DNA of 64,000 bases, from the NCBI GenBank assembly GCA_031277615.1, contig JAITMC010000034.1:1-64000 (forward strand), read 5' to 3'. Every line of letters starts with the position of its first letter. Position 1 is the first letter of the stretch. The notes beneath the pieces are model-generated. The model was given only the letters and a program-made list of their open reading frames with translations, had not been told where the DNA came from and did not search any database. Positions 1 through 64,000 of the stretch are shown one piece after another. Made by a program: the position numbers and the translations under genes. This DNA is from Chryseobacterium sp. Lineage in GTDB: Bacteria; Bacteroidota; Bacteroidia; Flavobacteriales; Weeksellaceae.

Positions 1-38
1 TGCCGTGAGGCGTGGGGGTTCGAGTCCCTTCATCCGCA
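1..38 (+). tRNA. tRNA-Leu, 3' part only (cut by window edge)
   Basis: The variable arm, T arm (GGTTCGAGTCC) and 3' acceptor strand CATCCGC plus discriminator A are visible. Bases 1-41 match the 3' end of the complete tRNA-Leu(TAG) at 5436-5517 with one mismatch (base 6, T for C). The anticodon is outside the window, so isoacceptor identity is inferred from that match. CCA is not encoded. Confidence 0.85.
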
Positions 39-42
39 CTAT

Positions 43-118
43 GCGAAAATAGCTCAGCTGGTAGAGCACAACCTTGCCAAGGTTGGGGTCGCGGGTTCGA
101 ATCCCGTTTTTCGCTCCA
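43..118 (+). tRNA. tRNA-Gly (anticodon GCC)
   Basis: The cloverleaf is complete: acceptor GCGAAAA pairs with TTTTCGC, the D arm is GCTCAGCTGGTAGAGC, the anticodon stem CAACC/GGTTG encloses loop TTGCCAA with anticodon GCC, and the T arm contains GGTTCGAATCC. TCCA at the 3' end suggests an encoded CCA. It lies 4 bases after the preceding tRNA-Leu and belongs to the same tRNA transcript. Confidence 0.95.
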
Positions 119-124
119 CACCAT

Positions 125-208
125 GCCCTGGTGGTGGAACTGGTAGACACGCAGGACTTAAAATCCTGTGCCTCTTTTGGCGTGCGGGTTCAAGTCCCGC
201 CCGGGGTA
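125..208 (+). tRNA. tRNA-Leu (anticodon TAA)
   Basis: Acceptor GCCCTGG pairs with CCGGGGT (two G-U pairs). Anticodon stem CAGGA/TCCTG encloses loop CTTAAAA with anticodon TAA. A long class II variable arm precedes the T arm GGTTCAAGTCC. This is the last tRNA of the cluster, followed directly by a terminator. Confidence 0.95.
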
Positions 209-210
209 CT

Positions 211-248
211 AAGCCCTCTGTAACTTCGGTGAACAGAGGGCTTTTTTT
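211..248 (+). terminator. Rho-independent terminator of the tRNA cluster
   Basis: A hairpin with arms AAGCCCTCTG and CAGAGGGCTT is followed by a run of T. It begins three bases after tRNA-Leu(TAA) and probably ends the tRNA transcript. Confidence 0.9.
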
Positions 249-838
249 ATGCCTACAAGTTTCCTCGAAAATAGGGAGCAGATTCAAAATACTTAGATAA
301 TCCAGATATTAACTTATCTCGCATTTGTATAATGTACAAATTGTACTGGAACCGCTTTCCTTTCAGCATCTTATTTGATAACTTTTGTCATTAGGTGATT
401 TTAAAGAGAATTGTTTTTTGTAATTGTTCCTGATATATCTTATTCAAAACAAATAACGTATAAATTTTTAATTTCCTATTCTCCTATATTATAAGCTCTC
501 TGTAAATTGGATTCAGATTGTTTCCACATACAATAATAAAAACTCATTTTTTTTGAAATCCAAGCCCTTAAACTTGTGGGTTAACTTAGTTACGGTAACG
601 CTTAAATAAAATTTAAAAATTGTGAAATCTCTTTTTTTAAAATAAATTTTAATACGTCAAGTTATGTCGTTTTCTGCATGGATATTTGCAATAAGAAAAC
701 ACAGAAAATGAAATTAAAAATTACTCTGAATATTTTATTTCCCTTAAAAGATCAAGGAAGTTTTAGGATCAATCATTGTTTAATCCATTTAAGAGGGTTT
801 TCAGACTTACTTTTATTAACCTTAAAAACTTTTAAGTA
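249..838. other. 590-base AT-rich spacer without a recognised gene
   Basis: I find no convincing ORF and no RNA gene here. A near-palindrome GTACAAATTGTAC lies at 334-346. No clean TAnnTTTG promoter precedes the gene at 839; the closest is GGATATTTG near 680, so the start of the toxin transcript is unclear. Confidence 0.6.
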
Positions 839-1618
839 ATGAATTCTGAAAATTATTACAACGATTTTGATGATTTTGACGAAGAAAGTAAAGAGATGCT
901 AAAATCTTCATACAATAATCTAATTTCCCGGAGAAGCTTTTTGAGCAAAACGTTACTGGCAGATAAAACATCACAAAAAGATGACATAAGAACACTTGTA
1001 TTACCTCATGTTCCAGAAACAGAAGGCTGGCAAACCGATGAATATATTAATCTGGAACTTCTCATTTCAAAAATTAAATATGCAAATAACGGAATGAGGG
1101 ATTATATTTTGGAATACACTCCGAAAGATTACAAAGCTGTTACACGAAATACAAGCATTTCTCTTCCAGGCAGGAATTACATAAGATTGAAAGCTTATCT
1201 CAATTCAAAAATAGGAAATGTAATCGTAAAATGGGATCAGGTTCAAATTACTCAGGAAATAGCTGCCGACAAGGAAAGAATTTATTACAGGATCAGTTTT
1301 TCATACGATGAAATATCTGAGAAAAGTATCGTTTTGGAAACCTATTCATATCAGGAATTCAGGGATCTGAATATACTGTTAGGCTATGGTGATGTTGATC
1401 ATTATAAAGATGACTACGAATACTTACTGAAAAATTTTGCAGATGCACTCAAAAAACATGAAAAACCTGAAGCTCTGAAATTTATTTACGAAAATATTCC
1501 CGAAATCATTTACCTGAGCTTTTTATTTATATTGATCATGTCACCTTTTTCAATCATCTTGAGATACTTTCACAAGCGGATGATTCAGATATTTTCAAAG
1601 ATAGCAGTTCTGCGGTAA
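839..1618 (+). CDS. N-terminal fragment of a frameshifted polymorphic-toxin-like protein
   Basis: This is the 5' part of a gene that should continue into the frame used at 1738-3396. The first ~225 residues are soluble, acidic, look like normal protein and match no family I recognise; there is no signal peptide. The last ~35 residues (after about 1515) turn into a hydrophobic out-of-frame tail. At the same place the +1 frame becomes protein-like (ELFIYIDHV, then a stretch running without stop to the ATG at 1738). One missing base near 1504-1520 would restore a single protein of about 852 residues. The region may target the C-terminal toxin to an export machine, but which one cannot be told from sequence. 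Confidence 0.7.
   Translation: MNSENYYNDFDDFDEESKEMLKSSYNNLISRRSFLSKTLLADKTSQKDDIRTLVLPHVPETEGWQTDEYINLELLISKIKYANNGMRDYILEYTPKDYKAVTRNTSISLPGRNYIRLKAYLNSKIGNVIVKWDQVQITQEIAADKERIYYRISFSYDEISEKSIVLETYSYQEFRDLNILLGYGDVDHYKDDYEYLLKNFADALKKHEKPEALKFIYENIPEIIYLSFLFILIMSPFSIILRYFHKRMIQIFSKIAVLR
1504..1520 (+). other. Frameshift site within the toxin gene
   Basis: The frame used from 839 (codon start 1514 = CTG) and the frame used by the downstream ORF (GAG at 1516) cross here, next to a run of five T. Both frames lack stop codons for tens of bases around the crossing, so the exact base cannot be fixed. A lost G (CTGGAG to CTGAG) would explain it, as would a homopolymer sequencing error. Confidence 0.65.
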
Positions 1619-1737
1619 TACAAATTTTTAAAGCCATTGGAGATCCCATTCCTGTTCTCAGGTATTTTCGGGAAAATCCGGATAAGCTGAACAGGATTTA
1701 TTATAATTTAGATGGCAGTACGGAATATGATGGCAGA

Positions 1738-3396
1738 ATGCAAAGCAACCGGATGATACTTGCGAATATCATGATGTTGTTTTCACTTTTTGCTAACAAT
1801 GACAAGCGGAAAAAAGAAGCCAAAACATTTACTGTCGGCAAAGGATATAAAATCAATAGTGACATCCTGGAAATGGGAATTTTCCAAAGGAATACTGATC
1901 ACTACAGAGATACTTTTTTCTTACAGCAGCAGCAGGAGGTACAGCAAAGAGTAGAGGTAGTTCGTAAAGAAGGCGATCCCAATGCAACAGAAACCGTTAC
2001 AAAAGACCTGGATGAAGGATCACAATTTCACCCGCTGGATATGGTATGCCTCATAGATATTAATGGGGAAACAGAAGAAACTTACCTGGTTCCTGCTATT
2101 TATCTGAAGGCTCTGGCAGATGAAAGGGAATGGGCTGTCGTTCATCAGAATATCCGTATTGCAGCCAACCTTGTTGCCATTGTGCTTGGCGTTGCTACCT
2201 TGGCAACTACGGGAAATCCATACTTTATCTTATTAGCTGCCGCGGATATTTCTTTGGCAGGCGCAGACCTTACAATACAGGCATTTAAAGAAGAAATTGC
2301 CAAAATTGGCAAAGATCCCAATAATCCTGGAGCAAAATCTGAAGGAGAAATTTTTTTAGAAAACTGGGAAAAGATTTATTTGGCAGGAGGTTTTGCATTG
2401 GCAGGGTTAACGATTGTTGGCGGATTTTATATCGGAGCAGCAAAATTACTTGTGAAAATTGGAGATGGAAGTGCCAAAAATTATCTTAAAACTTTGGTGC
2501 TGAAAGCAGCATTGGAAACCAATATCTCCAATTTCACAAAAGATACGATAAAAGTTGTAGAGCCTAAAGAAATTTTTCTGAGTTCACAATATAGGGCAGT
2601 GGGAGAGGAAATGGCCGAAAACGGAGTGTTTTTCTTATCCGGAAAAAAGGAAGGAAAATTTGCAGAAAGCTATGCTGCTGTGTATAAAGGTGAAGTTATA
2701 CATGAGTTTACTAAAGCCGAAATGCACAATTTCTACAGAAAATGGAGTAAATTGCATGGAGAAGAGTTAATAGAAGAATTAGAATATTTAGGTGGTCATG
2801 TACCACCAGGACATTCTATTATAACAACAACTGTTAAAGCTGAAATAGAAGCTTTTGAAGAAGGAGAAAAACAATTTTTAAAAACAATTGCAAAGCCATT
2901 TGAGAAAATAAAAGAAGCGATGTCCTATTTTAACCATAAATCGACAGGTGATGCAGTAGTTCAAATAGATATAACGAATTGTGGTAATACAATAGACGTT
3001 CTGATAGAATATTTAAAAACAGGAAATTTACGAGTAGCCACTCCATCTCTATCTCAAACGTTTGAAGAAGTATTAGTAAAATGTGGAGGAGGTCAATTTG
3101 CTGATATTACTGGAATTCCTAGATTGGAATTTCTACTAGGAGATGATGAAATTGCAATTATTTATGGTGTTAGAGAATATAATCTAAGTGGGCAAGTAAA
3201 TGGTCATTATTTTGTAGCGGTAAAAGTGAATAAGGAAGTACATTTATTAGACGGACAATCAGGAGAGGCCGCTATATACGATGTTAAAGGTATAAATAAA
3301 ACTAATTATGAAAAGTTTATAAAAAGAAATTATAAAAAATTTATGTATACAAAAGTAGGTAAAATAAAAATAAATAAAAATTATGTTGACAGATAA
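1738..3396 (+). CDS. C-terminal part of polymorphic toxin with papain-fold (Tox-PL/glutamine deamidase-like) domain
   Basis: The frame is open upstream of this ATG to about 1500, so 1738 is probably an internal Met of the ancestral gene. Two hydrophobic segments (about residues 140-180 and 213-240) precede a linker. The last ~150 residues carry the papain-fold triad pattern: Cys415 in DITNCGNTIDVL, His490 in NGHYFVAV, and Asp505/Gln507 in LLDGQSG. This matches toxin-tip families of papain fold that act as deamidases or peptidases; the exact target is unknown. The stop overlaps the first immunity gene by 14 bases. The 3' third is visibly more AT-rich than the 5' part, as expected for an exchanged toxin tip. 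Confidence 0.75.
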   Translation: MQSNRMILANIMMLFSLFANNDKRKKEAKTFTVGKGYKINSDILEMGIFQRNTDHYRDTFFLQQQQEVQQRVEVVRKEGDPNATETVTKDLDEGSQFHPLDMVCLIDINGETEETYLVPAIYLKALADEREWAVVHQNIRIAANLVAIVLGVATLATTGNPYFILLAAADISLAGADLTIQAFKEEIAKIGKDPNNPGAKSEGEIFLENWEKIYLAGGFALAGLTIVGGFYIGAAKLLVKIGDGSAKNYLKTLVLKAALETNISNFTKDTIKVVEPKEIFLSSQYRAVGEEMAENGVFFLSGKKEGKFAESYAAVYKGEVIHEFTKAEMHNFYRKWSKLHGEELIEELEYLGGHVPPGHSIITTTVKAEIEAFEEGEKQFLKTIAKPFEKIKEAMSYFNHKSTGDAVVQIDITNCGNTIDVLIEYLKTGNLRVATPSLSQTFEEVLVKCGGGQFADITGIPRLEFLLGDDEIAIIYGVREYNLSGQVNGHYFVAVKVNKEVHLLDGQSGEAAIYDVKGINKTNYEKFIKRNYKKFMYTKVGKIKINKNYVDR

Positions 3397-3724
3397 AGAT
3401 ATGTTAGCGATTGCTGAACGCTATTTAAAAAAGAAAGAGAATGGTAAGGATATTGAAATAATAATATATCCGGACGGGATTATGAAGAAATCTTATGGTA
3501 ATATTTACCATTATAATTCTAAAGAATATATTTTAACAGGGAATTTTAATAAGTCGTTGGTGGGTAATGCTCCTTTTTTGGTAGAAAAAAAAACAGGCAG
3601 AGTGGTTAATTTTGGAACAGCTGCCGGTTTAGAAGACTATATAAAGTCTTATGAAGATGGTACTTTAGGGTTATGTCTAACCACTTATTGGTATCCGGAT
3701 GAGGATAGGTTTGATTATAAATAA
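3383..3724 (+). CDS. Immunity protein, Imm35/YrhB-like (copy 1)
   Basis: This 113-residue protein starts inside the toxin's last codons, the usual arrangement for a cognate immunity gene. The core GNAPFLVEKKTG followed by FGTAAGLEDYIKSYE matches the Imm35/YrhB pattern (GNAPFxVDxxTG, GTAxPLExYxxxYE as in E. coli YrhB). It has no signal peptide and is therefore cytoplasmic. It should bind and block the papain-fold toxin encoded upstream; that pairing is inferred from position. Its 3' half is almost identical to the next gene. Confidence 0.8.
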   Translation: MLTDKDMLAIAERYLKKKENGKDIEIIIYPDGIMKKSYGNIYHYNSKEYILTGNFNKSLVGNAPFLVEKKTGRVVNFGTAAGLEDYIKSYEDGTLGLCLTTYWYPDEDRFDYK

Positions 3725-3748
3725 TTTTGTATTTAATTTGAAATAATG

Positions 3749-4087
3749 ATGTTAACAGAAAAAGAAATGCTAAACATAGCAGAACTCTATTTAAAAAAAA
3801 TAGGAGAAGATGGTAATGAAGCGATGTTATATAATGATGATACTATAAAAAAACCATACGGCAATATTTATTTGTATAATTCAAAAAAATTTATTTTGAC
3901 AGGTGATTTTAAATATGCGTTTGGAGGCAATGCTCCTTTTCTGGTAGAAAAAGAAACAGGCAGAGTGGTTAATTTTGGAACAGCTGGCAGATTAGAAGAC
4001 TATGTAAAGTCTTATGAAGATGGTACTTTAGGGTTATGTCTAACTACTTATTGGTATCCAGATGAGGATCGGTTTGATTATAAATAA
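3749..4087 (+). CDS. Immunity protein, Imm35/YrhB-like (copy 2)
   Basis: A tandem paralogue of the gene at 3383, 21 bases downstream of its stop. An ATG at 3746 lies one codon upstream in the same frame; 3749 gives MLTEKEML, which aligns with MLTDKDML of copy 1. The N-terminal ~50 residues differ considerably between copies while the last ~55 (VVNFGTA to DRFDYK) are nearly identical, also at DNA level. It may protect against a different toxin variant or be a dosage copy. Confidence 0.78.
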   Translation: MLTEKEMLNIAELYLKKIGEDGNEAMLYNDDTIKKPYGNIYLYNSKKFILTGDFKYAFGGNAPFLVEKETGRVVNFGTAGRLEDYVKSYEDGTLGLCLTTYWYPDEDRFDYK

Positions 4088-4126
4088 TTTGTAATAGGGC
4101 ACACCTTGATTTGGCAGTTAGATATA

Positions 4127-4648
4127 TTATTCCCCCAATAACCTCCCCAGTTTCAGAAAATCCCCACAGCTTCCAAAATTCCTTACATTTTTTTCTGTCC
4201 CTTTTAAGATGGCAAAGCGACATTCGTAGCATAATTTAACAATTCCAGCTACTTTATCATCTTTCCTGAAAACTAAAATGTCTCTGAAGGTCGGAATACA
4301 AAACCCTCCGCCAATATGATCACTGCATTCTTTTTCGCTGAAGATAGCATTTAGCTCAGGGTATAAAGCCTTATTAAGGGTCTGTTTGTCAAAGCCTTGA
4401 TCTGTCAGAGCCTGTTCAATGCTGTCATCTGTTGTTTCGGGATAATTTCCTCTTATTATCGCTAAAAATAAAGCGTCTGTTTTCTGGTTTTTAAATTCCA
4501 TTTCAGAAATCTTACCGGTACTTATCTTTAATGAATAATGATCTACCTGATCAAAGTCAAAAAAATGAGCTTTCAGGCCAGTTTCATGGCTTGATTGTGA
4601 AAAAAGCAGAAGAGGAATAGATAAAAAAATGAAAAGCAGAAACTTCAT
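4127..4648 (-). CDS. Exported protein of unknown function
   Basis: From the chosen Met the protein begins MKFLLFIFLSIPLLLFSQSS, a classic signal peptide; an alternative start eight codons upstream (4672) would put residues before it. The mature part of about 155 residues has five cysteines (CSDHIGGGFC, then KLCYEC) that could form disulphides. I do not recognise the family. It is convergent with the immunity genes and shares a divergent/convergent neighbourhood with the zinc-ribbon gene upstream. Bacteroidota-type exported protein; role unknown. Confidence 0.7.
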   Translation of the reverse strand: MKFLLFIFLSIPLLLFSQSSHETGLKAHFFDFDQVDHYSLKISTGKISEMEFKNQKTDALFLAIIRGNYPETTDDSIEQALTDQGFDKQTLNKALYPELNAIFSEKECSDHIGGGFCIPTFRDILVFRKDDKVAGIVKLCYECRFAILKGTEKNVRNFGSCGDFLKLGRLLGE

Positions 4649-4710
4649 CAGAAATTGGCTTATTGAATACAAGTGACTCGTAATGATCAGGATTATAGTG
4701 ATTCGTTCCG

Positions 4711-5295
4711 TTAATGAGGAGGATGGGTTTGTCTGAGCTTTTTCTTCAGCAGTCTTTCATAGTATTTGGTCTTCTCTGTCTTTCCCCATTGGGTGTAAAT
4801 TCTGATCACAGTTCCTAATTCTTCCGGTGAGAGGGCAGTAATCTCTTTTTTAAAGAGCTCGGAAAGGGTATTGTTTTCAATTTTTAACTGACGGATCTTT
4901 TTTCTGCATACTAAGCAGCTTACCGGTTTTGATTCGATTCTGAACCTTAAGGTCTCATACCAAAGCTTTTTTTCTTCTTTGGTGAATTTGAAGTCCGTAT
5001 CACAATTCCTGCAGATGCAATCTGTATCGTAATAAGCTAAATGACTATTCCATTCATTATGTTGTAATGCAGGAAATGCAAGAATGGCTTTTTTGCTGTT
5101 CAGGCAATCATCACAGGCCCACTGAAGATTATCGTTGATCAGAACGTCATAAGCATCAATAGAAAGATCTTTATAATACAGCAATTGCTTTTTCAGGATA
5201 TGTTCAAGAATGGGCAGACAGACTGAAATTTCTGTCCGGTGCTTCTCTATGAAACAACATGGGCATCTGGCATATTTATTTTGTTTTCTTTTCAT
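4711..5295 (-). CDS. Zinc-ribbon domain protein (zf-trcl-like)
   Basis: The 194-residue protein carries three Cys pairs: CPCC near the N-terminus, CDDC near residue 60, and a ribbon DCICRNCDTDFKF with partner CLVCRK. The motif Cys-x-x-Cys-xx-x-F-xFT-xEE-x-xx-W/Y and the later CxxCR resemble the probable zinc-ribbon family zf-trcl. The C-terminal part is rich in Lys and probably helical. Function is unknown; nucleic-acid or protein binding is possible. Confidence 0.7.
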   Translation of the reverse strand: MKRKQNKYARCPCCFIEKHRTEISVCLPILEHILKKQLLYYKDLSIDAYDVLINDNLQWACDDCLNSKKAILAFPALQHNEWNSHLAYYDTDCICRNCDTDFKFTKEEKKLWYETLRFRIESKPVSCLVCRKKIRQLKIENNTLSELFKKEITALSPEELGTVIRIYTQWGKTEKTKYYERLLKKKLRQTHPPH

Positions 5296-5390
5296 TTTTA
5301 ATAAAAACGAAACTACGAAAATTTATGAAACGCTAACCCATATGTTATCAAATACTTGATGTTTTTTAAGGGATAGACCGGTTTTTTTGT

Positions 5391-5421
5391 TTTGTGAATT
5401 TAATTTAAAGTTCTATATTTG
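5391..5421 (+). promoter_or_regulatory. Promoter of tRNA-Leu(TAG), Bacteroidota type
   Basis: TTTG at 5391-5394, a 19-base spacer, then TATATTTG at 5414-5421. This fits the flavobacterial sigma factor consensus (TTTG, TAnnTTTG) and ends 14 bases before the tRNA. Confidence 0.85.
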
Positions 5422-5435
5422 CACTCAGATCAAAC

Positions 5436-5517
5436 GCGGATGTGGTGTAATTGGTAGCCACGCCAGACTTAGGATCTGGTGCCGCGAGGCGTGGGGGTTC
5501 GAGTCCCTTCATCCGCA
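5436..5517 (+). tRNA. tRNA-Leu (anticodon TAG)
   Basis: Acceptor GCGGATG pairs with CATCCGC. Anticodon stem CCAGA/TCTGG encloses loop CTTAGGA, giving anticodon TAG. A long class II variable arm and T arm GGTTCGAGTCC follow. The 3' 41 bases repeat window bases 1-41 with one mismatch. It is transcribed alone between its own promoter and terminator. Confidence 0.95.
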
Positions 5518-5533
5518 CTAAGCTAATAGTGCT

Positions 5534-5570
5534 TAAAAAAATCTCTGTCGATTCCGGCAGAGATTTTTAT
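5534..5570 (+). terminator. Rho-independent terminator after tRNA-Leu(TAG)
   Basis: A hairpin AAAAATCTCTG / CAGAGATTTTT with a short loop and an A/T-rich tail lies 17 bases after the tRNA. Confidence 0.85.
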
Positions 5571-5766
5571 TTATCCGTCAATAAAACGAAAATTCGTATC
5601 ATTCATCTTTACGATAAAAATTCATTCACCTTTTGATTATGAGCCGAATAAATACCATAAACATTTGTGAAATCAGTAGGATCTGTGGGAAATTTTAGCT
5701 AGAAAGGTTCAATTTACGTTTATCTATTTCTGTGTTTCCCGTCGGCTTTTCTGCTTTTCAAACCTG

Positions 5767-6378
5767 TTATTTTTTACTTATAGCCTTTTCCAGAGCCTCC
5801 AGCCTGGTAAAAATATCAGTAAAAACATTTTTTTCCGATGTGGAAACGGATCCCACAATTTTGTAGACTTCCGAACTGCTTTCTGGTGCTTGTTCCAGAA
5901 AATTTTCAGAAAGGGTAAAAAGAATACCGGATGATTCTCTTTGGGATGTTGTCTTATTCAGAAACAGAATATCCCCGTAATGATAAGTGGAAATGAGAGG
6001 TTTCTCCGGAGTAAATTCATAAACCAGATCTACAGATGCTAATATTTTTTGCAGAATGGCTGTGTTCGCTGAATTATTTTCAGAGCCGGTTTCCTTTTCA
6101 ATGCCGTTTTTTATAGCCAGTTCAGGAAAAAACATTAATTGATCAATGTCGGAAACACTGGCTAACTGATTTACCTGTAGTGTTTCAGTCAGTAATTTGT
6201 CAAGATTAAGGTTAAAATGACTGGCCACTTTAAGGATCGTTTCAATCTTTGGCTCTGCACGCCCTTCTTCATAAGAACTGATAACGCCTCTGTTCAAATC
6301 AAACAGATCGGCAAAAGCCTTTTGACTCAAACCTTTAACCTGTCTTATTTTTTTGATATTAGTCCCGAAAAAGCTCAT
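5767..6378 (-). CDS. XRE-family transcriptional regulator
   Basis: Residues ~5-60 form a lambda-repressor-type helix-turn-helix (IKKIRQVKGLSQKAFADLF, then YEEGRAEPKIETI). The C-terminal ~140 residues are an unassigned sensory or oligomerisation part ending in a short helix. The ATG at 6378 is chosen because the upstream in-frame TTG (6399) falls inside the predicted -7 element. The gene is divergent from the PspA/flotillin operon and the two promoters lie within 70 bases, so it probably regulates itself and that operon; this is inference. Confidence 0.85.
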   Translation of the reverse strand: MSFFGTNIKKIRQVKGLSQKAFADLFDLNRGVISSYEEGRAEPKIETILKVASHFNLNLDKLLTETLQVNQLASVSDIDQLMFFPELAIKNGIEKETGSENNSANTAILQKILASVDLVYEFTPEKPLISTYHYGDILFLNKTTSQRESSGILFTLSENFLEQAPESSSEVYKIVGSVSTSEKNVFTDIFTRLEALEKAISKK

Positions 6379-6396
6379 TTTGTCTAATCTTTTTTG

Positions 6397-6404
6397 CAAA
6401 GATA
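6397..6404 (-). promoter_or_regulatory. -7 element of the XRE regulator gene
   Basis: On the minus strand the sequence reads TATCTTTG, matching TAnnTTTG. No strong -33 TTG is seen. Transcription would begin near 6390, giving a leader of about 12 bases before the ATG at 6378. Confidence 0.65.
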
Positions 6405-6435
6405 GAGAATATTAAACAAATGAATGCTAAAAATA

Positions 6436-6466
6436 TTTGCAATTTGAAAATTTTATTTTATATTTG
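6436..6466 (+). promoter_or_regulatory. Promoter of the PspA/flotillin operon
   Basis: TTTG (6436-6439), 19-base spacer, TATATTTG (6459-6466). It faces away from the XRE promoter with 31 bases between the two -7/-33 elements and lies 34 bases before the first gene of the operon. Confidence 0.8.
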
Positions 6467-6499
6467 TGTAAGAATTTTAAACACTAAAAACCAGGCGTC

Positions 6500-6895
6500 A
6501 TGAAAAATCAGATATTTAGAACAGTCAAAGAGTGGTTGTTAGATTATGAGTTTAATATCACGCTGGAAGATGAAGCTCAGAGAATTTTAATCATCGAAAA
6601 AGAATCCAACGGAATCAAAAATATGATCCTTATTATATCTGATTCTATCCTGATCATGGAGCAGTTTCTTTTTGAAATAAAAAATCCAACCGAAAAAACA
6701 TACCGAAGCCTGCTTCAGAAAAACAGGGATATTGTACACGGAGCATTCGTGCTGGACCATACCGGGAAAAGAGTGATTTTCAGAGATACTCTTCCTACTG
6801 ATAATATGGCACAAAACGAAGTAATGGCCTCCATCAATTCACTGGGAATTCTCGTAGGAGAATTTGCCAACGAAATGCTTGAAATGAGTAAGTAA
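6500..6895 (+). CDS. Small CesT/YbjN-like protein, first gene of PspA operon
   Basis: The 131-residue soluble protein has an alpha/beta pattern (MILIISDSILIMEQFLFEI, then a helix and the hairpin GAFVLDHTGKRVIFRDTL) reminiscent of secretion-chaperone/YbjN folds. This is a fold-level guess. In E. coli the PspA paralogue YjfJ is preceded by the similarly sized YjfI, an analogous position. It lies 18 bases before pspA and presumably is an adaptor for PspA or the AAA+ ATPase. Confidence 0.65.
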   Translation: MKNQIFRTVKEWLLDYEFNITLEDEAQRILIIEKESNGIKNMILIISDSILIMEQFLFEIKNPTEKTYRSLLQKNRDIVHGAFVLDHTGKRVIFRDTLPTDNMAQNEVMASINSLGILVGEFANEMLEMSK

Positions 6896-6913
6896 TTCAC
6901 AAAAGATATTGTC

Positions 6914-7615
6914 ATGAACATTTTTAAAAGATTATTAACAATAGGAAAAGCAGAAATTCATTCTGTGATCGAAAGCTTTGAGGATCCTATTAATTTAACC
7001 GAACAGGGGATCAGAGAAATGAAAGAAGAGCTGAGCAAAAGCATCGAAGCACTGGCTCAGCTGAAAGCTCTGGCTATCCGTAAGAAAAACGCCGCAGAGG
7101 CTGAAGAACAGGTAGCGGAAGATTACTACAACAAAGCAGTAGTCATTGTTCAGAAAGCTGAAAAAGGAGAAGCCGACTCGTCAGAAGCCGACCGCCTGGC
7201 TAAAGAAGCACTGAAAAAACAGACCCTTTCTGCTGAAAATGCCGCTACATTGCACAAGGAACATGAAAAGCTACAGGCAGACTGTGAAAAAATGCAGGCG
7301 AATATCAGTCATCTTAAATCCAGTATTGCCAAATGGGAAAATGAGCTGATTACCCTGAAAGCAAGAGTTCAGGTAAGTGAAGCAACGAAAGATATTAATC
7401 AGAAAATGACCCAGATGGATACCGGAAGTGCAGTAACCATGCTGGAAAAACTTAAAGAAAGAGTTGTTCAGCAGGAAGCGGTTGCAGAAGCCTATGCCGA
7501 TATTTCAAAGGCAGGAAAAAGCATTGATGAGGAAATAGATGCTATGGTGAACAGCAAAGATGCGGAAGCAGAACAGGCTTTAAACAGATTAAAAGAAACA
7601 CTTAAAAAAGGCTAG
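6914..7615 (+). CDS. pspA: PspA/IM30 family membrane-stress protein
   Basis: The 233-residue, almost wholly helical coiled-coil protein starts with an amphipathic helix (MNIFKRLLTIGKAEIHSVIE) and then the typical EDPINLTEQGIREMKEEL segment. These match PspA/IM30/Vipp1, ESCRT-III-like proteins that coat damaged inner membrane. The length is normal. It lies 4 bases upstream of the YqiJ-like gene and in one operon with flotillin and an AAA+ ATPase, so it is likely the peripheral coat component of an envelope-maintenance module. Confidence 0.92.
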   Translation: MNIFKRLLTIGKAEIHSVIESFEDPINLTEQGIREMKEELSKSIEALAQLKALAIRKKNAAEAEEQVAEDYYNKAVVIVQKAEKGEADSSEADRLAKEALKKQTLSAENAATLHKEHEKLQADCEKMQANISHLKSSIAKWENELITLKARVQVSEATKDINQKMTQMDTGSAVTMLEKLKERVVQQEAVAEAYADISKAGKSIDEEIDAMVNSKDAEAEQALNRLKETLKKG

Positions 7616-7619
7616 ATAT

Positions 7620-8270
7620 ATGACCTTTCAGGAATTTTTAAACATAGCATTTTCCCCTGTGAACACCATATTGAGTGTTCTGTTGATTCTGTCGGTAATT
7701 TATTGGGTCTTTACCATCCTTACCGGTCTGGATATTGATGTGGGAATACACCATGATCTGGATGCCGGAACAGATTCTCCGGATGGACATGTTCATATTG
7801 CCGATCATGATGCCTCTGCATGGATGCAGTTCCTGAAATTTCTGAATCTTGATATTGTTCCCATGACTTACTTTCTTACGCTGTCACTTCTGATCGCATG
7901 GCTGGGATCTTTTTATCTTAATTATTTCATTCCCATGCCGGTATGGGTCGGGATTTTAGCCATATTCCCATTGCTGATCGCAGGAATGCTCCTGACTAAG
8001 CTGATTTTGAAGCCTTTAAATCCGTTTTTTAAAGAAATCAATCATAAAGGAGAAGTCGCTCACGACTTTCTGGGAAGAGAAGGAAGGCTGAAATCCAGTA
8101 TACATGATGATAAAATAGGCATGATGGAGGTATTTATCGGAAGCGATCCCATGACGCTGATGGTAAAGAGCGAAAACGGGGTCAGGCTGGAACACGGAAC
8201 TCACGTCATGATTGTAGACGAAGACTATGATAAAAGAATTTACTATGTACGGAAATCAATGAGATATTAA
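7620..8270 (+). CDS. YqiJ-like OB-fold membrane protein (DUF1449 type)
   Basis: The 216-residue protein has three hydrophobic segments (about residues 16-36, 80-104 and 108-130), a His/Asp-rich loop between the first two (DVGIHHDLDAG, DGHVHIADHD) and a C-terminal beta-rich part (GREGRLKSSI to IYYVRKSM) like the OB-fold of NfeD/YqiJ proteins. Such proteins are encoded next to flotillins (yqiJ-yqiK), as here. It probably anchors or organises the flotillin in the inner membrane. The His-rich loop could bind metal. Confidence 0.85.
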   Translation: MTFQEFLNIAFSPVNTILSVLLILSVIYWVFTILTGLDIDVGIHHDLDAGTDSPDGHVHIADHDASAWMQFLKFLNLDIVPMTYFLTLSLLIAWLGSFYLNYFIPMPVWVGILAIFPLLIAGMLLTKLILKPLNPFFKEINHKGEVAHDFLGREGRLKSSIHDDKIGMMEVFIGSDPMTLMVKSENGVRLEHGTHVMIVDEDYDKRIYYVRKSMRY

Positions 8271-8280
8271 AAACTGAAAT

Positions 8281-8343
8281 ATGCTTTCAATTTTTATCAT
8301 TATATTCAATTATGTTCTGGATATCCTTATTCAGTACTTTTAG
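8281..8343 (+). CDS. Possible 20-residue hydrophobic peptide
   Basis: An ATG 10 bases after the YqiJ-like stop opens a 20-codon frame (MLSIFIIIFNYVLDILIQYF) ending in TAG, 45 bases before the flotillin gene. The product would be one transmembrane helix. Tiny hydrophobic peptides often partner membrane complexes, but an ORF this short can occur by chance in AT-rich DNA, so it is only a candidate. Confidence 0.3.
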   Translation: MLSIFIIIFNYVLDILIQYF

Positions 8344-8388
8344 AAAAAACAAAAAAACACATTCACATATAATAAACTTTAATAAACT

Positions 8389-10410
8389 ATGAATTTACCT
8401 TTTATTGCTGGAATTATTGTTGCTGTAGTGGCTTCAATCGGGTTGATTTTCTGGATCTTATCCATGTATAAGAAGACCGTTCAGGGAATCGTTATTTTGA
8501 GAACAGGATACGGCGGGTCGAAAGTATTTTTTAATGCCGGGATTGTGATTCCTATCATTCACCGTATGGAATCTATGGATATTTCCGTAAAAAAGCTGGA
8601 AATTGCAAGAGAAGGAAAAGCAGGGCTGATCTGTAAAGATAATATGAGAGCCGATATTCAGGTGGCTTTCTTTATCCGCGTTAACAAATCAGTAGACGAT
8701 ATCATCAATGTGGCTCAGACCATCGGATGTCAGAGAGCTTCTGATGCCCAGACATTGAGAGAGCTTTTTGAAGCCAAATTCTCTGAAGCCCTTAAAACGG
8801 TAGGAAAGAAATTTGATTTTACCGAACTATATGAGGCAAGAAGTGAATTCCGCCAGGAAATTCTTCATATCATCGGAACAGACCTTAACGGATACGTTCT
8901 TGATGACTGTGCCATTGATTATCTTGAACAGACTTCCATTGATAAACTGGATAAAGACAATATTCTGGATTCCGAGGGTATCAAAAAAATTACAGAACTC
9001 ACGGCTACCCAGAATATCAAAGCCAATCAGGTGCGCAGGGATGAGGAGAAAACCATTACCAAGCAGAATGTAGAAGCCCGTGAGGCCATTCTGGAGCTGG
9101 AAAAACAGCTTGCAGAAAAAGAAGAATCTCAAAAAAGAGAAGTAGCCAATATCAGAGCCCGTGAAAATGCGGAAATCCTAAAAGTAGAAGAAGAAGAGCG
9201 TCTGAGATATGAAAGCGTGCGCATCGCGACGGAAGAAAAACTACAGATCGCAGAAGAAAACAAACTTCGTCAGGTGGTAATTGCTGCTAAAAATAAAGAA
9301 CGTGCCGATCTTGTGGAGACCGAAAGAGTGATGAAAGACAAAGCCCTGGAAGCTACAGAAAGGGAAAGAATCGTTTCCCTGGCACAGATTGAAAAAGACA
9401 AAGCTATCGAACTCGAGAAGAAAAGCATTCAGGATGCCATTCGTGAGCGCCTTACCATGGAAAAAACTGTGGTGGAAGAACAACAGGGAATCAAAGATCT
9501 TGAAGCATTCAAGACCGCAGAAAGAAACAAGCAGGTAGAAATTACACTGGCAACACAGGAAGCAGAGAAAAAACTGATCGAGGAGACCAGAGCAGCAGAA
9601 GCAAGAAAACTGGCCGCAGAAAAAGATGCCCAGAAATATGTAATTGAAGCTCAGGCAAAAAGAGATGCCGCAGAAAAAGAAGCAGAAGCACGCAAAATTA
9701 TTGCGGATGCCAAAGCAAAAGAAGAAGCAACCGTAGGATTATCTGAGGCTCAGGTGCTACACGCCAAAGCCGATGCCGCAGAAAGACAGGGTATTGTGGA
9801 AGCTGTGGTGATCGAGAAAAAAGCGGACGCTGTGAAAAAAGAAGGAATTGCCCAGGCAGAAGTGATCAAGGAAAAAGCATTGGCAGAAGCCGCAGGAATC
9901 ACCGAAAAGGCAGAAGCGATGAAGAAACTGAACGAAGCCGGAAAAGACCACGAAGAATTCCGTTTGAAACTGAACAAGGAAAAAGAAGTGGAACTGGCTC
10001 AGATCGCTATCCAGAAAGATATTGCAGACGCGCAGTCGCTGGTATTGGCAGAAGCATTCAGGTCTGCTAAGATTGATATCGTTGGGGGAGATAATACGTT
10101 CTTCGATAATGTGATCCGCCAGGTTTCAGCAGGAAAAGGACTGGATAAATTTGTCAGTCATAGCGAAAACGCACAGATCCTGAGAGAAAACCTTTTGGGC
10201 GACGGTGAAAATATCATCGGAAAAGTAATGGGAATGGTAGATAAATACAAAATCTCATCGGATGATATCAAAAATATGAGTATTGCCTCACTGATCTTTA
10301 AACTGAATAGTGTAGCAGATCAGCAGGAAAAAGGTATTCTGGAAAGAGCACTCGACATGGCAAGACATCTGGGAGTAGAAAATAAACCGGTTAATAATAA
10401 CCATATTTAA
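8389..10410 (+). CDS. Flotillin family protein (YqiK-like)
   Basis: An N-terminal transmembrane helix (residues ~5-27) is followed by an SPFH/Band 7 domain (~30-210, including GGSKVFFNAGIVIPIIHRME) and a very long Glu/Ala/Lys-rich coiled coil (~215-560) typical of flotillins. At 673 residues it is longer than usual (about 500) through the coiled coil. It should form oligomeric membrane scaffolds facing the cytoplasm. It shares the operon with YqiJ-like and PspA proteins, supporting a role in inner-membrane organisation under stress. Confidence 0.9.
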   Translation: MNLPFIAGIIVAVVASIGLIFWILSMYKKTVQGIVILRTGYGGSKVFFNAGIVIPIIHRMESMDISVKKLEIAREGKAGLICKDNMRADIQVAFFIRVNKSVDDIINVAQTIGCQRASDAQTLRELFEAKFSEALKTVGKKFDFTELYEARSEFRQEILHIIGTDLNGYVLDDCAIDYLEQTSIDKLDKDNILDSEGIKKITELTATQNIKANQVRRDEEKTITKQNVEAREAILELEKQLAEKEESQKREVANIRARENAEILKVEEEERLRYESVRIATEEKLQIAEENKLRQVVIAAKNKERADLVETERVMKDKALEATERERIVSLAQIEKDKAIELEKKSIQDAIRERLTMEKTVVEEQQGIKDLEAFKTAERNKQVEITLATQEAEKKLIEETRAAEARKLAAEKDAQKYVIEAQAKRDAAEKEAEARKIIADAKAKEEATVGLSEAQVLHAKADAAERQGIVEAVVIEKKADAVKKEGIAQAEVIKEKALAEAAGITEKAEAMKKLNEAGKDHEEFRLKLNKEKEVELAQIAIQKDIADAQSLVLAEAFRSAKIDIVGGDNTFFDNVIRQVSAGKGLDKFVSHSENAQILRENLLGDGENIIGKVMGMVDKYKISSDDIKNMSIASLIFKLNSVADQQEKGILERALDMARHLGVENKPVNNNHI

Positions 10411-10500
10411 TAAAGAATCAGAAACGCTCATTAAAAGTTTTTAAACACTTTGCTGAAAACAGGTCTAATGTATCGATTAATGCATCGGCTGTTTAAGTAC

Positions 10501-10533
10501 AAACCTTACAGGCTGTTAAAACCTGTAAGGTTT
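10501..10533. repeat. Perfect 12-bp inverted repeat in the flotillin-ATPase spacer
   Basis: Arms AAACCTTACAGG and CCTGTAAGGTTT flank a 9-base loop, within the 197-base spacer 10411-10607. There is no T run after it, so it may be an attenuator, a processing hairpin, or a dispersed palindromic repeat; such CCTGTAAGGTTT palindromes recur between genes of related bacteria as far as I recall. Confidence 0.6.
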
Positions 10534-10607
10534 GAATTAAGCTGAAAGCAAAGTGCTGTACAAAGATCTGCTGTACCACAGCAGCCATGACAACCTAACC
10601 CAACACT

Positions 10608-13600
10608 ATGTCAGAAAAACTTAATTCCGGAACATACGAAATTATTCAGAACCGTCTGAATGAGCAGAAGAATGATCTGATCCAAAGACTTCAAAAGCTT
10701 AATGAAAGCCGTAAAGGGATCTTCGGAGGAATAGATTTTTCTCTTATTGCCAATGAAAGGATCTCCACAGATCATAACTGTATTGCCAAAGATATTTTCT
10801 CTCTCGGCAATCAGCTGATATTTGGGTCGAATGCTCATCTGGGGCTGCAGACGGAAATTAATATTTCAGATGTTTTCTCCATATACAGAATCAATAAAAA
10901 CCGGTTTGAGCCTCAGGATTATACCCTGATCAACGATGAAATTTTTATTGATGAATTCAAAAACCTTTACAAATACTACAGGAATACCTTCTTTGCAAGG
11001 TTTGCTTTTACAGAGAATTACCTTTATATGGTATTTCAGCTTTCGGAAAGCACCTCAGATATCAAAGCTTTTAAATGGCTTATCAAAGACAATCAGCTGA
11101 TCTATGTGGATTCAAGAAGTGCTTCGGAAACTTCATATCCGCAGCAGCATGGCTTTGTATGGACAAAAGCAACAAGAGATATGCAGCGGTCCGGAAAGCA
11201 TCCGCATATTTCCCTGGCCGATAAAGTCTTTGTTGAAAGCATCGGCGGAGATATTACCATTAAGGTAGAGGACAATACAGATACCGGAAAAGGAATCTAT
11301 TCCGAAGATGTTATCCATAAAGACCAGAATCTGGACGATGCAGAAATCCATTTCTGTGATCTTGACAACCTTGTTTTGTTTAAAATAAAGCCTTATCAGG
11401 AAACCGAACGCTATTTTATTTATAATCACAAGGAAAAAACCGTTTCCAGAGCAGATGCCCTTAAATATTCAGGACTGTTGCTTCCGGAAAATCAGGGTGT
11501 TTTATTCTCCAACGGATATGCTTTGCAGACAGGAGGTCTGAAAGTCATTTCCCAGGATCAGAACAGGCTGTATTATCTGAAAACCGTCACGGAACCGAAT
11601 GGCGAGAACTTCCTGTATGTTTTCTATGATGATAAAACCAATAATTATCAGCTGATCTCCTACAATATCATTACCCAGACAATAGAAACTCCGATCCGTT
11701 GCAGCGGATTTTCTCTTCTGAATGATGGGAAACTGATCTACCTCAGAGAAAGCATTGAAACCACCAAACATCACCTGGCCCAGATCTGGCAGACTCCGTT
11801 TTCCAAAGAGCTGCAGCCGAATGCTGAAAAAGCAGACAGCCTCATCTATAAGATCGGAAACAAAGATATCGTAAGAGTAATGGCCGAAAGCCAGGAGCTG
11901 ATTACGCTGCTGAACAAAAAAGATTCCTACAGCGGATTATACGATGATATCGTTAAGCTCTCCACTTTTATTCTGGATACCTATTACTTCTTAGGTGAAA
12001 ACGAGGTTCAGAAACTAGACCAGCCTCTTAAAGAGATCCGGAAGATTGCCCATTCTGCGATCAATGAATATGAAAAAGTTGTAGAGCAGAGAAAAAGCAC
12101 TGAAGAAGCTTTAGAGAAAATAAAACTTTCCTGCCAGAAAATACTTGATGATACCAAAAGGCTTCATTATGCACAGCTTACAGAATATATCGATGCCCTT
12201 TCCCAGATCAGAGCCCTGAGAGGAGAAGTAACCGGAGCCAGGGAGCTGAAATATGCAGATACTACGCTTCTTGATGCCCTGGAAAAATCTTTGGCAGAAC
12301 GCTATACGGAACTTTCCAATGCCTGTGTTGATTTTCTCCTGCAGGAAGGAGCTTTGCTGCCATATGAGGAAAAAGCCCAAAATATTTCAGAAGAGATTAT
12401 TGGGCTTCAGAAAGCTATTGATGCAAAAACCATCGAAGAAAACATCAATACCCTTTCGGGACAGCTTGAACTGCTGGTGGATATTGTGAACAACCTTAAA
12501 ATAGAAGATACCTCACAGTCTACCCAGATCATTGAAAATATTTCCCGGATCTTTGCCCGCCTCAATCAGGAAAGACTGGAGCTCAGCAAAAGAAAAAGGG
12601 AAATCTCCGGAAAAGAGCTCGCCTCAGATTTTCAGGCCCAGATCACCCTGTTTGATCAGGCGGTAATTAACTTTCTGGAACTTTCCCAGACGCCTGAAAA
12701 ATGTGATGAATACCTGACTAAACTTTCCATCCAGCTGGAGGAAATGGGCACCAAATTTGTTGATTTTGATGAATTTATTCAGAAAATTGAAAGCAAAAGA
12801 GAAGAAGTTTACGGACACTTTCAGAATAAAAGAGTCCAGCTTACCGAATCGAGAAACAAAAGAACCCAGAATCTTTTTGAAGCCGCTCAGAGAATCCTGA
12901 AATCCGTTCAGACCAAAGCCGAGTCTTTTGATTCTGAAAATGAAATCAATGGTTACTTTGCGTCGGATCTGATGGTTGAAAAAGCACGGGATCTTGCAAG
13001 ACAGCTCGCGGAGTTGGAAGATTCTGCCAAATCAGAAGAAATTCTCACCCTTTTAAAAACCTCCCAGCAGGAAACCGTAAGAAAGCTGAAGGATAAAAAA
13101 GAGATCTATGCAGACGGCGAAAGCATCATTGCGCTGGGCGATTACAAATTTGCCGTCAACCAACAGAAACTGGATCTTACCCTTGTGCTCAGAAATGCAC
13201 AATATTATTATCACCTTACGGGAACAAGCTTCTACGAACCGCTTCATTTTGATACAACTGAAGATTTCAGAGAAGTATGGAACCAGGAATTTATTTCAGA
13301 GAATACACAGGTTAAGAGATTTGAATACCTTGCCTGGAACGTGTTCGCTACCCATAAAAAAGTGGCTTCAGAAGCGGAAAATGAAGCCGCCGTTCAGCAG
13401 TTTACCGCGGCACACTTTGGAGAAGGCCTTGTGAAAGGCGTTCATGATCAGGATGCACTTATCATTGTTCAGAAACTTCAGCAGATGCATAATGAGCTCG
13501 GACTGATGAAGTTTTCTGCCGGAGAAAGAGCTTTGGCACAACTGTTCTGGTTCTTTTTAAAAGAGGACCGCAAGGCTTATTATAACAGACAGTTTGATGT

Positions 13601-15410
13601 CGCAGTCATTATTTCCGGAGCATTTTCGCATGCTCAGGGATTTGATTATCTGCTGAAAGAACTTTCGGAAGAGATCAGAATATTTGCATCCGAAAGCCGG
13701 TTTCTGGAAGATACCGACAGCTTCAATGCGGCTTTGTACCTGAAGCAGGAAGACCGTGAAAATTTCCTGATTTCTGAACATGCAGCAGCTTTGTATGAAC
13801 TGTTTTTAAAAGAACTGAAAGAGAAAGGCAAAGACCTGGAATTCATAGAACAGCTCAAAATGTTATATGCATATCCTTCTGCCTGCTATTATACCGCAGA
13901 AAGCGCATTGAAAGCCTTTGATCCCGCTGCGAATGAAAATATGATCCGGGAAACAGCCGTATTTCTGATCACTCAGAAGTTTGATCCGAAAAATGTAAGG
14001 CACGTTTCGTATGAAACCATCATTAAAGGACTTAAATCTCTGGAAAAAGATTCGGAATACAACCTTAATTATTTTGAGTTTGCCACCCGTTTAAGCCAGT
14101 TCAATACAGTTACGGTTCCAAAATATAAAAAACTGCAGGAGCTGAAGTACAATTGGGTCGGGGAAAAGAAAAAAGCCCTTAAAGTTGATACATTTCAGCC
14201 TCAGATATTGAGCTCATTTGTTAGAAATAAACTCATCAATGATGTCTATTTTCCTCTGATCGGGGCGAACCTGGCCAAGCAATTGGGAACAGCAGGAGCT
14301 GATAAAAGAACAGACCGTATGGGAATGCTGCTTTTAGTATCTCCTCCGGGCTACGGAAAAACGACCCTTATGGAATATATGGCCGAAAGGATGGGACTGG
14401 TTTTTATGAAGATCAACGGACCGTCTGTAGGCTATGATATTGTTTCCACAGATCCTTCTGAAGCCAAAAATGCAGGCGCAAGACAGGAGCTTGAAAAACT
14501 GAATCTTGCGCTGGAAATGGGAGATAATGTGATGCTGTACCTGGATGATATCCAGCACTGCAACCCGGAATTCCTGCAAAAGTTCATCTCTCTTGCCGAT
14601 GGCCAGAGAAAGATAGAAGGAATCTACAATGGGGAAAGTAAAACCTATGATCTCCGTTCTAAGAGATTCTGCCTGGTAATGGCGGGGAATCCCTATACGG
14701 AGAACGGGGAGAAGTTCAAAATTCCGGATATGCTGGCCAACCGTTCAGATACCTATAATCTGGGTGAAATTTCAGGGTCAAGAACCGATCTTTTCGATCT
14801 GAGCCTGATTGAGAATTCCCTGATGTCCAATGAATATCTGACAAGGCTTACCCAACCGGGAATGGAGAACCTTTATGAGCTGTATGACTGTGTTGTAACG
14901 GATAATCCTGCCGATAATCTTAAAGGAAATTTCAGCTCCAGTGAGATTGCAGATTTCAGGGCTGTTCTGGACAATACCATCACGGTAAGAAACATGATCC
15001 TGAAAGTCAACAGGGAGTATATTGCCTCAGCAGCAATGTCTGATGATTACAGAAATGAGCCTCCATTCAAACTTCAGGGATCTTACCGTAATATGAACAA
15101 GCTGATCACACAGATTCAGCCGATCCTGAAAAAGAACGAGGTCGTGCAGATCGTGTTGGATCACTATCAGAATGAATCCCAGACCCTGACCACCGGTGCG
15201 GAAGCTAATATGCTGAAACTGAAAGAACTGATTGGTGTCCTCTCAGGAGAAGAAAATGAGCGCTGGAATGAGATCAAAAAGACTTTCGTAAAAAATAAAA
15301 CCTTAAAAGGATTAGGAGAAAACGACCGGATGTCCCAGATCGTAGCACTTCTGGCTCAGTTCGGAGACGGGCTGCAGGGAATCAGAGAAGCTTTGGGAAA
15401 AGAAGAATAA
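10608..15410 (+). CDS. Giant AAA+ ATPase with DUF3686-type N-terminal region
   Basis: The 1600-residue protein has a beta-rich N-terminal region (~50-470) like DUF3686 (DNA-repair-ATPase-like), long coiled-coil and helical stretches (~480-900) and a C-terminal AAA+ module. The Walker A is GYGKT at ~1248-1252 and Walker B VMLYLDD at ~1308-1314, followed by an Asn-containing sensor region (LVMAGNPYTENG). No membrane segment is present. Despite the DNA-repair label of the family, the operon with PspA and flotillin argues for remodelling of membrane-coat assemblies, as other AAA+ enzymes do for ESCRT-III-like polymers. That role is inference. Confidence 0.85.
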   Translation: MSEKLNSGTYEIIQNRLNEQKNDLIQRLQKLNESRKGIFGGIDFSLIANERISTDHNCIAKDIFSLGNQLIFGSNAHLGLQTEINISDVFSIYRINKNRFEPQDYTLINDEIFIDEFKNLYKYYRNTFFARFAFTENYLYMVFQLSESTSDIKAFKWLIKDNQLIYVDSRSASETSYPQQHGFVWTKATRDMQRSGKHPHISLADKVFVESIGGDITIKVEDNTDTGKGIYSEDVIHKDQNLDDAEIHFCDLDNLVLFKIKPYQETERYFIYNHKEKTVSRADALKYSGLLLPENQGVLFSNGYALQTGGLKVISQDQNRLYYLKTVTEPNGENFLYVFYDDKTNNYQLISYNIITQTIETPIRCSGFSLLNDGKLIYLRESIETTKHHLAQIWQTPFSKELQPNAEKADSLIYKIGNKDIVRVMAESQELITLLNKKDSYSGLYDDIVKLSTFILDTYYFLGENEVQKLDQPLKEIRKIAHSAINEYEKVVEQRKSTEEALEKIKLSCQKILDDTKRLHYAQLTEYIDALSQIRALRGEVTGARELKYADTTLLDALEKSLAERYTELSNACVDFLLQEGALLPYEEKAQNISEEIIGLQKAIDAKTIEENINTLSGQLELLVDIVNNLKIEDTSQSTQIIENISRIFARLNQERLELSKRKREISGKELASDFQAQITLFDQAVINFLELSQTPEKCDEYLTKLSIQLEEMGTKFVDFDEFIQKIESKREEVYGHFQNKRVQLTESRNKRTQNLFEAAQRILKSVQTKAESFDSENEINGYFASDLMVEKARDLARQLAELEDSAKSEEILTLLKTSQQETVRKLKDKKEIYADGESIIALGDYKFAVNQQKLDLTLVLRNAQYYYHLTGTSFYEPLHFDTTEDFREVWNQEFISENTQVKRFEYLAWNVFATHKKVASEAENEAAVQQFTAAHFGEGLVKGVHDQDALIIVQKLQQMHNELGLMKFSAGERALAQLFWFFLKEDRKAYYNRQFDVAVIISGAFSHAQGFDYLLKELSEEIRIFASESRFLEDTDSFNAALYLKQEDRENFLISEHAAALYELFLKELKEKGKDLEFIEQLKMLYAYPSACYYTAESALKAFDPAANENMIRETAVFLITQKFDPKNVRHVSYETIIKGLKSLEKDSEYNLNYFEFATRLSQFNTVTVPKYKKLQELKYNWVGEKKKALKVDTFQPQILSSFVRNKLINDVYFPLIGANLAKQLGTAGADKRTDRMGMLLLVSPPGYGKTTLMEYMAERMGLVFMKINGPSVGYDIVSTDPSEAKNAGARQELEKLNLALEMGDNVMLYLDDIQHCNPEFLQKFISLADGQRKIEGIYNGESKTYDLRSKRFCLVMAGNPYTENGEKFKIPDMLANRSDTYNLGEISGSRTDLFDLSLIENSLMSNEYLTRLTQPGMENLYELYDCVVTDNPADNLKGNFSSSEIADFRAVLDNTITVRNMILKVNREYIASAAMSDDYRNEPPFKLQGSYRNMNKLITQIQPILKKNEVVQIVLDHYQNESQTLTTGAEANMLKLKELIGVLSGEENERWNEIKKTFVKNKTLKGLGENDRMSQIVALLAQFGDGLQGIREALGKEE

Positions 15411-15435
15411 CAAGAGGAAATTTTTAATTATTTTC

Positions 15436-15470
15436 AAACAGGCTGCTTCAATTAGATCAGCCTGTTTTTT
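15436..15470 (+). terminator. Terminator of the PspA/flotillin/ATPase operon
   Basis: A 10-bp stem AAACAGGCTG / CAGCCTGTTT with a 12-base loop and trailing T run lies 25 bases after the ATPase stop. Confidence 0.9.
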
Positions 15471-15557
15471 TATGAGTAATAATTAATATTTTATTGGTTA
15501 TGGTGAATAATATTCAATATTGTGTATTAAATTTAATTTATTGATTAATATTTTTTA

Positions 15558-15565
15558 TAAATTTG
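15558..15565 (+). promoter_or_regulatory. -7 element of the RCC1-repeat gene
   Basis: TAAATTTG matches TAnnTTTG and lies 26 bases before the ATG. An AATATTCAATATTG element at 15509-15522 sits upstream and resembles sequences near the promoter at 17094 (see findings). Confidence 0.6.
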
Positions 15566-15591
15566 GGCGATAACCAGATTACAATATAAAT

Positions 15592-16989
15592 ATGAAGAAA
15601 TTCTACTTTTGCCTGGCCCTTTTCGCGGCTTTAAAAGGATATGCTCAAAAAGATTATTGCGTAAAAGATATCGCAATTACCTATACTACCATTTCTATTA
15701 TGACCACCGACGGAAAAATATATACCTGGGGACAGAACGGTTTCGGGCAGGTGGGTAACGGCAATTTCCAGGAACAGATTACCCCGTATCAGCGCCCTGC
15801 TACCCCGGATTTTGCTACGGTTTTTCATGGATTAAGCCATACCGTGGGATTAACGGGAGATGGTAAAATATATAGCTGGGGAAGAAATATGAGATCACAG
15901 GTAGGAGACGGAACGATAATAGACCGCAATACTCCCATACAGGTGGGCTCTGATACCGACTGGAGAAAAGTTACTGCAGGAGCAGTACATACAATCGCTT
16001 TAAAAAACAACGGAACGCTTTGGGGGTGGGGGAATAATTCAGCATGTGAGCTTCATGCCACTCCTGCCAATCCATATCCTAATGATTATTACGTTCAGCC
16101 TATACAGTTAAGTCCGGATACCAACTGGGAAGATATCACCGCCGGAGCAGCAAGAACTTTTGGAATAAAAAAGGACGGAACCTTGTGGGCAAGAGGAAGA
16201 AACTCCGGACATGGCCTGGGGATCGGATACGGTGAAAATATGTGCGTCACCAATTTTACACGGATCGGGACAGATGCCAACTGGAAAAAGGTTTTCACTT
16301 CTGCTGCAGGAGATTTTACATTCGCCTTAAAAACCGATAATACCTTGTGGGGATGGGGAGATAATATCATGGGAGGGGTCGGAAACGGTACCAGCACTTA
16401 TGTTCAGAGCCCTGTACAGATCGGAACCGACACCTGGAAGGATGTGGCTCCGGGGGAGAATTATTCGGTTGGCGTTAAAAGCAACGGTACATTATGGGGC
16501 TGGGGTAGAGGATGCTGGGACTACACGCAGACTTATGCAGTACCGGCCCACTCTTTGTCTCCGGTACAGGTGGGCAATGATACGGATTGGGTAAAAGTGT
16601 ATGGAGGTCACTGTATTTCACTGGCCCAGAAAGCAGACGGCTCTGTATGGGCCTGGGGCGGATACGGATATCTCTGGAACAATGGTGTTCCCACTTCATC
16701 ATTACAGCCGGTCCTTATCTTCCAGTGTGCAAGAGCTTCTACTTCTGAAACGGATTTTCAGTCATCTGATATTATACTGTATCCGAATCCTGCCGTTGAT
16801 AAAATCTTCTGGGCACAGAATATTCCTATTGAAAAAGTAACCCTCTATGATATGAGCGGAAGACTGATTTCCACACAGAATGTCAACGGAAATTTTGCCG
16901 ATATTTCCCGTCTCGTACCGGGTACTTATCTGATCAGGCTCGAGTCTAAGGATAAACAGATCTACAATTCAAAATTGATTAAAAAATAA
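15592..16989 (+). CDS. Secreted RCC1-repeat protein with type IX secretion signal
   Basis: A signal peptide (MKKFYFCLALFAALKGYAQ) is followed by seven repeats built around WGxN/WGWG (for example YTWGQNGFGQVGNG, LWGWGDNIMGGVGNG), enough for a complete seven-bladed RCC1-type propeller. The last ~75 residues (DIILYPNPAVDKIF to NSKLIKK) are a type A type IX secretion sorting domain. The protein should be exported through the outer membrane and anchored or released. Substrate unknown. Monocistronic between two promoters. Confidence 0.88.
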   Translation: MKKFYFCLALFAALKGYAQKDYCVKDIAITYTTISIMTTDGKIYTWGQNGFGQVGNGNFQEQITPYQRPATPDFATVFHGLSHTVGLTGDGKIYSWGRNMRSQVGDGTIIDRNTPIQVGSDTDWRKVTAGAVHTIALKNNGTLWGWGNNSACELHATPANPYPNDYYVQPIQLSPDTNWEDITAGAARTFGIKKDGTLWARGRNSGHGLGIGYGENMCVTNFTRIGTDANWKKVFTSAAGDFTFALKTDNTLWGWGDNIMGGVGNGTSTYVQSPVQIGTDTWKDVAPGENYSVGVKSNGTLWGWGRGCWDYTQTYAVPAHSLSPVQVGNDTDWVKVYGGHCISLAQKADGSVWAWGGYGYLWNNGVPTSSLQPVLIFQCARASTSETDFQSSDIILYPNPAVDKIFWAQNIPIEKVTLYDMSGRLISTQNVNGNFADISRLVPGTYLIRLESKDKQIYNSKLIKK

Positions 16990-17049
16990 CCAGGTTTTAT
17001 TTTAATGGGCTTGTTTATAAGGTCCATTTTTATTTTAATCTGTACCCAT

Positions 17050-17101
17050 AATATTCAATACTTCTGTATCTGTATCCAATATTGAATACTCCATAATTTT
17101 G
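17050..17101 (+). promoter_or_regulatory. Promoter and putative operator of the gene at 17121
   Basis: The -7 element TAATTTTG is at 17094-17101, 20 bases before the ATG. Upstream are inverted arms TATTCAATA (17052-17060) and TATTGAATA (17080-17088) with 19 bases between them, spanning the expected -33 region, so a bound regulator would affect RNA polymerase access. The MocR-type regulator encoded at 17530 is the obvious candidate, by proximity only. Confidence 0.5.
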
Positions 17102-17120
17102 TTTAGCTAAATAAGAAAAT

Positions 17121-17486
17121 ATGGAAACAATCATTCAACCCCAGGAGCAGATTCAATATGCCGAAGCATATATTTCAGATATGCTGGAACTGAAGACGAT
17201 ATTTTTGTATTCACAGTCATTACAGACGGTGAATGCAGACTTTGGCGTTCCCTTTCTTCTGGCTAAGAAAAAGAATAAAATCATCGCATTTGCCAGTCTT
17301 GTCATCAATAAGAACGGAGAAATTATATTCCGGATTTACAGCAAAAACGGAATTGAAGAAACAGAAAAAAGAAACTTTACATCCAGGGCAGAAACTTATT
17401 TTAAACAGAACACTACACCCAATTTCCGGAATCCGGAGCAGCTGAAAAGCAGTATCAAAAATATGGTCAGCTGGCTGGCTCCGTAA
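17121..17486 (+). CDS. Hypothetical protein, 121 residues
   Basis: A soluble alpha/beta protein with a central hairpin (VPFLLAKKKNKIIAFASLVI, then GEIIFRIY). No family recognised and no export signal. It ends 44 bases before the MocR-type regulator and probably is cotranscribed with it, so a link to vitamin B6 or amino-acid metabolism is conceivable but not shown. Confidence 0.6.
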   Translation: METIIQPQEQIQYAEAYISDMLELKTIFLYSQSLQTVNADFGVPFLLAKKKNKIIAFASLVINKNGEIIFRIYSKNGIEETEKRNFTSRAETYFKQNTTPNFRNPEQLKSSIKNMVSWLAP

Positions 17487-17529
17487 TCAGCATGGAGAAA
17501 ATTGTACATTTACTTTAAAATCGGGATCC

Positions 17530-18945
17530 ATGTCTAAAGATATTCTGTACCTTAAAATAGCCAATACCGTCACTGAGCAGATCAAAAGTGACACGCTGCA
17601 GTATGGCGACAGGCTGCCTTCACTGAGAAGTGCCCAAAAGCTCTATAACGTCAGTTTAAATACCGTAAAGCAGGCCTATATGGAACTGGAAAGCCGTTCC
17701 CTTGTAGAGTCACGCCCGAAATATGGGTACTATGTGAGCCAGACTTCTCAACGTAAACTGGCGCTGCCTTCTGTTGCAAAAATGAAGCTTTCGGAAAGTG
17801 AAAATTCACCGGAAGATCTGATTGGCAAAGTATTCGGAACCATTGCAGGAACAGATGTTACTCAGTTTGCCCTTGGGATTCCGGGGAAAAGCCTCCTTCC
17901 TGTTGCCCAGATGAAGAAAAGCATGATTCATATAATAAAAGGGAAACACGACAGTGGAACGAATTATGAACCGGTACAGGGAAACGAAAAACTCCGCCGG
18001 GAAATCGCAAAATGGGCTATGGTGATGGAAGGGAAAATCACAGAAGATGATCTGGTCATTACTTCCGGAGCAATGAACGGCGTTTATAACTGCCTGATGG
18101 CTGTAACGCAGCCGGGAGATTCTGTTGCCGTAGAAAGTCCGGTATACTTTGGAATACTTCAGGCTATCCAGCTGCTGGGGCTTAAAGCCGTGGAAATTCC
18201 CACCCATCCCATTACAGGGGTTGATCTGGATGCCCTGAAAAAAGTGCTTCCCCAGCTTTCAGCCTGTTGTTTTGTAGTGAACTATAACAATCCTTTGGGA
18301 TTTCAGATGCCGGACGAAAACAAAAAAGAACTGGTAAGAATGCTCACGGAATGTAACGTCCCTCTGGTGGAAGATGATGTTTACGGGAATATTTATTTTG
18401 GGAGTGGAAGGCCTAAGCCCTGTAAATTTTATGATGAAGCGGGCATCGTGATGTGGGTAGGCTCGGTTTCCAAAACACTGGCTCCCGGTTATCGCGTTGG
18501 CTGGGTTGCCCCGGGAAAATTCAAAGAAAGGATCATCCGGCAGAAGCTGGTTCAGACGGTATCCAGCCCTTCCTTATTTTCGGACGTGATTGCGGATTTT
18601 CTTGAACATGGCCGGTATGATCACCATCTGAGAATGTTCAGGAAAAAACTCTATGCCAATTACCTTCAGATTCAGAAATCGGTCACCCAATACTTTCCGG
18701 ATAATACCAAAGTATCTGAACCCAAAGGAGGTTTCATGCTCTGGCTGGAACTGGATAAAAAAATCTGTACCGAAGATCTGTATGACGAAGCTCTGCATCA
18801 GAAAATCAGCTTTGCTCCCGGAAGAATGTTTTCCCAATATAACCAGTATCAGAACTGTATGCGGCTCAATTATGCCCTGGAATGGACAGACCGGGTAGAA
18901 AGTGACCTGGAGAAACTGGGGAAAATGATAAAAAACAGAATTTAA
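17530..18945 (+). CDS. MocR-type GntR regulator with aminotransferase domain
   Basis: Residues ~5-75 form a GntR winged helix (YGDRLPSLRSAQKLYNVSLN, TVKQAYMELESR) and ~100-465 a class I/II aminotransferase fold. The PLP-binding lysine is Lys315 in SVSKTLAPGYRVGW; the substrate Asp/Tyr region NYNNPLGFQMP is present. At 471 residues the length is typical of PdxR/TauR/GabR-like regulators, which use PLP as effector. It is followed 20 bases later by a GNAT acetyltransferase. The regulated genes are not identified; the flanking inverted repeat at 17052-17088 is a candidate site. Confidence 0.9.
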   Translation: MSKDILYLKIANTVTEQIKSDTLQYGDRLPSLRSAQKLYNVSLNTVKQAYMELESRSLVESRPKYGYYVSQTSQRKLALPSVAKMKLSESENSPEDLIGKVFGTIAGTDVTQFALGIPGKSLLPVAQMKKSMIHIIKGKHDSGTNYEPVQGNEKLRREIAKWAMVMEGKITEDDLVITSGAMNGVYNCLMAVTQPGDSVAVESPVYFGILQAIQLLGLKAVEIPTHPITGVDLDALKKVLPQLSACCFVVNYNNPLGFQMPDENKKELVRMLTECNVPLVEDDVYGNIYFGSGRPKPCKFYDEAGIVMWVGSVSKTLAPGYRVGWVAPGKFKERIIRQKLVQTVSSPSLFSDVIADFLEHGRYDHHLRMFRKKLYANYLQIQKSVTQYFPDNTKVSEPKGGFMLWLELDKKICTEDLYDEALHQKISFAPGRMFSQYNQYQNCMRLNYALEWTDRVESDLEKLGKMIKNRI

Positions 18946-18965
18946 TAATTATAAGGATAAATGCT

Positions 18966-19436
18966 ATGAATAATGAAGTACGGATCGTTGCTTACGGACC
19001 TGAATATAAAGAAGCTTTTAAAACATTGAATGAAGAATGGATCAGAACCTTCTTTGTGATGGAAGCCGGAGACTATAAACTGCTGGATCATCCTGAAGAG
19101 CAGATCCTGGATAAAGGCGGGCATATTGTTGTTGCTCTGCTCAATAACGAGCCGGTGGGAACCTGTGCGCTGGTAAAATCGAATGATGAACCTCTAACTT
19201 TTGAGCTGTCCAAGATGGCGGTCAGTCCCAAGGCTCAGGGAAAAAAAATCGGATGGCTGCTGGGGAAAGCTTTGGTGGAAAAAGCAAGGGAAATGAATGC
19301 TTCCAGAATATTCCTGGAAACCAATTCCGTACTCGTTCCGGCCATAAAGCTTTATGAAAAATTGGGCTTTACCCATATGCCCGTCACCAATGCCGGATAT
19401 GACAGGGTAGATGTACAGATGGAAATGATTCTTTAA
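18966..19436 (+). CDS. GNAT family N-acetyltransferase
   Basis: A single GNAT domain: motif A is ELSKMAVSPKAQGKKIGWLL with the acetyl-CoA loop QGKKIG, and motif B is FLETNSVLVPAIKLYEKLGF. The 156-residue length is normal. It follows the MocR-type regulator by 20 bases, probably in the same transcript. The acyl acceptor is unknown. Confidence 0.88.
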   Translation: MNNEVRIVAYGPEYKEAFKTLNEEWIRTFFVMEAGDYKLLDHPEEQILDKGGHIVVALLNNEPVGTCALVKSNDEPLTFELSKMAVSPKAQGKKIGWLLGKALVEKAREMNASRIFLETNSVLVPAIKLYEKLGFTHMPVTNAGYDRVDVQMEMIL

Positions 19437-19441
19437 AAAGG

Positions 19442-19482
19442 GCAGAGAAAGTATCCGGTGTGTTCGCCTTTGCTTTCTCTGC
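19442..19482 (+). terminator. Probable transcription-ending hairpin after the GNAT gene
   Basis: A 10-bp perfect stem GCAGAGAAAG / CTTTCTCTGC with a 21-base loop begins 6 bases after the stop codon. Only a weak T-rich tail follows, so it may be an mRNA 3' stabiliser rather than a strict terminator. Confidence 0.5.
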
Positions 19483-19532
19483 TTCATCTGACTTTATAAA
19501 ATGCCATCGTCTTTCTCCTGAAAAAAAATTCC

Positions 19533-19540
19533 TATTTTTG
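19533..19540 (+). promoter_or_regulatory. -7 element of the two-component operon
   Basis: TATTTTTG matches TAnnTTTG, 17 bases before the ATG at 19558. The in-frame GTG at 19540 overlaps this element and is therefore not the start codon. Confidence 0.65.
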
Positions 19541-19557
19541 TGAAATTCCAGATTTCA

Positions 19558-20265
19558 ATGAAAAAGATTATTCTCATCGAAGACGAAACCAGTGTAGTCT
19601 CTTTTATCAAAAAAGGGCTTCAGGAAAACGGGTACGAAGTGTCTGTTGCTTTTGACGGACGTACAGGTGTACAGCTGGTGCAGGCGAATGATTTCGATCT
19701 GGTCATTCTGGATATTATGCTTCCGGAAATGAATGGCCTGGATGTCTGCAAAGAAATTAGGAAAACCAACCAGAGCGTACCCATTCTGTTTTTAACCGCT
19801 TTGGGAACTTCAGAAAATATTGTTCTCGGGCTGGAAAGCGGTGGAGATGACTATCTCGTAAAACCCTTTAAATTCATAGAACTGGTTGCCCGTGTAAAAT
19901 CTCTTTTAAGAAGAAGCCACAACAACGGACCCCAGGAAATTGCCGAACCGGAACCGGATAATGAGCATGTATTTCAGTTTTCTGATCTTGCTCTCAACGA
20001 TTATACAAAAAAAGTAACCCGCGCCGGAGAAGATATCTCACTCACTTCCACAGAATACAAATTACTGCTGTATTTCCTGAATAATCCTGAAAAAGTAATT
20101 TCCCGAGCTGAAATCCTGGATGCTGTGTGGGGCGTAAACTATGAGCTGGGAACGAATGTGGTAGACGTTTACGTAAATTATTTACGGAAAAAACTGGACA
20201 GTCATGATGATAATAAGCTGATCCATACGGTAATAGGGATGGGGTATGTACTGAAAAAACCTTGA
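19558..20265 (+). CDS. OmpR/PhoB-family response regulator
   Basis: From the chosen Met (MKKIILIEDE) the receiver domain spans ~1-120 with acidic pocket Glu8/Asp9, phospho-acceptor Asp52 (VILDIMLPEMNG), Thr in FLTALG and Lys in LVKPFK. A winged-helix DNA-binding domain (~135-235, SLTSTEYKLLLYFLNNP, VDVYVNYLRKKLD) follows. Length is typical. Three bases separate it from the histidine kinase. Tandem TAATC repeats at 21799-21834, downstream of the kinase, are a candidate binding array. Confidence 0.93.
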   Translation: MKKIILIEDETSVVSFIKKGLQENGYEVSVAFDGRTGVQLVQANDFDLVILDIMLPEMNGLDVCKEIRKTNQSVPILFLTALGTSENIVLGLESGGDDYLVKPFKFIELVARVKSLLRRSHNNGPQEIAEPEPDNEHVFQFSDLALNDYTKKVTRAGEDISLTSTEYKLLLYFLNNPEKVISRAEILDAVWGVNYELGTNVVDVYVNYLRKKLDSHDDNKLIHTVIGMGYVLKKP

Positions 20266-20268
20266 TGA

Positions 20269-21669
20269 ATGTTTAACAGAGTGGTCACAAATCAAACCAA
20301 AACAATGGTGCTTCTGATGCTGGTTTTTACCGTCATCATTCTGTTGTTCAGTGGATTGGTCTACTTCTCAATCGTTAATTTTTCGCATCAGAGGTTTTAT
20401 GAATTGCTGAAAATCCGGACGGCCACCATTGTACAGATCGAAAAAAGCAAAGACCACCTCGATCTTCCGGAAAACTATATCCTCAGCAACCGTAATGATG
20501 AAGAGCTTCCCATGGAGAGGGATTATGTTTTTGCTGTGCCTTCGGATTCCAATTTCAGTAAAATTTCCAAAGAAGTACATATTCCGGGTTCTTTCTTTAA
20601 AAATATTGTAAAAAAAGGCGAGGCCAATTATAATGATAAAGAGTTCTATTATATCGGACAGACCTTCAGATATGAGGATAAAGACTATATTGCCATTGCC
20701 TCTGCCAAGAATCATTATGTCATTTATTATCTCGGGTTTTTAAAAAGAACGCTGATCACCTGTATTGTACTCTCTTTGTTTTTCAGTATGATCTTCTCTT
20801 TTTATCTGTCGAAAACATTATTTAAGCCGATCCTGAAGATTACGAATAAGGTAAAGGAAATAAGTTCTGAAAATCTTCACCTGAGACTGGAGTCCCAACC
20901 CGATAATAAAGAGCTGAACGAGTTGGTAGATACTTTCAACGGAATGCTAAACCGTATCGAAACTTCCTTTGAAACCCAGAATCACCTGATCGGAAATGTA
21001 TCCCACGAATTAAGAACACCACTTACCTCAATCATGGGGGAAGCAGATGTGGCCCTCTCTATCAGCAGGACTGCCGATGAGTACAAGGAGACCCTGGAAA
21101 TTATCCTGGATGAAGCGGAAAAGCTGGATAAAAAAATCAAAGCCCTATTGATGATCGCACAAACCGGTTTCGACGGGAAGATCCAGAAAATGGATAAAGT
21201 AAGAATTGATCAGCTGCTTTGGGACGTTATTGAAACCCTCAGAAAAATTGATTCCAGAAATAATATCTATCTGGATATCAGTATGCTTCCGGATAATCCT
21301 AAAAAGCTAAAGGTACAGGGTAACGAACAGCTTCTGCACCTCGCGGTGGCCAATATCATCAGCAACGGCTGCAAATATTCTAATTTCCAGCAGGTAAAAG
21401 TATCGCTGGGAGCAACGGATACCGATGTATACATTATTGTAAAAGATAACGGGATCGGAATTCCGGAAGAGGAAATGAATAAAATCTATGATCCGTTTTT
21501 CAGGGCTTCCAATACCAAAAACTATGAAGGTTACGGAATCGGGCTTCCTCTGGCAAGAAATATTGTAAGAATGCATCAGGGAGAACTAATCGTAAGTTCC
21601 CATGAAAATCACGGAACCACCGTACAGATGCGTTTCCCGAACTTCTACAGCATGTATCCGGAAGGTTAA
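20269..21669 (+). CDS. Sensor histidine kinase (EnvZ/CusS-type)
   Basis: Two membrane helices (~12-34 and ~162-185) bracket a periplasmic domain of ~125 residues. HAMP (~186-240), HisKA with His246 (NVSHELRTPLTSIMGE) and an HATPase domain (N box NIISNGCKYS, G1 DNGIGIP, F box FFRAS, G2 GYGIGLPLA) follow. The signal is unknown. It is the partner of the regulator 3 bases upstream, in one operon. Confidence 0.93.
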   Translation: MFNRVVTNQTKTMVLLMLVFTVIILLFSGLVYFSIVNFSHQRFYELLKIRTATIVQIEKSKDHLDLPENYILSNRNDEELPMERDYVFAVPSDSNFSKISKEVHIPGSFFKNIVKKGEANYNDKEFYYIGQTFRYEDKDYIAIASAKNHYVIYYLGFLKRTLITCIVLSLFFSMIFSFYLSKTLFKPILKITNKVKEISSENLHLRLESQPDNKELNELVDTFNGMLNRIETSFETQNHLIGNVSHELRTPLTSIMGEADVALSISRTADEYKETLEIILDEAEKLDKKIKALLMIAQTGFDGKIQKMDKVRIDQLLWDVIETLRKIDSRNNIYLDISMLPDNPKKLKVQGNEQLLHLAVANIISNGCKYSNFQQVKVSLGATDTDVYIIVKDNGIGIPEEEMNKIYDPFFRASNTKNYEGYGIGLPLARNIVRMHQGELIVSSHENHGTTVQMRFPNFYSMYPEG

Positions 21670-21798
21670 AATTTCGTACTTCTTGTAAAGAAGAATATTT
21701 ATATTCTGAAAAATAACATTATTTACCTGTAAAACAGTTGTTTATAGGGTGTTTTTCTATTTCGTTTCCCGTAATATTAAGTGAGCTTAACAATTTTC

Positions 21799-21873
21799 TA
21801 ATCTCATTTTAATCTCTTTAATCACATTTTAATTCCATTCCAAACACCTTCTAATTTGGTCGTTCTAGATTTG
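21799..21873 (+). promoter_or_regulatory. Tandem TAATC repeats and -7 element upstream of Usp-like/YoaK operon
   Basis: TAATC-like units begin at 21799, 21810, 21819 and 21830 (TAATC, TAATC, TAATC, TAATT), spaced 11, 9 and 11 bases, about one helical turn. A -7 element TAGATTTG is at 21866-21873, 40 bases before the ATG. The repeats end just above the -33 position, where an OmpR-type activator would bind. Confidence 0.55.
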
Positions 21874-21912
21874 TATCATCAAAAAAGATAAACACAACAA
21901 AATCATAAGAAC

Positions 21913-22407
21913 ATGACTAAAACGATTTTAATTGCTACGGATTACTCACTGGAATCTTTGAATATATTGAAAAAAGTACTGAAGGAGAAAGATGCTTCAG
22001 AAGATCAGAACCAGTATAAAATACTTCTTGTTTCAGGATATGATCAGGGAGATTCTATCAGAGATCTGTTGTTCAACACAAAGAGTACCATCTTTAGCAA
22101 GATCAGGCCGGAAGAGTTTTGTGACGCTTACGGAATCATCAGAAACAAATACCCTCACCTTGTAGATAAGATCGTATGCGATATTTTCACAGGGAGCTTT
22201 CAGAGAACATTCAACCAGTATGTGAAAGCTGAAAATATTGAGGAAGCGTATTATGCTTCTTCCATCAAAAGCAAAGGAAAAGGGAAATTCGATATGGTTC
22301 CCTATATCAAGAAATGTAAGGAACTGCCGTCGCAGGAAATCAAAGTAGAAGTTCCTGAACGCCTTCCGGAAAGAGGAAGACTGGCTGAAATCTTTGTGGA
22401 AGCCTAA
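21913..22407 (+). CDS. Hypothetical protein with Usp-like N-terminus
   Basis: The 164-residue soluble protein begins MTKTILIATDYSLESLNILK, similar to the first strand and helix of universal stress protein folds. The GxxGxx ATP loop of UspA is not visible and the C-terminal 40 residues are basic and Pro/Glu-rich, so assignment is weak. It has its own promoter with tandem repeats upstream and is followed 26 bases later by a YoaK-family membrane protein. It lies downstream of a two-component system that may control it. Confidence 0.65.
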   Translation: MTKTILIATDYSLESLNILKKVLKEKDASEDQNQYKILLVSGYDQGDSIRDLLFNTKSTIFSKIRPEEFCDAYGIIRNKYPHLVDKIVCDIFTGSFQRTFNQYVKAENIEEAYYASSIKSKGKGKFDMVPYIKKCKELPSQEIKVEVPERLPERGRLAEIFVEA

Positions 22408-22433
22408 TATAACACCAATTAAAAAACAAAAAA

Positions 22434-23261
22434 ATGTTAAGAAATTATAGTAACAGCAGAACGTTGGGAGACAACATCAGATTGGGAACGCTGACTGCAT
22501 TCACTGCAGGTACTATAAACATCGCTTCTCTGCTGATATTCCTTTCTTTTACCTCCAATGTAACAGGACATTACGCTATTTTGGCGGCCGAAATCAGTAA
22601 AGCAAACTGGACACAGGTAGCGGTAGTGGGAGGCTGGATCTTCCTGTTCTTCTTCGGAAGTTTCCTGTCCAACTTTATTGTGATCAACTTTAATAAGAAG
22701 AGTAAATATTTTGCCCATGCAATGCCTATCGTACTGGAGATTATCTGTCTTTTGTTTGTGGGTGTTTACGGACAGCTCTATTATCAGAAAACCCTGGAAG
22801 AAACGGAATATCTTGTCGCCTTAATGCTCTTTGCAACCGGACTTCAGAACGGTCTTACCGCCAGTATTTCCAATTTCTCGGTGAAAACCACCCACCTTAC
22901 AGGGACCACCACCGACCTCGGAATCCTGTTTTCCATGTTTACCCAGAAAAAGTACCGGAAAAACGGCGAGCTGATCGGAAGGGCAAAACTGCTGATGAGC
23001 ATTATGGCAGCCTATGTTTTAGGAGCAGTATTCTCCGGGTTAACGTATTATTATCTTGAGTTCAGGGTATTTTATGTGATCAGCTTGTGTCTTCTGATCG
23101 TGATCGGATACGATGCCTACAAAATTCATATCAGACACTTCAATACAAGATACCGCTACAGCCGGATTTATAAAAAACCTAACCTTTTGGCTTATCTGTA
23201 TGACAAAATTCACGGTATCCCTAAAAGAAAGGAAAAAAGGAAGCTTGTATTTGAAGATTAA
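22434..23261 (+). CDS. YoaK/DUF1275 family membrane protein
   Basis: About six hydrophobic segments (including ~20-40, ~62-83, ~93-115, ~128-148, ~185-205, ~210-230) and the conserved core LQNGLTASISNFSVKTTHLT followed by GTTTDLG define the DUF1275/YoaK family. The N-terminal GNxVTGHY-type segment (SNVTGHYAILA) is also present. Function in the family is unknown, possibly a transporter. Probably cotranscribed with the Usp-like gene. Confidence 0.85.
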   Translation: MLRNYSNSRTLGDNIRLGTLTAFTAGTINIASLLIFLSFTSNVTGHYAILAAEISKANWTQVAVVGGWIFLFFFGSFLSNFIVINFNKKSKYFAHAMPIVLEIICLLFVGVYGQLYYQKTLEETEYLVALMLFATGLQNGLTASISNFSVKTTHLTGTTTDLGILFSMFTQKKYRKNGELIGRAKLLMSIMAAYVLGAVFSGLTYYYLEFRVFYVISLCLLIVIGYDAYKIHIRHFNTRYRYSRIYKKPNLLAYLYDKIHGIPKRKEKRKLVFED

Positions 23262-23307
23262 AATATAAAGTAAATATCAGTATTATTTTTTGTGTAAACT
23301 AGCTGTG

Positions 23308-23353
23308 AATCAGTTCTCTGTTTGTCCTGAACAATCGGAGGACTGATTTTTTT
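23308..23353 (+). terminator. Terminator after the YoaK-family gene
   Basis: Stem AATCAGTTCTC / GAGGACTGATT (11 bp with one G-U pair) is followed by a run of T. Confidence 0.85.
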
Positions 23354-23471
23354 ACAGGACGCTTATGAAGAAAACATCTTCTGCCAGCGGGATTTCCGGC
23401 AGGATTGTTGATTTGTTGATAATTAAATATTAATTCACGGCTTTAATCTTTTTATTCCCGTTTTCATTGAC

Positions 23472-23479
23472 TATTTTTG
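23472..23479 (+). promoter_or_regulatory. -7 element of mutL
   Basis: TATTTTTG matches TAnnTTTG. It predicts a transcript start near 23486, which excludes the in-frame TTG at 23484 as the start codon and supports ATG 23499. Confidence 0.6.
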
Positions 23480-23498
23480 TAAGTTGATTAAACGTTTT

Positions 23499-25286
23499 AT
23501 GTCAGATATTATTCAGCTTTTACCGGATCATGTAGCGAACCAAATTGCGGCAGGGGAAGTGGTGCAGAGACCTGCATCCATAGTGAAGGAACTTTTGGAA
23601 AACGCCATTGATGCAGGTGCTTCCAAAATAGAGTTGATCGTAAGAGATGCCGGGAAAAACCTGATCCAGGTAGTAGACGACGGAAAAGGAATGTCCGAAA
23701 CAGATGCCAGAATGGCTTTTGAAAGACACGCCACCTCCAAGATCAAAGGAACAGAAGATATCTTTAAGATCGCTACCAAAGGTTTCAGAGGTGAGGCTCT
23801 GGCTTCTATTGCTGCTGTTTCTCAGGTGGAACTGAAAACCAAGCAGAATGACGCCAAGATCGGAACGAATATCTATATTGAAGGAGGAGTTTTCCAGTTT
23901 CAGGATCCTGTGCAGACTGCCGACGGATCCAATTTCATGGTGAAAAACCTGTTTTATAATGTACCTGCCAGAAGGAAATTCCTTAAAAATAATAATGTTG
24001 AATTCAGACATGTCATCGATGAGTTTCAACGGGTGGCCCTGGCTCATGAAAACCTGGAATTCTCTCTTTTCCATGATGATGAAGCCGTTTTCAGACTGAG
24101 AAAGGGAAGCCAGATGCAGCGTATCGTGGATGTGTTCGGAAGAAAGCTTCAGCCGCAGCTTGTCCCTATCAAGGAAGATATTATCTGGTGTAAGCTTCAC
24201 GGATTTGTTGCCAAACCCGAAGGCGCGAAAAAAAACAGAGGCGAACAGTTTCTTTTTGTAAACGGAAGGTATTTTAAGAGTCCCTATTTTAACAAAGCGG
24301 TTCAGGAAGCCTTTGAAGGACTGCTGCTGCCGGGATATGTACCTTCTTTTTTCCTTTACCTTGAGCTGGATCCTGAAAAAATAGATGTCAACATCCATCC
24401 GCAGAAGACAGAAGTGAAATTTGAGGATGAGCACCTTATTTTTGCTTTGCTGCGTTCAACCATAAAACGGTCTCTGGGAATTTATAATGTTTCTCCGAGC
24501 CTGGACTTCGACAGAGATCCGGATCTGGATGAGATGATGAACAAACCTATCCCGAGTAAAGTGAACAGTGGAGGAAGCGGTGTGATCAAGATGCCGGAAA
24601 TTATTGTAGATAAAGACTATAACCCGTTTCTGGAAGAAAGAAACGTAAAGCCTGAAGAAATTCAGAACCTTACGGAGATGTATCACCAGAATATTACGGC
24701 AGAGCCCTCCAAGATCAATTTATTTGAAGACGAGGATTTCGATGAGGATCTGATGAGGTTGCCCAATGGCTATTGGCTCTTCAATAAAGGAGATGTAACC
24801 CTGATGCTGGATCTGGGCAGAATGCACAGACTGCTGGTTTCGGAAAATAATAAGTCGACCAGAAAATCCAGTACCAACAGCCACGCACTCCTGTTTTCTC
24901 TCGAATATCATATGAATGAAATTGAGAAAACAAAATATAACGCGATCAAAAAATACCTTCCTGAGCTGGGATTTGATATGAAGATTGCCCATGAAAGCGT
25001 TCTCAGAATAGATTCTCTGCCGGAAGGACTGAAAGAAACACAGGCGATGAAATTCCTGGAAAATCTTTTTGAGATCCTGGACTATAAAACCGAAGAAGAA
25101 TTCATGCATTATTACCACAACCAATGGAATAAAATGCAGTCGAAATCAAGATTTGACTTTATTTATAAAAAAGATGCGGAACAGGTCATCAAAGATTTTA
25201 CGGCATTAGGTTTCCCTGAATTTTTACCGGACGGGAAAAGATGTTTCTACGAAGTTCCGTTTAATGATTTTAAAAACAAGTTTTAA
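23499..25286 (+). CDS. mutL: DNA mismatch repair protein MutL
   Basis: From MSDIIQLLPD the GHKL ATPase motifs are in order: NQIAAGEVVQRPASIVKELL, ENAIDAGA, VDDGKGM and GFRGEALASI, followed by the transducer domain ending with VDVNIHPQKTEVKF. The C-terminal dimerisation domain (~400-595) ends near FYEVPFND. I do not see the metal-binding DQHAxxER endonuclease motif in the C-terminal part. MutL links MutS-bound mismatches to downstream repair. The 595-residue length is normal. The rhomboid gene follows after 2 bases. Confidence 0.95.
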   Translation: MSDIIQLLPDHVANQIAAGEVVQRPASIVKELLENAIDAGASKIELIVRDAGKNLIQVVDDGKGMSETDARMAFERHATSKIKGTEDIFKIATKGFRGEALASIAAVSQVELKTKQNDAKIGTNIYIEGGVFQFQDPVQTADGSNFMVKNLFYNVPARRKFLKNNNVEFRHVIDEFQRVALAHENLEFSLFHDDEAVFRLRKGSQMQRIVDVFGRKLQPQLVPIKEDIIWCKLHGFVAKPEGAKKNRGEQFLFVNGRYFKSPYFNKAVQEAFEGLLLPGYVPSFFLYLELDPEKIDVNIHPQKTEVKFEDEHLIFALLRSTIKRSLGIYNVSPSLDFDRDPDLDEMMNKPIPSKVNSGGSGVIKMPEIIVDKDYNPFLEERNVKPEEIQNLTEMYHQNITAEPSKINLFEDEDFDEDLMRLPNGYWLFNKGDVTLMLDLGRMHRLLVSENNKSTRKSSTNSHALLFSLEYHMNEIEKTKYNAIKKYLPELGFDMKIAHESVLRIDSLPEGLKETQAMKFLENLFEILDYKTEEEFMHYYHNQWNKMQSKSRFDFIYKKDAEQVIKDFTALGFPEFLPDGKRCFYEVPFNDFKNKF

Positions 25287-25288
25287 AA

Positions 25289-26017
25289 ATGTTCAACAAT
25301 ATACCACCGATTACAAGAAATATCATCATCATCAATGTCATCGTATTTATCGGGTCTTATTTTCTGGGAAGTAAGGCGATAGAATACCTTGCCGGATTTT
25401 ATCCTTTTTCGCCGTTTTTCCATTCATGGCAGATCATTACCCATATGTTTATGCACGGAAGCATCATGCATATTCTGTTTAATATGCTTACGCTGTACAG
25501 TTTCGGGCCGATCCTGGAACAGACTCTGGGTGAGAAAAGATACCTGATCCTTTATTTTGTAAGCGGATTGGGAGCCTTTTTCCTTTTTAACGGGTGGAAT
25601 TTTGTCGAAGCTCAACGATATACCAGTGAACTGCAGCAGCTCGGATTTAACGTCAATGCTTATTTATCCGGCGCAAGCGTTGAATTTACCGGAAATACAG
25701 CATCTGTTCTGAGACAGAAGGAGCTTCTGGAAAATTTCAGAGCAATTGTAGCCACTCCTATGGTGGGAGCTTCGGGTGCGATATTCGGGGTGGTAGCTGC
25801 TTTTGCAACGCTGTACCCGGATTCCAAGATCATGATGATGTTTATTCCGATCCCGATGAAGGTTAAATACCTGATGCCTATTGTTATCGTAGTATCCGTA
25901 TACCTTGGCGTTTCGGGAAATGGTGGTGGAATTGCCCACCTGGCCCACGTGGGTGGAGCATTGGTAGGATGGATTCTGGCACGAAACTGGAAGAAGCACC
26001 TGTACCGATTCAATTAA
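25289..26017 (+). CDS. Rhomboid family intramembrane serine protease
   Basis: Multiple membrane helices carry the rhomboid signature: catalytic Ser162 in GASGAIFG and His220 in AHVGGALVG, with the HxxxN segment HMFMHGSIMHILFNM in the second helix. A ~60-residue insertion lies between helices 3 and 4 (residues ~110-150). The enzyme cleaves membrane proteins within the bilayer; substrate unknown. It begins 2 bases after mutL and ends 9 before the EEP gene, so they form one operon. Confidence 0.93.
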   Translation: MFNNIPPITRNIIIINVIVFIGSYFLGSKAIEYLAGFYPFSPFFHSWQIITHMFMHGSIMHILFNMLTLYSFGPILEQTLGEKRYLILYFVSGLGAFFLFNGWNFVEAQRYTSELQQLGFNVNAYLSGASVEFTGNTASVLRQKELLENFRAIVATPMVGASGAIFGVVAAFATLYPDSKIMMMFIPIPMKVKYLMPIVIVVSVYLGVSGNGGGIAHLAHVGGALVGWILARNWKKHLYRFN

Positions 26018-26026
26018 ATAGCTGTT

Positions 26027-27022
26027 GTGAAAGTTTTCCGTCTTATTATTCTGATCCTTCATTTGGGCGTTTTATTCCTGATGTTGGCCACTTTAATGAA
26101 TGCTTATGTCCCGCCTAAGATATTTCCGTGGTTCAATCTGCTTTCGTTAGGATTTCCGGCTCTGGTAATCACTTATGTGATTTTTACTTTGTTCTGGCTT
26201 TTCAGCTGGAAAAAAAGAACCTTTGCTTTTATGCTGATCGGGCTCGTTTTTATAGTTCCCGTTAAAAGATGGATCAATTATTCCTCAGATAAAAAAAGCA
26301 GTGGAGAGGATATCAAAGTGGTTACTTTCAATATCAAAGGCGGCCGGCTTGGAATTAAAGATGTAGAAAAATATCTTGCTGATACCAGAGCCGATGTAAT
26401 TTTAATTCAGGAGTCAGGAAGCCGGAGTTTTGACGTAGAAGGAATGCAGAAAGGAGGTGTGAATAGTGGAGTTCTGGCTCTTTTTACCAGACACAAAATT
26501 ATAGATTCCAAAGATTTAATAAAAGGAGATTATTTTTATAATGCCTACTCTTCCCAAACTGATGTTGAAATCAGAGGAAAGGTATACCGTTTTATCAACA
26601 GTTATCTGGAGCCCTATAAATTTGAAAAGGAAATGGTAAAAATGGGTGGCGATAAGGAGCAGGATGAAAGAAAACTCAAGGATATCGTGAAAAGACTGGT
26701 TCCGGTCTTTAAAAAACACCAGGAGCAGGTAAGTGAGATCCGAAAGGGGATTGACCAGTCTCCGTATCCGGTATTTGTAGCAGGAGATTTTAATGCAGTT
26801 CCCAATTCATATGAATATTATCACTTATCAGAAGGATTGAATGATGCCTTTGTGGAAGCAGGAAAAGGGAGTGCTACCAGCTTTCACGACTATAAGGTTC
26901 CGATAAGGATTGATTACCTTTTTACCTCAAAATCCATACAGCCGGTTTCCTATAAAGTGGACCGAACGGTAAAGCTTTCAGACCACTATCCGGTAGTCGC
27001 AACTTTCTCTTTAAAGAACTAA
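26027..27022 (+). CDS. Membrane-anchored endonuclease/exonuclease/phosphatase (EEP) family protein, copy 1
   Basis: Two or three N-terminal hydrophobic segments (~5-27, ~36-58, ~66-80) precede an EEP domain: VVTFNIKGG, ADVILIQES, FVAGDFNAVPNSYEYY and the terminal KLSDHYPVVATF with the catalytic SDH. The protein starts with GTG; the paralogue at 27101 aligns from the same point, which supports it. The active domain probably faces the periplasm. Phosphodiester substrate (nucleic acid or lipid) unknown. Confidence 0.88.
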   Translation: MKVFRLIILILHLGVLFLMLATLMNAYVPPKIFPWFNLLSLGFPALVITYVIFTLFWLFSWKKRTFAFMLIGLVFIVPVKRWINYSSDKKSSGEDIKVVTFNIKGGRLGIKDVEKYLADTRADVILIQESGSRSFDVEGMQKGGVNSGVLALFTRHKIIDSKDLIKGDYFYNAYSSQTDVEIRGKVYRFINSYLEPYKFEKEMVKMGGDKEQDERKLKDIVKRLVPVFKKHQEQVSEIRKGIDQSPYPVFVAGDFNAVPNSYEYYHLSEGLNDAFVEAGKGSATSFHDYKVPIRIDYLFTSKSIQPVSYKVDRTVKLSDHYPVVATFSLKN

Positions 27023-27100
27023 TAATCATAAAATTAGTTAAAATTTGTTATCTTGGTAGGATTTTTGATTAAAAAAATCCGTACCTAGATTGTTTTTTTC

Positions 27101-28075
27101 ATGAAGCCGAACCAGATATTGTTATTTATTCATATTGCCGTTGCTGTTTTATTGCTGTGCACCTTGGGGAATGCGTGGATTCCGCCTAATATTTTAGGCA
27201 ATCTTAATCTTCTTTCCCTGGGATTTCCGTATCTCATTATCGCTTATGTTCTTCTGACACTGGTCTGGGTTATCCAAAGAAAAAAAGTAGCTATTGCCTT
27301 TGTTCTGGGAATGTTTCTTTTTTACAATCCGGTACGGAGATGGGTTAATTTCACCCCGAAAACAGCTAATGTAAAAACAATAAGGGATATTAAAGTTCTG
27401 ACTTTCAATGTGAAATATGGCGATTTTGGATGGGATAAAGTAAAAAAATACATCAAGGATCAGGACGCCGATATTGTTTTGGTTCAGGAAAAAGATACCA
27501 ACCGGGCTGTACGAAAAAATCTGGTAAAATATCCTACTGTAATCCTTAAGACAAAACATAAAATTGTAAGACAGGAAGAGCTTATTCAGGATAATTCAAG
27601 AGGGAATTCATTCTATGCCGATGTGGATATCAACGGAAAGATTATCCGGGTGGTGAATGTTTACCTTGAGCCTTTCAGGCTTCATAAGTCGATGTTGAGG
27701 TTTGATGGTCTTGGAAAACAGAAAGATAAAATTTCAACATTGCTTTCCCATATGACGCCAACATTTAAAGCTCATGAGGAACAGATCAGGAAAATAAGAA
27801 CGGTCGTTGATTTTTCACCGTATCCTGTGATTCTGGCCGGAGATTTCAATTCTGTACCGAATTCCTATGAATATTACAGCCTTGGAAAGGATCTTCAGGA
27901 CGCTTTCCTTAGCGTAGGAAACGGGATATCTACCAGTTTCCATGATTATAAGGTACCCCTGAGAATTGATTATATTTTCAGCTCAAAATCCATTATTCCC
28001 TTAAGCTATAAGGTAGATCATTCTGTAAAATTATCGGATCACTATCCTGTAATTGCGGAATTTCTGCTAAATTAG
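27101..28075 (+). CDS. Membrane-anchored EEP family protein, copy 2
   Basis: A 324-residue tandem paralogue of the gene at 26027 with the same layout: N-terminal membrane segments, VLTFNVKYGDFG, ADIVLVQEKD, ILAGDFNSVPNSYEYYSLG and KLSDHYPVIAEF. Identity is greatest around the active site and lower in the membrane part, so the duplication is not recent. Two lipoprotein genes follow after 4 and 31 bases. Confidence 0.88.
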   Translation: MKPNQILLFIHIAVAVLLLCTLGNAWIPPNILGNLNLLSLGFPYLIIAYVLLTLVWVIQRKKVAIAFVLGMFLFYNPVRRWVNFTPKTANVKTIRDIKVLTFNVKYGDFGWDKVKKYIKDQDADIVLVQEKDTNRAVRKNLVKYPTVILKTKHKIVRQEELIQDNSRGNSFYADVDINGKIIRVVNVYLEPFRLHKSMLRFDGLGKQKDKISTLLSHMTPTFKAHEEQIRKIRTVVDFSPYPVILAGDFNSVPNSYEYYSLGKDLQDAFLSVGNGISTSFHDYKVPLRIDYIFSSKSIIPLSYKVDHSVKLSDHYPVIAEFLLN

Positions 28076-28079
28076 TTCC

Positions 28080-28439
28080 ATGAAAAATTTCTCTGCTGCA
28101 TTGTTTATTCTGCTGTTACTGATAACCGCCTGTTCCAAGAAAGAGACCCCGGGTTTCGGTGCTGAACAGGAGATAAAAGTGCATTATGATACAACGGCTA
28201 TTGATTCTTTTTCGAACGGAGCTACTTCTGTAGATATTGTCCGCCAGATCAGAATGTCTTCACAAAAATATCAGGATTCTCTGGTGCAGGCCAAAAAACT
28301 TCAGGATGAGGAGAAAAAACTGAAGGCAGAGCTTGAAAAAGAGAACAAAAAGAAGCTGGAGGAAGAGAAGAAAAAGGCTGATGCCGAGAAAAAGCAGAAA
28401 GAAAGTACTTCTCCGGCTGCGACCAATTCAACACAATAA
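28080..28439 (+). CDS. Putative lipoprotein with charged coiled coil
   Basis: A lipobox signal peptide (FILLLLITACSKKE, Cys18) is followed by ~50 residues of neutral sequence and a Lys/Glu coiled coil (~65-108) with a Ser/Thr/Pro tail. Small size, family not recognised. It begins 4 bases after the EEP gene and is probably cotranscribed. Confidence 0.75.
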   Translation: MKNFSAALFILLLLITACSKKETPGFGAEQEIKVHYDTTAIDSFSNGATSVDIVRQIRMSSQKYQDSLVQAKKLQDEEKKLKAELEKENKKKLEEEKKKADAEKKQKESTSPAATNSTQ

Positions 28440-28470
28440 CAAAAATCAACAACTCTTAAAAAAATATAAT

Positions 28471-28881
28471 ATGAAAAAACAAATTTTGACCGCAATTGCG
28501 ATTGCTTCACTGGCTTTAGTATCCTGTACAAAATCAACCACCAAAACAGAGCAGGTTGAAAATCCGGACGGATCTGTAACAACGACTTCTACAACCGTAA
28601 CGGAATCTCCATCTGTGGATACCTCCAAAATAAACAAGACCAAGGAAGATGTAAAAGCTAAAGTGGATGAAGCCGGAAATAAAATAGATGATGCTGCCCA
28701 GAAAGCCAAAGATAAGATAGATGCAACGGCTGATAAAACCAAAGAAGACCTTAACAAGGCCGGAAAAGACATCAAAGCAGAAGCCAACAAAGTAGGACAA
28801 GATGTAAAAGATGCTGCTGCGAAAGGCGCTTCAAAAGTAGAGGAAGCGGCTAAAAAGGTAAAAGAAGATTTAAAGAAATAA
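28471..28881 (+). CDS. Putative lipoprotein with LEA/YtxH-like helical repeats
   Basis: From MKKQILTAIAIASLALVSC the lipobox LVSC is followed by a Thr/Ser linker and ~80 residues of 11-residue-like repeats rich in Lys, Ala, Asp (KTKEDVKAKVDEAGNK, KAKDKIDATADKTKED). Such repeats form amphipathic helices as in LEA-like or apolipoprotein-like stress proteins. A longer in-frame ORF upstream merely overlaps the previous gene and is not used. The role is probably envelope protection, inferred from composition. Confidence 0.8.
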   Translation: MKKQILTAIAIASLALVSCTKSTTKTEQVENPDGSVTTTSTTVTESPSVDTSKINKTKEDVKAKVDEAGNKIDDAAQKAKDKIDATADKTKEDLNKAGKDIKAEANKVGQDVKDAAAKGASKVEEAAKKVKEDLKK

Positions 28882-28899
28882 CCGGATATAATTATCTGA

Positions 28900-28939
28900 A
28901 AAACGCAGAAAAGCCCAATTTTGGGCTTTTCTGCGTTTT
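28900..28939. terminator. Bidirectional terminator between convergent genes
   Basis: A perfect 19-bp stem (arms beginning AAAACGCAGAAAAGCCC and ending GGGCTTTTCTGCGTTTT) with a 2-base loop and A/T tracts on both sides serves the lipoprotein gene (+) and the AraC-type gene (-). Confidence 0.92.
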
Positions 28940-28963
28940 ATTTTAACCCCAAAAAATTGAATG

Positions 28964-30778
28964 TTATGATGATTTTTCAAAATATTCTCGCGGAGTTTTT
29001 CCATATTTTTCTTTAAAAGCAGTCGCAAAAAATTCCGGTGTTCCGAATCCCAGATATTTAGCGATTTCTTTTATTTTTCTTTCCCTGAAATCCGGATTGG
29101 TCTTTATAATGTTGTCAAGATGGGCGAAGCGGAGATCATTGATATACCCGTTAAACGTTTTTCCTGTTTTTACTTTAATAACGCGGCTCAGATATTTATC
29201 ATTGGTATGAAACTTTTCGGCAAGAGTGACCAGTCTTAAATCAGGACTAAGGTATTTATCTGACTTCTCAAAATCATCCAGACTCTTAAGAAGCTGCTTA
29301 ACCGTATATTTATTGATGGGCAAGTAAGCTTCAAAATCAATTTCCGGGGGCTGGTTTTTTTGCTGATTCTGTAGGCTGTAAACAATAGGAATTTCTTCTT
29401 CGGGAGCTGTTGCAGATTCATTATTACGTACTTCTGTTGTTTTTAGAGCAGGCATTTCTTCCTTCTCATGACTTTTTGCTGTAGAAGATTCTGTATTATC
29501 CGGTTCCTCTGCCTGAACGGATTGCTGAGGAACTTTATTTTTCTTATTCTGATAAGTGAAAAAGCCTGTAACAGCCATAATTCCTAAAACTGCTATGCCA
29601 ATAATGCTCCATCGTTCTTTTCGCCGTTCGGAAAGCAGATTTTCTTTTTCTTCAATAAGCCTTTTTTCATCGTAATCGGTTTTTAGTTTCTGAGCAATAT
29701 TGTTTTGTTCTTCTTTAAATTTCTTCTCATATCTTAAAAGATCATCCACCGCAATGAGCTGCTTTTCTCTATTCCCTTTTTTCTTATAATATTCTATAAA
29801 AAACTCAAATGCAGGGCGGAATTCCAAAGAAATTTTTCCTGTTTTTTGATAATCATCGGTAATTTCCTGAAAGAAAGGGAAGGCCTTTTCATCCTGCTGT
29901 AACTTCCAGTAACTCATTCCCAGATAAAATTTTTCATAGAAATGATGATCGGAATCATTATATAAACTTAAAGATTTTTCTAATTTTTGAATAGCAGACG
30001 GGTATTTACCCTGTGAATACTCATTAAATGCATCTGATGAGATCAGTTCTGATAAATAAAAAGCAACATCCTGATTGTTTTGAATAAATGAATAACCTTC
30101 TTCTAAAAGGACCGCATTTTTATCAAATTGAGCTAACGCAGAATTTATTCTTATTAAATTATTTAAGGTATAAATATAGGAGGATCTGATATCAGCCGTA
30201 TTTTTCTGATCTTTTTTCCACCGATAGTACTCATATATTTCATTGGCGATCTTCTGAGCTTCAGTATTGTCTCCGATTTTATTTTTAAGTCTGGAAATGG
30301 TAAACAACCCTTCGTAGGCAAATTCTTTAGAGGTATCATTTTTAAGATAATCATTGGCTATTATGGCCATTTCTAAAGCTTTTTTATAGTCATAATTTTT
30401 GAAATTTGCATTAGCGGCACTTGCATACGCCATACCAATATACCGGTTGTCTTTGGTTTTCACAGATTCTGTAACCAAACTGTCTCCATATTTTGGTTTG
30501 TCAATCTCCGGAGCATAGGTTGTTGCAAATCCATAGCCTGTTATTAATTCATCAATTTGTTTATTTTTTTTGGCGAGCTCAATGTATTGTAGGGTTAAAT
30601 AAAATGCCTGTTTCTGGTCTTTAGAAATGGCAGATATCCTGTTTTGGAGACTCTCAAAATCCGGTTTTTTTGAAGCGATATCGTTTTGCTGTATAAAAGA
30701 AGTTCCGAAAAGGAATAGCATGATAGCGAATAAAAGTAAATAAGAGTACTTTTTTTCCATTTTCTCAAATGTTTTCAT
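28964..30778 (-). CDS. TPR-transmembrane-AraC one-component regulator
   Basis: After a signal/anchor helix (YLLLFAIMLFLFGTSF) come ~350 residues of TPR-like helices, a coiled coil, a membrane helix (WSIIGIAVLGIMAVTGFFTY), a low-complexity linker and a C-terminal AraC HTH (~510-604, LAEKFHTNDKYLSRVIKVKT, IAKYLGFGTPEFFATAF). The TPR part is therefore periplasmic and the DNA-binding part cytoplasmic. Three starts are possible: 30811, 30778 (chosen) and 30760. Three small membrane genes diverge upstream and may be controlled by it. Confidence 0.85.
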   Translation of the reverse strand: MKTFEKMEKKYSYLLLFAIMLFLFGTSFIQQNDIASKKPDFESLQNRISAISKDQKQAFYLTLQYIELAKKNKQIDELITGYGFATTYAPEIDKPKYGDSLVTESVKTKDNRYIGMAYASAANANFKNYDYKKALEMAIIANDYLKNDTSKEFAYEGLFTISRLKNKIGDNTEAQKIANEIYEYYRWKKDQKNTADIRSSYIYTLNNLIRINSALAQFDKNAVLLEEGYSFIQNNQDVAFYLSELISSDAFNEYSQGKYPSAIQKLEKSLSLYNDSDHHFYEKFYLGMSYWKLQQDEKAFPFFQEITDDYQKTGKISLEFRPAFEFFIEYYKKKGNREKQLIAVDDLLRYEKKFKEEQNNIAQKLKTDYDEKRLIEEKENLLSERRKERWSIIGIAVLGIMAVTGFFTYQNKKNKVPQQSVQAEEPDNTESSTAKSHEKEEMPALKTTEVRNNESATAPEEEIPIVYSLQNQQKNQPPEIDFEAYLPINKYTVKQLLKSLDDFEKSDKYLSPDLRLVTLAEKFHTNDKYLSRVIKVKTGKTFNGYINDLRFAHLDNIIKTNPDFRERKIKEIAKYLGFGTPEFFATAFKEKYGKTPREYFEKSS

Positions 30779-31117
30779 TTCAAAATAAGGAAATATTTTG
30801 TTTACATGCATTTTTTTTGAATGTGTTGATTATCAGTGATCTTTTTTATTTGTTTTTCTTTTTCCGAAATGCATTTTCCTATTTGCGAAGTTTTTTCATG
30901 GTTTTGAACAAAGATATTTTAATTTTTCACATCCTGCGTAAAAAGGAAAATTTGTTTTTAGAAAACCTGCCATAATATATTTGGGACAACAGAAAGAAAT
31001 ACCCTTTAAACAGAAATATATTTTAATACCGTGAAAAATTTAAAGGAGTTCCGGATAGAGAATTTTTGATCTCAAAACATAATAATACAAAACATAAAAC
31101 AATAAACTTTAATCATT
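30779..31117. other. AT-rich divergent spacer
   Basis: The 339-base region between the AraC-type gene (-) and the small membrane protein operon (+) holds no convincing ORF. No clean TAnnTTTG is seen; weak candidates are TTATTTTG on the minus strand near 30785 and GAATTTTTG on the plus strand near 31061. The regulatory sites of both transcripts should be here. Confidence 0.5.
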
Positions 31118-31318
31118 ATGAAAAACAAAGTAATAATTACAAAAACAGGAATTTCAGGCCTGGTACTGCTTTCCTTTATGGCAATATATAGTCTTTTTGC
31201 CGTTTTCAAAAACATAGATCATCCGGACAACTGGAGGTTTTACTGCAGTGCTTTAGGCTTTATATGGTTCAGCTCTTTTTTAGTATTTGCCTTACTCAGA
31301 ATCAAAAAAAATAAATAA
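31118..31318 (+). CDS. Small membrane protein, 66 residues
   Basis: Two hydrophobic segments (~11-30 and ~43-60) separated by a short loop (NIDHPDNWRF), with a basic C-terminus. No family recognised. First of three tiny membrane-protein genes with spacings of 2 bases and a 1-base overlap, so cotranslated. Confidence 0.7.
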   Translation: MKNKVIITKTGISGLVLLSFMAIYSLFAVFKNIDHPDNWRFYCSALGFIWFSSFLVFALLRIKKNK

Positions 31319-31320
31319 TC

Positions 31321-31542
31321 ATGAAAAAAGAACTTATTTCAATTATTGTATTTATATCATTGTTGATAGTAGCTCTGATGCGCTTTTTCGACTCATCGGT
31401 TTATATGGGTCTTTCTGAAAATCATGCAGGGGAAACTCAGGAATATATCAGGAAAGCTCTATCCTGGGGAATCTTTTTCGGAGGAAGCATTGCGGCCATG
31501 ATTGTTCTGGGGACAAAATTATTGAAGAAATCTAAAGAATGA
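31321..31542 (+). CDS. Small membrane protein, 73 residues
   Basis: Hydrophobic segments at ~5-22 and ~48-66 flank a loop with charged residues (GLSENHAGETQEY). The stop codon TGA overlaps the ATG of the next gene (TGATG). No family recognised; probably a partner of the neighbouring small proteins. Confidence 0.7.
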   Translation: MKKELISIIVFISLLIVALMRFFDSSVYMGLSENHAGETQEYIRKALSWGIFFGGSIAAMIVLGTKLLKKSKE

Positions 31543-31709
31543 TGAAAAAACTGATACCGGCCACCTTATTCTTTTTTATCAATTCGGGATTGAACTGCCT
31601 CCTTTATTCCGACGCTGAAATTACATCAAAAAGTAGTTTTGTGCTAGTGCTGAGCAGTATTTTATTTGCTGTCTTTATGTCGGTTTTTATGAAAAAGCCA
31701 GAGCCTTAA
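31542..31709 (+). CDS. Small membrane protein, 55 residues
   Basis: The ATG overlaps the preceding stop by one base. The product starts MKKLIPATLFFFINSGLNCL and has a second hydrophobic stretch (FVLVLSSILFAVFMSVF), ending MKKPEP. Size and arrangement are like the two genes before it. Family unknown. The tight coupling is the main reason to call it real. Confidence 0.6.
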   Translation: MKKLIPATLFFFINSGLNCLLYSDAEITSKSSFVLVLSSILFAVFMSVFMKKPEP

Positions 31710-31777
31710 CTGATAAAATCCGAAGATTATTTACCTAAAAAGAATTTAAAAGTGAAAGCTAAATCTTCGGAAAATGT

Positions 31778-31812
31778 ACCCGTTTGAAATAACTAGCAGA
31801 CGGGTTCTTTTT
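31778..31812 (+). terminator. Terminator of the small membrane protein operon
   Basis: Stem ACCCGTTTG / CAGACGGGT (one G-U) with a T-rich tail, about 70 bases after the third stop. Confidence 0.75.
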
Positions 31813-32103
31813 ATTTCATCGATTTTGGATTTTTATAAGGTTTGCCTGCAATAGAAAATTATGTAAAATGGCAATAAGTGCACTTTTCATATCTTTTTAT
31901 TGGGTTCATTTTCAGTTGTTTATAATTTTTGATTTTTATGAGAACCTTAATTTTGTGTTTTATATTATCGTTTTTTTTGCGTTTTAGTAAATTAATTTTC
32001 ATACATATCATATAATTGTTGAATTTTGACTGTTTTTTTATGTTAAACTGTGCAATGTTGATAATTGATATATTACATAGGTTAAATTATTAATAAAAAA
32101 GTG
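31813..32103. other. AT-rich upstream region of the astacin-like gene
   Basis: No ORF or RNA gene seen. T-rich tracts (around 31965-31990) and an AT-rich run directly before the start codon; no clear TAnnTTTG promoter. Confidence 0.5.
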
Positions 32104-33441
32104 ATGAAAAAAATTGTATTTCTATTAGGATGTATTGTATTATTCAATTCATGTAAATCAGAGGTTGATGATGCCACAGAAACCCCGTCGAACCAGATGA
32201 ATGCTCATCGTACCATTGTTCATGAACTTAAGATCAACGGTAATCTTACTTATATTAATGAGACTGATGGGAAGTATTTTTTTGCAGATGATGTCATTAT
32301 TTCGCCCGATCATTTTGATTATTTAAAGAAGCTTGCTTCCGGAGAAACGATATCCGCTTCCAAGAGTACTATTGCCAAGAGTTTTGCAAGAACATGGCCC
32401 GATGGAATTGTTTATTACAGAATCCCGGATCAGAGCACATTGAGTAACGCCAATTATCAAATATTCCGAAGAAATCTTGACAGTGCATTTAATATGATCT
32501 CATCAAGAACCAATATCGAATTTGTAGAACGTACCGATCAGCCGGAATATTTACATTATCAATATTCATCAGCATCAAATGACTCTCCTTTGGGATGGAG
32601 GGGCAGTGAATCATATGGACAGATCTTTAATATCGTTAATCTTTATAATTATGATGTTCCCGGCATTATTGCTCATGAAACGATGCACTCTATGGGCATT
32701 ATGCATGAACAGTGCAGACCGGACAGGAATCAGTATTTAAGGGTTAACACAGACAGGATACAGCGAACAGCTTTAAATAATTTTAATATTGATCCTGCTA
32801 TGGCAGGATACGGAGATTTCGACTTTGAATCTGTAATGATGTATGGACCTACGGATTTTGCAGCAATACCTGGTCAGGCTGTCATGACAAAATTAGACGG
32901 AACACTATTTACGAAACAAAGAGTTCGTCTTTCTGATGGTGATTATAATGGGATCAATCATTTATATGGTCCTGTTAATAATGGAGTTATGGGAATATTT
33001 AATCTGACTACTGAATTGGATAGCGATCTCAACCTGACGTCTCAAAGAGATGCTAATGATCAGAACAGAATCAATATTATTCTGTCTCACTCAACTGCCA
33101 ACAATAACCAAAGGTTTGTGATCCGTAAATCAAATCACGGCTCTTATATCATCCGATCGACATGGGATGCTACAAAAGTCCTTACCATAAGTGGTACAGC
33201 AAATGGTTCTACTGTTGAATTAAGGCGAAATAACAATGGAAATGACCAGAAGTGGAAACTCTACAATTTAGGAAATGACGGGTATAGTCTGGAACCTGTT
33301 AACGCTCCCGGTTTAAGACTGGAAGTGAGAAACGGACAGGCCGCCAACGGAGCATTACTTGTTATTGGTTCTGATGAAAGTAGTCCGCTTACAGGGCAGG
33401 CACCTAACAGACAGCGTTTTAAACTGAATAAAAGGAATTGA
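32104..33441 (+). CDS. Astacin-family (M12A) zinc metalloprotease lipoprotein with ricin-type lectin domain
   Basis: Start ATG 32104 is preferred over the GTG three bases upstream. A lipobox (VLFNSCKS) suggests a lipoprotein. The protease domain carries HETMHSMGIMHEQ (His191, Glu192, His195, His201), the astacin zinc motif HExxHxxGxxHE, then RPDR and a Met-turn SVMMYG. The propeptide is ~residues 25-95. The last ~140 residues (QRDANDQNRINI, NNNQRF, NGNDQKWKL, RQRFKL) look like a ricin B-type beta-trefoil lectin. It resembles flavastacin of related bacteria. Confidence 0.9.
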   Translation: MKKIVFLLGCIVLFNSCKSEVDDATETPSNQMNAHRTIVHELKINGNLTYINETDGKYFFADDVIISPDHFDYLKKLASGETISASKSTIAKSFARTWPDGIVYYRIPDQSTLSNANYQIFRRNLDSAFNMISSRTNIEFVERTDQPEYLHYQYSSASNDSPLGWRGSESYGQIFNIVNLYNYDVPGIIAHETMHSMGIMHEQCRPDRNQYLRVNTDRIQRTALNNFNIDPAMAGYGDFDFESVMMYGPTDFAAIPGQAVMTKLDGTLFTKQRVRLSDGDYNGINHLYGPVNNGVMGIFNLTTELDSDLNLTSQRDANDQNRINIILSHSTANNNQRFVIRKSNHGSYIIRSTWDATKVLTISGTANGSTVELRRNNNGNDQKWKLYNLGNDGYSLEPVNAPGLRLEVRNGQAANGALLVIGSDESSPLTGQAPNRQRFKLNKRN

Positions 33442-33457
33442 TTTCAATAAATATGAA

Positions 33458-33495
33458 TAAAAATGCAGATGAATCCTGTTTCATCTGCATTTTTA
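33458..33495. terminator. Bidirectional terminator between astacin-like and GH3 genes
   Basis: A perfect 16-bp stem TAAAAATGCAGATGAA / TTCATCTGCATTTTTA with a 6-base loop, in the 67-base gap between convergent genes. Confidence 0.9.
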
Positions 33496-33508
33496 TGTTA
33501 TCTGCATT

Positions 33509-35023
33509 TTACTTATTAAGTTCCAGCAATGGTTCAATATATTCTCTGTCATTGCTTAATCTCGGCACCTTATTCTGGCCGCCAAGCTTTCCTTTTGATT
33601 CAAGCCATTGGTAGAACAGGTTATCCTTGGCAATGTGAACAATCGGTCTTTTCAGGGTCATATTATTGTACCGCTTTGCTTCGTAATCGGAATTGATTCT
33701 TTTAAGATGCTGATCGAAAGCATCGATAAAGCGGTCCAGATCATCAGGCTGCCGGCTGAATTCAAAGATCCATTCGTGGGCACCGCCTTCATTTCCTTTC
33801 ATAAAGACCGGCGCTCCGGTAAAGTCCGTAATAGAGGCTCCGGTATGTTCACAGGCCTTGGAAAGGGCAGATTCTACATTGGTAATCATCAGCTCTTCTC
33901 CAAAAGCATTAATGTAATGTTTGGTTCTTCCTGTAATTTTTATTCTGAATGGGCTGATGGAAGTAAAAACAACCGTATCGCCAATCAGGTATCTCCAGAG
34001 TCCGCCGTTAGTGGTAATAACCATGGCGTAGTTTTTCCCTGTTTCCACTTCTTCCAGGCTGACTACTTTTGGATTTGAAAAATGAAACTGATCCATCGGG
34101 ATGAATTCGTAGAAAATACCATAATCCAGCATCAGAAGCATCTCATCACTGTCGGATCGGTCCTGAATTCCGAAGAAGCCTTCAGAAGCATTGTAAATTT
34201 CGTAGTAATTGATGTTTTTTCCGATGATCTGGCGGTATTGCTCCCGATAGGGCTTAAAACTGATTCCGCCGTGGAAAAACACCTCTAAATTAGGCCACAG
34301 CTCAGAAATACTTCCTACTCCGGTTTCCTGTAAAACCCTCTGAAGAAGAACCATCATCCAGCTCGGAACCCCCAGAATGCTTCCCACATCTTCATTTTTC
34401 ACTTCGGAAGTGATGGCTTTAAGCTTACTTTCCCATTCACCCATCAAAGAAACCTTTTTACTCGGTGTGGTGGTAATTTCTACCCAGAACGGAAGATTAT
34501 CGATTAAAATAGCAGATAAATCGCCAAATTTTGTGTTAAAATCGGCATAAAGTTCAGAGCTTCCCCCCAAACGCAGGTTCTTATAATTGAAAAGCTGGTT
34601 TTCCGGATGATTGTTGGCGTAAATGGAAACCATATCTTTTCCGGCTTTCATATGGCAGTATTCAAGACTTTCCGTTGAGATAGGAATAAATTTGCTTTTG
34701 GCATTGGTGGTACCAGAGGATTTGGCGAAATGCTTGATGTATCCCGGCCAGCTTACGTCTTTACAGCCCTGTCTTGCTTTCTCAATATAGGGTTCAAAAT
34801 CTTCATACGTAACAATCGGAACTTTGTTTTTAAAATCCTGGTAACTCGATATCGAATTGAAGCCGTGAATTCTTCCATATTCCGTATCTTCAGCATGAAA
34901 CAGCTGGGAAAACAAGATTCCTTTCTGGGTTTCAATAGGATGATTCATGAAATTCTGTATCTGATCTATCCTCTGACGGATAAACCAGTTAACTACCGTA
35001 TTGAAGAGTGCCTTTGTTGCCAT
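33509..35023 (-). CDS. GH3 family (auxin-responsive promoter family) protein
   Basis: The 504-residue protein has the GH3 adenylating-enzyme layout: KSSGTTNAKSKFIPIS (phosphate-binding loop), a central YNASEGFFGIQ motif and VVTTNGGLWRYLIGD-like block (MVITTNGGLWRYLIGDT), with GRTKHYINAFGEELM near the C-terminus. Plant GH3 enzymes conjugate acyl acids to amino acids via acyl adenylates; the bacterial substrate is unknown. Monocistronic. Confidence 0.9.
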   Translation of the reverse strand: MATKALFNTVVNWFIRQRIDQIQNFMNHPIETQKGILFSQLFHAEDTEYGRIHGFNSISSYQDFKNKVPIVTYEDFEPYIEKARQGCKDVSWPGYIKHFAKSSGTTNAKSKFIPISTESLEYCHMKAGKDMVSIYANNHPENQLFNYKNLRLGGSSELYADFNTKFGDLSAILIDNLPFWVEITTTPSKKVSLMGEWESKLKAITSEVKNEDVGSILGVPSWMMVLLQRVLQETGVGSISELWPNLEVFFHGGISFKPYREQYRQIIGKNINYYEIYNASEGFFGIQDRSDSDEMLLMLDYGIFYEFIPMDQFHFSNPKVVSLEEVETGKNYAMVITTNGGLWRYLIGDTVVFTSISPFRIKITGRTKHYINAFGEELMITNVESALSKACEHTGASITDFTGAPVFMKGNEGGAHEWIFEFSRQPDDLDRFIDAFDQHLKRINSDYEAKRYNNMTLKRPIVHIAKDNLFYQWLESKGKLGGQNKVPRLSNDREYIEPLLELNK

Positions 35024-35073
35024 TTCAACAAATATAATAATATTTGAATTTTCAGCGAATTTTTATTGCATGA

Positions 35074-35107
35074 AATAAAAAAACCGCTACAGTTTCTGTA
35101 ACGGTTT
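35074..35107 (-). terminator. Terminator of the bacilliredoxin gene
   Basis: Stem AAACCGCTACAG / CTGTAACGGTTT with one mismatch; on the minus strand it is followed by a T run (A run at 35077-35083 on the plus strand). Confidence 0.8.
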
Positions 35108-35127
35108 AGTATTGAGATTATTGTTTC

Positions 35128-35538
35128 TTAGCAATATTCGTCGTAAGCAGCCTGAAGGTTAGCCGCAATAGCTCCTGCAGGGTTTCCTTCAATGTGGTGT
35201 CTTTCCAGCATATGAACCAGTTCACCATCCTTGAAAAGAGCCACACATGGAGAGCTCGGAGGGAATGGAGCAAGGTGTTTTCTTGCTTCTACGACAGCTT
35301 CCGTATCAAATCCTGCAAAAACAGTCGTTAAATGATCCGGTTTTTTATCTCCTGTTAAAGAATATACCACACCTGGTCTTGCCGCTCCGGCAGCACATCC
35401 GCAAACAGAGTTGATCACCAAAAGAGTGGTTCCTGTTTGTTTCAGAGCTTCTTCTACCTGTGCAGGTGTTGTAAGATCTTCAAAGCCTTTATCTGTAAGT
35501 TCAGCCTTCATAGGCATTACTAAATCTGTTGGATACAT
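35128..35538 (-). CDS. Bacilliredoxin, BrxA/BrxB family
   Basis: The 136-residue thioredoxin-like protein carries the CGC redox motif (Cys46-Gly-Cys48 in NSVCGCAAGAARP) and a conserved PPSSPCVALFKDGELVHM segment, as in YphP/YqiW. In bacillithiol producers it removes bacillithiol from oxidised proteins; some Bacteroidota are thought to make bacillithiol. Own promoter and terminator. Confidence 0.93.
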   Translation of the reverse strand: MYPTDLVMPMKAELTDKGFEDLTTPAQVEEALKQTGTTLLVINSVCGCAAGAARPGVVYSLTGDKKPDHLTTVFAGFDTEAVVEARKHLAPFPPSSPCVALFKDGELVHMLERHHIEGNPAGAIAANLQAAYDEYC

Positions 35539-35560
35539 ATATTTTGTTTTTTTATCACTA

Positions 35561-35591
35561 CAAAGTTAAACAATTCTTTACGTTTGTTCAA
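35561..35591 (-). promoter_or_regulatory. Promoter of the bacilliredoxin gene
   Basis: On the minus strand TTG (35589-35591), a 20-base spacer and TAACTTTG (35561-35568), 22 bases before the ATG. It fits the Bacteroidota consensus well. Confidence 0.8.
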
Positions 35592-35859
35592 TACATAAAA
35601 ACTATCAATTGTTTAGTTATATAAAATTAATGAAATATTAATAATTCAATAATACTATAAAAAATATGAAGTAATAATAGGAATAATGAAAAATAAGTAT
35701 TAAATTTGAAATGATTCTGAAAAACAAAGACTATGAAAAAAACATTTACGGCTTTCCCTCAGGCGGTTCAATTATTCAATACTACGTAACAGGCAGTTAG
35801 GTAAATTTCTTTTCTTCAGTTTTGATGATAAACTGAAACAAATAATTTTTGAATATCCA
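35592..35859. other. AT-rich spacer without a supported gene
   Basis: It contains only an 18-codon frame at 35733 (MKKTFTAFPQAVQLFNTT) that looks like a decayed or chance ORF. Otherwise low-complexity A/T sequence. Confidence 0.45.
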
Positions 35860-35896
35860 AAAAACGAAGCCCGGAACGATTAAGTTCCGGGCTTCT
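35860..35896 (-). terminator. Terminator of the dcw-yqeY transcript
   Basis: A perfect 12-bp stem GAAGCCCGGAAC / GTTCCGGGCTTC, with a T run on the minus strand (AAAAAAC on the plus strand), lies about 57 bases after the yqeY stop. Confidence 0.9.
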
Positions 35897-35952
35897 TTAA
35901 TCAAATCGATATGCAAAGGTTGGATATCCTTATAAACTGGGTTGTTTACCCA

Positions 35953-36399
35953 TTAAGAAAGGAGTTTTTTAGCCATTTCGGAAATACTTTTTCCGTCTGA
36001 TTTTCCGGCTAATGCCTTTGAGGCCACTCCCATTACCTTTCCTAAATCTTTAATAGATTCAGCTCCGGTTTCTGAAATAATATTTTTAATTTCTGTCTCC
36101 AGTTCTTCAGCAGAAAGCTGTTTAGGGAGAAACTGTTCAATCACTTTCATTTGTGCATCTTCCACTTCTGCAAGGTCATTTCTTCCCTGTGCGGTAAACT
36201 GGTCGTAAGAGTCTTTACGCTGCTTTACCATTCTCTGAAGAATTGCAATTTCCTGTTCTGCCGTTACTTCAGCACCAACAGCTTCAGTTTTAAGCAGTAA
36301 TATCTGTGATTTTACAGCACGCAGAGAATCCAAAGCTACTTTGTCTTTGGCTCTCATTGCTGTTTTTATTGCTTCGTTTATTGTATTTTCTAAACTCAT
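35953..36399 (-). CDS. GatB/YqeY domain protein
   Basis: The 148-residue helical protein matches YqeY: MRAKDKVALDSLRAVKSQIL at the start, QRKDSYDQF in the middle and GKVMGVASKALAGKSDGKSI near the end, the domain shared with the tail of GatB. It may bind tRNA or assist tRNA-dependent amidation; function is unsettled. It is encoded last in the dcw direction, 87 bases after ftsZ. Confidence 0.92.
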   Translation of the reverse strand: MSLENTINEAIKTAMRAKDKVALDSLRAVKSQILLLKTEAVGAEVTAEQEIAILQRMVKQRKDSYDQFTAQGRNDLAEVEDAQMKVIEQFLPKQLSAEELETEIKNIISETGAESIKDLGKVMGVASKALAGKSDGKSISEMAKKLLS

Positions 36400-36409
36400 G
36401 TTTATATGC

Positions 36410-36486
36410 TTTTGGCTTCTGGCAGTTGGCAGTCAGCTTTTAAATGGCAATGAAAGCCATTAGCTGGCAGCCGGCTGCCATTAGCA
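36410..36486. repeat. GC-richer palindromic spacer repeat between ftsZ and yqeY
   Basis: It contains a 16-base perfect palindrome TGGCAGCCGGCTGCCA (36465-36480) and an inverted pair AATGGC / GCCATT (36433-36451) made of GCCATTAGC-like units. Similar units occur in the murD/ftsW junction at 45495-45530. This is probably a dispersed intergenic repeat rather than a gene. Confidence 0.6.
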
Positions 36487-38415
36487 TTAGTCTACGTCTT
36501 TATTTAAGAACCTGTTTTCTCTTACCTGCATAGATCCGTTGTTATCAGACAGGTAAGTGTTGATATTCTGGTCTGAAGCATTAGCTCCGTCGATGGAGAT
36601 GTTTTTTCTCTTAAATGCCGGAATCGATTCAAACTCACTGGTGCTGTCAAAGCTTTGGTAGCGTGAATTGAATTCTTTCAGCTTGTTTCTTCTTTCCAGA
36701 ACCCTGTCCTGATCCACGGCTTTATTCACAAATGTGAACTCAGAGTCTTCAGTTTTAGGAGCTTCTGTTTCTGTTTTGTGCTCAACAGCCGGTTTGATCT
36801 CCGCTTTCGGTTCTTCCTGTTTCGTTTGGAAGAAGGTTTCAGTTGGCTGAACCGGAGTTTCTGTGAGCGTATTTACAGGAGCATTGAATTCTGCTTTAGG
36901 CTGCCCGAAATCTGTTTTAGGCTCGTTGCTGCCTGAAGGCTGGTTCACAAAGAAGCTGAATTCTACCGGTTTATCTTCTGAAAAAGAGCTTCCTGCAGAT
37001 GAGGACGGGGAAGGAGTATCATCTTTCCTGGCATCAAAATCAAATTTAAACGATTCAATTTCTAAGTCATTAGGATCTTCTTCCTCGCCTTCATAGGAAA
37101 ACAGGCTGTAAGATTCTTGTTCTGCTTCATCATCGTTTCTCCATTCATGAGCAGAGTTGGTGTGGTTTTCCTCTTCTCTGTCGTAGAATTTTATTTCTGT
37201 TCTGGTTTCCTCTTCTTCAACGATTATTTTTTTTTCGGTAGTAGTTACCCCGAACTGTGGGGTATCATTATCCTCGTCGTCCAGTCTGAAAAGGTTTTTG
37301 CCTCCGAAATCACGGGGAGTTTCTGAGGTTATTTCTCTTTCTTCTCTGGTTTTGAAAGGAGAGGTTTTGGGAGTCTCAAAACTATCGTTAAGGCTGATTC
37401 TGATCTTTTCTGTAGGTCCTGCAAATTTTTTGTTATCATTGGAAAAACCTGTCGCAATAACAAGAACGCTTACTGCATCTCCCAGTTCTTCATCAGCACC
37501 CACCCCGAAGATGATATCTGCGGTATTTCCTGCTTCTTTCTGAATGTGGTCCATGATCACTCCGATTTCGTCCATGGTCACTTCTTCTGCACCGCTTCTG
37601 ATGAGAAGGAGTACATTTTTAGCTCCGGTGATCTTGTTGTCGTTCAACAATGGAGAATCCAATGCCTTTCTTACTGCTTCCTCAGCTTTATTTTCACCGG
37701 AGGCAATACCTGTAGACATCAGGGCTGTCCCTGAGTTCTGAAGTACAGATTTAGCATCTCTGAAGTCAATGTTTACATCAAAGTAACCTGTAATAACCTC
37801 TGCCATCCCTTTGGCTGCATTGGTTAATACTTCATCGGCTTTGGAGAACCCCTGCTTGAAGCCAAGATTTCCGAATTGCTGTCTCAGTTTATCGTTATTG
37901 ATAACAATAAGTGAATCAACGTTATTTCTTAATTTATCAAGTCCGTTTTCTGCCTGTTCCAATCTTCTTTTTCCTTCAAAACTGAAAGGAACGGTAACGA
38001 TCCCTACGGTAAGAATTCCCATGTCTTTTGCTACTTTAGCAATAACGGGAGCAGCCCCGGTACCGGTACCACCACCCATTCCGGCAGTGATGAACACCAT
38101 TTTGGTATTCTGGCCCATAGCGGCTTTGATGTCTTCAATGCTTTCAATCGCAGATTTTTCTCCTACTTCAGGATCTGCTCCGGCACCGAGACCTTCTGTA
38201 ATGGAGGTCCCCAACTGTACTTTGTTGGCTACCGGGTTATTATCTAAAGTCTGGGCATCTGTATTGCATATTACAAAATCTACCCCGTGGATTCCTTTCT
38301 CGTACATGTGCTTGAGCGCGTTGTTTCCACCGCCCCCAACACCGATTACTTTTATAATGGATGAATTTCCTTTTGGCAAATCAAATGAAAATCCTTGTGT
38401 GCCTATATTTTCCAT
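36487..38415 (-). CDS. ftsZ: Cell division protein FtsZ
   Basis: The GTPase domain (~1-330) carries IKVIGVGGGGNNAL, the tubulin signature GGGTGTGAAP (~residues 110-120), and a T7 loop with NVDIDFRDAKSVL. A ~260-residue acidic, Ser/Thr/Pro-rich linker (~335-590) precedes a short conserved tail (IPAFKRKNI). At 642 residues it is much longer than the ~390 of most bacteria because of the linker, as in other flavobacteria. It forms the Z ring and is the last dcw gene, 112 bases after ftsA. Confidence 0.97.
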   Translation of the reverse strand: MENIGTQGFSFDLPKGNSSIIKVIGVGGGGNNALKHMYEKGIHGVDFVICNTDAQTLDNNPVANKVQLGTSITEGLGAGADPEVGEKSAIESIEDIKAAMGQNTKMVFITAGMGGGTGTGAAPVIAKVAKDMGILTVGIVTVPFSFEGKRRLEQAENGLDKLRNNVDSLIVINNDKLRQQFGNLGFKQGFSKADEVLTNAAKGMAEVITGYFDVNIDFRDAKSVLQNSGTALMSTGIASGENKAEEAVRKALDSPLLNDNKITGAKNVLLLIRSGAEEVTMDEIGVIMDHIQKEAGNTADIIFGVGADEELGDAVSVLVIATGFSNDNKKFAGPTEKIRISLNDSFETPKTSPFKTREEREITSETPRDFGGKNLFRLDDEDNDTPQFGVTTTEKKIIVEEEETRTEIKFYDREEENHTNSAHEWRNDDEAEQESYSLFSYEGEEEDPNDLEIESFKFDFDARKDDTPSPSSSAGSSFSEDKPVEFSFFVNQPSGSNEPKTDFGQPKAEFNAPVNTLTETPVQPTETFFQTKQEEPKAEIKPAVEHKTETEAPKTEDSEFTFVNKAVDQDRVLERRNKLKEFNSRYQSFDSTSEFESIPAFKRKNISIDGANASDQNINTYLSDNNGSMQVRENRFLNKDVD

Positions 38416-38527
38416 AACTCTATTTTTAATAATTAATCACTGACTATTGATGGCTGATAAATCTTAGTTTAAGATAATAAATACTTTGCAATTTTAAACC
38501 CATTTACCGCAGATCTTTTGTCATTTA

Positions 38528-39907
38528 TTATTCTACTTCTTCAAAGAATTTTTTTACTTTTTCCATCAGCGACTGCCCGAAGGTCAGTTTTGCTCTTTTA
38601 CTCTCCTGCTGCTCGGTCAGCACCTGTTTTTCTTCTACGGGGGCTGCCTGCTGAACCGGTTGTGCTGTTTCCTGCTGTACTTCAGCTGTTTCTGCTTTCG
38701 GTTCTTCCACAACGATCTCGTCAACTTCGGCATTCTGCTTCTTGTCTCTGATCTTCAAACTCTCCATAAGTAAGCCGATAGAGGTAGCAAATTCCGGACC
38801 TTTCAGGTACTGGTTTTTATCGTTGGCAATATATTCATTGGCAAAACCGATTCTGCTGTCGAAACCGGTCGTGTAATTGGCCAGCTGTCTGAGATGCTTC
38901 AGGTTGGAACCACCTCCTGTAAGAACAATTCCTGCAATGAGTTTCTTTTTCTGTTCAAAAGCACCATAGGCTTTCAGTTCGGTATTCACCATTTCAAGAA
39001 TCTCTTCTACTCTGGCATTGATGATCTGTGCCAGGGTTTTAAGGGAGATTTCTTTATCGGGTCTGCCATGCAGCCCGGGAATCGTAACAAATGTACTGTC
39101 TTTCTCCAGTTCCGGAACTGCCGAACCGAATTTTACTTTCAGTTGCTCCGCATGTTTTTCGATAATGGAACAGCCTTCTTTGATGTCTTCCGTAATAATT
39201 CCTCCTCCGTAAGGAATTACACAGGTATGACGGATGATATTATCTTTAAAAATAGCTATATCTGTGGTACCGCCGCCGATATCTACGATCGCAACGCCGG
39301 CTTCTTTTTCTTCTTTGGTAAGTACGGCTTCTGAAGAGGCCAGAGGTTCCAGGGTAAGGGCTTCCATTTCCAGACCGGCTTCTCTTACGCATCTTGCGAT
39401 GTTTCTGATGCTGCCCATCTGCCCTACCACCACGTGGAAATTGGCTTCCAGACGTTTTCCGTGCATTCCTACAGGTTCCTGAATTTCGCCTTCAGAATCT
39501 ACTTTATATTCCTGTGGAAGAACGTGGATGATTTCTTCACCGGGCAGCATAACCAGTTTTTTCACCTGATCTTTCAATGCTTCGATGTCATCATCTGTAA
39601 TAAATTTATCCGGATGTTCACGCATAATATAATCGGAATGCTGCAATGAACGGATGTGTTTTCCTGCAATTCCTACGGTAACTTTGCGGATGGGAACTCC
39701 TGCGCTGGACTGTGCCTCAGATACGGCAGCCTTGATTGAATTAATGGTTTGTGAGATGTTGTTCACAATACCCTTATGAACTCCAAGACTTTTGGCCTTC
39801 CCTACACCGAGAACTTCTATTTTCCCGTGTGCATTCCTCCTTCCGACAATCGCGACAATCTTTGTTGTCCCGATGTCCAGACCTACTGAATACTCTTGAT
39901 TTTCCAT
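38528..39907 (-). CDS. ftsA: Cell division protein FtsA
   Basis: An actin-like ATPase: phosphate 1 GLDIGTTKIVAIVG, phosphate 2 VAIVDIGGGTTDIA and adenosine loop IVLTGGGSNLKHL, with a 1C/SHS2 domain between them. The C-terminus has a Gln/Pro/Val linker and an amphipathic membrane helix (LMEKVKKFFEEVE). FtsA tethers FtsZ to the inner membrane. 88 bases after ftsQ, in the dcw operon. Confidence 0.97.
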   Translation of the reverse strand: MENQEYSVGLDIGTTKIVAIVGRRNAHGKIEVLGVGKAKSLGVHKGIVNNISQTINSIKAAVSEAQSSAGVPIRKVTVGIAGKHIRSLQHSDYIMREHPDKFITDDDIEALKDQVKKLVMLPGEEIIHVLPQEYKVDSEGEIQEPVGMHGKRLEANFHVVVGQMGSIRNIARCVREAGLEMEALTLEPLASSEAVLTKEEKEAGVAIVDIGGGTTDIAIFKDNIIRHTCVIPYGGGIITEDIKEGCSIIEKHAEQLKVKFGSAVPELEKDSTFVTIPGLHGRPDKEISLKTLAQIINARVEEILEMVNTELKAYGAFEQKKKLIAGIVLTGGGSNLKHLRQLANYTTGFDSRIGFANEYIANDKNQYLKGPEFATSIGLLMESLKIRDKKQNAEVDEIVVEEPKAETAEVQQETAQPVQQAAPVEEKQVLTEQQESKRAKLTFGQSLMEKVKKFFEEVE

Positions 39908-39995
39908 TTGTTTATATCGATTTGATTTTTTTCTATTTTTTTCCCGATTGGATCGTATCCAATTTTGTGCTAAAATGTCTCTGTGAGACTAGATT

Positions 39996-40961
39996 TTATT
40001 CTACTTTTACTTTTGCTTTAGGCTTTGCTGCCACCGGCTTTTTCTCTGTTTTTTTAGTTTCCTTTGGTTGGGTTACCGTTTTGGGTTTTATGTTTTCCTT
40101 CTGCTTTCCTGAAGGAGGGGTTGTTTTCTTTTTTTCAGCAGGTTTGGCGGCTAGTTCGGGCTTCTTCGCTGCTGTAGGGATCGGTGCTTTTGCAAGCTCC
40201 TTGTTTCCTGCTTTCAGAATACTGTCGTTTTCTTTGAAATAAGGATTCAGGGTGGTAACAATCTGATTCTGATATTTTACAGAGACCATATTGTATTTCT
40301 GAGGATCCTGGTAGACCAGGTATTTTTCTACAAAAGCTTTAAATCCTTTAACTTTAAATTCAATATTATCCAGATCGCCTATTTCCACTTTATAATTTCC
40401 TTCACTGGTCAGAAGATTATAATCATCTTTGTATTTGGAGATTCCGATAAAGAATTTTTTGCTGAAATCATCTTTATCGATTTTTTCCACCAGTTCTGCC
40501 AGTTTCTGGTATTCATCGGGCTTTACATTTCCTGTAACCAGCATACATGGATGGGAATAGGTCTTTGAAATAGGAAATTCAATTCCTTTCTGATCCACAT
40601 AAAAGTCTTTTCCGTCCTTATTCAGTCTGAAAACCGGAACTCTCTGTTTGATATCGAGGTTCAGTTTTCCGTTCAGGTTTAAATACACATTGGCACTGTC
40701 TACTGCAGGAAGCGCGTTAATCTTTTTTTCCAGAGCAGGAATGTTGAGGTCACCGACTTTTCCGGAAGGGTTTTCTTTTCTGACAATGGCTCTGACATCT
40801 TTTTCATCAATGAAATACACCGGTGTCTTTTCATTCATTTTTACAGAAATCTTTTGATCCGTAATCGTCTGGCTGCTGAATCTCTTTAATGAGAAACTCA
40901 GCAGTAATCCTAGAATGATCACTGTGACCGCAATTTTTAGTATTCTGTATTTTTTTTTCAT
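39996..40961 (-). CDS. ftsQ: Cell division protein FtsQ/DivIB
   Basis: A single N-terminal membrane helix (ILKIAVTVIILGLLLSFSL) is followed by a periplasmic POTRA-like segment (VYFIDEKDVRAIV to VFRLNKDGKDFYVDQKGIEFP) and a beta domain. The last ~55 residues are Lys/Pro-rich and low in complexity (KPAEKKKTTPPSGKQKENI). Sequence conservation of the family is low; position between murC and ftsA supports the call. It bridges early and late divisome proteins. Confidence 0.9.
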   Translation of the reverse strand: MKKKYRILKIAVTVIILGLLLSFSLKRFSSQTITDQKISVKMNEKTPVYFIDEKDVRAIVRKENPSGKVGDLNIPALEKKINALPAVDSANVYLNLNGKLNLDIKQRVPVFRLNKDGKDFYVDQKGIEFPISKTYSHPCMLVTGNVKPDEYQKLAELVEKIDKDDFSKKFFIGISKYKDDYNLLTSEGNYKVEIGDLDNIEFKVKGFKAFVEKYLVYQDPQKYNMVSVKYQNQIVTTLNPYFKENDSILKAGNKELAKAPIPTAAKKPELAAKPAEKKKTTPPSGKQKENIKPKTVTQPKETKKTEKKPVAAKPKAKVKVE

Positions 40962-41010
40962 TTTTTTCTATAAACGGCTATTGCCGAAGGCTTTATTCTT
41001 TATTGTTTTT

Positions 41011-41060
41011 TTGCCGTTAGCAAAGATATTACACTCAGCGATGGCGAAATTTTATAATTT
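41011..41060. repeat. Repeat copy at the downstream edge of the GxxExxY gene
   Basis: The segment with ACACTCAGCGATGGC and TTTTATAAT resembles the segment TTCACTCAGCGACGGC ... TTTTATAAT at 41502-41532 on the other side of the gene, in the same orientation. It overlaps the last codons of the GxxExxY gene. Confidence 0.55.
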
Positions 41061-41429
41061 ATTGACAACTCTTTTTACTCCATTTTTAAATAAAACTGAA
41101 TGAAAGTTTAAAATCATACCCAGTTTCAAGTCTGTTATTCTTAAATAATTTAAAAGCTGGAAAAAATGATAATCATTAATTTCCTGAACTGCTTTTATCT
41201 CAATTATTACCTCGCTTTCAATTAATAAATCTACTCTGAACGCTTTAGGAACTATTAATTCTTCATATTCAACAGCAATATCCTTTTGGCTTTCTACATT
41301 TAATCCTCTTTTTTTCAGTTCATAGGCCATACATTCTTCATACACATTCTCATAAAGCCCAATTCCAAGCGTACGATGTATTTTTATTCCAGCGTCGAAA
41401 ACAATGGCTGAAATTTCATTTTCTATCAT
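41052..41429 (-). CDS. GxxExxY protein (PD-(D/E)XK-like)
   Basis: The 125-residue protein has the motif that names the family (GLYENVYEECMAYEL) and a nuclease-like core FRVDLLIESEVIIEIKAV, where Asp and the E-x-K triad match the PD-(D/E)XK fold. Function in the family is unknown. It sits between murC and ftsQ, where no such gene belongs in the standard dcw order, and is framed by related repeats, which suggests insertion. It shares the strand and probably the transcript of its neighbours. Confidence 0.88.
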   Translation of the reverse strand: MIENEISAIVFDAGIKIHRTLGIGLYENVYEECMAYELKKRGLNVESQKDIAVEYEELIVPKAFRVDLLIESEVIIEIKAVQEINDYHFFQLLNYLRITDLKLGMILNFHSVLFKNGVKRVVNKL

Positions 41430-41490
41430 ACATGTTGTGTTTTTTTATTTTTTAACGCTATGATCGCAAAGGATCTTAATTTTTTCCGTT

Positions 41491-41592
41491 CGCAAGGGCG
41501 TTTCACTCAGCGACGGCTGTAACTTTTATAATATCTCTTCTTACAGAAATCTCTGTTATTTTATTTTCATTGCTAAGTGAAACACCTTTGCG
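41491..41592. repeat. Imperfect palindromic repeat upstream of the GxxExxY gene
   Basis: Arm CGCAAGGGCGTTTCACTCAG (41491-41510) is mirrored by GCTAAGTGAAACACCTTTGC at 41572-41591. The same arm recurs on the opposite strand at 60976-60996 (CGCAATGGCGTTTCACTCAG when read on the minus strand). It is a dispersed palindromic element. Confidence 0.7.
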
Positions 41593-41640
41593 TATGAAAA
41601 ATATCTTATTTAAATTTTTTCAGCGTACACTGCGTTTAAT

Positions 41641-42999
41641 TTAATTTTTTGACAGCCATTCACAGATCGGATCGTACAGGGTATCGATATTTCCTGCGCC
41701 TACGGTGAGCAGAATGTCAAAATCTTTTTCTTTTATTTTTTCAAAAGCATCAGATAAAGCTGATCCTTCTTTTTTATCTAATGTCACTTTTTCCAGCAGC
41801 CAGTCTGAGGTAATTCCTTCAAAATTTTCCTGAAGCTCTCTTGCAGGATAGATATCGAGAAGGATCAGTTCATCTGAACTGCTGAGACTTTCGGCAAATC
41901 CGTCTGCAAAGTCTCTTGTTCTGCTGAACAGGTGGGGCTGGAATACGACCAGTAATTTTTTATCCGGATAAAACGTTCTTACTGAACTCATTACGGCATT
42001 GATTTCTGTAGGATGATGGGCATAATCATCGATATAAATTTTACCGCCTGGATAAATGTGTTTGGTATATCTTCTTTTAATTCCTTTGAAATTGGCAATT
42101 GCCTTTTTCAGTGTTTCAAAATCTGCGCCTAAATTGTGCAGAATAGCCAATGCTGCAGTGGCATTTTCCACATTGTGGATTCCCGGAATTTCCCAGACGA
42201 AGTCTTTTATGGTTTCATTCGGGGTATGGAAATCAAAGTAAATCTTATCATGATCCATACGCAGGTTATCTGAATAATAATCTGCTTTTTCATTGACTGC
42301 ATACGTCTGGTGCGCTCTTCCTATCTCCAGACCTTTTCTTACAAAAAGTTGTCTGTCTTGCGGGACGAGTGCTGCAAACTGTCTGAATCCTTCTTCAATA
42401 TGGCTTTTGTCTCCATAAATATCCAGATGGTCTGCATCGGTAGAGGTGATCACCGCCCAGTCCGGGGAAAGGTTTAGAAAACTTCTGTCATATTCATCTG
42501 CTTCCACTACAGAATACTGAGTTCCGTTATAGAGGAAATTTGACTTAAAGTTCTCAGAAATTCCCCCTAAAAAACAAGAGAACGGAAGATCTGCTTCTTT
42601 ACATAGATGAGAAACCAGTGTAGAGGTTGTCGTTTTACCATGCGTTCCGGCTACAGCGATACATTCCGTGTTTTCTGTGATCAATCCTAAAACTTTGGCA
42701 CGCTTTAACACTTCAAATTGGTTTTGATTGAAGTAATCCAGTATTCCCAATGTTTTGATTGCCGGGGTATAGATTACCAGCGTATTTTCTTTTTGAAGGG
42801 AAGTAATTCTTTCGTCAATAAGATCTTCAAAAACAATATCAATTCCTTCTTTCATCAGCTGCCGGGTCAGTTTGGTATCAGTCTTATCATATCCCAATAC
42901 TTTTTTGCCGGATGCGTTGAAATAACGCGCCAGGGCACTCATCCCGATCCCGCCGATTCCGACGAAGTAAAATTTCTGATATGTTTCTAAAATGTTCAT
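41641..42999 (-). CDS. murC: UDP-N-acetylmuramate--L-alanine ligase MurC
   Basis: Mur ligase layout: N-terminal FVGIGGIGMSALARYF, ATP loop VAGTHGKTTTSTLVSHL, central DADHLDIYGD, and C-terminal YIDDYAHHPTEI with LLVVFQPHLFSRTRDF. It adds L-Ala to UDP-MurNAc in the cytoplasm. 452 residues, normal. It lies between murG and the GxxExxY gene in the dcw operon. Confidence 0.96.
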   Translation of the reverse strand: MNILETYQKFYFVGIGGIGMSALARYFNASGKKVLGYDKTDTKLTRQLMKEGIDIVFEDLIDERITSLQKENTLVIYTPAIKTLGILDYFNQNQFEVLKRAKVLGLITENTECIAVAGTHGKTTTSTLVSHLCKEADLPFSCFLGGISENFKSNFLYNGTQYSVVEADEYDRSFLNLSPDWAVITSTDADHLDIYGDKSHIEEGFRQFAALVPQDRQLFVRKGLEIGRAHQTYAVNEKADYYSDNLRMDHDKIYFDFHTPNETIKDFVWEIPGIHNVENATAALAILHNLGADFETLKKAIANFKGIKRRYTKHIYPGGKIYIDDYAHHPTEINAVMSSVRTFYPDKKLLVVFQPHLFSRTRDFADGFAESLSSSDELILLDIYPARELQENFEGITSDWLLEKVTLDKKEGSALSDAFEKIKEKDFDILLTVGAGNIDTLYDPICEWLSKN

Positions 43000-43056
43000 T
43001 TCTTTTTATATTAATCTATGCTGTAAAAGGTATTGACTTTTTGTGCTTCTTTATTT

Positions 43057-44154
43057 TTACAGCTTCTTAATGATTTCATCTACAATCTGTTTTGCGGCAT
43101 CAGGCTTGGCAAAATATTCCAGATTTTCAGACATTTTTTTTCTTACACTCTCATTTTCACAGATCTCAGAAAGGGTATTCCAGAATTTTTCCTGCATTTC
43201 TGAGTCTTTTACCATTCTGGCTGCATTTTTTTCAACCAGATTCAGGGCATTTTTGGTCTGGTGATCTTCCGCTGCAAATGGGAAAGGCACCAGCAGCACT
43301 GGTTTTTGAGCTACTGCCAGCTCTGAAATGGCAATGGCTCCTGCTCTTGAAACAATAATATCTGCCGCTGAATAGGCTAACTCCATATCTTTAATGAATT
43401 CACGGATCTGAATGTTGCGGGTATCGATGTCTTTTGTTTCTTCAGTAATATCTTTATAATCAAGCTTTCCGGTTTGCCAGATGAGCTGATAATCTTTATT
43501 TATAATATCATTCAAATGCGATTTCCAGGCATTGTTTAAGGTTCTGGAGCCCAGAGATCCGCCTACGGAAAGAATGGTAAGTTTTTCTTTATTAAGACCC
43601 ATTTTTTCTTTGGCAAGGGCTGTCTCAGTCATTCCGGTAACGATATTCTCACGGATAGGATTGCCCAGGAATTTTATTTTTTCTGCCGGGAAGCCTTCTA
43701 CTTTCGGATACGCTGTAAATACGGCCTTTGCTTTTTTGCTCAGGATCTTGTTGGTTACTCCCGCATGGGCATTCTGTTCCTGAATGAAGATCGGAATTCC
43801 CATTTTACTGGCTTCATACAGAGCAGGTCCGCTTGCAAAACCGCCTGTTCCCACGGCAAAGTCGGGAGCAAAGTTTTTAATGATCTTTTTGGATCTGGAG
43901 AGACTTTTCAGAATTTTGAAAGGTAATCCCAGGTTGGATAAAAGGTTTCCTCTGTCTATTCCGGCGATGTCTATTCCTTCAATTTTATAACCGGCCTGGG
44001 GAACTTTTTCCATTTCCATTTTTCCGTTGGCCCCGATGAACAAAAATTCCGTATCAGGAAATCTTTTTCTGATTTCGTCTGCAATGGCGATTGCCGGGAA
44101 GATGTGTCCTCCTGTTCCGCCGCCGGATAATATGACTTTTAATTTTTTGTTCAT
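43057..44154 (-). CDS. murG: Lipid II synthase MurG (GlcNAc transferase)
   Basis: The N-terminal GGTGGHIFPAIAIADEI loop, the PQAGY segment and the C-terminal UDP-GlcNAc site (SRAGAIAISELAVAQKPVLLVPFP) are typical of MurG. It acts at the inner face of the membrane, converting lipid I to lipid II. 365 residues, normal length. 57 bases upstream of murC. Confidence 0.96.
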   Translation of the reverse strand: MNKKLKVILSGGGTGGHIFPAIAIADEIRKRFPDTEFLFIGANGKMEMEKVPQAGYKIEGIDIAGIDRGNLLSNLGLPFKILKSLSRSKKIIKNFAPDFAVGTGGFASGPALYEASKMGIPIFIQEQNAHAGVTNKILSKKAKAVFTAYPKVEGFPAEKIKFLGNPIRENIVTGMTETALAKEKMGLNKEKLTILSVGGSLGSRTLNNAWKSHLNDIINKDYQLIWQTGKLDYKDITEETKDIDTRNIQIREFIKDMELAYSAADIIVSRAGAIAISELAVAQKPVLLVPFPFAAEDHQTKNALNLVEKNAARMVKDSEMQEKFWNTLSEICENESVRKKMSENLEYFAKPDAAKQIVDEIIKKL

Positions 44155-44160
44155 TTCAAT

Positions 44161-44245
44161 GGGGCCCGGGCCCGGTTTTATTTTAATTTTTATTTTAATA
44201 TTGATAGGATTTGCATCCTATCCTTTGTTTAATCGTCCCTTCGGG
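44161..44245. repeat. Spacer repeat between ftsW and murG
   Basis: GGGCCCGGGCCCGG at 44162-44175 is unusually GC-rich for this genome. Bases 44204-44245 (ATAGGATTTGCATCCTAT, then TTTAATCGTCCCTTCGGG) recur with few changes at 49651-49691 between ftsI and murE. The first part is a small palindrome (ATAGGAT / ATCCTAT). Confidence 0.7.
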
Positions 44246-44249
44246 CCTT

Positions 44250-45488
44250 CTAGGCGATATCGTTAATTTCTGCGATGCTTTGTTTTTTGCCCATTCCTTC
44301 TTCATCGTAGATCTGTATTCTTGAGCTTATATTTAAGATAATCCCCAGCTGGAGGTAGGTTACCAGCATTGAGGTTCCTCCGTAGCTGATCAGGGGCAGT
44401 GGCTGTCCGGTAACCGGGATGAGGTTGACAGCAACGGCAATGTTTACTGAAAGCTGTATAAAGATCATCACGCCGAGACTGAGGACGAGCAGTGACCCGA
44501 AAAAGGCGGGCATTTTACTGGCGATCATCACAATCCGGATCATCATGATCAGGTAAAGGCTGATCAGGAAGGCTGCGCCTATGAGGCCATATTCTTCTAC
44601 GATCACGGCGAAGATAAAGTCGGAGGCAGATTGGGGAAGCATTTGCTTCAATGCACTTTTTCCCGGTCCCATTCCGGTAATTCCGCCGTGAACGATGGCT
44701 GCCTTGGCCTGCATGACCTGATAATTTTTGGCTTTTACGCTTTCGTCATCTACATCAGCTGTTTTGGCTTTGCTGGAGGTAAATGTTTCGATACGGCTCA
44801 TCCATGTGTGGACACGGTTTCCGCCGATCATATTGGTATTGAGGGCAATCAGCAGAAAGAAAACAATGGCTACCAATGACGCGGAGATAAATCCGGCAAT
44901 GTATTTCCAGTGAAGCTGTCCAATGATTAACACCACTACGGAAACCATTAAAATCATTAATGCGGTTGATCCGTTATCTTTGGCTACCAGTACAAATACG
45001 AGAAGGATGGGTCCGAAAATATACATGATATTTTCTATCGGAAGTCTTTCGCGGGTTATTTTCTTTGTTAAATACCTGCACAGATAAATGATCAGCATTA
45101 AAAATGCAAATGAAGACGGCTGGAATGAGATCGGGGTTCCCGGAATTTTAAGCCATCTGGAAGCACTGGCCCCGTCGATGGTTTGTCCTGTGAACATGGT
45201 AACGATCAATAAAACGATCATCAGGCCGAGCAGGATGCTGCTGAGCTTTCCGATGTATTCATATTTTACAGTTCCTACCAGCCTCATGATTCCCAGACCT
45301 AAGACCACAAAGAACATATGCTTGATCACGTGACCGGTCGTGGTCCCGTTATTGACAATATATTCGAGATTTGAACTTGCTGAATAAACAGGGAAAATAG
45401 AGAAAATGGAGATCACAAGAATGACCATCCAAAGTACTTTATCGCCCTTTAGAAATTCAAATCTGCTTTCTGTGTTCTGTTCGTCCAT
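44250..45488 (-). CDS. ftsW: FtsW/RodA/SpoVE-family septal glycosyltransferase FtsW
   Basis: About ten membrane helices and family motifs (GDKVLWMVILVISIFSI at the start, QPSSFAFLMLIIYL, AIVHGGITGMGPGKSALKQMLPQS cut here as GMGPGKS...LPQS, ISYGGTSMLVTYLQLG near the end). It polymerises glycan strands at the septum with FtsI. The ATG at 45488 (MDEQNTESRF) is preferred: an upstream ATG at 45521 lies inside murD and in repeat-like sequence. 412 residues, normal. Confidence 0.93.
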   Translation of the reverse strand: MDEQNTESRFEFLKGDKVLWMVILVISIFSIFPVYSASSNLEYIVNNGTTTGHVIKHMFFVVLGLGIMRLVGTVKYEYIGKLSSILLGLMIVLLIVTMFTGQTIDGASASRWLKIPGTPISFQPSSFAFLMLIIYLCRYLTKKITRERLPIENIMYIFGPILLVFVLVAKDNGSTALMILMVSVVVLIIGQLHWKYIAGFISASLVAIVFFLLIALNTNMIGGNRVHTWMSRIETFTSSKAKTADVDDESVKAKNYQVMQAKAAIVHGGITGMGPGKSALKQMLPQSASDFIFAVIVEEYGLIGAAFLISLYLIMMIRIVMIASKMPAFFGSLLVLSLGVMIFIQLSVNIAVAVNLIPVTGQPLPLISYGGTSMLVTYLQLGIILNISSRIQIYDEEGMGKKQSIAEINDIA

Positions 45489-45510
45489 ATTGAATGCTGT
45501 TGGCTTCCGG

Positions 45511-46848
45511 CTAATGGCCATTGGCTTTTAATACCTGCTCTTTAAACTGTTTTCCTCTGTCTTCATAGCTTTTGAAGAGGTCAAAACTTGCACAGCATGG
45601 AGAGAGTAAGACGGTGTCTCCGTTTTTGGCCAGAGATTTTGATATTCTTACGGCTTCTTCCATGCTTGAAGTATCATAGATGAATTCTTTTTTGTTTTTA
45701 AAGAAGTCTATGATCTTCTGGTTATCTATTCCGAGGCATACAATTGCCTTTACTTTTCTTTTAACGAGATCCTCAATTTCTGAGTAGTCATTACCTTTAT
45801 CCAATCCACCTACAATCCATACGGTAGGGGTTTTCATGCTTTCCAATGCGTAATAGGTGGCGTTTACATTGGTGGCTTTGCTGTCGTTGATGTATTTTAC
45901 CCCATCAATTTCGGAAACAAACTCCAGTCTGTGTTCCACTGCCTGAAAAGTCATCAGAGAATTTCTGATGCTGTCATTATTGATCTCTAATATTTTACCG
46001 GCAATGGAGGCTGCTAAGCTATTGGCAACGTTATGGTTACCCAAAAGAGAAAGTTCTTCAATTTTCATGGAGAATTCGTCTTTCAGCTTTACTTCAATTT
46101 TATCTTCGTTGATAAAACCTCCTTCCGGCAGTTTTTCTTTTGTTGAAAAAGGAATCATTTTAGCTCTGATCTCCAGTTTTTCAAGAATATTTTTGCTCAT
46201 TTCATCATCTTTATTGTAGATGAAGAAATTATCGTTTTCCTGATTTTCTGCAATTCTGAACTTGGCCAGTGCATACTCTTCATAGTTGTAGTTGTACTGA
46301 TCCAGGTGGTCCTGGGACAGGTTCAGCAGAAGGGAAATGTACGGCCTGAAGTTCTGGATATCATCCAGCTGGAAAGAGCTTACTTCCAGCACATAATATT
46401 CATGGTTTTCATCGGCTACCTGTCTGGCAAAGCTGTATCCTATGTTTCCGCCTAAGCCTACATTCAGTCCGTCATTTTTCAGGATATAGTAGATGAGGGA
46501 AGTGGTGGTGGTTTTTCCGTTGCTTCCTGTGATGGCGATGATCTTGGCATTGGTGAATTCTGATGCAAATTCTATTTCGGAAGAAAGTCTGATTCCTTTC
46601 TCATGAATTTTCTGAATCATTTCTGCCTTTTTGGGAATTCCGGGGCTTTTTACGATCCAGTCTGCGTTTAAAATTCTTTCTTCGTTGTGGTTGCCTTCTT
46701 CAAATTCAATTTCATGGTCAGTCAGAAACTGTTTGTAGTGATCCTTAATAGCTCCTTTGTCTGAAAGAAAAACTTCCAGACCTTGTTTTTTAGCCAAATA
46801 AGCAGCACCACATCCGCTTTCTCCTCCTCCTAAAACAACTATTTTCAT
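45511..46848 (-). CDS. murD: UDP-N-acetylmuramoyl-L-alanine--D-glutamate ligase MurD
   Basis: N-terminal VLGGGESGCGAAYLAKKQG, ATP loop ITGSNGKTTTTSLIYYIL, NLSQDHLDQY, YINDSKATNVNAT and LLSPCCASFDLF define MurD. It adds D-Glu to UDP-MurNAc-L-Ala. The final residues (KANGH) are encoded by a GCCATTAGC-type spacer repeat, so the natural C-terminus seems to have run into repeat DNA. 54 bases downstream of mraY. Confidence 0.95.
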   Translation of the reverse strand: MKIVVLGGGESGCGAAYLAKKQGLEVFLSDKGAIKDHYKQFLTDHEIEFEEGNHNEERILNADWIVKSPGIPKKAEMIQKIHEKGIRLSSEIEFASEFTNAKIIAITGSNGKTTTTSLIYYILKNDGLNVGLGGNIGYSFARQVADENHEYYVLEVSSFQLDDIQNFRPYISLLLNLSQDHLDQYNYNYEEYALAKFRIAENQENDNFFIYNKDDEMSKNILEKLEIRAKMIPFSTKEKLPEGGFINEDKIEVKLKDEFSMKIEELSLLGNHNVANSLAASIAGKILEINNDSIRNSLMTFQAVEHRLEFVSEIDGVKYINDSKATNVNATYYALESMKTPTVWIVGGLDKGNDYSEIEDLVKRKVKAIVCLGIDNQKIIDFFKNKKEFIYDTSSMEEAVRISKSLAKNGDTVLLSPCCASFDLFKSYEDRGKQFKEQVLKANGH

Positions 46849-46902
46849 ATTATTTTGATTTAATGATTAAAAGATTTAATCTTTTAATTTTTAAATTGAT
46901 TT

Positions 46903-48144
46903 TTATCTCATTTTCAGGGTGATCAGACATATAATCGCCAGCATTACCCCGATGATAATCATACGGTTCACGATTTTACTTTCGTGGAAACCGCCTTTCT
47001 GATAATGGTGGTGTAATGGTGACATTCTGAACAGTCTATTGTTTTGGGCATATTCCAGCCCGTATTTTCTTTTTCTGTATTTGAAAACGATGACCTGTAG
47101 CATGACAGACAGGTTTTCGATTAAGAAGATTCCGCATAAAACAGGAATCAACAGTTCTTTTCTGAGGATAATGGCTAAAACCGCAATTACCCCTCCAAGC
47201 ATTAAGCTTCCGGTATCTCCCATGAAAACCTGGGCAGGATAGGTGTTGTACCAGAAGAAACCGATGACCGCTCCTACCATTGCGACTGCAAAAATGGTGG
47301 TTTCACCCATATTCGGAAGGAACATGATATTGAGGTAATCTGCAAAGATGATGTTCCCCGAAAGGTAGGCAAAGAGCGCCAGGGTAAGCAGTATGACTAC
47401 ACTGGTTCCTGCGGCAAGCCCATCAATTCCGTCTGTGATATTGGCTCCGTTGGATACGGCTGTCACAATGAAAATAACGATAGGAATAAAGACAATCCAT
47501 GCCCACTCATGGGCATCTTTATCGTTCATCCAGAATAGAATTCCACTGTAATCGAACTCATTGTTCTTGGCAAAAGGAACGGTGGAAACGGTAATTTTTT
47601 CTGTAGGCATGAAGTTCTGCTCTACGTTGTTCCTGTTTACGACTTTTGCATCTGCATATTTTCTTTTAACGGTAATGTCCGGGTGGAAATACATGGTGAT
47701 TCCGACAATTAATCCCAACCCGACCTGTCCGACTACTTTAAATTTGCCGCTCAGCCCGTCTTTATTTTTTTTGATTTTCTTTAAATAATCATCCAGAAAA
47801 CCGATTGCTCCCATCCATAACATCGAAACCAGCAGCAGGACAATATACACATTGGTGATCCTTGTAAAGAGCAGGACCGGAATGATAGTTGCCAGAATAA
47901 TGATGAGTCCTCCCATGGTAGGAGTTCCTTCTTTCTGCTTCTGTCCGTCTAATCCAAGATCACGAACCAGTTCGCCCATTTGTTTTGTTCTCAGGTAGTT
48001 GATTACTCTTTTTCCGTAGACAAGGGCAATGACCAGAGAGAAAAGCACGGCGATTCCGGCACGGAAGGAAATGTATTTCAACATTCCTAATCCGGGGATA
48101 TGGATTCCATGGCTGGTTAAGTATTCGTATAGATAGTATAGCAT
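46903..48144 (-). CDS. mraY: Phospho-MurNAc-pentapeptide transferase MraY
   Basis: About ten membrane helices with the catalytic Asp motifs GFLDDYLKK and [12 protein letters not shown] and the C-terminal [14 protein letters not shown] histidine motif. At 413 residues it is longer than E. coli MraY (360) through an insertion after helix 4 ([15 protein letters not shown] region, ~150-215), typical for Bacteroidota. It makes lipid I. No murF lies between it and murE. Confidence 0.96.
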
Positions 48145-48180
48145 GTTGTCAAGTTTTAATTAATGATTGTTTATAAACTT

Positions 48181-49641
48181 TTATTTACTCATTAATTTCC
48201 AAAGTTCATTAATCGTTTCTTTGTCGTCAAAATGATGTTTTACACCATTGATGTCCTGATAGGTTTCGTGTCCTTTTCCGGCTACGAGAACAATATCTTT
48301 GGGTTCTGCAAATTTTATGGCCATTTTGATGGCTTCTTTTCTGTCCGGAATTGAAGTGTATTTGCTGAAGTTCTGCGGTTCAACGCCTGCTTCAATTTCT
48401 TTGATGATCTGCGCGGGATCTTCTGTTCTCGGATTGTCTGAAGTGATGATTGCCAGGGTTGATTTTTTGGTGGCAATATTCCCCATTTCAGGTCTTTTCG
48501 AGTGGTCTCTGTCGCCTCCGCATCCAAAAACGGTGATCAGTCTTTCGTTTTTGGTTCTGATATCGTTGATGCTGTCCAGAATGTTTTCCAAAGCATCCGG
48601 AGTGTGGGCGTAGTCTACGATGAAGAAAATTCCACCATCGGATTTGAAGGTTTCAAATCTTCCGGAAACTCTTTTCAGTTTACTGATGGCCTGAAGGATC
48701 TCATCCTGTTCAAAACCAAGCTCTGCCGCAATTCCGAAGACCAGAAGAAGATTATATACATTGAATTTCCCGGTAAGTGTTGTCCATAATTCTTTTCCGT
48801 TGAAGTTCAGCAGCATTCCGTTGAAATCCACTTCAAGCAGTTTTCCGTGGTAATCTGCTATGGTTTTCAAAGCATAAGATTTTTTCTTTGCTTTGGTATT
48901 CTGAAGCATGACATTTCCGTTTTTGTCATCAATATTGGTGATGGCAATGGCTGTATCTTCAAGGTCGTCGAAAAATCTTTTTTTAGTTTTAAGATAATCG
49001 TCGAAGGTTTTATGATAATCCAAATGATCGTGGGTAAGATTGGTAAATCCTGCCACTTTGAAGTGAAGTCCTTCTATTCTGTTTTGGGCAATCCCGTGTG
49101 AGCTTACTTCCATGAAAGCAAATTCGCATCCTTTTTCCACAGCTTCAGCGAGAATTTTATTGATGGTAATTACATCGGGAGTGGTATGGGTGGCTGGAAT
49201 GATTTCTTCGCCAATTCTGATCTCAACGGTTGAAAGTAAGGCAGAATCATAGCCCAGGTTTTTGAAAACATCAAAAAGAAGGGTTGAAACAGAGGTTTTT
49301 CCGTTGGTTCCCGTAACGCCTACCAGTTTTAATTTTCTGGAAGGGTTTCCGTAGAAATTAGAAGCCAGATGTCCTAAAGCTTTGGATGAATCTTTTACCT
49401 GTATGTAGGTTACATTTTCAGCCAATACTTCCGGCAGTTCTTCGCAGACGATTGCAGCCGCTCTTTTTTCCACTGCGGATGCAATGAAAGAGTGGCCGTC
49501 AGAAACAGTTCCTTTAATGGCAATATAAAGGGAATTTTCTGTTACTTTTCTGCTGTCGAACACCAATTCGGTAACGTCACGGCTGTTGTCGCCATGAATG
49601 GTTGTTACCGGGATTCTGTTTACTAATTCTGTTATTGTCAT
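48181..49641 (-). CDS. murE: UDP-MurNAc-tripeptide synthetase MurE (meso-DAP type)
   Basis: ATP loop GVTGTNGKTSVSTLLFDV, carbamylated Lys region and the C-terminal substrate motif DNPR (ITSDNPRTEDP). DNPR marks enzymes that add meso-diaminopimelate rather than lysine, predicting DAP-type peptidoglycan. 486 residues, normal. 37 bases upstream of mraY and 65 downstream of ftsI. Confidence 0.95.
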   Translation of the reverse strand: MTITELVNRIPVTTIHGDNSRDVTELVFDSRKVTENSLYIAIKGTVSDGHSFIASAVEKRAAAIVCEELPEVLAENVTYIQVKDSSKALGHLASNFYGNPSRKLKLVGVTGTNGKTSVSTLLFDVFKNLGYDSALLSTVEIRIGEEIIPATHTTPDVITINKILAEAVEKGCEFAFMEVSSHGIAQNRIEGLHFKVAGFTNLTHDHLDYHKTFDDYLKTKKRFFDDLEDTAIAITNIDDKNGNVMLQNTKAKKKSYALKTIADYHGKLLEVDFNGMLLNFNGKELWTTLTGKFNVYNLLLVFGIAAELGFEQDEILQAISKLKRVSGRFETFKSDGGIFFIVDYAHTPDALENILDSINDIRTKNERLITVFGCGGDRDHSKRPEMGNIATKKSTLAIITSDNPRTEDPAQIIKEIEAGVEPQNFSKYTSIPDRKEAIKMAIKFAEPKDIVLVAGKGHETYQDINGVKHHFDDKETINELWKLMSK

Positions 49642-49650
49642 TTTTTATTA

Positions 49651-49691
49651 ATAGGACTTCATCCTATTGTTTGTTAAATCGTCCCTTCGGG
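49651..49691. repeat. Second copy of the ATAGGAT...CCCTTCGGG repeat (ftsI-murE spacer)
   Basis: ATAGGACTTCATCCTAT followed by TTAAATCGTCCCTTCGGG matches the copy at 44204-44245 in the same orientation. Both copies lie in short spacers of the dcw cluster. Confidence 0.7.
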
Positions 49692-49705
49692 ACTCTGTTT
49701 TTTAA

Positions 49706-51697
49706 TTAATTCTGCAGAGATAAATAAATTCTCTGGTTTTTGCTGATCGTGGTGCCTTCCAGTGGGAATTGTTCTCTGATCCTTCCGACTCCTTTAAAGT
49801 CTACGCGGTATCCTAAGTTTTCCAGCTGTGGAATTACGTTTTTACCGATTAATCCTACTACATTGGGCATCTGTTTGTTATTAACGGCTACTTTTACGTT
49901 GGGCTCAACCATTTTGCTGAGGTCTACTTTTTTGTCAACCAGCATCTCTTTTTCAATATTCTGTGGAGTTTTCAGGAATGTTTTTCCTGCGATCTCCTTA
50001 AATACGGGTGCTGCTACAGGTCCTCCATAGAAACCTATTGCGGTATTGGGTTCACTCACCATTACATAGCAGGTATATTTGGGGGCGTCTGCCGGATAGA
50101 ATCCTGCGAACGATGCACGGTACTTCATAGGACCTGGAAGCCAGTATTCAAATCTTGCGGTTCCTGTTTTTCCTGCCATTTTCAGGTTGGGGGTGAAGAT
50201 GCTTCGCCCGGTTCCTTTTTCTACGGCTTTGGTCAGGGCGCTGGTCATCATTTTGATGGCTTTTTCGGAGGCCATTTTGCTGACCATTACTTCGGGCTTG
50301 GCGCTGTACATTACTTTTCCGTCTTTCATGATCTTGTCGATGAAAATAGGTTTTACCATTTTACCACCATTAGCAACCCCGTTATAGAAAGTTGCCAGCT
50401 GTAATAGATTGATGTTTGTAGAATATCCGAAAGATATGGAAGCCAGGGTGGCTGCATTCCATCTTGTATGCTGTGGGGTCAGGATTTTAGGTTTTGTGAT
50501 CCCCGGCAGCTCGATATCCATTTTATCGAATAATTTCCAGCGTTTCAGATGATCCAGAAATATCTGTGGTTTTTCAGCATAATATTTGGTAATCAGTTTG
50601 GCAGTTCCCACGTTGCTGGATTTGGCGAGTACATCACTGATGTCGTAAGTTCCTCCGCCGTGGCCGTCTGAGATTCTTTGTTTGGCATAGGTCCAGACTC
50701 CGTTTCCTACGTTTACGGTTGTGTTCTCATCAATAAAACCATCGTCCATTGCGGCTAACAGTGATATGGTTTTAAAGGTAGAACCTGGTTCGATATTATC
50801 TTTCAGGGCATAGTTGTAGGAGTCTTCATATTCTCCTGATTCAGTTCTTTTCAGATTAACCAGTGCACGTACTTTTCCGGTTTCTACCTCCATGACAATC
50901 ACGGTGCCATGCTTTGCTTCGTAATGAATAAGCTGTTTCTCCAGGGCGGAGTGTGCAATGTCCTGAATTCTAAGGTCTAAAGTGGTATATACGTCTTCAC
51001 CGTCTACCGGTTCCTGTACTTTCCAGAAATCAATCGGTTTCCATTGTGAAGAATTGATTCTCTGTTCCAGTCTTTTTCCGTCAGTTCCGGTCAGATATTT
51101 TGAGAAAGCACCTTCCAGTCCGGATTTGTATTCACCGTTATCCATTCCGATGGTTCCGGCTCCGATTTCTGAAGTGGCTAATTCTCTTTTGTAGTTTCTG
51201 TCGACGATGAATCCGCCTTTATTTTTTCCTTTATTGAAGATCGGGAAACTTCTGATTCGGTCGTATTGGTCGAAGTCAAGACCTTTTACCAGTGTATAGT
51301 ACTGGTTTTTCTTTTTTTTCTGTTCGTCAAACTTCTGTCTGAATTCTCCTCTTGATTTTCCGAACATTTTGCTTAACGAATCGGTAAGTGCTCCGATATT
51401 GTTGGTGTAGACACTGTCTTTCATGGTTTTAAAATCAAGATAGATGTCATAACGCATTACGGTGGTTGCGAGGATAGAGCCGTCTGAGGCGAAGAGATTT
51501 CCGCGGGCCGCCTTCAGGGTTGCCTCACGATAGTTTTTATTAATGTAATCGTCTTTAATTTCCTGAACATTAGTATTTTGCAGGATTACAATTCTTGCAA
51601 GGAACATGACGAATACGCACAGAGCTGCCACTGCGAAGAGATAGCCCCACCTTAACGTTTTTTTACGTTTGTTGTCGTATTCATTTTGTTTTTGCAT
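49706..51697 (-). CDS. ftsI: Septal penicillin-binding protein FtsI (PBP3-type) with PASTA domain
   Basis: One N-terminal membrane helix (YLFAVAALCVFVMFLARIVIL), a dimerisation domain and a transpeptidase domain with the catalytic Ser in GSTFKTI (SxxK), SSN in KSSNVG and KTGT in MAGKTGTARF. A single C-terminal PASTA domain (MPNVVGLIGKNVIPQLENLG) follows. It cross-links septal peptidoglycan with FtsW. 663 residues. Its start overlaps the ftsL stop by 17 bases. Confidence 0.95.
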   Translation of the reverse strand: MQKQNEYDNKRKKTLRWGYLFAVAALCVFVMFLARIVILQNTNVQEIKDDYINKNYREATLKAARGNLFASDGSILATTVMRYDIYLDFKTMKDSVYTNNIGALTDSLSKMFGKSRGEFRQKFDEQKKKKNQYYTLVKGLDFDQYDRIRSFPIFNKGKNKGGFIVDRNYKRELATSEIGAGTIGMDNGEYKSGLEGAFSKYLTGTDGKRLEQRINSSQWKPIDFWKVQEPVDGEDVYTTLDLRIQDIAHSALEKQLIHYEAKHGTVIVMEVETGKVRALVNLKRTESGEYEDSYNYALKDNIEPGSTFKTISLLAAMDDGFIDENTTVNVGNGVWTYAKQRISDGHGGGTYDISDVLAKSSNVGTAKLITKYYAEKPQIFLDHLKRWKLFDKMDIELPGITKPKILTPQHTRWNAATLASISFGYSTNINLLQLATFYNGVANGGKMVKPIFIDKIMKDGKVMYSAKPEVMVSKMASEKAIKMMTSALTKAVEKGTGRSIFTPNLKMAGKTGTARFEYWLPGPMKYRASFAGFYPADAPKYTCYVMVSEPNTAIGFYGGPVAAPVFKEIAGKTFLKTPQNIEKEMLVDKKVDLSKMVEPNVKVAVNNKQMPNVVGLIGKNVIPQLENLGYRVDFKGVGRIREQFPLEGTTISKNQRIYLSLQN

Positions 51698-52046
51698 CTG
51701 TACTGTCTAGTTTGATGAGCAGTTTATGAGGATGGTTTTCAAGAGTCATTAAAGAATCCCTTGCTACTTCTTTCCCCAGTTCCGATTCCATTTTTACTTT
51801 AATCAGCTTACTCTGGGCGTAAGCGTTTCTCGATTTATATTCTTCTGTTTCTTCTTTTAAGGCATTGACGATTTTAATTTTTTTGTTGACGAGGTGATTG
51901 GTATAGATCATCGCCATCATCAGAACAAACAACAGGAGAAAATACTTGTAATGTATTTTGATCTCATCACGGTTCAGAAAGTTTCCTTTTATAATGTCTA
52001 TAAAAGTGAGTCTTTTCTGGGGGCGATTTGTTGTTCTCTTTGCCAA
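51681..52046 (-). CDS. ftsL: Cell division protein FtsL-like
   Basis: The 121-residue bitopic protein has a basic cytoplasmic N-terminus, one membrane helix (YFLLLFVLMMAMIYTNHLV, ~33-51) and a periplasmic coiled coil. Sequence similarity in this family is poor; size, topology and place between rsmH and ftsI make the call. It overlaps ftsI by 17 bases, implying translational coupling. Confidence 0.88.
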   Translation of the reverse strand: MAKRTTNRPQKRLTFIDIIKGNFLNRDEIKIHYKYFLLLFVLMMAMIYTNHLVNKKIKIVNALKEETEEYKSRNAYAQSKLIKVKMESELGKEVARDSLMTLENHPHKLLIKLDSTDAKTK

Positions 52047-52083
52047 TTTATAATGTCAGTTTGCTTTGCAGTGAATTCACTTT

Positions 52084-52977
52084 TTATACTTTTATTCCTG
52101 TTCTCATTTTAGCACTTCTTGCTCTGGAGTTTTCTTCGATCTCTTCACTGTCCGGAATGATCGCTTTGCTTTTCAGCAGCTCAAAGGCTTTTTTATAGTT
52201 TCCGTAAAGGTCTCTTTCCGGTTCACCTTCAAACATTCCGTTCTTTAAAAATCTTTTCACCAGTCGGTCTTCCAGGGAGTGATAAGAAATAACGACCAAT
52301 CTTCCTTCCGGTTTCAGAACATTGTAGGCCTGAACGAGCATCTCTTTTAAAACATCCAGTTCCTGGTTCACTTCAATTCTTATGGCCTGAAACAGCTGGG
52401 CATAGAATTTATTAACCTTATGGGGCGGAATGTAGCTGAATAATTTTTTCAGGTCTTCCGTGGTATTGATGTTTTTTGTCTTTCTGTGATGAACGATCTC
52501 CCTGGCAAGCTTTCTCGCCTCTCTCAGTTCTCCGTAATGGTAGAAAATGTCAGCCAGTTCTTCTTCTCCGTATTCATTGATGACGCGTTTGGCATCAAGA
52601 TTCTGCATAACGTTCATTCTCATATCCAGAGGGGCATCACTTCTTGTTGAAAAGCCTCTTTCTGCTTCATCAAACTGATGAGATGAAACGCCCAGATCTG
52701 CTAAAATTCCGTCTACCTGAGAAACTCCATACATCAGCAGGGAGTTTTCCAGAAATCTGAAGTTTTGGTTTACCAGAGTAAATCTGGGATCATCAATTGC
52801 ATTTTTAAGGGCATCAAGATCCTGATCAAAACTGAACAATCTTCCCTGGTCTGAAAGCCTGCTCAGGATTTCCCTGGAGTGGCCTCCACCTCCAAAAGTG
52901 CAGTCCACATATATTCCGTCCGGATTCGTCACCAAATCATCAACACTCTGCTTTAATAAAACGGGGTTATGGTACAT
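52084..52977 (-). CDS. rsmH: 16S rRNA (cytosine-1402-N4)-methyltransferase RsmH
   Basis: SAM-binding motif YVDCTFGGGGHSREIL, DGILADLGVSSHQFDEAERGFS, DMRMN and the C-terminal ISYHSLEDRLVKRFLKNG are diagnostic. It methylates C1402 of 16S rRNA. 297 residues, normal. Second gene of the dcw operon, 40 bases after mraZ. Confidence 0.96.
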   Translation of the reverse strand: MYHNPVLLKQSVDDLVTNPDGIYVDCTFGGGGHSREILSRLSDQGRLFSFDQDLDALKNAIDDPRFTLVNQNFRFLENSLLMYGVSQVDGILADLGVSSHQFDEAERGFSTRSDAPLDMRMNVMQNLDAKRVINEYGEEELADIFYHYGELREARKLAREIVHHRKTKNINTTEDLKKLFSYIPPHKVNKFYAQLFQAIRIEVNQELDVLKEMLVQAYNVLKPEGRLVVISYHSLEDRLVKRFLKNGMFEGEPERDLYGNYKKAFELLKSKAIIPDSEEIEENSRARSAKMRTGIKV

Positions 52978-53017
52978 GCTTAATTGTGTTTTTTATCACG
53001 CTACAACTGCGTGGTTC

Positions 53018-53476
53018 TTATTCTTCATCAAAAGAGCCCATCACATCTTCGGCAAGGCTGGCAAAATCTGCTTCGTTGGTAGCGATCACCTTTTCATAGG
53101 CGTCTTTATCCCAAATTTCGAAAAGCTCTCCTGCGCTGGTAATCACGGTGTCTTTCTGAAGGCTGGCAAAGAGAACCAGATCTCTGGAGATCTGAAGTCT
53201 TCCTGCATTATCCAGTTCCACTGTTTTTACGCCTGCCGTAAACATTCGTATGAAATCAGCATTCTTTTTAATGAATCTGTTTAATTTATTTATTTTGCCC
53301 ATCAGTTTGTCCCAGGCATTCATTGGGTAAACTTCCAGGCAGGGTTGGAACACAGATCTCTTGACTACAAACGCCTTATCGTCGAAGTTTTCCATCTGTT
53401 TGATTAAAGATGAAGGAACTTTTAAGCGGCCTTTGTCGTCAATTTTACACTCATATGTCCCAATGAAATTTTTCAT
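53018..53476 (-). CDS. mraZ: Division/cell wall cluster repressor MraZ
   Basis: Two SpoVT/AbrB-like repeats are visible: KIDDKGRLKVPSSL and LDNAGRLQISRDLV. From the ATG at 53476 (MKNFIGTYECKIDDKG) the length of 152 residues is normal; an in-frame ATG at 53515 would read through the promoter and part of the operator and is rejected. MraZ represses its own operon by binding direct repeats, which are present at 53500-53524. Confidence 0.95.
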   Translation of the reverse strand: MKNFIGTYECKIDDKGRLKVPSSLIKQMENFDDKAFVVKRSVFQPCLEVYPMNAWDKLMGKINKLNRFIKKNADFIRMFTAGVKTVELDNAGRLQISRDLVLFASLQKDTVITSAGELFEIWDKDAYEKVIATNEADFASLAEDVMGSFDEE

Positions 53477-53482
53477 TTGGGA

Positions 53483-53490
53483 CAAATTTA
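53483..53490 (-). promoter_or_regulatory. -7 element of the dcw operon (near-leaderless)
   Basis: The minus strand reads TAAATTTG, only 6 bases before the mraZ ATG at 53476. A transcript from here would have an extremely short or absent leader. The MraZ-binding repeats begin 10 bases upstream. Confidence 0.6.
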
Positions 53491-53499
53491 TATAAAAGT

Positions 53500-53524
53500 T
53501 TCCAAAATTTCCCACTTTTTCCCA
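53500..53524 (-). promoter_or_regulatory. MraZ-binding direct repeats
   Basis: On the minus strand: TGGGA-N5-TGGGA-N5-TGGAA, i.e. three repeats at a 10-base period. MraZ is known to bind TGGGN repeats separated by 5 bases upstream of mraZ. They overlap the expected -33 region of the dcw promoter, consistent with repression. Confidence 0.9.
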
Positions 53525-53718
53525 CTTTTTGACTTAATGTTAATAAGTTTTATTAAAGATTTAATTTTTGAGGGGTAAGTATCTGGTATCCGGATTGTTG
53601 TAGAAAGTGTTATTTAAGCCATATTAAAGTGGTTTTGAAAAAAATGAAGAAAAAGGGAGAGATTATATTATTTTTATTTTAAATTAGGGTAATCAAAATA
53701 TTTTTGAGGTTTAATTTG

Positions 53719-53726
53719 TATTTTTG
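53719..53726 (+). promoter_or_regulatory. -7 element of the alpha/beta hydrolase gene
   Basis: TATTTTTG matches TAnnTTTG, 22 bases before the ATG at 53749. The in-frame TTG at 53704 lies upstream of it and cannot be the start. Confidence 0.7.
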
Positions 53727-53748
53727 CAAGGCTTTATTAAGGCATTAT

Positions 53749-54510
53749 ATGATATTTAGTACAAAAAAAGAAAAGAAATATACTTTTGTAGAGGCGGGAG
53801 AAGGACATCCATTGGTGCTGTTGCACGGTTTAATGGGTGGGTTGAGTAATTTCGATAAAATGGTAGATTTTTTTTCGGAAAGAGGTTTCAGGGTATATGT
53901 GCCTCAGCTGCCGATCTATGATCTGCCGGTACTCAATACGAATCTTACCACGCTTGCAAAATATATTATCAAGTTTATAGAGAGCCATATTCCGGGACCT
54001 GTAACGATTGTAGGAAACTCAATGGGAGGTCACGTAGGGCTTATTTTAACTTTAGCAAGACCTGATCTGGTGAAGAATCTGGTTCTTACCGGAAGTTCGG
54101 GACTGTATGAGAGAACTTTTGGGGACAGTTTCCCCCGAAAGAACGACCGTTCCTATATCAGAAAAAAAACGGAAGAGGTTTTTTATGATCCGGCCATTGC
54201 TACGGAGGATCTTGTAGACGAGGTTTTCTCTGTGGTGAACGACAGGATGAAGGGAATTAAAACAGTGATGCTGGCCAGAAGCGCCATTAAACACAATATG
54301 CTGAACGATCTTCCGAAGATCAAGACACCTACCTGTCTGATCTGGGGGAAACAGGATAATGTAACGCCTCCTGAAGTGGCTGAGGATATGCATAAGTTTA
54401 TCCCGAATTCTGATCTGTTCTGGATTGAGCACTGCGGACACGCCGCTATGATGGAGAAGCCGGATGAGTTCAATGAAATTCTGTACAGCTGGTTAAAAGA
54501 GAAAGTTTAA
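53749..54510 (+). CDS. Alpha/beta hydrolase
   Basis: Alpha/beta hydrolase fold with oxyanion region VLLHGLMGG, nucleophile elbow VGNSMGGHVG (Ser), acid in WGKQDNVTPP (Asp) and HCGHAAMMEKP (His). 253 residues, no signal peptide, so cytoplasmic. Substrate unknown; esterase or C-C hydrolase type. It is divergent from mraZ with 272 bases between the starts and is followed by engB after a terminator. Confidence 0.9.
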   Translation: MIFSTKKEKKYTFVEAGEGHPLVLLHGLMGGLSNFDKMVDFFSERGFRVYVPQLPIYDLPVLNTNLTTLAKYIIKFIESHIPGPVTIVGNSMGGHVGLILTLARPDLVKNLVLTGSSGLYERTFGDSFPRKNDRSYIRKKTEEVFYDPAIATEDLVDEVFSVVNDRMKGIKTVMLARSAIKHNMLNDLPKIKTPTCLIWGKQDNVTPPEVAEDMHKFIPNSDLFWIEHCGHAAMMEKPDEFNEILYSWLKEKV

Positions 54511-54530
54511 ATACATAATACATATAAATG

Positions 54531-54562
54531 ACCATTAAGAGCTTTTCTTAATGGTTTATTTT
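54531..54562 (+). terminator. Terminator between hydrolase and engB
   Basis: A perfect 10-bp stem ACCATTAAGA / TCTTAATGGT with a T-rich tail. It overlaps an in-frame ATG at 54551, which argues for engB starting at 54581. Confidence 0.8.
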
Positions 54563-54580
54563 TCTAAAAATATTCGAGAA

Positions 54581-55204
54581 ATGGTTATTAAAACAGCAAA
54601 TTTTGTAAAGAGCAGCGGAAAATGGCAGGAGTGTCCTGAGCCAACGCTTCCTGAATATGCTTTTATCGGAAGATCCAATGTGGGAAAATCGTCCCTGATC
54701 AATGCAATGATGAATCATAAGGACCTGGCCAAGACTTCGCAGACTCCGGGAAAAACACAGCTGATCAATCATTTTTTAGTTAATGAAAACTGGTACCTGA
54801 CGGATTTACCGGGATACGGATATGCCAAAGTTTCCAAGTCTCTGAGAAAAGACTTTGAAAAGCTGATCACCAATTATATTTTAAACCGGAGAAACCTGGT
54901 GAATCTTTTTGTATTGGTAGATATCAGACACAATCCTCAGAAGATTGATCTTGAATTCATCCAGTGGTGCGGGGAAAGTGGTGTTCCGTTTTCCATAGTG
55001 TTCACCAAATCAGATAAAATCAAGCCGGGAGCGGTGGTTACGAATGTAGAGGCCTATAAGGCTGAACTTCACAAAACCTGGGAAGACCTTCCGGAGCTGT
55101 ATATAACCTCAGCGGAAAAGAAAGAAGGTTGTGAGGAAATTCTTGACTTCATTGAAAAAACAAACGATTTCTTAACGCTTAATAATGTAAGTTTTGATGA
55201 GTAA
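54581..55204 (+). CDS. engB: Ribosome biogenesis GTPase EngB (YihA/YsxC)
   Basis: G1 [11 protein letters not shown]2 region [10 protein letters not shown]3 [10 protein letters not shown]4 FTKSDK and G5 ITSAEK are all present. From [14 protein letters not shown] the length is 207 residues, normal for EngB, which acts in 50S assembly. The end overlaps the following GNAT gene by 8 bases. Confidence 0.95.
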
Positions 55205-55646
55205 TATCGTCTGGAAAATCAAAAACTTTGATGAGTTTACGGTGCCTGAACTGTATGCGGTACTGAAAGCCCGTATTGATGTATTTGTGATTGAACAGAA
55301 CTGTCCTTATCCTGATCTGGATAATTACGATCAGAAGGCTGTTCATATCTGGGCCGAGGAAAATGGAGATATCCTTGCGTATTGCCGGGTTTTCGATAAG
55401 GGAATAAAATATAACGAAACATCTATCGGAAGAGTTCTTACTACGGAGAAGGCAAGAGGCAGGAGCTTAGGAAAGCAGCTGATACAGTATGCTGTAGAGA
55501 CGATAGAAAACCGTTTTCATACCACAGCAGTAAGAATTTCCGCACAGGATTATTTATTAAGATTCTATGCAGGATTCGGATTTGAAGATACCGGAAAAAA
55601 ATATCTGGAAGACGATATTCCGCATACGGAAATGATCAGAAAATAA
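55197..55646 (+). CDS. ElaA-like GNAT acetyltransferase
   Basis: ElaA-type [24 protein letters not shown] at the start, [20 protein letters not shown] (acetyl-CoA loop ARGRSLG) and [14 protein letters not shown]. Start ATG 55197 lies within the last codons of engB (a TTG three bases earlier is less likely). 149 residues. Substrate unknown. Confidence 0.9.
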
Positions 55647-55686
55647 AGAAAAGCGAAGAAATATATTCTTCGCTTTTCTTTATTTA
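55641..55686. terminator. Strong terminator after the ElaA-like gene
   Basis: A perfect 20-bp stem (arms AAATAAAGAAAAGCGAAGAA and its complement) with a 6-base loop; A/T tracts on both sides make it suitable for both strands. It begins within the last codon region of the GNAT gene. Confidence 0.92.
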
Positions 55687-55766
55687 TGGTGAGTGTTTTT
55701 AGTTTTTAGAATGGATGCCGGAAGAGGGATATTGGAAATTAATTATAGACTGATATACTTCTTCAT

Positions 55767-56057
55767 TTATCTGCACCCTGAACAATAGGAACGGTCCACA
55801 TACTGTTTGCTGTTTCCGGAATAATAGTAACAGCCGCCTCTTTTGCCCACATAAAGCTGATTTCCGTTATAGGTACATCCTCTGCCTGAGGAATAAGACG
55901 AAAAACTTCTTCGGGTGCTGCTTTTTTTGTTTTTTGAGGTTTTTTTCTTCGGCTTTTTGGTGGAAAGTTCTGATTTGACCGTTGTATGTATTGCCGTGAA
56001 GCTGGCCGGAAGTAATAATCCGAAGCCTAATAAGGTGGTAAATAGTAGCTTTTTCAT
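55767..56057 (-). CDS. Small exported basic, Cys-rich protein (PBCV basic adaptor-like repeat)
   Basis: A signal peptide (MKKLLFTTLLGFGLLLPASF) is followed by a strongly basic Lys/Ser segment (KKPKKKTSKNKKSSTRR) and a C-terminal domain CTYNGNQLYVGKRGGCYYYS with four Cys in total (GC, GGC, SYC, SGC). The YxGxRGGxYY core resembles the PBCV-specific basic adaptor family. A NarL-type operator lies 148 bases upstream of the start. Role unknown. Confidence 0.75.
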   Translation of the reverse strand: MKKLLFTTLLGFGLLLPASFTAIHTTVKSELSTKKPKKKTSKNKKSSTRRSFSSYSSGRGCTYNGNQLYVGKRGGCYYYSGNSKQYVDRSYCSGCR

Positions 56058-56175
56058 AGTAAAATTGTTTTATTGAATACTGCTGTCGTTTGTCTTCTAA
56101 TGCTCATCAGTAACCTTAATTTTTCATTATGGATGCAACAATGGGATTACTTGATGTTTCATCTTTTTATCGATG

Positions 56176-56220
56176 TAAAAATATCAACCTTTGAAATCTG
56201 ATCCTTACGGGAATCCGTAA
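56176..56220 (-). promoter_or_regulatory. 7-2-7 inverted-repeat operator and -7-like element upstream of the small exported protein
   Basis: Inverted repeat TTACGGG-AA-TCCGTAA at 56205-56220 (plus-strand reading; one arm mismatch). On the minus strand a TATTTTTA element lies at 56176-56183, its centre 33 bases from the repeat centre. The same geometry occurs at 59233-59277. Confidence 0.6.
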
Positions 56221-56221
56221 A

Positions 56222-56251
56222 AACAAAAAGCCTTTCAAAAAATAAAAGGCT
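56222..56251 (-). terminator. Terminator of the NarL-type two-component operon
   Basis: Stem AGCCTTT / AAAGGCT with a T-rich tail on the minus strand (AAACAAAA on the plus strand), 20 bases after the regulator stop. Confidence 0.75.
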
Positions 56252-56270
56252 GTATGATGAATCTGAAGTA

Positions 56271-56936
56271 TTAAATAATCCCAAGATCTTTACAAAAAGC
56301 AATAAGCTGTTCATTGCTGTTTACCCGCAGGGCTTCTTTTAAGCCGTTGAGCCTTTTTTCAACACTGCTCAGGCCACTGGGAGTAATTCCTTTGGATTTC
56401 AGATGCTCCGGGATGTTTTTTTGCAGAACTCCTTTAGCGAGAAGTGAGACCAGGGTAATATCATAGGCCGAAAACTCGTAACTGTTGAGTTTTTTAACTT
56501 CCTGTTTCAGGTCGAAGGATAAATAATTTTCATTGATAAAAACGGAAGCAATAGACTTTTTCAGCTCTTTTGAGTCATGTCTGGCTTTACGGACGTAGCC
56601 GTTGATCTCATACTGCGTAAACAGAGATTCAATAATTCCTGATTTATGTTCTGCGGAAAATACAATCACTTTGAGGAAAGGCTGCAGCTCGCGTATTTTC
56701 TGAATGAGATCGATACCGTTTTTTATTCTCTGATGATGATGGTCTTCCTCGAAATAAAGATCAGTAATCAACAGATCGTAAAGGTTATTTTCCCGGATCG
56801 ATTTCTGAATTTTGGCAAAGGCATCATCGCAGTAATCTACATAATCCGCATTGGTGATATTAAGGTCTTCCAGTGTTTTCTGTACAGAAATACTGCTGCT
56901 TTCATGGTCTTCGGCTATTAGAACTTTTTTGAACAT
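56271..56936 (-). CDS. NarL/FixJ-family response regulator
   Basis: Receiver domain (~1-130) with Asp10 pocket (IAEDHE), phospho-acceptor Asp59 (LLITDLYFEED), Ser in VIVFSAEH and Lys in GYVRKAR. A LuxR-type HTH follows (~155-221: LAKGVLQKNIPEHLKSKGI, SSVEKRLNGLKEAL). 221 residues. The partner kinase is 11 bases upstream. NarL-type proteins bind 7-2-7 inverted repeats, and two such repeats flank this operon. Confidence 0.9.
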   Translation of the reverse strand: MFKKVLIAEDHESSSISVQKTLEDLNITNADYVDYCDDAFAKIQKSIRENNLYDLLITDLYFEEDHHHQRIKNGIDLIQKIRELQPFLKVIVFSAEHKSGIIESLFTQYEINGYVRKARHDSKELKKSIASVFINENYLSFDLKQEVKKLNSYEFSAYDITLVSLLAKGVLQKNIPEHLKSKGITPSGLSSVEKRLNGLKEALRVNSNEQLIAFCKDLGII

Positions 56937-56947
56937 GGGTTTTCTTT

Positions 56948-58621
56948 TTAAGAAGCGGGAAATGAAATATTGATTTTCAGTCCTTTTTCTGTTTTGTTGT
57001 CAAAAATAATAGCTCCTTTTATAGTATCAATACGGGAAACCGTATTCGTGAGGCCGTTTTTATGAATCAGATCTCCTGAAATCCCAATTCCATTATCCGT
57101 ATACTGGATCTGGACGAGGTTTCCGGTTCTTTCAAATTTAAAAATCACACGGGTGGCCTGGCTGTGTTTTTTCATATTGACCAGCAATTCCCGGATGATC
57201 TGGTAGAGTTCTTCAAAATCCGATGGAGAAATACCGGACCAGACTTCATGTTCATTGCCTACCGTATAGGTTTCTGTTTCATCATTTTTGAAGGACGCAA
57301 TAAGGGAAGAAATTTTTTCTTTAAAATCTTTCTCGCTGTTGATCTGATCCAGCTTTTCATAAGAAAGATCCCTGGATTTCTCGTAGACAAATTCCAGTTC
57401 GTCAAGTGCTTTTTCTTTATCGAAGCTTTCCTGGTTTTCTATTTTTGTCATCACCTGATAAATACCGTTGGCTACCACATCGTGTACTTTTTTGGACATT
57501 TTGAGCTCGGTGTTTTTCACTTCGAGTTCTTTTTCCTTTTTTAATCGTATTTGGCGTTTACGGTATGATAATACGGTGATAATTATAATTAATACTAAAG
57601 CTGCTGAAAGAAAATATTGCTTTAAAATATGATTCTCATTTTTTATTTGCTCAGCCATAAGGGTCTGATTCTTTGTCTTTTCTTTTTCAATTCCATATCT
57701 GAAATAAGCGAACTGATTTTTAGCATTGTTTCTGGCAATCTGAGTACTATCATTGATTTCCTGAAATCTCTTAAAATATTTCTGATAATTATTTTTGTCC
57801 AGATTTATAATTTTTTGAAGAGCTTGTAATTGATCTTCAGGATTTCGGATTTCAATAGATGTTTTCAGCATTTTATTAGCAAATTCCAATGATTTATTCT
57901 TGTCTTTTTCAAAAAAGAAGTTTGCCAGAGTTGCATAGCTGGAGTTTAGGCCTTCTAAGTCATTGTTTTTTTCTCTAATTTCTAGCGCGTGGTAAAATTC
58001 AGGTAATGGATTATAGCTTTTATCATTTATTTGCTTGGCTCTTGCTAAATTGTTTAAAGCTCTGGATTTATTTTTATAGTCTTTATCCTGAATAGCATAT
58101 TCTAAATATTTTTGGGCCATTTTTGGGTTTCTCTGGCTTAAAAGCGCATCACTCAGATTGTTATAATATATGTATCTATACTTATTATTGTTGCTGTATT
58201 TTATAGCATTTTTATAAAAAGCCACTGCATTATCATAGTTATATAAAAATGCGGATGCAATTCCCATATTATTATAGCTCGCAGCTAAGTCTCTTTTGGT
58301 TATGCTGTCATTTTCATTTTTTAAAAAATGATTAGCTTCTAATGATGTCTCAATACTTCCATAAAAATCTCCATAATGTGTTTGAATAATGGCCATATTT
58401 ATTAATGATTGAGCGATACCTGTTGAGTCATTTGATTTTAAATAATCATCCTTAGCCAAATTATAGTAATAGAAGGCAGAATCAGATATTTTTTTTTCTC
58501 TAAACTCTCTCGCTTTTTGATGGTAGATGTTTTCCGTACCTGTTTTTTGTTGACTAACATTTTTCTTATGACAAGATAGTAGAGCTATCAGCAAAAAGAG
58601 AAAAAGATTTATTTTTTTCAT
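56948..58621 (-). CDS. TPR-containing NarX-type sensor histidine kinase
   Basis: Lipobox-like N-terminus (LFLFLLIALLSCHKK), ~300 residues of TPR repeats outside the cytoplasm, a membrane helix (YFLSAALVLIIIITVLSY) and a cytoplasmic kinase with the His in MSKKVHDVVANGIYQVMTKI and an HATPase domain (ELLVNMKKHSQA, DNGIGISG, GLTNTVSRI). This is the HisKA_3/NarX type expected with a NarL-type regulator. 557 residues. First gene of the operon. Confidence 0.9.
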   Translation of the reverse strand: MKKINLFLFLLIALLSCHKKNVSQQKTGTENIYHQKAREFREKKISDSAFYYYNLAKDDYLKSNDSTGIAQSLINMAIIQTHYGDFYGSIETSLEANHFLKNENDSITKRDLAASYNNMGIASAFLYNYDNAVAFYKNAIKYSNNNKYRYIYYNNLSDALLSQRNPKMAQKYLEYAIQDKDYKNKSRALNNLARAKQINDKSYNPLPEFYHALEIREKNNDLEGLNSSYATLANFFFEKDKNKSLEFANKMLKTSIEIRNPEDQLQALQKIINLDKNNYQKYFKRFQEINDSTQIARNNAKNQFAYFRYGIEKEKTKNQTLMAEQIKNENHILKQYFLSAALVLIIIITVLSYRKRQIRLKKEKELEVKNTELKMSKKVHDVVANGIYQVMTKIENQESFDKEKALDELEFVYEKSRDLSYEKLDQINSEKDFKEKISSLIASFKNDETETYTVGNEHEVWSGISPSDFEELYQIIRELLVNMKKHSQATRVIFKFERTGNLVQIQYTDNGIGISGDLIHKNGLTNTVSRIDTIKGAIIFDNKTEKGLKINISFPAS

Positions 58622-58686
58622 GGCGCATTACTTTATAATGCAAAATAACAAAAAGGATAGATTTGTACAATCTATCCTTCATATCA

Positions 58687-58917
58687 TTATGGTTGCGTAT
58701 ATGGTGGGGGAGTTTGTCCGGTATTTCCTGTAGTACTTCCTCCGTTTCCTGTTCCGTTTCCATTTCCGCCTACAGGAGGGTCTCCCGGATTTATCCCGGC
58801 TCCGCCACCTCCGCCGCTCTGTACGGTTACCGGGTTCTGGCCGTTGTTATCATTTCCTGTATGGGCATTATTATTTGAGAATGCTAAAGCAATTAGCATT
58901 AGAATGAACTGTATCAT
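58687..58917 (-). CDS. Small Gly/Asn-rich exported protein
   Basis: A hydrophobic start (MIQFILMLIALAFSNNN) is followed by ~60 residues of low-complexity Gly/Asn/Pro/Thr sequence (QSGGGGGAGINPGDPPVGG, TPPPYTQP). It could be a short secreted or surface peptide. It is upstream of the TPR kinase on the same strand with a 65-base gap and may be cotranscribed. No family recognised; composition bias lowers certainty. Confidence 0.55.
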   Translation of the reverse strand: MIQFILMLIALAFSNNNAHTGNDNNGQNPVTVQSGGGGGAGINPGDPPVGGNGNGTGNGGSTTGNTGQTPPPYTQP

Positions 58918-59232
58918 CTTCTTGAAAAATTTAAAAATTGGGTACTTCTGCAGTTGCCCGCGAAACCGATCACAGGTAGAGCTGCACGTTGAAAAAAATT
59001 GAAGCGCTTCTAAATTTTTGGGAAGTGAACCTTCAAAAACGGAGGAGAAAACATCTGCTTCCCAACCCGGAGTTTTACCTCCGTTTTATCTGGTGATTTG
59101 AAATCAGTTTTGTATTTTTGTTTTTATAATGTTTTGTTTGTCACTGATTTCTATGCAAAGTTGTAGAAAATGCCCACACGTGACTAAGACAAAACATGGA
59201 CACCGATAGACAGAGAATGGACAGGCGCGGTG
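58918..59232. other. Intergenic region with a long-loop hairpin
   Basis: No ORF supported. A 10-bp stem AAAACGGAGG (59036-59045) / CCTCCGTTTT (59078-59087) with a 32-base loop, and GGAAGTGAACCTTC inside the preceding bases, suggest a structured leader or small RNA. TATTTTTG at 59113-59120 could be a plus-strand -7 element but lacks a spaced -33. Confidence 0.4.
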
Positions 59233-59277
59233 TTACGGAAATCCGTAATGTGGTATGAAGAAAAATTACCTATTTTG
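59233..59277 (+). promoter_or_regulatory. 7-2-7 inverted-repeat operator and -7-like element of the gene at 59300
   Basis: A perfect inverted repeat TTACGGA-AA-TCCGTAA at 59233-59248, then TATTTTG at 59271-59277. The repeat centre is about 43 bases upstream of the predicted start near 59284, the usual position for an activator. It differs at one base from the site at 56205-56220. Confidence 0.65.
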
Positions 59278-59299
59278 TAACGGCTGTAAAAAACTAAAT

Positions 59300-60157
59300 A
59301 TGTCCAAAGTAAAACTGTTAATTCATGAGGTATTTAAGCTGGGAAAGGAAGGCTCAGGAAGGGATACGAAAAATGGAATAGCTTTGTATTTAAGCCTATA
59401 CTTCAGTGATGCATTGAATTTTGAGATTGCAGACAGAACATTAGTCAGGTATTATGATGCGTATGTAGCTGAAAACGGGACGAAAGTAAATATTGAGCCC
59501 TATAAGCTTGATAAGTTGAGCCAATATGTCGGTTACAGGGATTTTTCTGATTTTTCAAGAACCACCATTAAAACAGATGAGAATGCCAATTCTACAACGG
59601 TAAGGATAAGTGTGGATAAAGATGAGGAGGCCATTGCTGAAAATCTGTCTAAAATCAACATCAATATTACCAATGAGCAGCATTTTAAGATGCCGGATTT
59701 TATGAAAAAGAACGGTATGGGAATTATGGAAATTGCTTTGCTTATCTGTCTGGTTACCGGAAATGTCCTGTTTTCCAATAATAAGAAAGTGAATAAAGAC
59801 TATACAGGAGCTTTGGGTTTTATGTCGATGAAAGATTCTTCTGCTGATAAGAAATATATGTACTGGAACGGAGAAAGATATATTGGGACTGACAGCAGTT
59901 ATATCAGGCCAGGGCTGACCATAATTGCCATGAACAGACATGATTTCATGTATTTCAGGAAAATTATGAGAAAAGATACTTTGACAGATCAAAATGCCGC
60001 TGGAAAGACATGGTATTCAAAATATAATAATGAAGTTGAATTTTTTACGGATGATGGGGTAGATCCGGATACCGGAAAGGAATTGAGAAAGTCAACCTCG
60101 TGGATTATTTTCAAATACGCAGGAAAACATAAAGATTCCATAGAAGTCGAGGAATAA
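59300..60157 (+). CDS. Hypothetical protein with one membrane helix
   Basis: Start at ATG 59300 (MSKVKLLIHEVFKLGKEGSG) is preferred: the upstream ATG 59255 would precede the predicted -7 element. The N-terminal ~90 residues form a helical cytoplasmic domain (YLSLYFSDAL, LVRYYDAYVAENG), then a basic/acidic linker, one helix (GIMEIALLICLVTGNVLF) and ~110 exported residues with Trp/Tyr-rich motifs (YMYWNGERYIGTD). No family recognised. Possibly a signalling or anchoring protein in the NarL-type regulon. Confidence 0.75.
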   Translation: MSKVKLLIHEVFKLGKEGSGRDTKNGIALYLSLYFSDALNFEIADRTLVRYYDAYVAENGTKVNIEPYKLDKLSQYVGYRDFSDFSRTTIKTDENANSTTVRISVDKDEEAIAENLSKININITNEQHFKMPDFMKKNGMGIMEIALLICLVTGNVLFSNNKKVNKDYTGALGFMSMKDSSADKKYMYWNGERYIGTDSSYIRPGLTIIAMNRHDFMYFRKIMRKDTLTDQNAAGKTWYSKYNNEVEFFTDDGVDPDTGKELRKSTSWIIFKYAGKHKDSIEVEE

Positions 60158-60196
60158 AAAAAGAGAAAGACATGATTAAGGTGTCTTTCTCTTTTT
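60158..60196. terminator. Bidirectional terminator between convergent genes
   Basis: A perfect 15-bp stem AAAAAGAGAAAGACA / TGTCTTTCTCTTTTT with a 9-base loop follows the stop of the hypothetical gene and faces msrA. Confidence 0.9.
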
Positions 60197-60222
60197 ATTG
60201 GTGGAAATCCTACAGGAATTTT

Positions 60223-60777
60223 TTATTCGGCATTCAGCATACCCAGTTCTCCATAGTGTTTTTTAAACTTCTGGATCTTTGGGCCTACTACTGCGCTACA
60301 GTAAGGCTGTGTTGGATTTTCATTATAGTATCCCTGATGATACTGCTCTGCAGGCCAGAATTTTTCAAATGGGGCAAGTTCTGTAACGTAGGTTCCGGAC
60401 CATCTTCCTGAAGCTTCAGATGCTTTTAATGCTTCTTCTGCTTTAGCTTTTTCGGCATCATCTTTATAGTAAATCACAGAACGGTATTGGGTTCCGATAT
60501 CATTGCCCTGCCTGTTCAGCTGGGTAGGATCATGAAGGAAGAAAAAAACGTCCATAAGCTGTTCATAGGAAATAATTCGGGGGTCATACGTAATCTGTAC
60601 AACCTCTGCGTGTCCTGTTTCACCGGTACAGACTTCCTCATAGGTAGGATTATCCTTATGCCCTCCTGAATATCCGGAAACGGCAGACTGTACCCCTTTC
60701 AGCATATTAAAACAGCTTTCCACACACCAGAAACATCCGCCTCCGAAAGTGATCTGCTCAAATTGATTATTCTCCAT
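60223..60777 (-). CDS. msrA: Peptide-methionine (S)-S-oxide reductase MsrA
   Basis: The catalytic motif GGGCFWCVE (Cys15) is near the N-terminus, followed by SGYSGGHKDNPTYEEV, GHAEVVQITYDP and YHQGYYNENP. 184 residues, cytoplasmic (no signal peptide). It reduces methionine-S-sulphoxide in damaged proteins. No MsrB domain is fused. Monocistronic. Confidence 0.96.
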   Translation of the reverse strand: MENNQFEQITFGGGCFWCVESCFNMLKGVQSAVSGYSGGHKDNPTYEEVCTGETGHAEVVQITYDPRIISYEQLMDVFFFLHDPTQLNRQGNDIGTQYRSVIYYKDDAEKAKAEEALKASEASGRWSGTYVTELAPFEKFWPAEQYHQGYYNENPTQPYCSAVVGPKIQKFKKHYGELGMLNAE

Positions 60778-61078
60778 TGTAATTGATTATTTTTATTTGT
60801 TGCTTTTTGCAGGATGTGCTCCCGAAAAACCAATCAAAAGTAAGAAAAAACATGAAGGGTCTGAACACAAATGGTATTAATTTTTTCACGTTATGCCCTA
60901 AAGATTTTTATTATTGGAATTATTTTTTCGGCCGCAAGGCGACGGTTGATAGTATTTGTATTAACAGCGATCGCAGCTGAGTGAAACGCCATTGCGTACC
61001 AAAATATTGAGTATGCTGTTAAAAAACTAGCGGTCATGGCGTTAAAAACATTTTATTAAGTTTTTAAATTAAAAGGAA
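60778..61078. other. Intergenic region between msrA and ROK gene
   Basis: No ORF supported. It contains the palindromic repeat at 60933-60996. No clear TAnnTTTG element was found for msrA on the minus strand. Confidence 0.5.
60933..60996. repeat. Dispersed palindromic repeat, copy without a gene
   Basis: CGCAAGGCG at 60933-60941 is mirrored by CGCCATTGCG at 60987-60996. Read on the minus strand, its right arm CGCAATGGCGTTTCACTCAG differs by one base from 41491-41510 in the dcw cluster. Confidence 0.7.
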
Positions 61079-61105
61079 CAAAAAAAGCAGCCAATAATGA
61101 CTGCT
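61079..61105 (-). terminator. Terminator of the ROK kinase gene
   Basis: Stem AGCAGCCA / TGACTGCT (8 bp, one G-U) with a T run on the minus strand, 23 bases after the stop. Confidence 0.75.
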
Positions 61106-61127
61106 CTGTATATTTATGTTAATTGAA

Positions 61128-62096
61128 TTACTTTTCCCAGACCAGGGCACTGGCACCCAGGATGGCGGCATCTGCTTCATCCAGTTCGCTGAAAACCAGC
61201 TTTACCTTATTTCTGAAAATAGGTAAGAGATTTCTTTCCATGTACAGTTTGGCAGGTTTCAGAATAAAATCTCCTGCTTTAATCACTCCTCCGAAAAGAA
61301 GAATGGCTTCCGGTGACGAAAACATCACAAAATTGGCTAATGCTTCACCCAGTTTCTGTCCTGTATATCTGAAAACTTCAATAGCAATCGGGTCGCCCTT
61401 CAATGCACATTCGTGTACGGTTTTGGAATTGATTTCATCTTCCGGATACTGATTCAGCATGGATTCCGGAAATTCTGCTCTCATTTTTTTAGCTGTAATG
61501 GCAATTCCGGTTGCAGAGGCATAGGCTTCCAGACTTCCTTCAGATCCTGTGCTCCAGTGTTTTCTTCCTCCGGGCTTTACAATCGTATGGCCCAGTTCGC
61601 CTGCAAAACCGTCATGTCCGTAAATAAGGCTTCCGTTGGAGATGATTCCGCTTCCTACACCGGTTCCCAGTGTAATCATGATAAAATCTTTCATTCCGCG
61701 GGCGGCTCCGAAAAGCATTTCTCCCAGGGCCGCTGCATTGGCATCATTGGTTACCTTGCAGGGAAGGTTGAATTTGGCTGTCATCAGATCCGTAAACCGG
61801 ATTACGCCTTTCCACGGAAGGTTGGGAGCCTGTTCTATGGTTCCTTTATAATAGTTGGCATTAGGAGCGCCTACTCCGATTCCGTCAAAGTTTTTTTCTG
61901 TGCCGTATTTTTCGATCAAAGGATGGGCCTGTTTGTACAAAGCATCGATAAAGTCTTCTACTTTGTCATACTCATCGGTTCTCAGATTTCCTTTTTCCAG
62001 GACTTCGCCGCGATGGTTTACAACTCCGAACTTGGTATTCGTTCCTCCGATGTCAATTCCCAGGGCAACTTGTTTTGATAAATCTATTAATGACAT
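61128..62096 (-). CDS. ROK family sugar kinase
   Basis: ATP motif LGIDIGGTNTKFGVV, catalytic region CKVTNDANAAALGE (Asp) and GTGVGSGIISNG, then HDGFAGELGHTIV define ROK kinases. The zinc-binding CxCGxxGCxE stretch usual in bacterial ROK proteins is replaced by RKHWSTGSEGSLEAYAS, where all Cys are absent. It phosphorylates a hexose, likely glucose, but the substrate is not certain. 322 residues; monocistronic. Confidence 0.9.
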   Translation of the reverse strand: MSLIDLSKQVALGIDIGGTNTKFGVVNHRGEVLEKGNLRTDEYDKVEDFIDALYKQAHPLIEKYGTEKNFDGIGVGAPNANYYKGTIEQAPNLPWKGVIRFTDLMTAKFNLPCKVTNDANAAALGEMLFGAARGMKDFIMITLGTGVGSGIISNGSLIYGHDGFAGELGHTIVKPGGRKHWSTGSEGSLEAYASATGIAITAKKMRAEFPESMLNQYPEDEINSKTVHECALKGDPIAIEVFRYTGQKLGEALANFVMFSSPEAILLFGGVIKAGDFILKPAKLYMERNLLPIFRNKVKLVFSELDEADAAILGASALVWEK

Positions 62097-62178
62097 TTCT
62101 ATTTTAATTCTAAAGGGTTAAAATTATAAAAAAGATTGTATTAATAGATTATTAACTAAACATTTATTTAAAAAAGTT

Positions 62179-63390
62179 TCAGGCGGTTCTGGCCGGTTTC
62201 TTTTTTCTGCGTCCCCACCAGATCATAAATCCGGTAACGGGAAGTGATGCGCATATCAGGCTGACAATGAATGCGATAATCTTAGTCGGAAGTCCGAGAA
62301 TAGCTCCGACATGGATGTCATAATTGGCATTCACTACTTTCTCTCCAAAGTTTTTATCTTTCGGATCATGGGTATGAAGAAGCTCTCCTGAGTTTTCATC
62401 AAAGATCAGGCTGCTGCTTTTATGATAGGAATAGGAAAGATGCTTTACATAAACCTCAAAATTCGGATGTTCATGGTCATCCATATGTTCGTGGCCCAGA
62501 TCTATGGCAAATCCGTAAGAGTCCGGATACTTTTCGGTTACCGTACTGATGATTTTATCCAGTGTTCCTTCAGTTCTGAGTTCAACAGGTGCTTTGGTTT
62601 TGATATGGGAGAAATCCGGATATTTTGTTTCACCTCCGGAAAATATCACATAAATCATGGCCTGAACGACAAAGAAGGCATAAAACAATCCGGTGATCGA
62701 AAAAATCAGAGCGAAGATGGAAGCATAGAATCCGAGAACATTATGAAGGTCGTAGTTTTTTCTTTTCCAGCTTTTAACGTTCTTCCATTTGAATGAAAAA
62801 CGCTGTTTTCTTGCTGCTTTATTTTTGGGCCACCATAGCACGATTCCGGTAATAAGCATGATTACAAAGATAATAACGGGTATTCCTACCACATAAGTCC
62901 CCCAATCTTGTTTCAGGAGGAAACTCCAGTGAATCATCTTGACAATATTGAAAAACCCGTTCTTTTCATCATAAACCCTTAAGACTTTCCCTGTGTATGG
63001 GTTTACATACGCCTGTTTGTAGACCGGAAATTCATCAAAATAGTTCCAGGCATCGGTATTATGCTCATACCAAAAAAACATATAGGACATTTTTTTGTTA
63101 ATGGGAACATTTACCCAGTGAATGGGATATTTTTCCTTTACCTGCTCTGCTACAGCTTTTTCCATCACCCTGATCGGAAGGATCTGCTTTTGCTCAATAT
63201 GCTGCTCATTATGGTAAATAACGTCTTTACGCGTCACATTTTCTACCTCATCTTTAAACACGTATAATGCTCCGGTAATGGAAATAATAAAGATCAGAAA
63301 TCCAATGCCAAGACCGAACCAAAGATGCAGTCTGGCCGACCATGTTTTAAAAAATCCCGGTTTCTTTTTATGATGATGTTTTTTCTTCAT
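62179..63390 (-). CDS. PepSY-associated membrane protein (FoxB/PiuB-like)
   Basis: Four hydrophobic helices (~28-50, ~160-190, ~220-255, ~370-395) and the PepSY-TM pattern (ARLHLWFGLGIGFLIFIISI, KMIHWSFLLKQDWG, NYDLHNVLGFYASI) with conserved His in the helices, likely haem ligands. His-rich N-terminus (KKKHHHKKK) and a His-rich loop (GHEHMDDHEHPN). Such proteins help reduce or handle ferric siderophores in the inner membrane. It lies 51 bases after the TonB-dependent receptor gene, which fits. Confidence 0.88.
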   Translation of the reverse strand: MKKKHHHKKKPGFFKTWSARLHLWFGLGIGFLIFIISITGALYVFKDEVENVTRKDVIYHNEQHIEQKQILPIRVMEKAVAEQVKEKYPIHWVNVPINKKMSYMFFWYEHNTDAWNYFDEFPVYKQAYVNPYTGKVLRVYDEKNGFFNIVKMIHWSFLLKQDWGTYVVGIPVIIFVIMLITGIVLWWPKNKAARKQRFSFKWKNVKSWKRKNYDLHNVLGFYASIFALIFSITGLFYAFFVVQAMIYVIFSGGETKYPDFSHIKTKAPVELRTEGTLDKIISTVTEKYPDSYGFAIDLGHEHMDDHEHPNFEVYVKHLSYSYHKSSSLIFDENSGELLHTHDPKDKNFGEKVVNANYDIHVGAILGLPTKIIAFIVSLICASLPVTGFMIWWGRRKKKPARTA

Positions 63391-63409
63391 ATCGATCGGA
63401 TAAGCAGCA

Positions 63410-63417
63410 CAAAGATA
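63410..63417 (-). promoter_or_regulatory. Possible -7 element of the PepSY protein gene
   Basis: The minus strand reads TATCTTTG (TAnnTTTG), 19 bases before the ATG. No -33 TTG is visible. Cotranscription from the receptor gene is the alternative. Confidence 0.45.
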
Positions 63418-63441
63418 AGTTTTACTTTTTATTTAGATTAA

Positions 63442-64000
63442 TTAAAATTTATATTCCAGCATTAAAGTTCCCCTGGTGCCCGGTGCATTCACAAACTCAC
63501 TGTTTCGGGCAGACCACCATGCAATAGCAGGCAGGTATTTTGTATTGAATATATTTTCAACCCCAAGAGAGACTTTCCAGTTTTTATTCACTTCATAGCT
63601 TGATTTGAAGTTGAAAACGGTATAATCCGGGACAAAGCCTTCCCCATAAGAAAATAAGCCTGTTTTTGCATTAGGCTGGAATCTGTCCTGCTGAAAAGCA
63701 TGCAGCATATCAAGTCCTATAGACAAAGATTGGACAGGCTTTGTCTGAATATAGGCAAGCACTTTCGGTGCAGAAATTCTGCTGTTGTTGATTTTGGCTG
63801 AATAATCACCATCATCCTTTAATGAGGTAATTCCTTCCATCCAGCTGTAGCTTCCTCCGAAACTGATCCATCTGGCTGGGGTAAAGTGCAGGAATCCTTC
63901 CACACCATAAACAATTTCAGGGGATCTCTGAATGGTTAAGGCCCTGTCCGGGCTCTGTACAAATGAAGCCCCCAGTTTGGATGTGCTTACATAAGAGGTG
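63442..64000 (-). CDS. TonB-dependent receptor, C-terminal part (cut by window edge)
   Basis: The frame is open to the window end; the Met-like codon at 63903 is internal. The visible ~185 residues are beta-barrel strands of a siderophore-type receptor (TSKLGASFVQSP, GVEGFLHFTPARWISFGG, VPDYTVFNFKSSYEV, SLGVENIFNTKYLPAIAWW) and end in GTLMLEYKF with the terminal Phe of outer-membrane proteins. It likely imports a ferric siderophore across the outer membrane, working with the PepSY protein downstream. Confidence 0.9.
   Translation of the reverse strand, partial: TSYVSTSKLGASFVQSPDRALTIQRSPEIVYGVEGFLHFTPARWISFGGSYSWMEGITSLKDDGDYSAKINNSRISAPKVLAYIQTKPVQSLSIGLDMLHAFQQDRFQPNAKTGLFSYGEGFVPDYTVFNFKSSYEVNKNWKVSLGVENIFNTKYLPAIAWWSARNSEFVNAPGTRGTLMLEYKF

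Follow-up and report, generated by a model that had tools for sequence, protein, structure and literature searches.

A predicted peptide-responsive two-component system of Chryseobacterium and its putative regulon rich in phage-defence genes

We analysed a 64,000-nt stretch of a Chryseobacterium sp. contig (JAITMC010000034.1; hereafter the window), in which a response regulator (RR) gene is flanked by two 16-nt palindromes (Table 1). The initial annotation had reported both 16-mers and the intervening RR, and all three were confirmed at their positions. The small peptide gene between operator 2 and the kinase had been overlooked in that first reading.

Table 1. Features of the locus, in window coordinates
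Feature	Position	Strand	Characteristics or basis
Predicted target gene	55767..56057	-	Small basic protein, Cys/Gly-rich and exported-looking; no confident family
-7 element TATTTTTA	56176..56183	-	Begins 21 nt downstream of operator 1
Operator 1 (predicted), TTACGGATTCCCGTAA on minus strand	56205..56220	-	5' of the 55767 gene, 3' of the terminator-like hairpin of RR
Terminator-like hairpin	56230..56251	-	After the RR gene, then a T-rich tract; by eye
RR, NarL/FixJ fold, predicted operator binder	56271..56936	-	Domain, fold, co-occurrence
Sensor histidine kinase	56948..58621	-	TPR sensor and one TM segment after a lipobox-like start; H-D motif and HATPase_c
Predicted peptide signal precursor, 76 aa	58687..58917	-	Hydrophobic N-terminus, Gly-rich linker, C-terminus TGNTGQTPPPYTQP
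Leader RNA element, very conserved	58992..59108	-	5' of the peptide gene; 78/101 loci, 70/93 non-redundant
Operator 2 (predicted), TTACGGAAATCCGTAA	59233..59248	+	5' of P59, which is divergent
-7 element TATTTTG of P59	59271..59277	+	Read from sequence
P59, predicted target gene, divergent module member	59300..60157	+	Helical N-terminal domain, one hydrophobic segment, C-terminal domain

RR has a receiver domain (PF00072, E = 4e-10), whose acidic pair (E9, D10), predicted phospho-acceptor D59, S94 and K117 are invariant in 30 RR sequences. The GerE HTH (PF00196) gave no Pfam match in the RR sequence, and a GerE-type HTH was recognized by fold in the full-length AF2 model (pLDDT 91), which matches full-length RcsB (also DNA-bound), VraR, LiaR and EvgA with TM-scores of about 0.5-0.7. 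In the kinase, whose start was set to an internal ATG at some loci and whose lipobox, TM segment and H-box were assigned by eye, the lipobox-like start is followed by TPR matches (TPR_12, E = 9e-6, below Pfam's curated cut-off) and then by one hydrophobic segment around residues 336-356. The peptide gene is found in 90 of 101 loci (87 by script, with L139, L150 and L152 added by hand), or 82 of the 93 that are left after dropping identical repeats, as the 101 contain some genomes twice; the encoded N-terminus has no basic n-region. P59, present in 95/101 loci (87/93 non-redundant), has no Pfam or NCBIfam match, and its AF2 model is poor (pLDDT 57.7) apart from a confident helical N-terminal stretch.

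Among the non-coding features, an Rfam search of positions 55600-60300 returned no family at the gathering score. RNAalifold on 20 leader sequences revealed little covariation (term +0.37; two-sided changes in three pairs), with one position of GC-AT exchange in the pairing ACGGAGG/CCTCCGT. Hairpins similar to that following RR were seen by eye in most loci examined. The site 3' of RR is present in 79 of the 93 non-redundant loci and is followed by variable genes of about ten families. Most small proteins in this hot spot, and many targets, have no known function.

Matches to the box with at most 3 mismatches number 10 in the window against 1.57 expected, four of the 10 being the two sites counted on both strands. 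The 4.82-Mb genome holds five exact matches (control, 0), and TTACGG-N4-CCGTAA occurs 543 times in 118 genomes of the genus versus 15 times for the reversed control, far from a background frequency. The sites had been described as a 7-2-7 repeat of NarL-type heptamers; the inverted repeat holds, but the heptamer layout with its 2-nt spacer does not, as the seventh base is variable and the conserved unit is 6-4-6. Both sites are conserved beside orthologues (37 of 41 loci on each side; synteny, at most one mismatch), and a variant box lies between the copies in all eight loci with tandem RR copies. The original observation on the two sites is right, and larger than first described.

Both window sites are followed by -7-like elements, as had been noted, and the reported centre-to-centre distance of 33 turned out to be a genus-wide rule: TAnnTTTG begins exactly 21 nt downstream of the box in 84 of 149 unique genus sites, compared to 7 scattered matches in the control region. 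Of 87 sites 3' of RR, 86 have TAnnTTT at this 21-nt distance. In the TATTTTG upstream of P59, the TA starts at 22 and the G lies at +29, the same distance as the G of TAnnTTTG elsewhere; the 21-nt spacing also holds at the Cas9 tracrRNA and at P59, where the box is shifted. This fixed geometry strongly supports a placement near -42, close to the -43 originally suggested, and, as read from sequence, the spacing is that of a class II activator. The full promoter (box plus -7 element) was found in 109 of the 197 genomes of the family (control, 0). This 45-bp pattern, whose reversed form matches nowhere in that set, offers a simple genome-wide handle for unknown defence genes.

In the family-wide comparison, one selection comprised the 38 sites that lie away from the module and have a -7 element to one side. 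RR and promoter are both present in 107 genomes and both absent from 70, the strict promoter being absent from 18 of the 125 genomes with RR and present in 2 of the 72 without it. Outside the genus the corresponding numbers are 63 (both), 68 (neither), 14 (RR only) and 2 (promoter only). The co-occurrence gives a Fisher p of 1.6e-33, a statistic that ignores kinship. Two genus genomes without RR (99% complete) have no site. G053 has seven sites and no detected RR; G102, G104 and G130 have RR and no site, the RR of G102 carrying a stop. Altogether, co-occurrence, synteny and promoter geometry strongly support the earlier assignment of the two sites to the intervening regulator, and the palindromes very probably mark promoters switched on by the neighbouring two-gene sensor system.

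The prediction of a regulon is also strongly supported, but the two window targets are a small part of it. Among the predicted targets are the tracrRNA of Cas9 and anti-phage genes of CBASS, Gabija, Shango and restriction-modification systems; many others, including both window targets, have no known defence role. PADLOC matches at 1e-10 were obtained for at least 14 of 43 target clusters versus 1 of 50 window ORFs (50 of 51 scanned, 10608-15407 omitted; p = 8e-5). Ten of the 14 were assigned individually, with L180 and L156 weak or partial, and four (Cyclase, HORMA, RmuC-type, SngB) come from a tally that does not name members; RmuC may be housekeeping, and 13/43 remain without it (p = 2e-4 versus window ORFs). 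With ORFs on the opposite side of the target sites as control, 14/43 compares to about 6-8/52 (p = 0.02-0.055), where 52 of 58 clusters were scanned, omitting a kinase homologue (L236), an RR (L198), a P59 (L147), two of L239 and one of L286. Ten of these 52 were scanned individually, with two matches, and the figure of about 6-8 adds the first member and the tally, which lists two Cas9, a type I restriction subunit, capP, IetA and RmrA. Defence enrichment is clear against ordinary genes and borderline against genes across the same sites.

At 30 tracr loci, the box occurs with 0 mismatches in 3, at most one in 8 and at most two in 15 (controls 0, 0 and 0). Among the 28 of these genomes that have RR, 7 have no box and 6 merely a 3-mismatch box. 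Boxes upstream of tracrRNA degenerate in place.

Sequence distances were compared by Mantel tests on 80 of the 90 peptide loci (RR at least 98.5% identical removed) and on the 61 of them that are Chryseobacterium-type (RR >68% identical to the window RR). In the 61, the peptide C-terminus correlates with the kinase TPR sensor (r = 0.70), whereas r is 0.02-0.06 against the kinase core, RR, P59 and the peptide N-terminus, the 0.06 with the kinase core being nominally significant (p = 0.03). Across all 80 non-redundant loci, correlations of the peptide C-terminus with RR (0.37) and kinase (0.36) are seen as well. Two locus pairs have identical C-termini and sensors 88-96% identical despite RRs of merely 48-57% identity (L136/L153: RR 57%, sensor 96%), and two C. 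lathyri strains share 97% of RR and 40% of the sensor. These comparisons indicate that sensor-peptide blocks swap between species in a pherotype-like manner. We infer export of the 76-aa product, whose C-terminal part would serve as ligand for the periplasmic TPR domain.

The sites, their promoter geometry, their synteny and co-occurrence with RR, the identities of the targets and the co-variation of peptide and sensor are all shown by computation, and the locus is in our judgement probably a peptide-responsive two-component system activating a regulon rich in phage-defence genes. An unlikely though serious alternative keeps RR and its regulon as described and lets the kinase sense a non-peptide cue such as envelope damage or phage adsorption, with the small gene as an accessory kinase modulator and the co-variation as block recombination. 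Since the peptide C-terminus adjoins the sensor, linkage could move both together, yet the peptide N-terminus in the same gene and the kinase core in the same ORF do not follow the block. Secretion of the peptide is a prediction from sequence, and a lipobox-like TPR sensor could sense envelope stress as well; the identical C-termini in the two pairs of otherwise divergent loci, together with a gene order including the peptide gene that is kept as far as Pedobacter and Chitinophaga, speak for a peptide ligand. In 20 loci, the stretch between 420 nt before and 12 nt after the start of the peptide gene holds no box with at most 3 mismatches apart from the P59 operator, which leaves direct autoinduction of the signal without support, as the non-peptide alternative would have it.

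That another regulator binds the palindrome, RR merely travelling along, is highly improbable. The candidate could be an unlinked protein or P59, whose N-terminal stretch is modelled as helical and which shares the conserved module with RR, so that co-occurrence cannot separate the two. P59, however, has a hydrophobic, membrane-like segment, and RR is the module protein with a match to a DNA-binding fold (RR alone having been fold-searched); the box architecture is that bound by ComA, and the extra boxes between tandem RR copies likewise argue for RR. The palindrome might instead serve the integration or recombination of mobile defence cassettes. This reading, considered at first since defence genes flank the sites, is compatible with the variable genes 3' of RR, the tandem copies in some genomes and an ORF (2207-3043) near the L279 site that resembles a tyrosine recombinase by eye, but it is very unlikely given the fixed spacing to the -7 element, also at tracrRNA and P59, and the in-place decay of the tracrRNA boxes.

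Returning to the peptide-responsive system, we infer that Bacteroidota have a ComXPA-like system in which quorum sensing by a peptide licenses phage defence. The 76-aa product would be exported and its C-terminal part would bind the periplasmic TPR domain of the kinase, which would phosphorylate RR at D59. RR would then bind TTACGG-N4-CCGTAA centred near -42 and recruit RNA polymerase to promoters predicted to have a good -7 element (TAnnTTTG) and no -33 element. Its targets would be the divergent P59 within the module, the variable gene 3' of RR, the Cas9 tracrRNA and unlinked defence operons. As high cell density would mean high phage risk, peptide build-up would switch the defences on, and differing pherotypes would keep the signals private. 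By a modest margin we favour a broader reading, in which peptide, periplasmic-TPR kinase, ComA-like regulator and P59 form a Bacteroidota peptide-pheromone family with exchangeable pherotypes, the operator-promoter serving as a plug-in cassette that puts newly acquired defence genes and the tracrRNA of Cas9 under density control. If true, one regulator would govern CRISPR-Cas9, CBASS, Gabija, Shango and restriction systems, and peptide communication would extend to a phylum with no such system among the literature matches listed; by title or start of abstract, these matches do not describe this peptide family, box or regulon either. RiPP clusters in Bacteroidales are reportedly the subject of one study.

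A close parallel is ComQXPA of Bacillus, where a peptide gene, a kinase and a NarL/FixJ-type regulator likewise lie in a row, here all on the same strand, and where a polymorphic peptide and sensor alongside a conserved kinase core and regulator define pherotypes, the same pattern as here. The system described here differs in belonging to Bacteroidota and in a predicted regulon rich in phage defence. No ComQ-like isoprenyl transferase gene was seen beside the peptide gene, which in the window is flanked by P59 and the kinase gene; the peptide, with its Pro-rich C-terminus, is unrelated to ComX by eye. The sensor half of ComP is multi-TM, whereas the kinase here has a predicted periplasmic TPR domain and one TM segment. 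A TPR domain as proposed peptide receptor recalls the RRNPP(A) receptors (Rap, Rgg, NprR, PlcR, PrgX), but these are cytoplasmic, carry no kinase domain and bind imported peptides, whereas the TPR domain here belongs to a kinase and would lie outside the inner membrane. RR shares its fold and receiver residues with RcsB and the NarL/FixJ regulators, but its HTH region is too divergent for Pfam GerE and its predicted box is unlike the 7-2-7 NarL heptamers. The 6-4-6 palindrome is one symmetric base off the ComA consensus box TTGCGGNNNNCCGCAA, as given in the part of the source consulted (PMC3793909). Quorum sensing is described as controlling CRISPR-Cas in Serratia and Pseudomonas, a density signal on adaptive immunity as also proposed here; the Serratia systems are of types I and III under AHL control (PMC10013973), compared to a peptide, a type II tracrRNA and unrelated defence systems via one box. 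CovRS similarly places a response regulator directly on the Cas9 locus, CovR of Streptococcus agalactiae being presented as a repressor of the cas promoter within a virulence regulon (PMC12216829), whereas the geometry at the tracrRNA here is that of an activator, with a putative defence-rich regulon. The same source states that CRISPR-Cas9 is assumed to be transcribed autonomously (PMC12216829), whereas the tracrRNA promoter in many Chryseobacterium genomes carries a predicted regulator box.

The two 16-mers lie exactly where the initial annotation placed them, and they bracket the genes of a NarL/FixJ-type response regulator (RR) and a sensor histidine kinase (HK). The genome of origin, 46 contigs totalling 4.82 Mb, contains TTACGGNAATCCGTAA five times and the pattern read backwards, which serves as the control, not once; the wider palindrome TTACGG-N4-CCGTAA (the box) occurs six times. 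Across 118 genomes of the genus, the box was found 543 times, compared to 15 for the control, and 113 genomes carry one or more. Of the named records, Chryseobacterium indologenes CI_885 is the closest, with an RR identity of 85%.

Coordinates of the module and of sites elsewhere
Feature	Coordinates	Strand
Gene slot 3′ of RR	55767-56204	
16-mer, RR side	56205-56220	
RR	56271-56936	minus
HK	56948-58621	minus
Peptide gene (76 aa)	58687-58917	minus
Leader RNA	58992-59108	minus
16-mer, P59 side	59233-59248	
P59, divergent predicted target gene	59300-60157	plus
tracrRNA site, own genome	C1:46138	
Promoter trio, genome G429	C1:1887527-1888893	
Box, locus L032	near 1500	
Recombinase-like ORF, locus L279	2207-3043	
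tracrRNA/cas9 intergenic box, locus L289	5720-5780	

We scanned both sides of 149 unique exact sites from 194 loci for TAnnTTTG, the -7 element of Bacteroidota. It starts exactly 21 nt past the site in 84 of the 149, at 20, 22 or 23 nt in seven more and elsewhere within 60 nt in six, compared to seven scattered matches in a control region 200 bp off. By this rule, the centres of the box and the -7 element are ~33 bp apart, as initially reported, and the box centre lies near -42, where a class II activator sits. At the -33 position, the consensus of the 84 sites shows the 3′ arm of the box. The P59 promoter of the window has the 7-nt -7 element TATTTTG, with a G at the usual +29. Of 41 RR-aligned loci, 37 have a site with at most one mismatch immediately 3′ of the RR and 37 have one ahead of P59, and a variant box separates the two copies in all eight loci with a tandem second RR. 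The scanned stretch 3′ of the RR contains a site in 87 of 101 loci (79 of 93 non-redundant), followed by TAnnTTT at 21 nt in 86 of the 87.

Of 197 family genomes, 109, from 12 of 33 genera, contain the full promoter pattern (TTACGGN4CCGTAA-N20-22-TAnnTTTG), compared to none for the control; 125 of the 197 have an RR orthologue (E≤1e-30). Both occur in 107 genomes, the RR without the promoter in 18, the promoter without the RR in two and neither in 70 (p = 1.6e-33, shared ancestry ignored); outside the own genus, the corresponding counts are 63, 14, 2 and 68, for which the p-value likewise ignores shared ancestry. An RR match is absent from three of the 118 genus genomes, two of which (99% complete) have no site at all; G053 (87% complete, 410 contigs) has no RR match, yet seven sites. 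Three further genus genomes have no site despite an RR match, which in one contains a stop. At the class level, the pattern occurs in nine of 295 genomes, three of them from the own genus (control, 0). Altogether, the regulon predicted by the initial annotation holds on co-occurrence, synteny and fixed promoter spacing.

From 38 one-sided promoters away from the module, we collected 43 downstream protein clusters (≥100 aa). PADLOC models (1e-10) matched at least 14 of the 43, compared to one of 50 window ORFs (p = 8e-5). The matches among the 43 are to CBASS cyclase, HORMA protein, GajA, PDC-S06, PDC-S71, PDC-M30A, SngA and SngB of Shango, IetS, type II and III methyltransferases and an RmuC-type protein, with weaker matches to PDC-S02 and PDC-S54. 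Pfam adds Schlafen/AlbA_2, TerD, TerB_C, PLD, HSDR_N and BrxC/D domains. The opposite flank of the sites yields defence matches as well, in about 6-8 of 52 clusters (among them two Cas9 and a type I restriction subunit); relative to this flank, the excess is no more than borderline (p 0.02-0.055). This control is conservative, since defence genes cluster and both Cas9 sit behind tracrRNA promoters. In the own genome, the site at locus L003 precedes a DUF262-type protein that matches Orf5 and type IV restriction models. Across species, the slot 3′ of the RR holds about ten unrelated families behind the same promoter, with a Pfam match in three of ten representatives (DUF1508, HSDR_N and a weak TerB). 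Many members of this hot spot are small Cys/His or DUF1508 proteins. The hot-spot genes are candidates for unknown defence factors.

In G429, a genome from another family of the order, a stretch of 1.4 kb contains three promoters of the class defined above (loci L295, L300 and L305), which suggests arrays of such cassettes. At loci L017 and L020, exact boxes precede ORFs starting MKNLK(R/K)ISKEKL, small peptides that resemble GG-leader bacteriocin-like peptides; these sites have no TAnnTTT at 20-22 nt. The exact box at L032 precedes, with 21-nt spacing, a 58-aa protein (MSDDLSKKRPQDATKVNV...) that we take to be DUF3606-like. At L016, the related site has an HTH-regulator-like ORF on its other side, and an ORF that by eye resembles a tyrosine recombinase lies on the far side of a site at L279.

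One own-genome site aims with a 21-nt spacer at the RNA ATTTTGAAAGCAATTCACAATAAGGATTATTCCGTTGTGAAAACATTTA, which is divergent from cas9 and has a terminator-like hairpin behind it. Downstream of cas9 and cas1 lies a CRISPR repeat whose reverse complement starts GTTGTGAATTGCTCTCAAAAT, and whose first 20 nt pair with the antirepeat of this RNA, one base excepted. Two genomes of another genus have the same RNA beside cas9 and a box with a 20-nt spacer; no CRISPR array was found in their cas9 stretches. The tracrRNA core is present in 84 of 197 family genomes. Among 30 loci with this core, a box lies 51-61 nt before the core with no mismatch in three, at most one in eight and at most two in 15, compared to 0, 0 and 0 for a control taken 590-700 nt upstream; six more have a three-mismatch box at the same position. 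No box was found in the other nine, two from genomes without the RR and seven from genomes with it; the predicted box control of tracrRNA is thus frequent, not universal. By eye, the two RR-less genomes have TTTG at a -33-like distance instead. The L289 box, also by eye, has TATTTTTA ~21 nt towards cas9, and may drive both tracrRNA and cas9.

A small ORF that the initial annotation had not included sits immediately upstream of the HK. The same position is taken by a homologue in 90 of 101 loci (82 of 93 non-redundant), including those of Pedobacter, Chitinophaga, Niabella and Flavihumibacter. The homologues share a hydrophobic start, an Asn-rich stretch, a variable Gly-rich linker and a Pro-rich C-terminus. 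The HK combines a lipobox-like N-terminus with TPR repeats (TPR_12 at E 9e-6, which falls short of the curated cut-off), a single hydrophobic segment and a kinase core. Across 61 non-redundant Chryseobacterium-type loci, the peptide C-terminus (last 22 residues) correlates with the HK sensor half (r = 0.70, p = 0.0005), compared to 0.06 (p = 0.03) with the kinase core, 0.06 (p = 0.07) with the RR, 0.04 (p = 0.18) with P59 and 0.02 with its own N-terminus. The N-terminus tracks the RR (0.19, p = 0.002), not the sensor (0.05, p = 0.19), and the two halves of the HK, sensor and kinase, are uncorrelated with each other (0.06). With other genera included (80 non-redundant loci), the C-terminus also correlates with the RR (0.37) and the kinase (0.36), and its correlation with the sensor is still 0.65 after allowing for the RR. 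Two C. lathyri strains share 96.8% identity in the RR, 90.9% in the kinase and 39.8% in the sensor, and their C-termini differ; between loci L136 and L153 the values are 56.8%, 47.7% and 95.7%, and the C-termini are identical. Judged by sequence, both pairs are visible swaps. Linkage by itself can move the neighbouring C-terminus and sensor together; however, one edge of the block falls within the peptide gene and the other close to the HK membrane segment, which argues for the two being a ligand-receptor pair.

Upstream of the peptide gene, a leader RNA of ~115 nearly invariant nucleotides with interspecies indels is present in 78 of 101 loci (70 of 93 non-redundant), with one exact core copy in the genome and no family in Rfam; it suggests a further, post-transcriptional input. 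None of the 20 loci inspected has a box aimed at the peptide operon, which makes autoinduction of signal production unlikely; P59, a predicted target, could give feedback.

The receiver residues of the RR are invariant across 30 sequences. Pfam gave no GerE domain match; a profile search aligned the RR with RcsB over most of its length, and its AF2 model (pLDDT 91) matches the folds of full-length RcsB (including DNA complexes), VraR, LiaR and EvgA. We propose, as the most likely mechanism, that the peptide is exported and its C-terminal part bound in the periplasm by the TPR domain of the HK, which would transfer phosphate to the RR; RR dimers would then occupy the 6-4-6 box at -42 and activate promoters that have no -33 element. 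Beyond the regulon first predicted, the module is a candidate, and a likely one, for a quorum-sensing system of Bacteroidota that uses a peptide signal to govern phage defence. ComA, too, is a NarL/FixJ-type regulator. The ComA consensus given in PMC3793909, TTGCGGNNNNCCGCAA, and the box are one symmetric base apart, and the peptide/sensor pattern is that of the comQXPA pherotypes described in PMC4008528.
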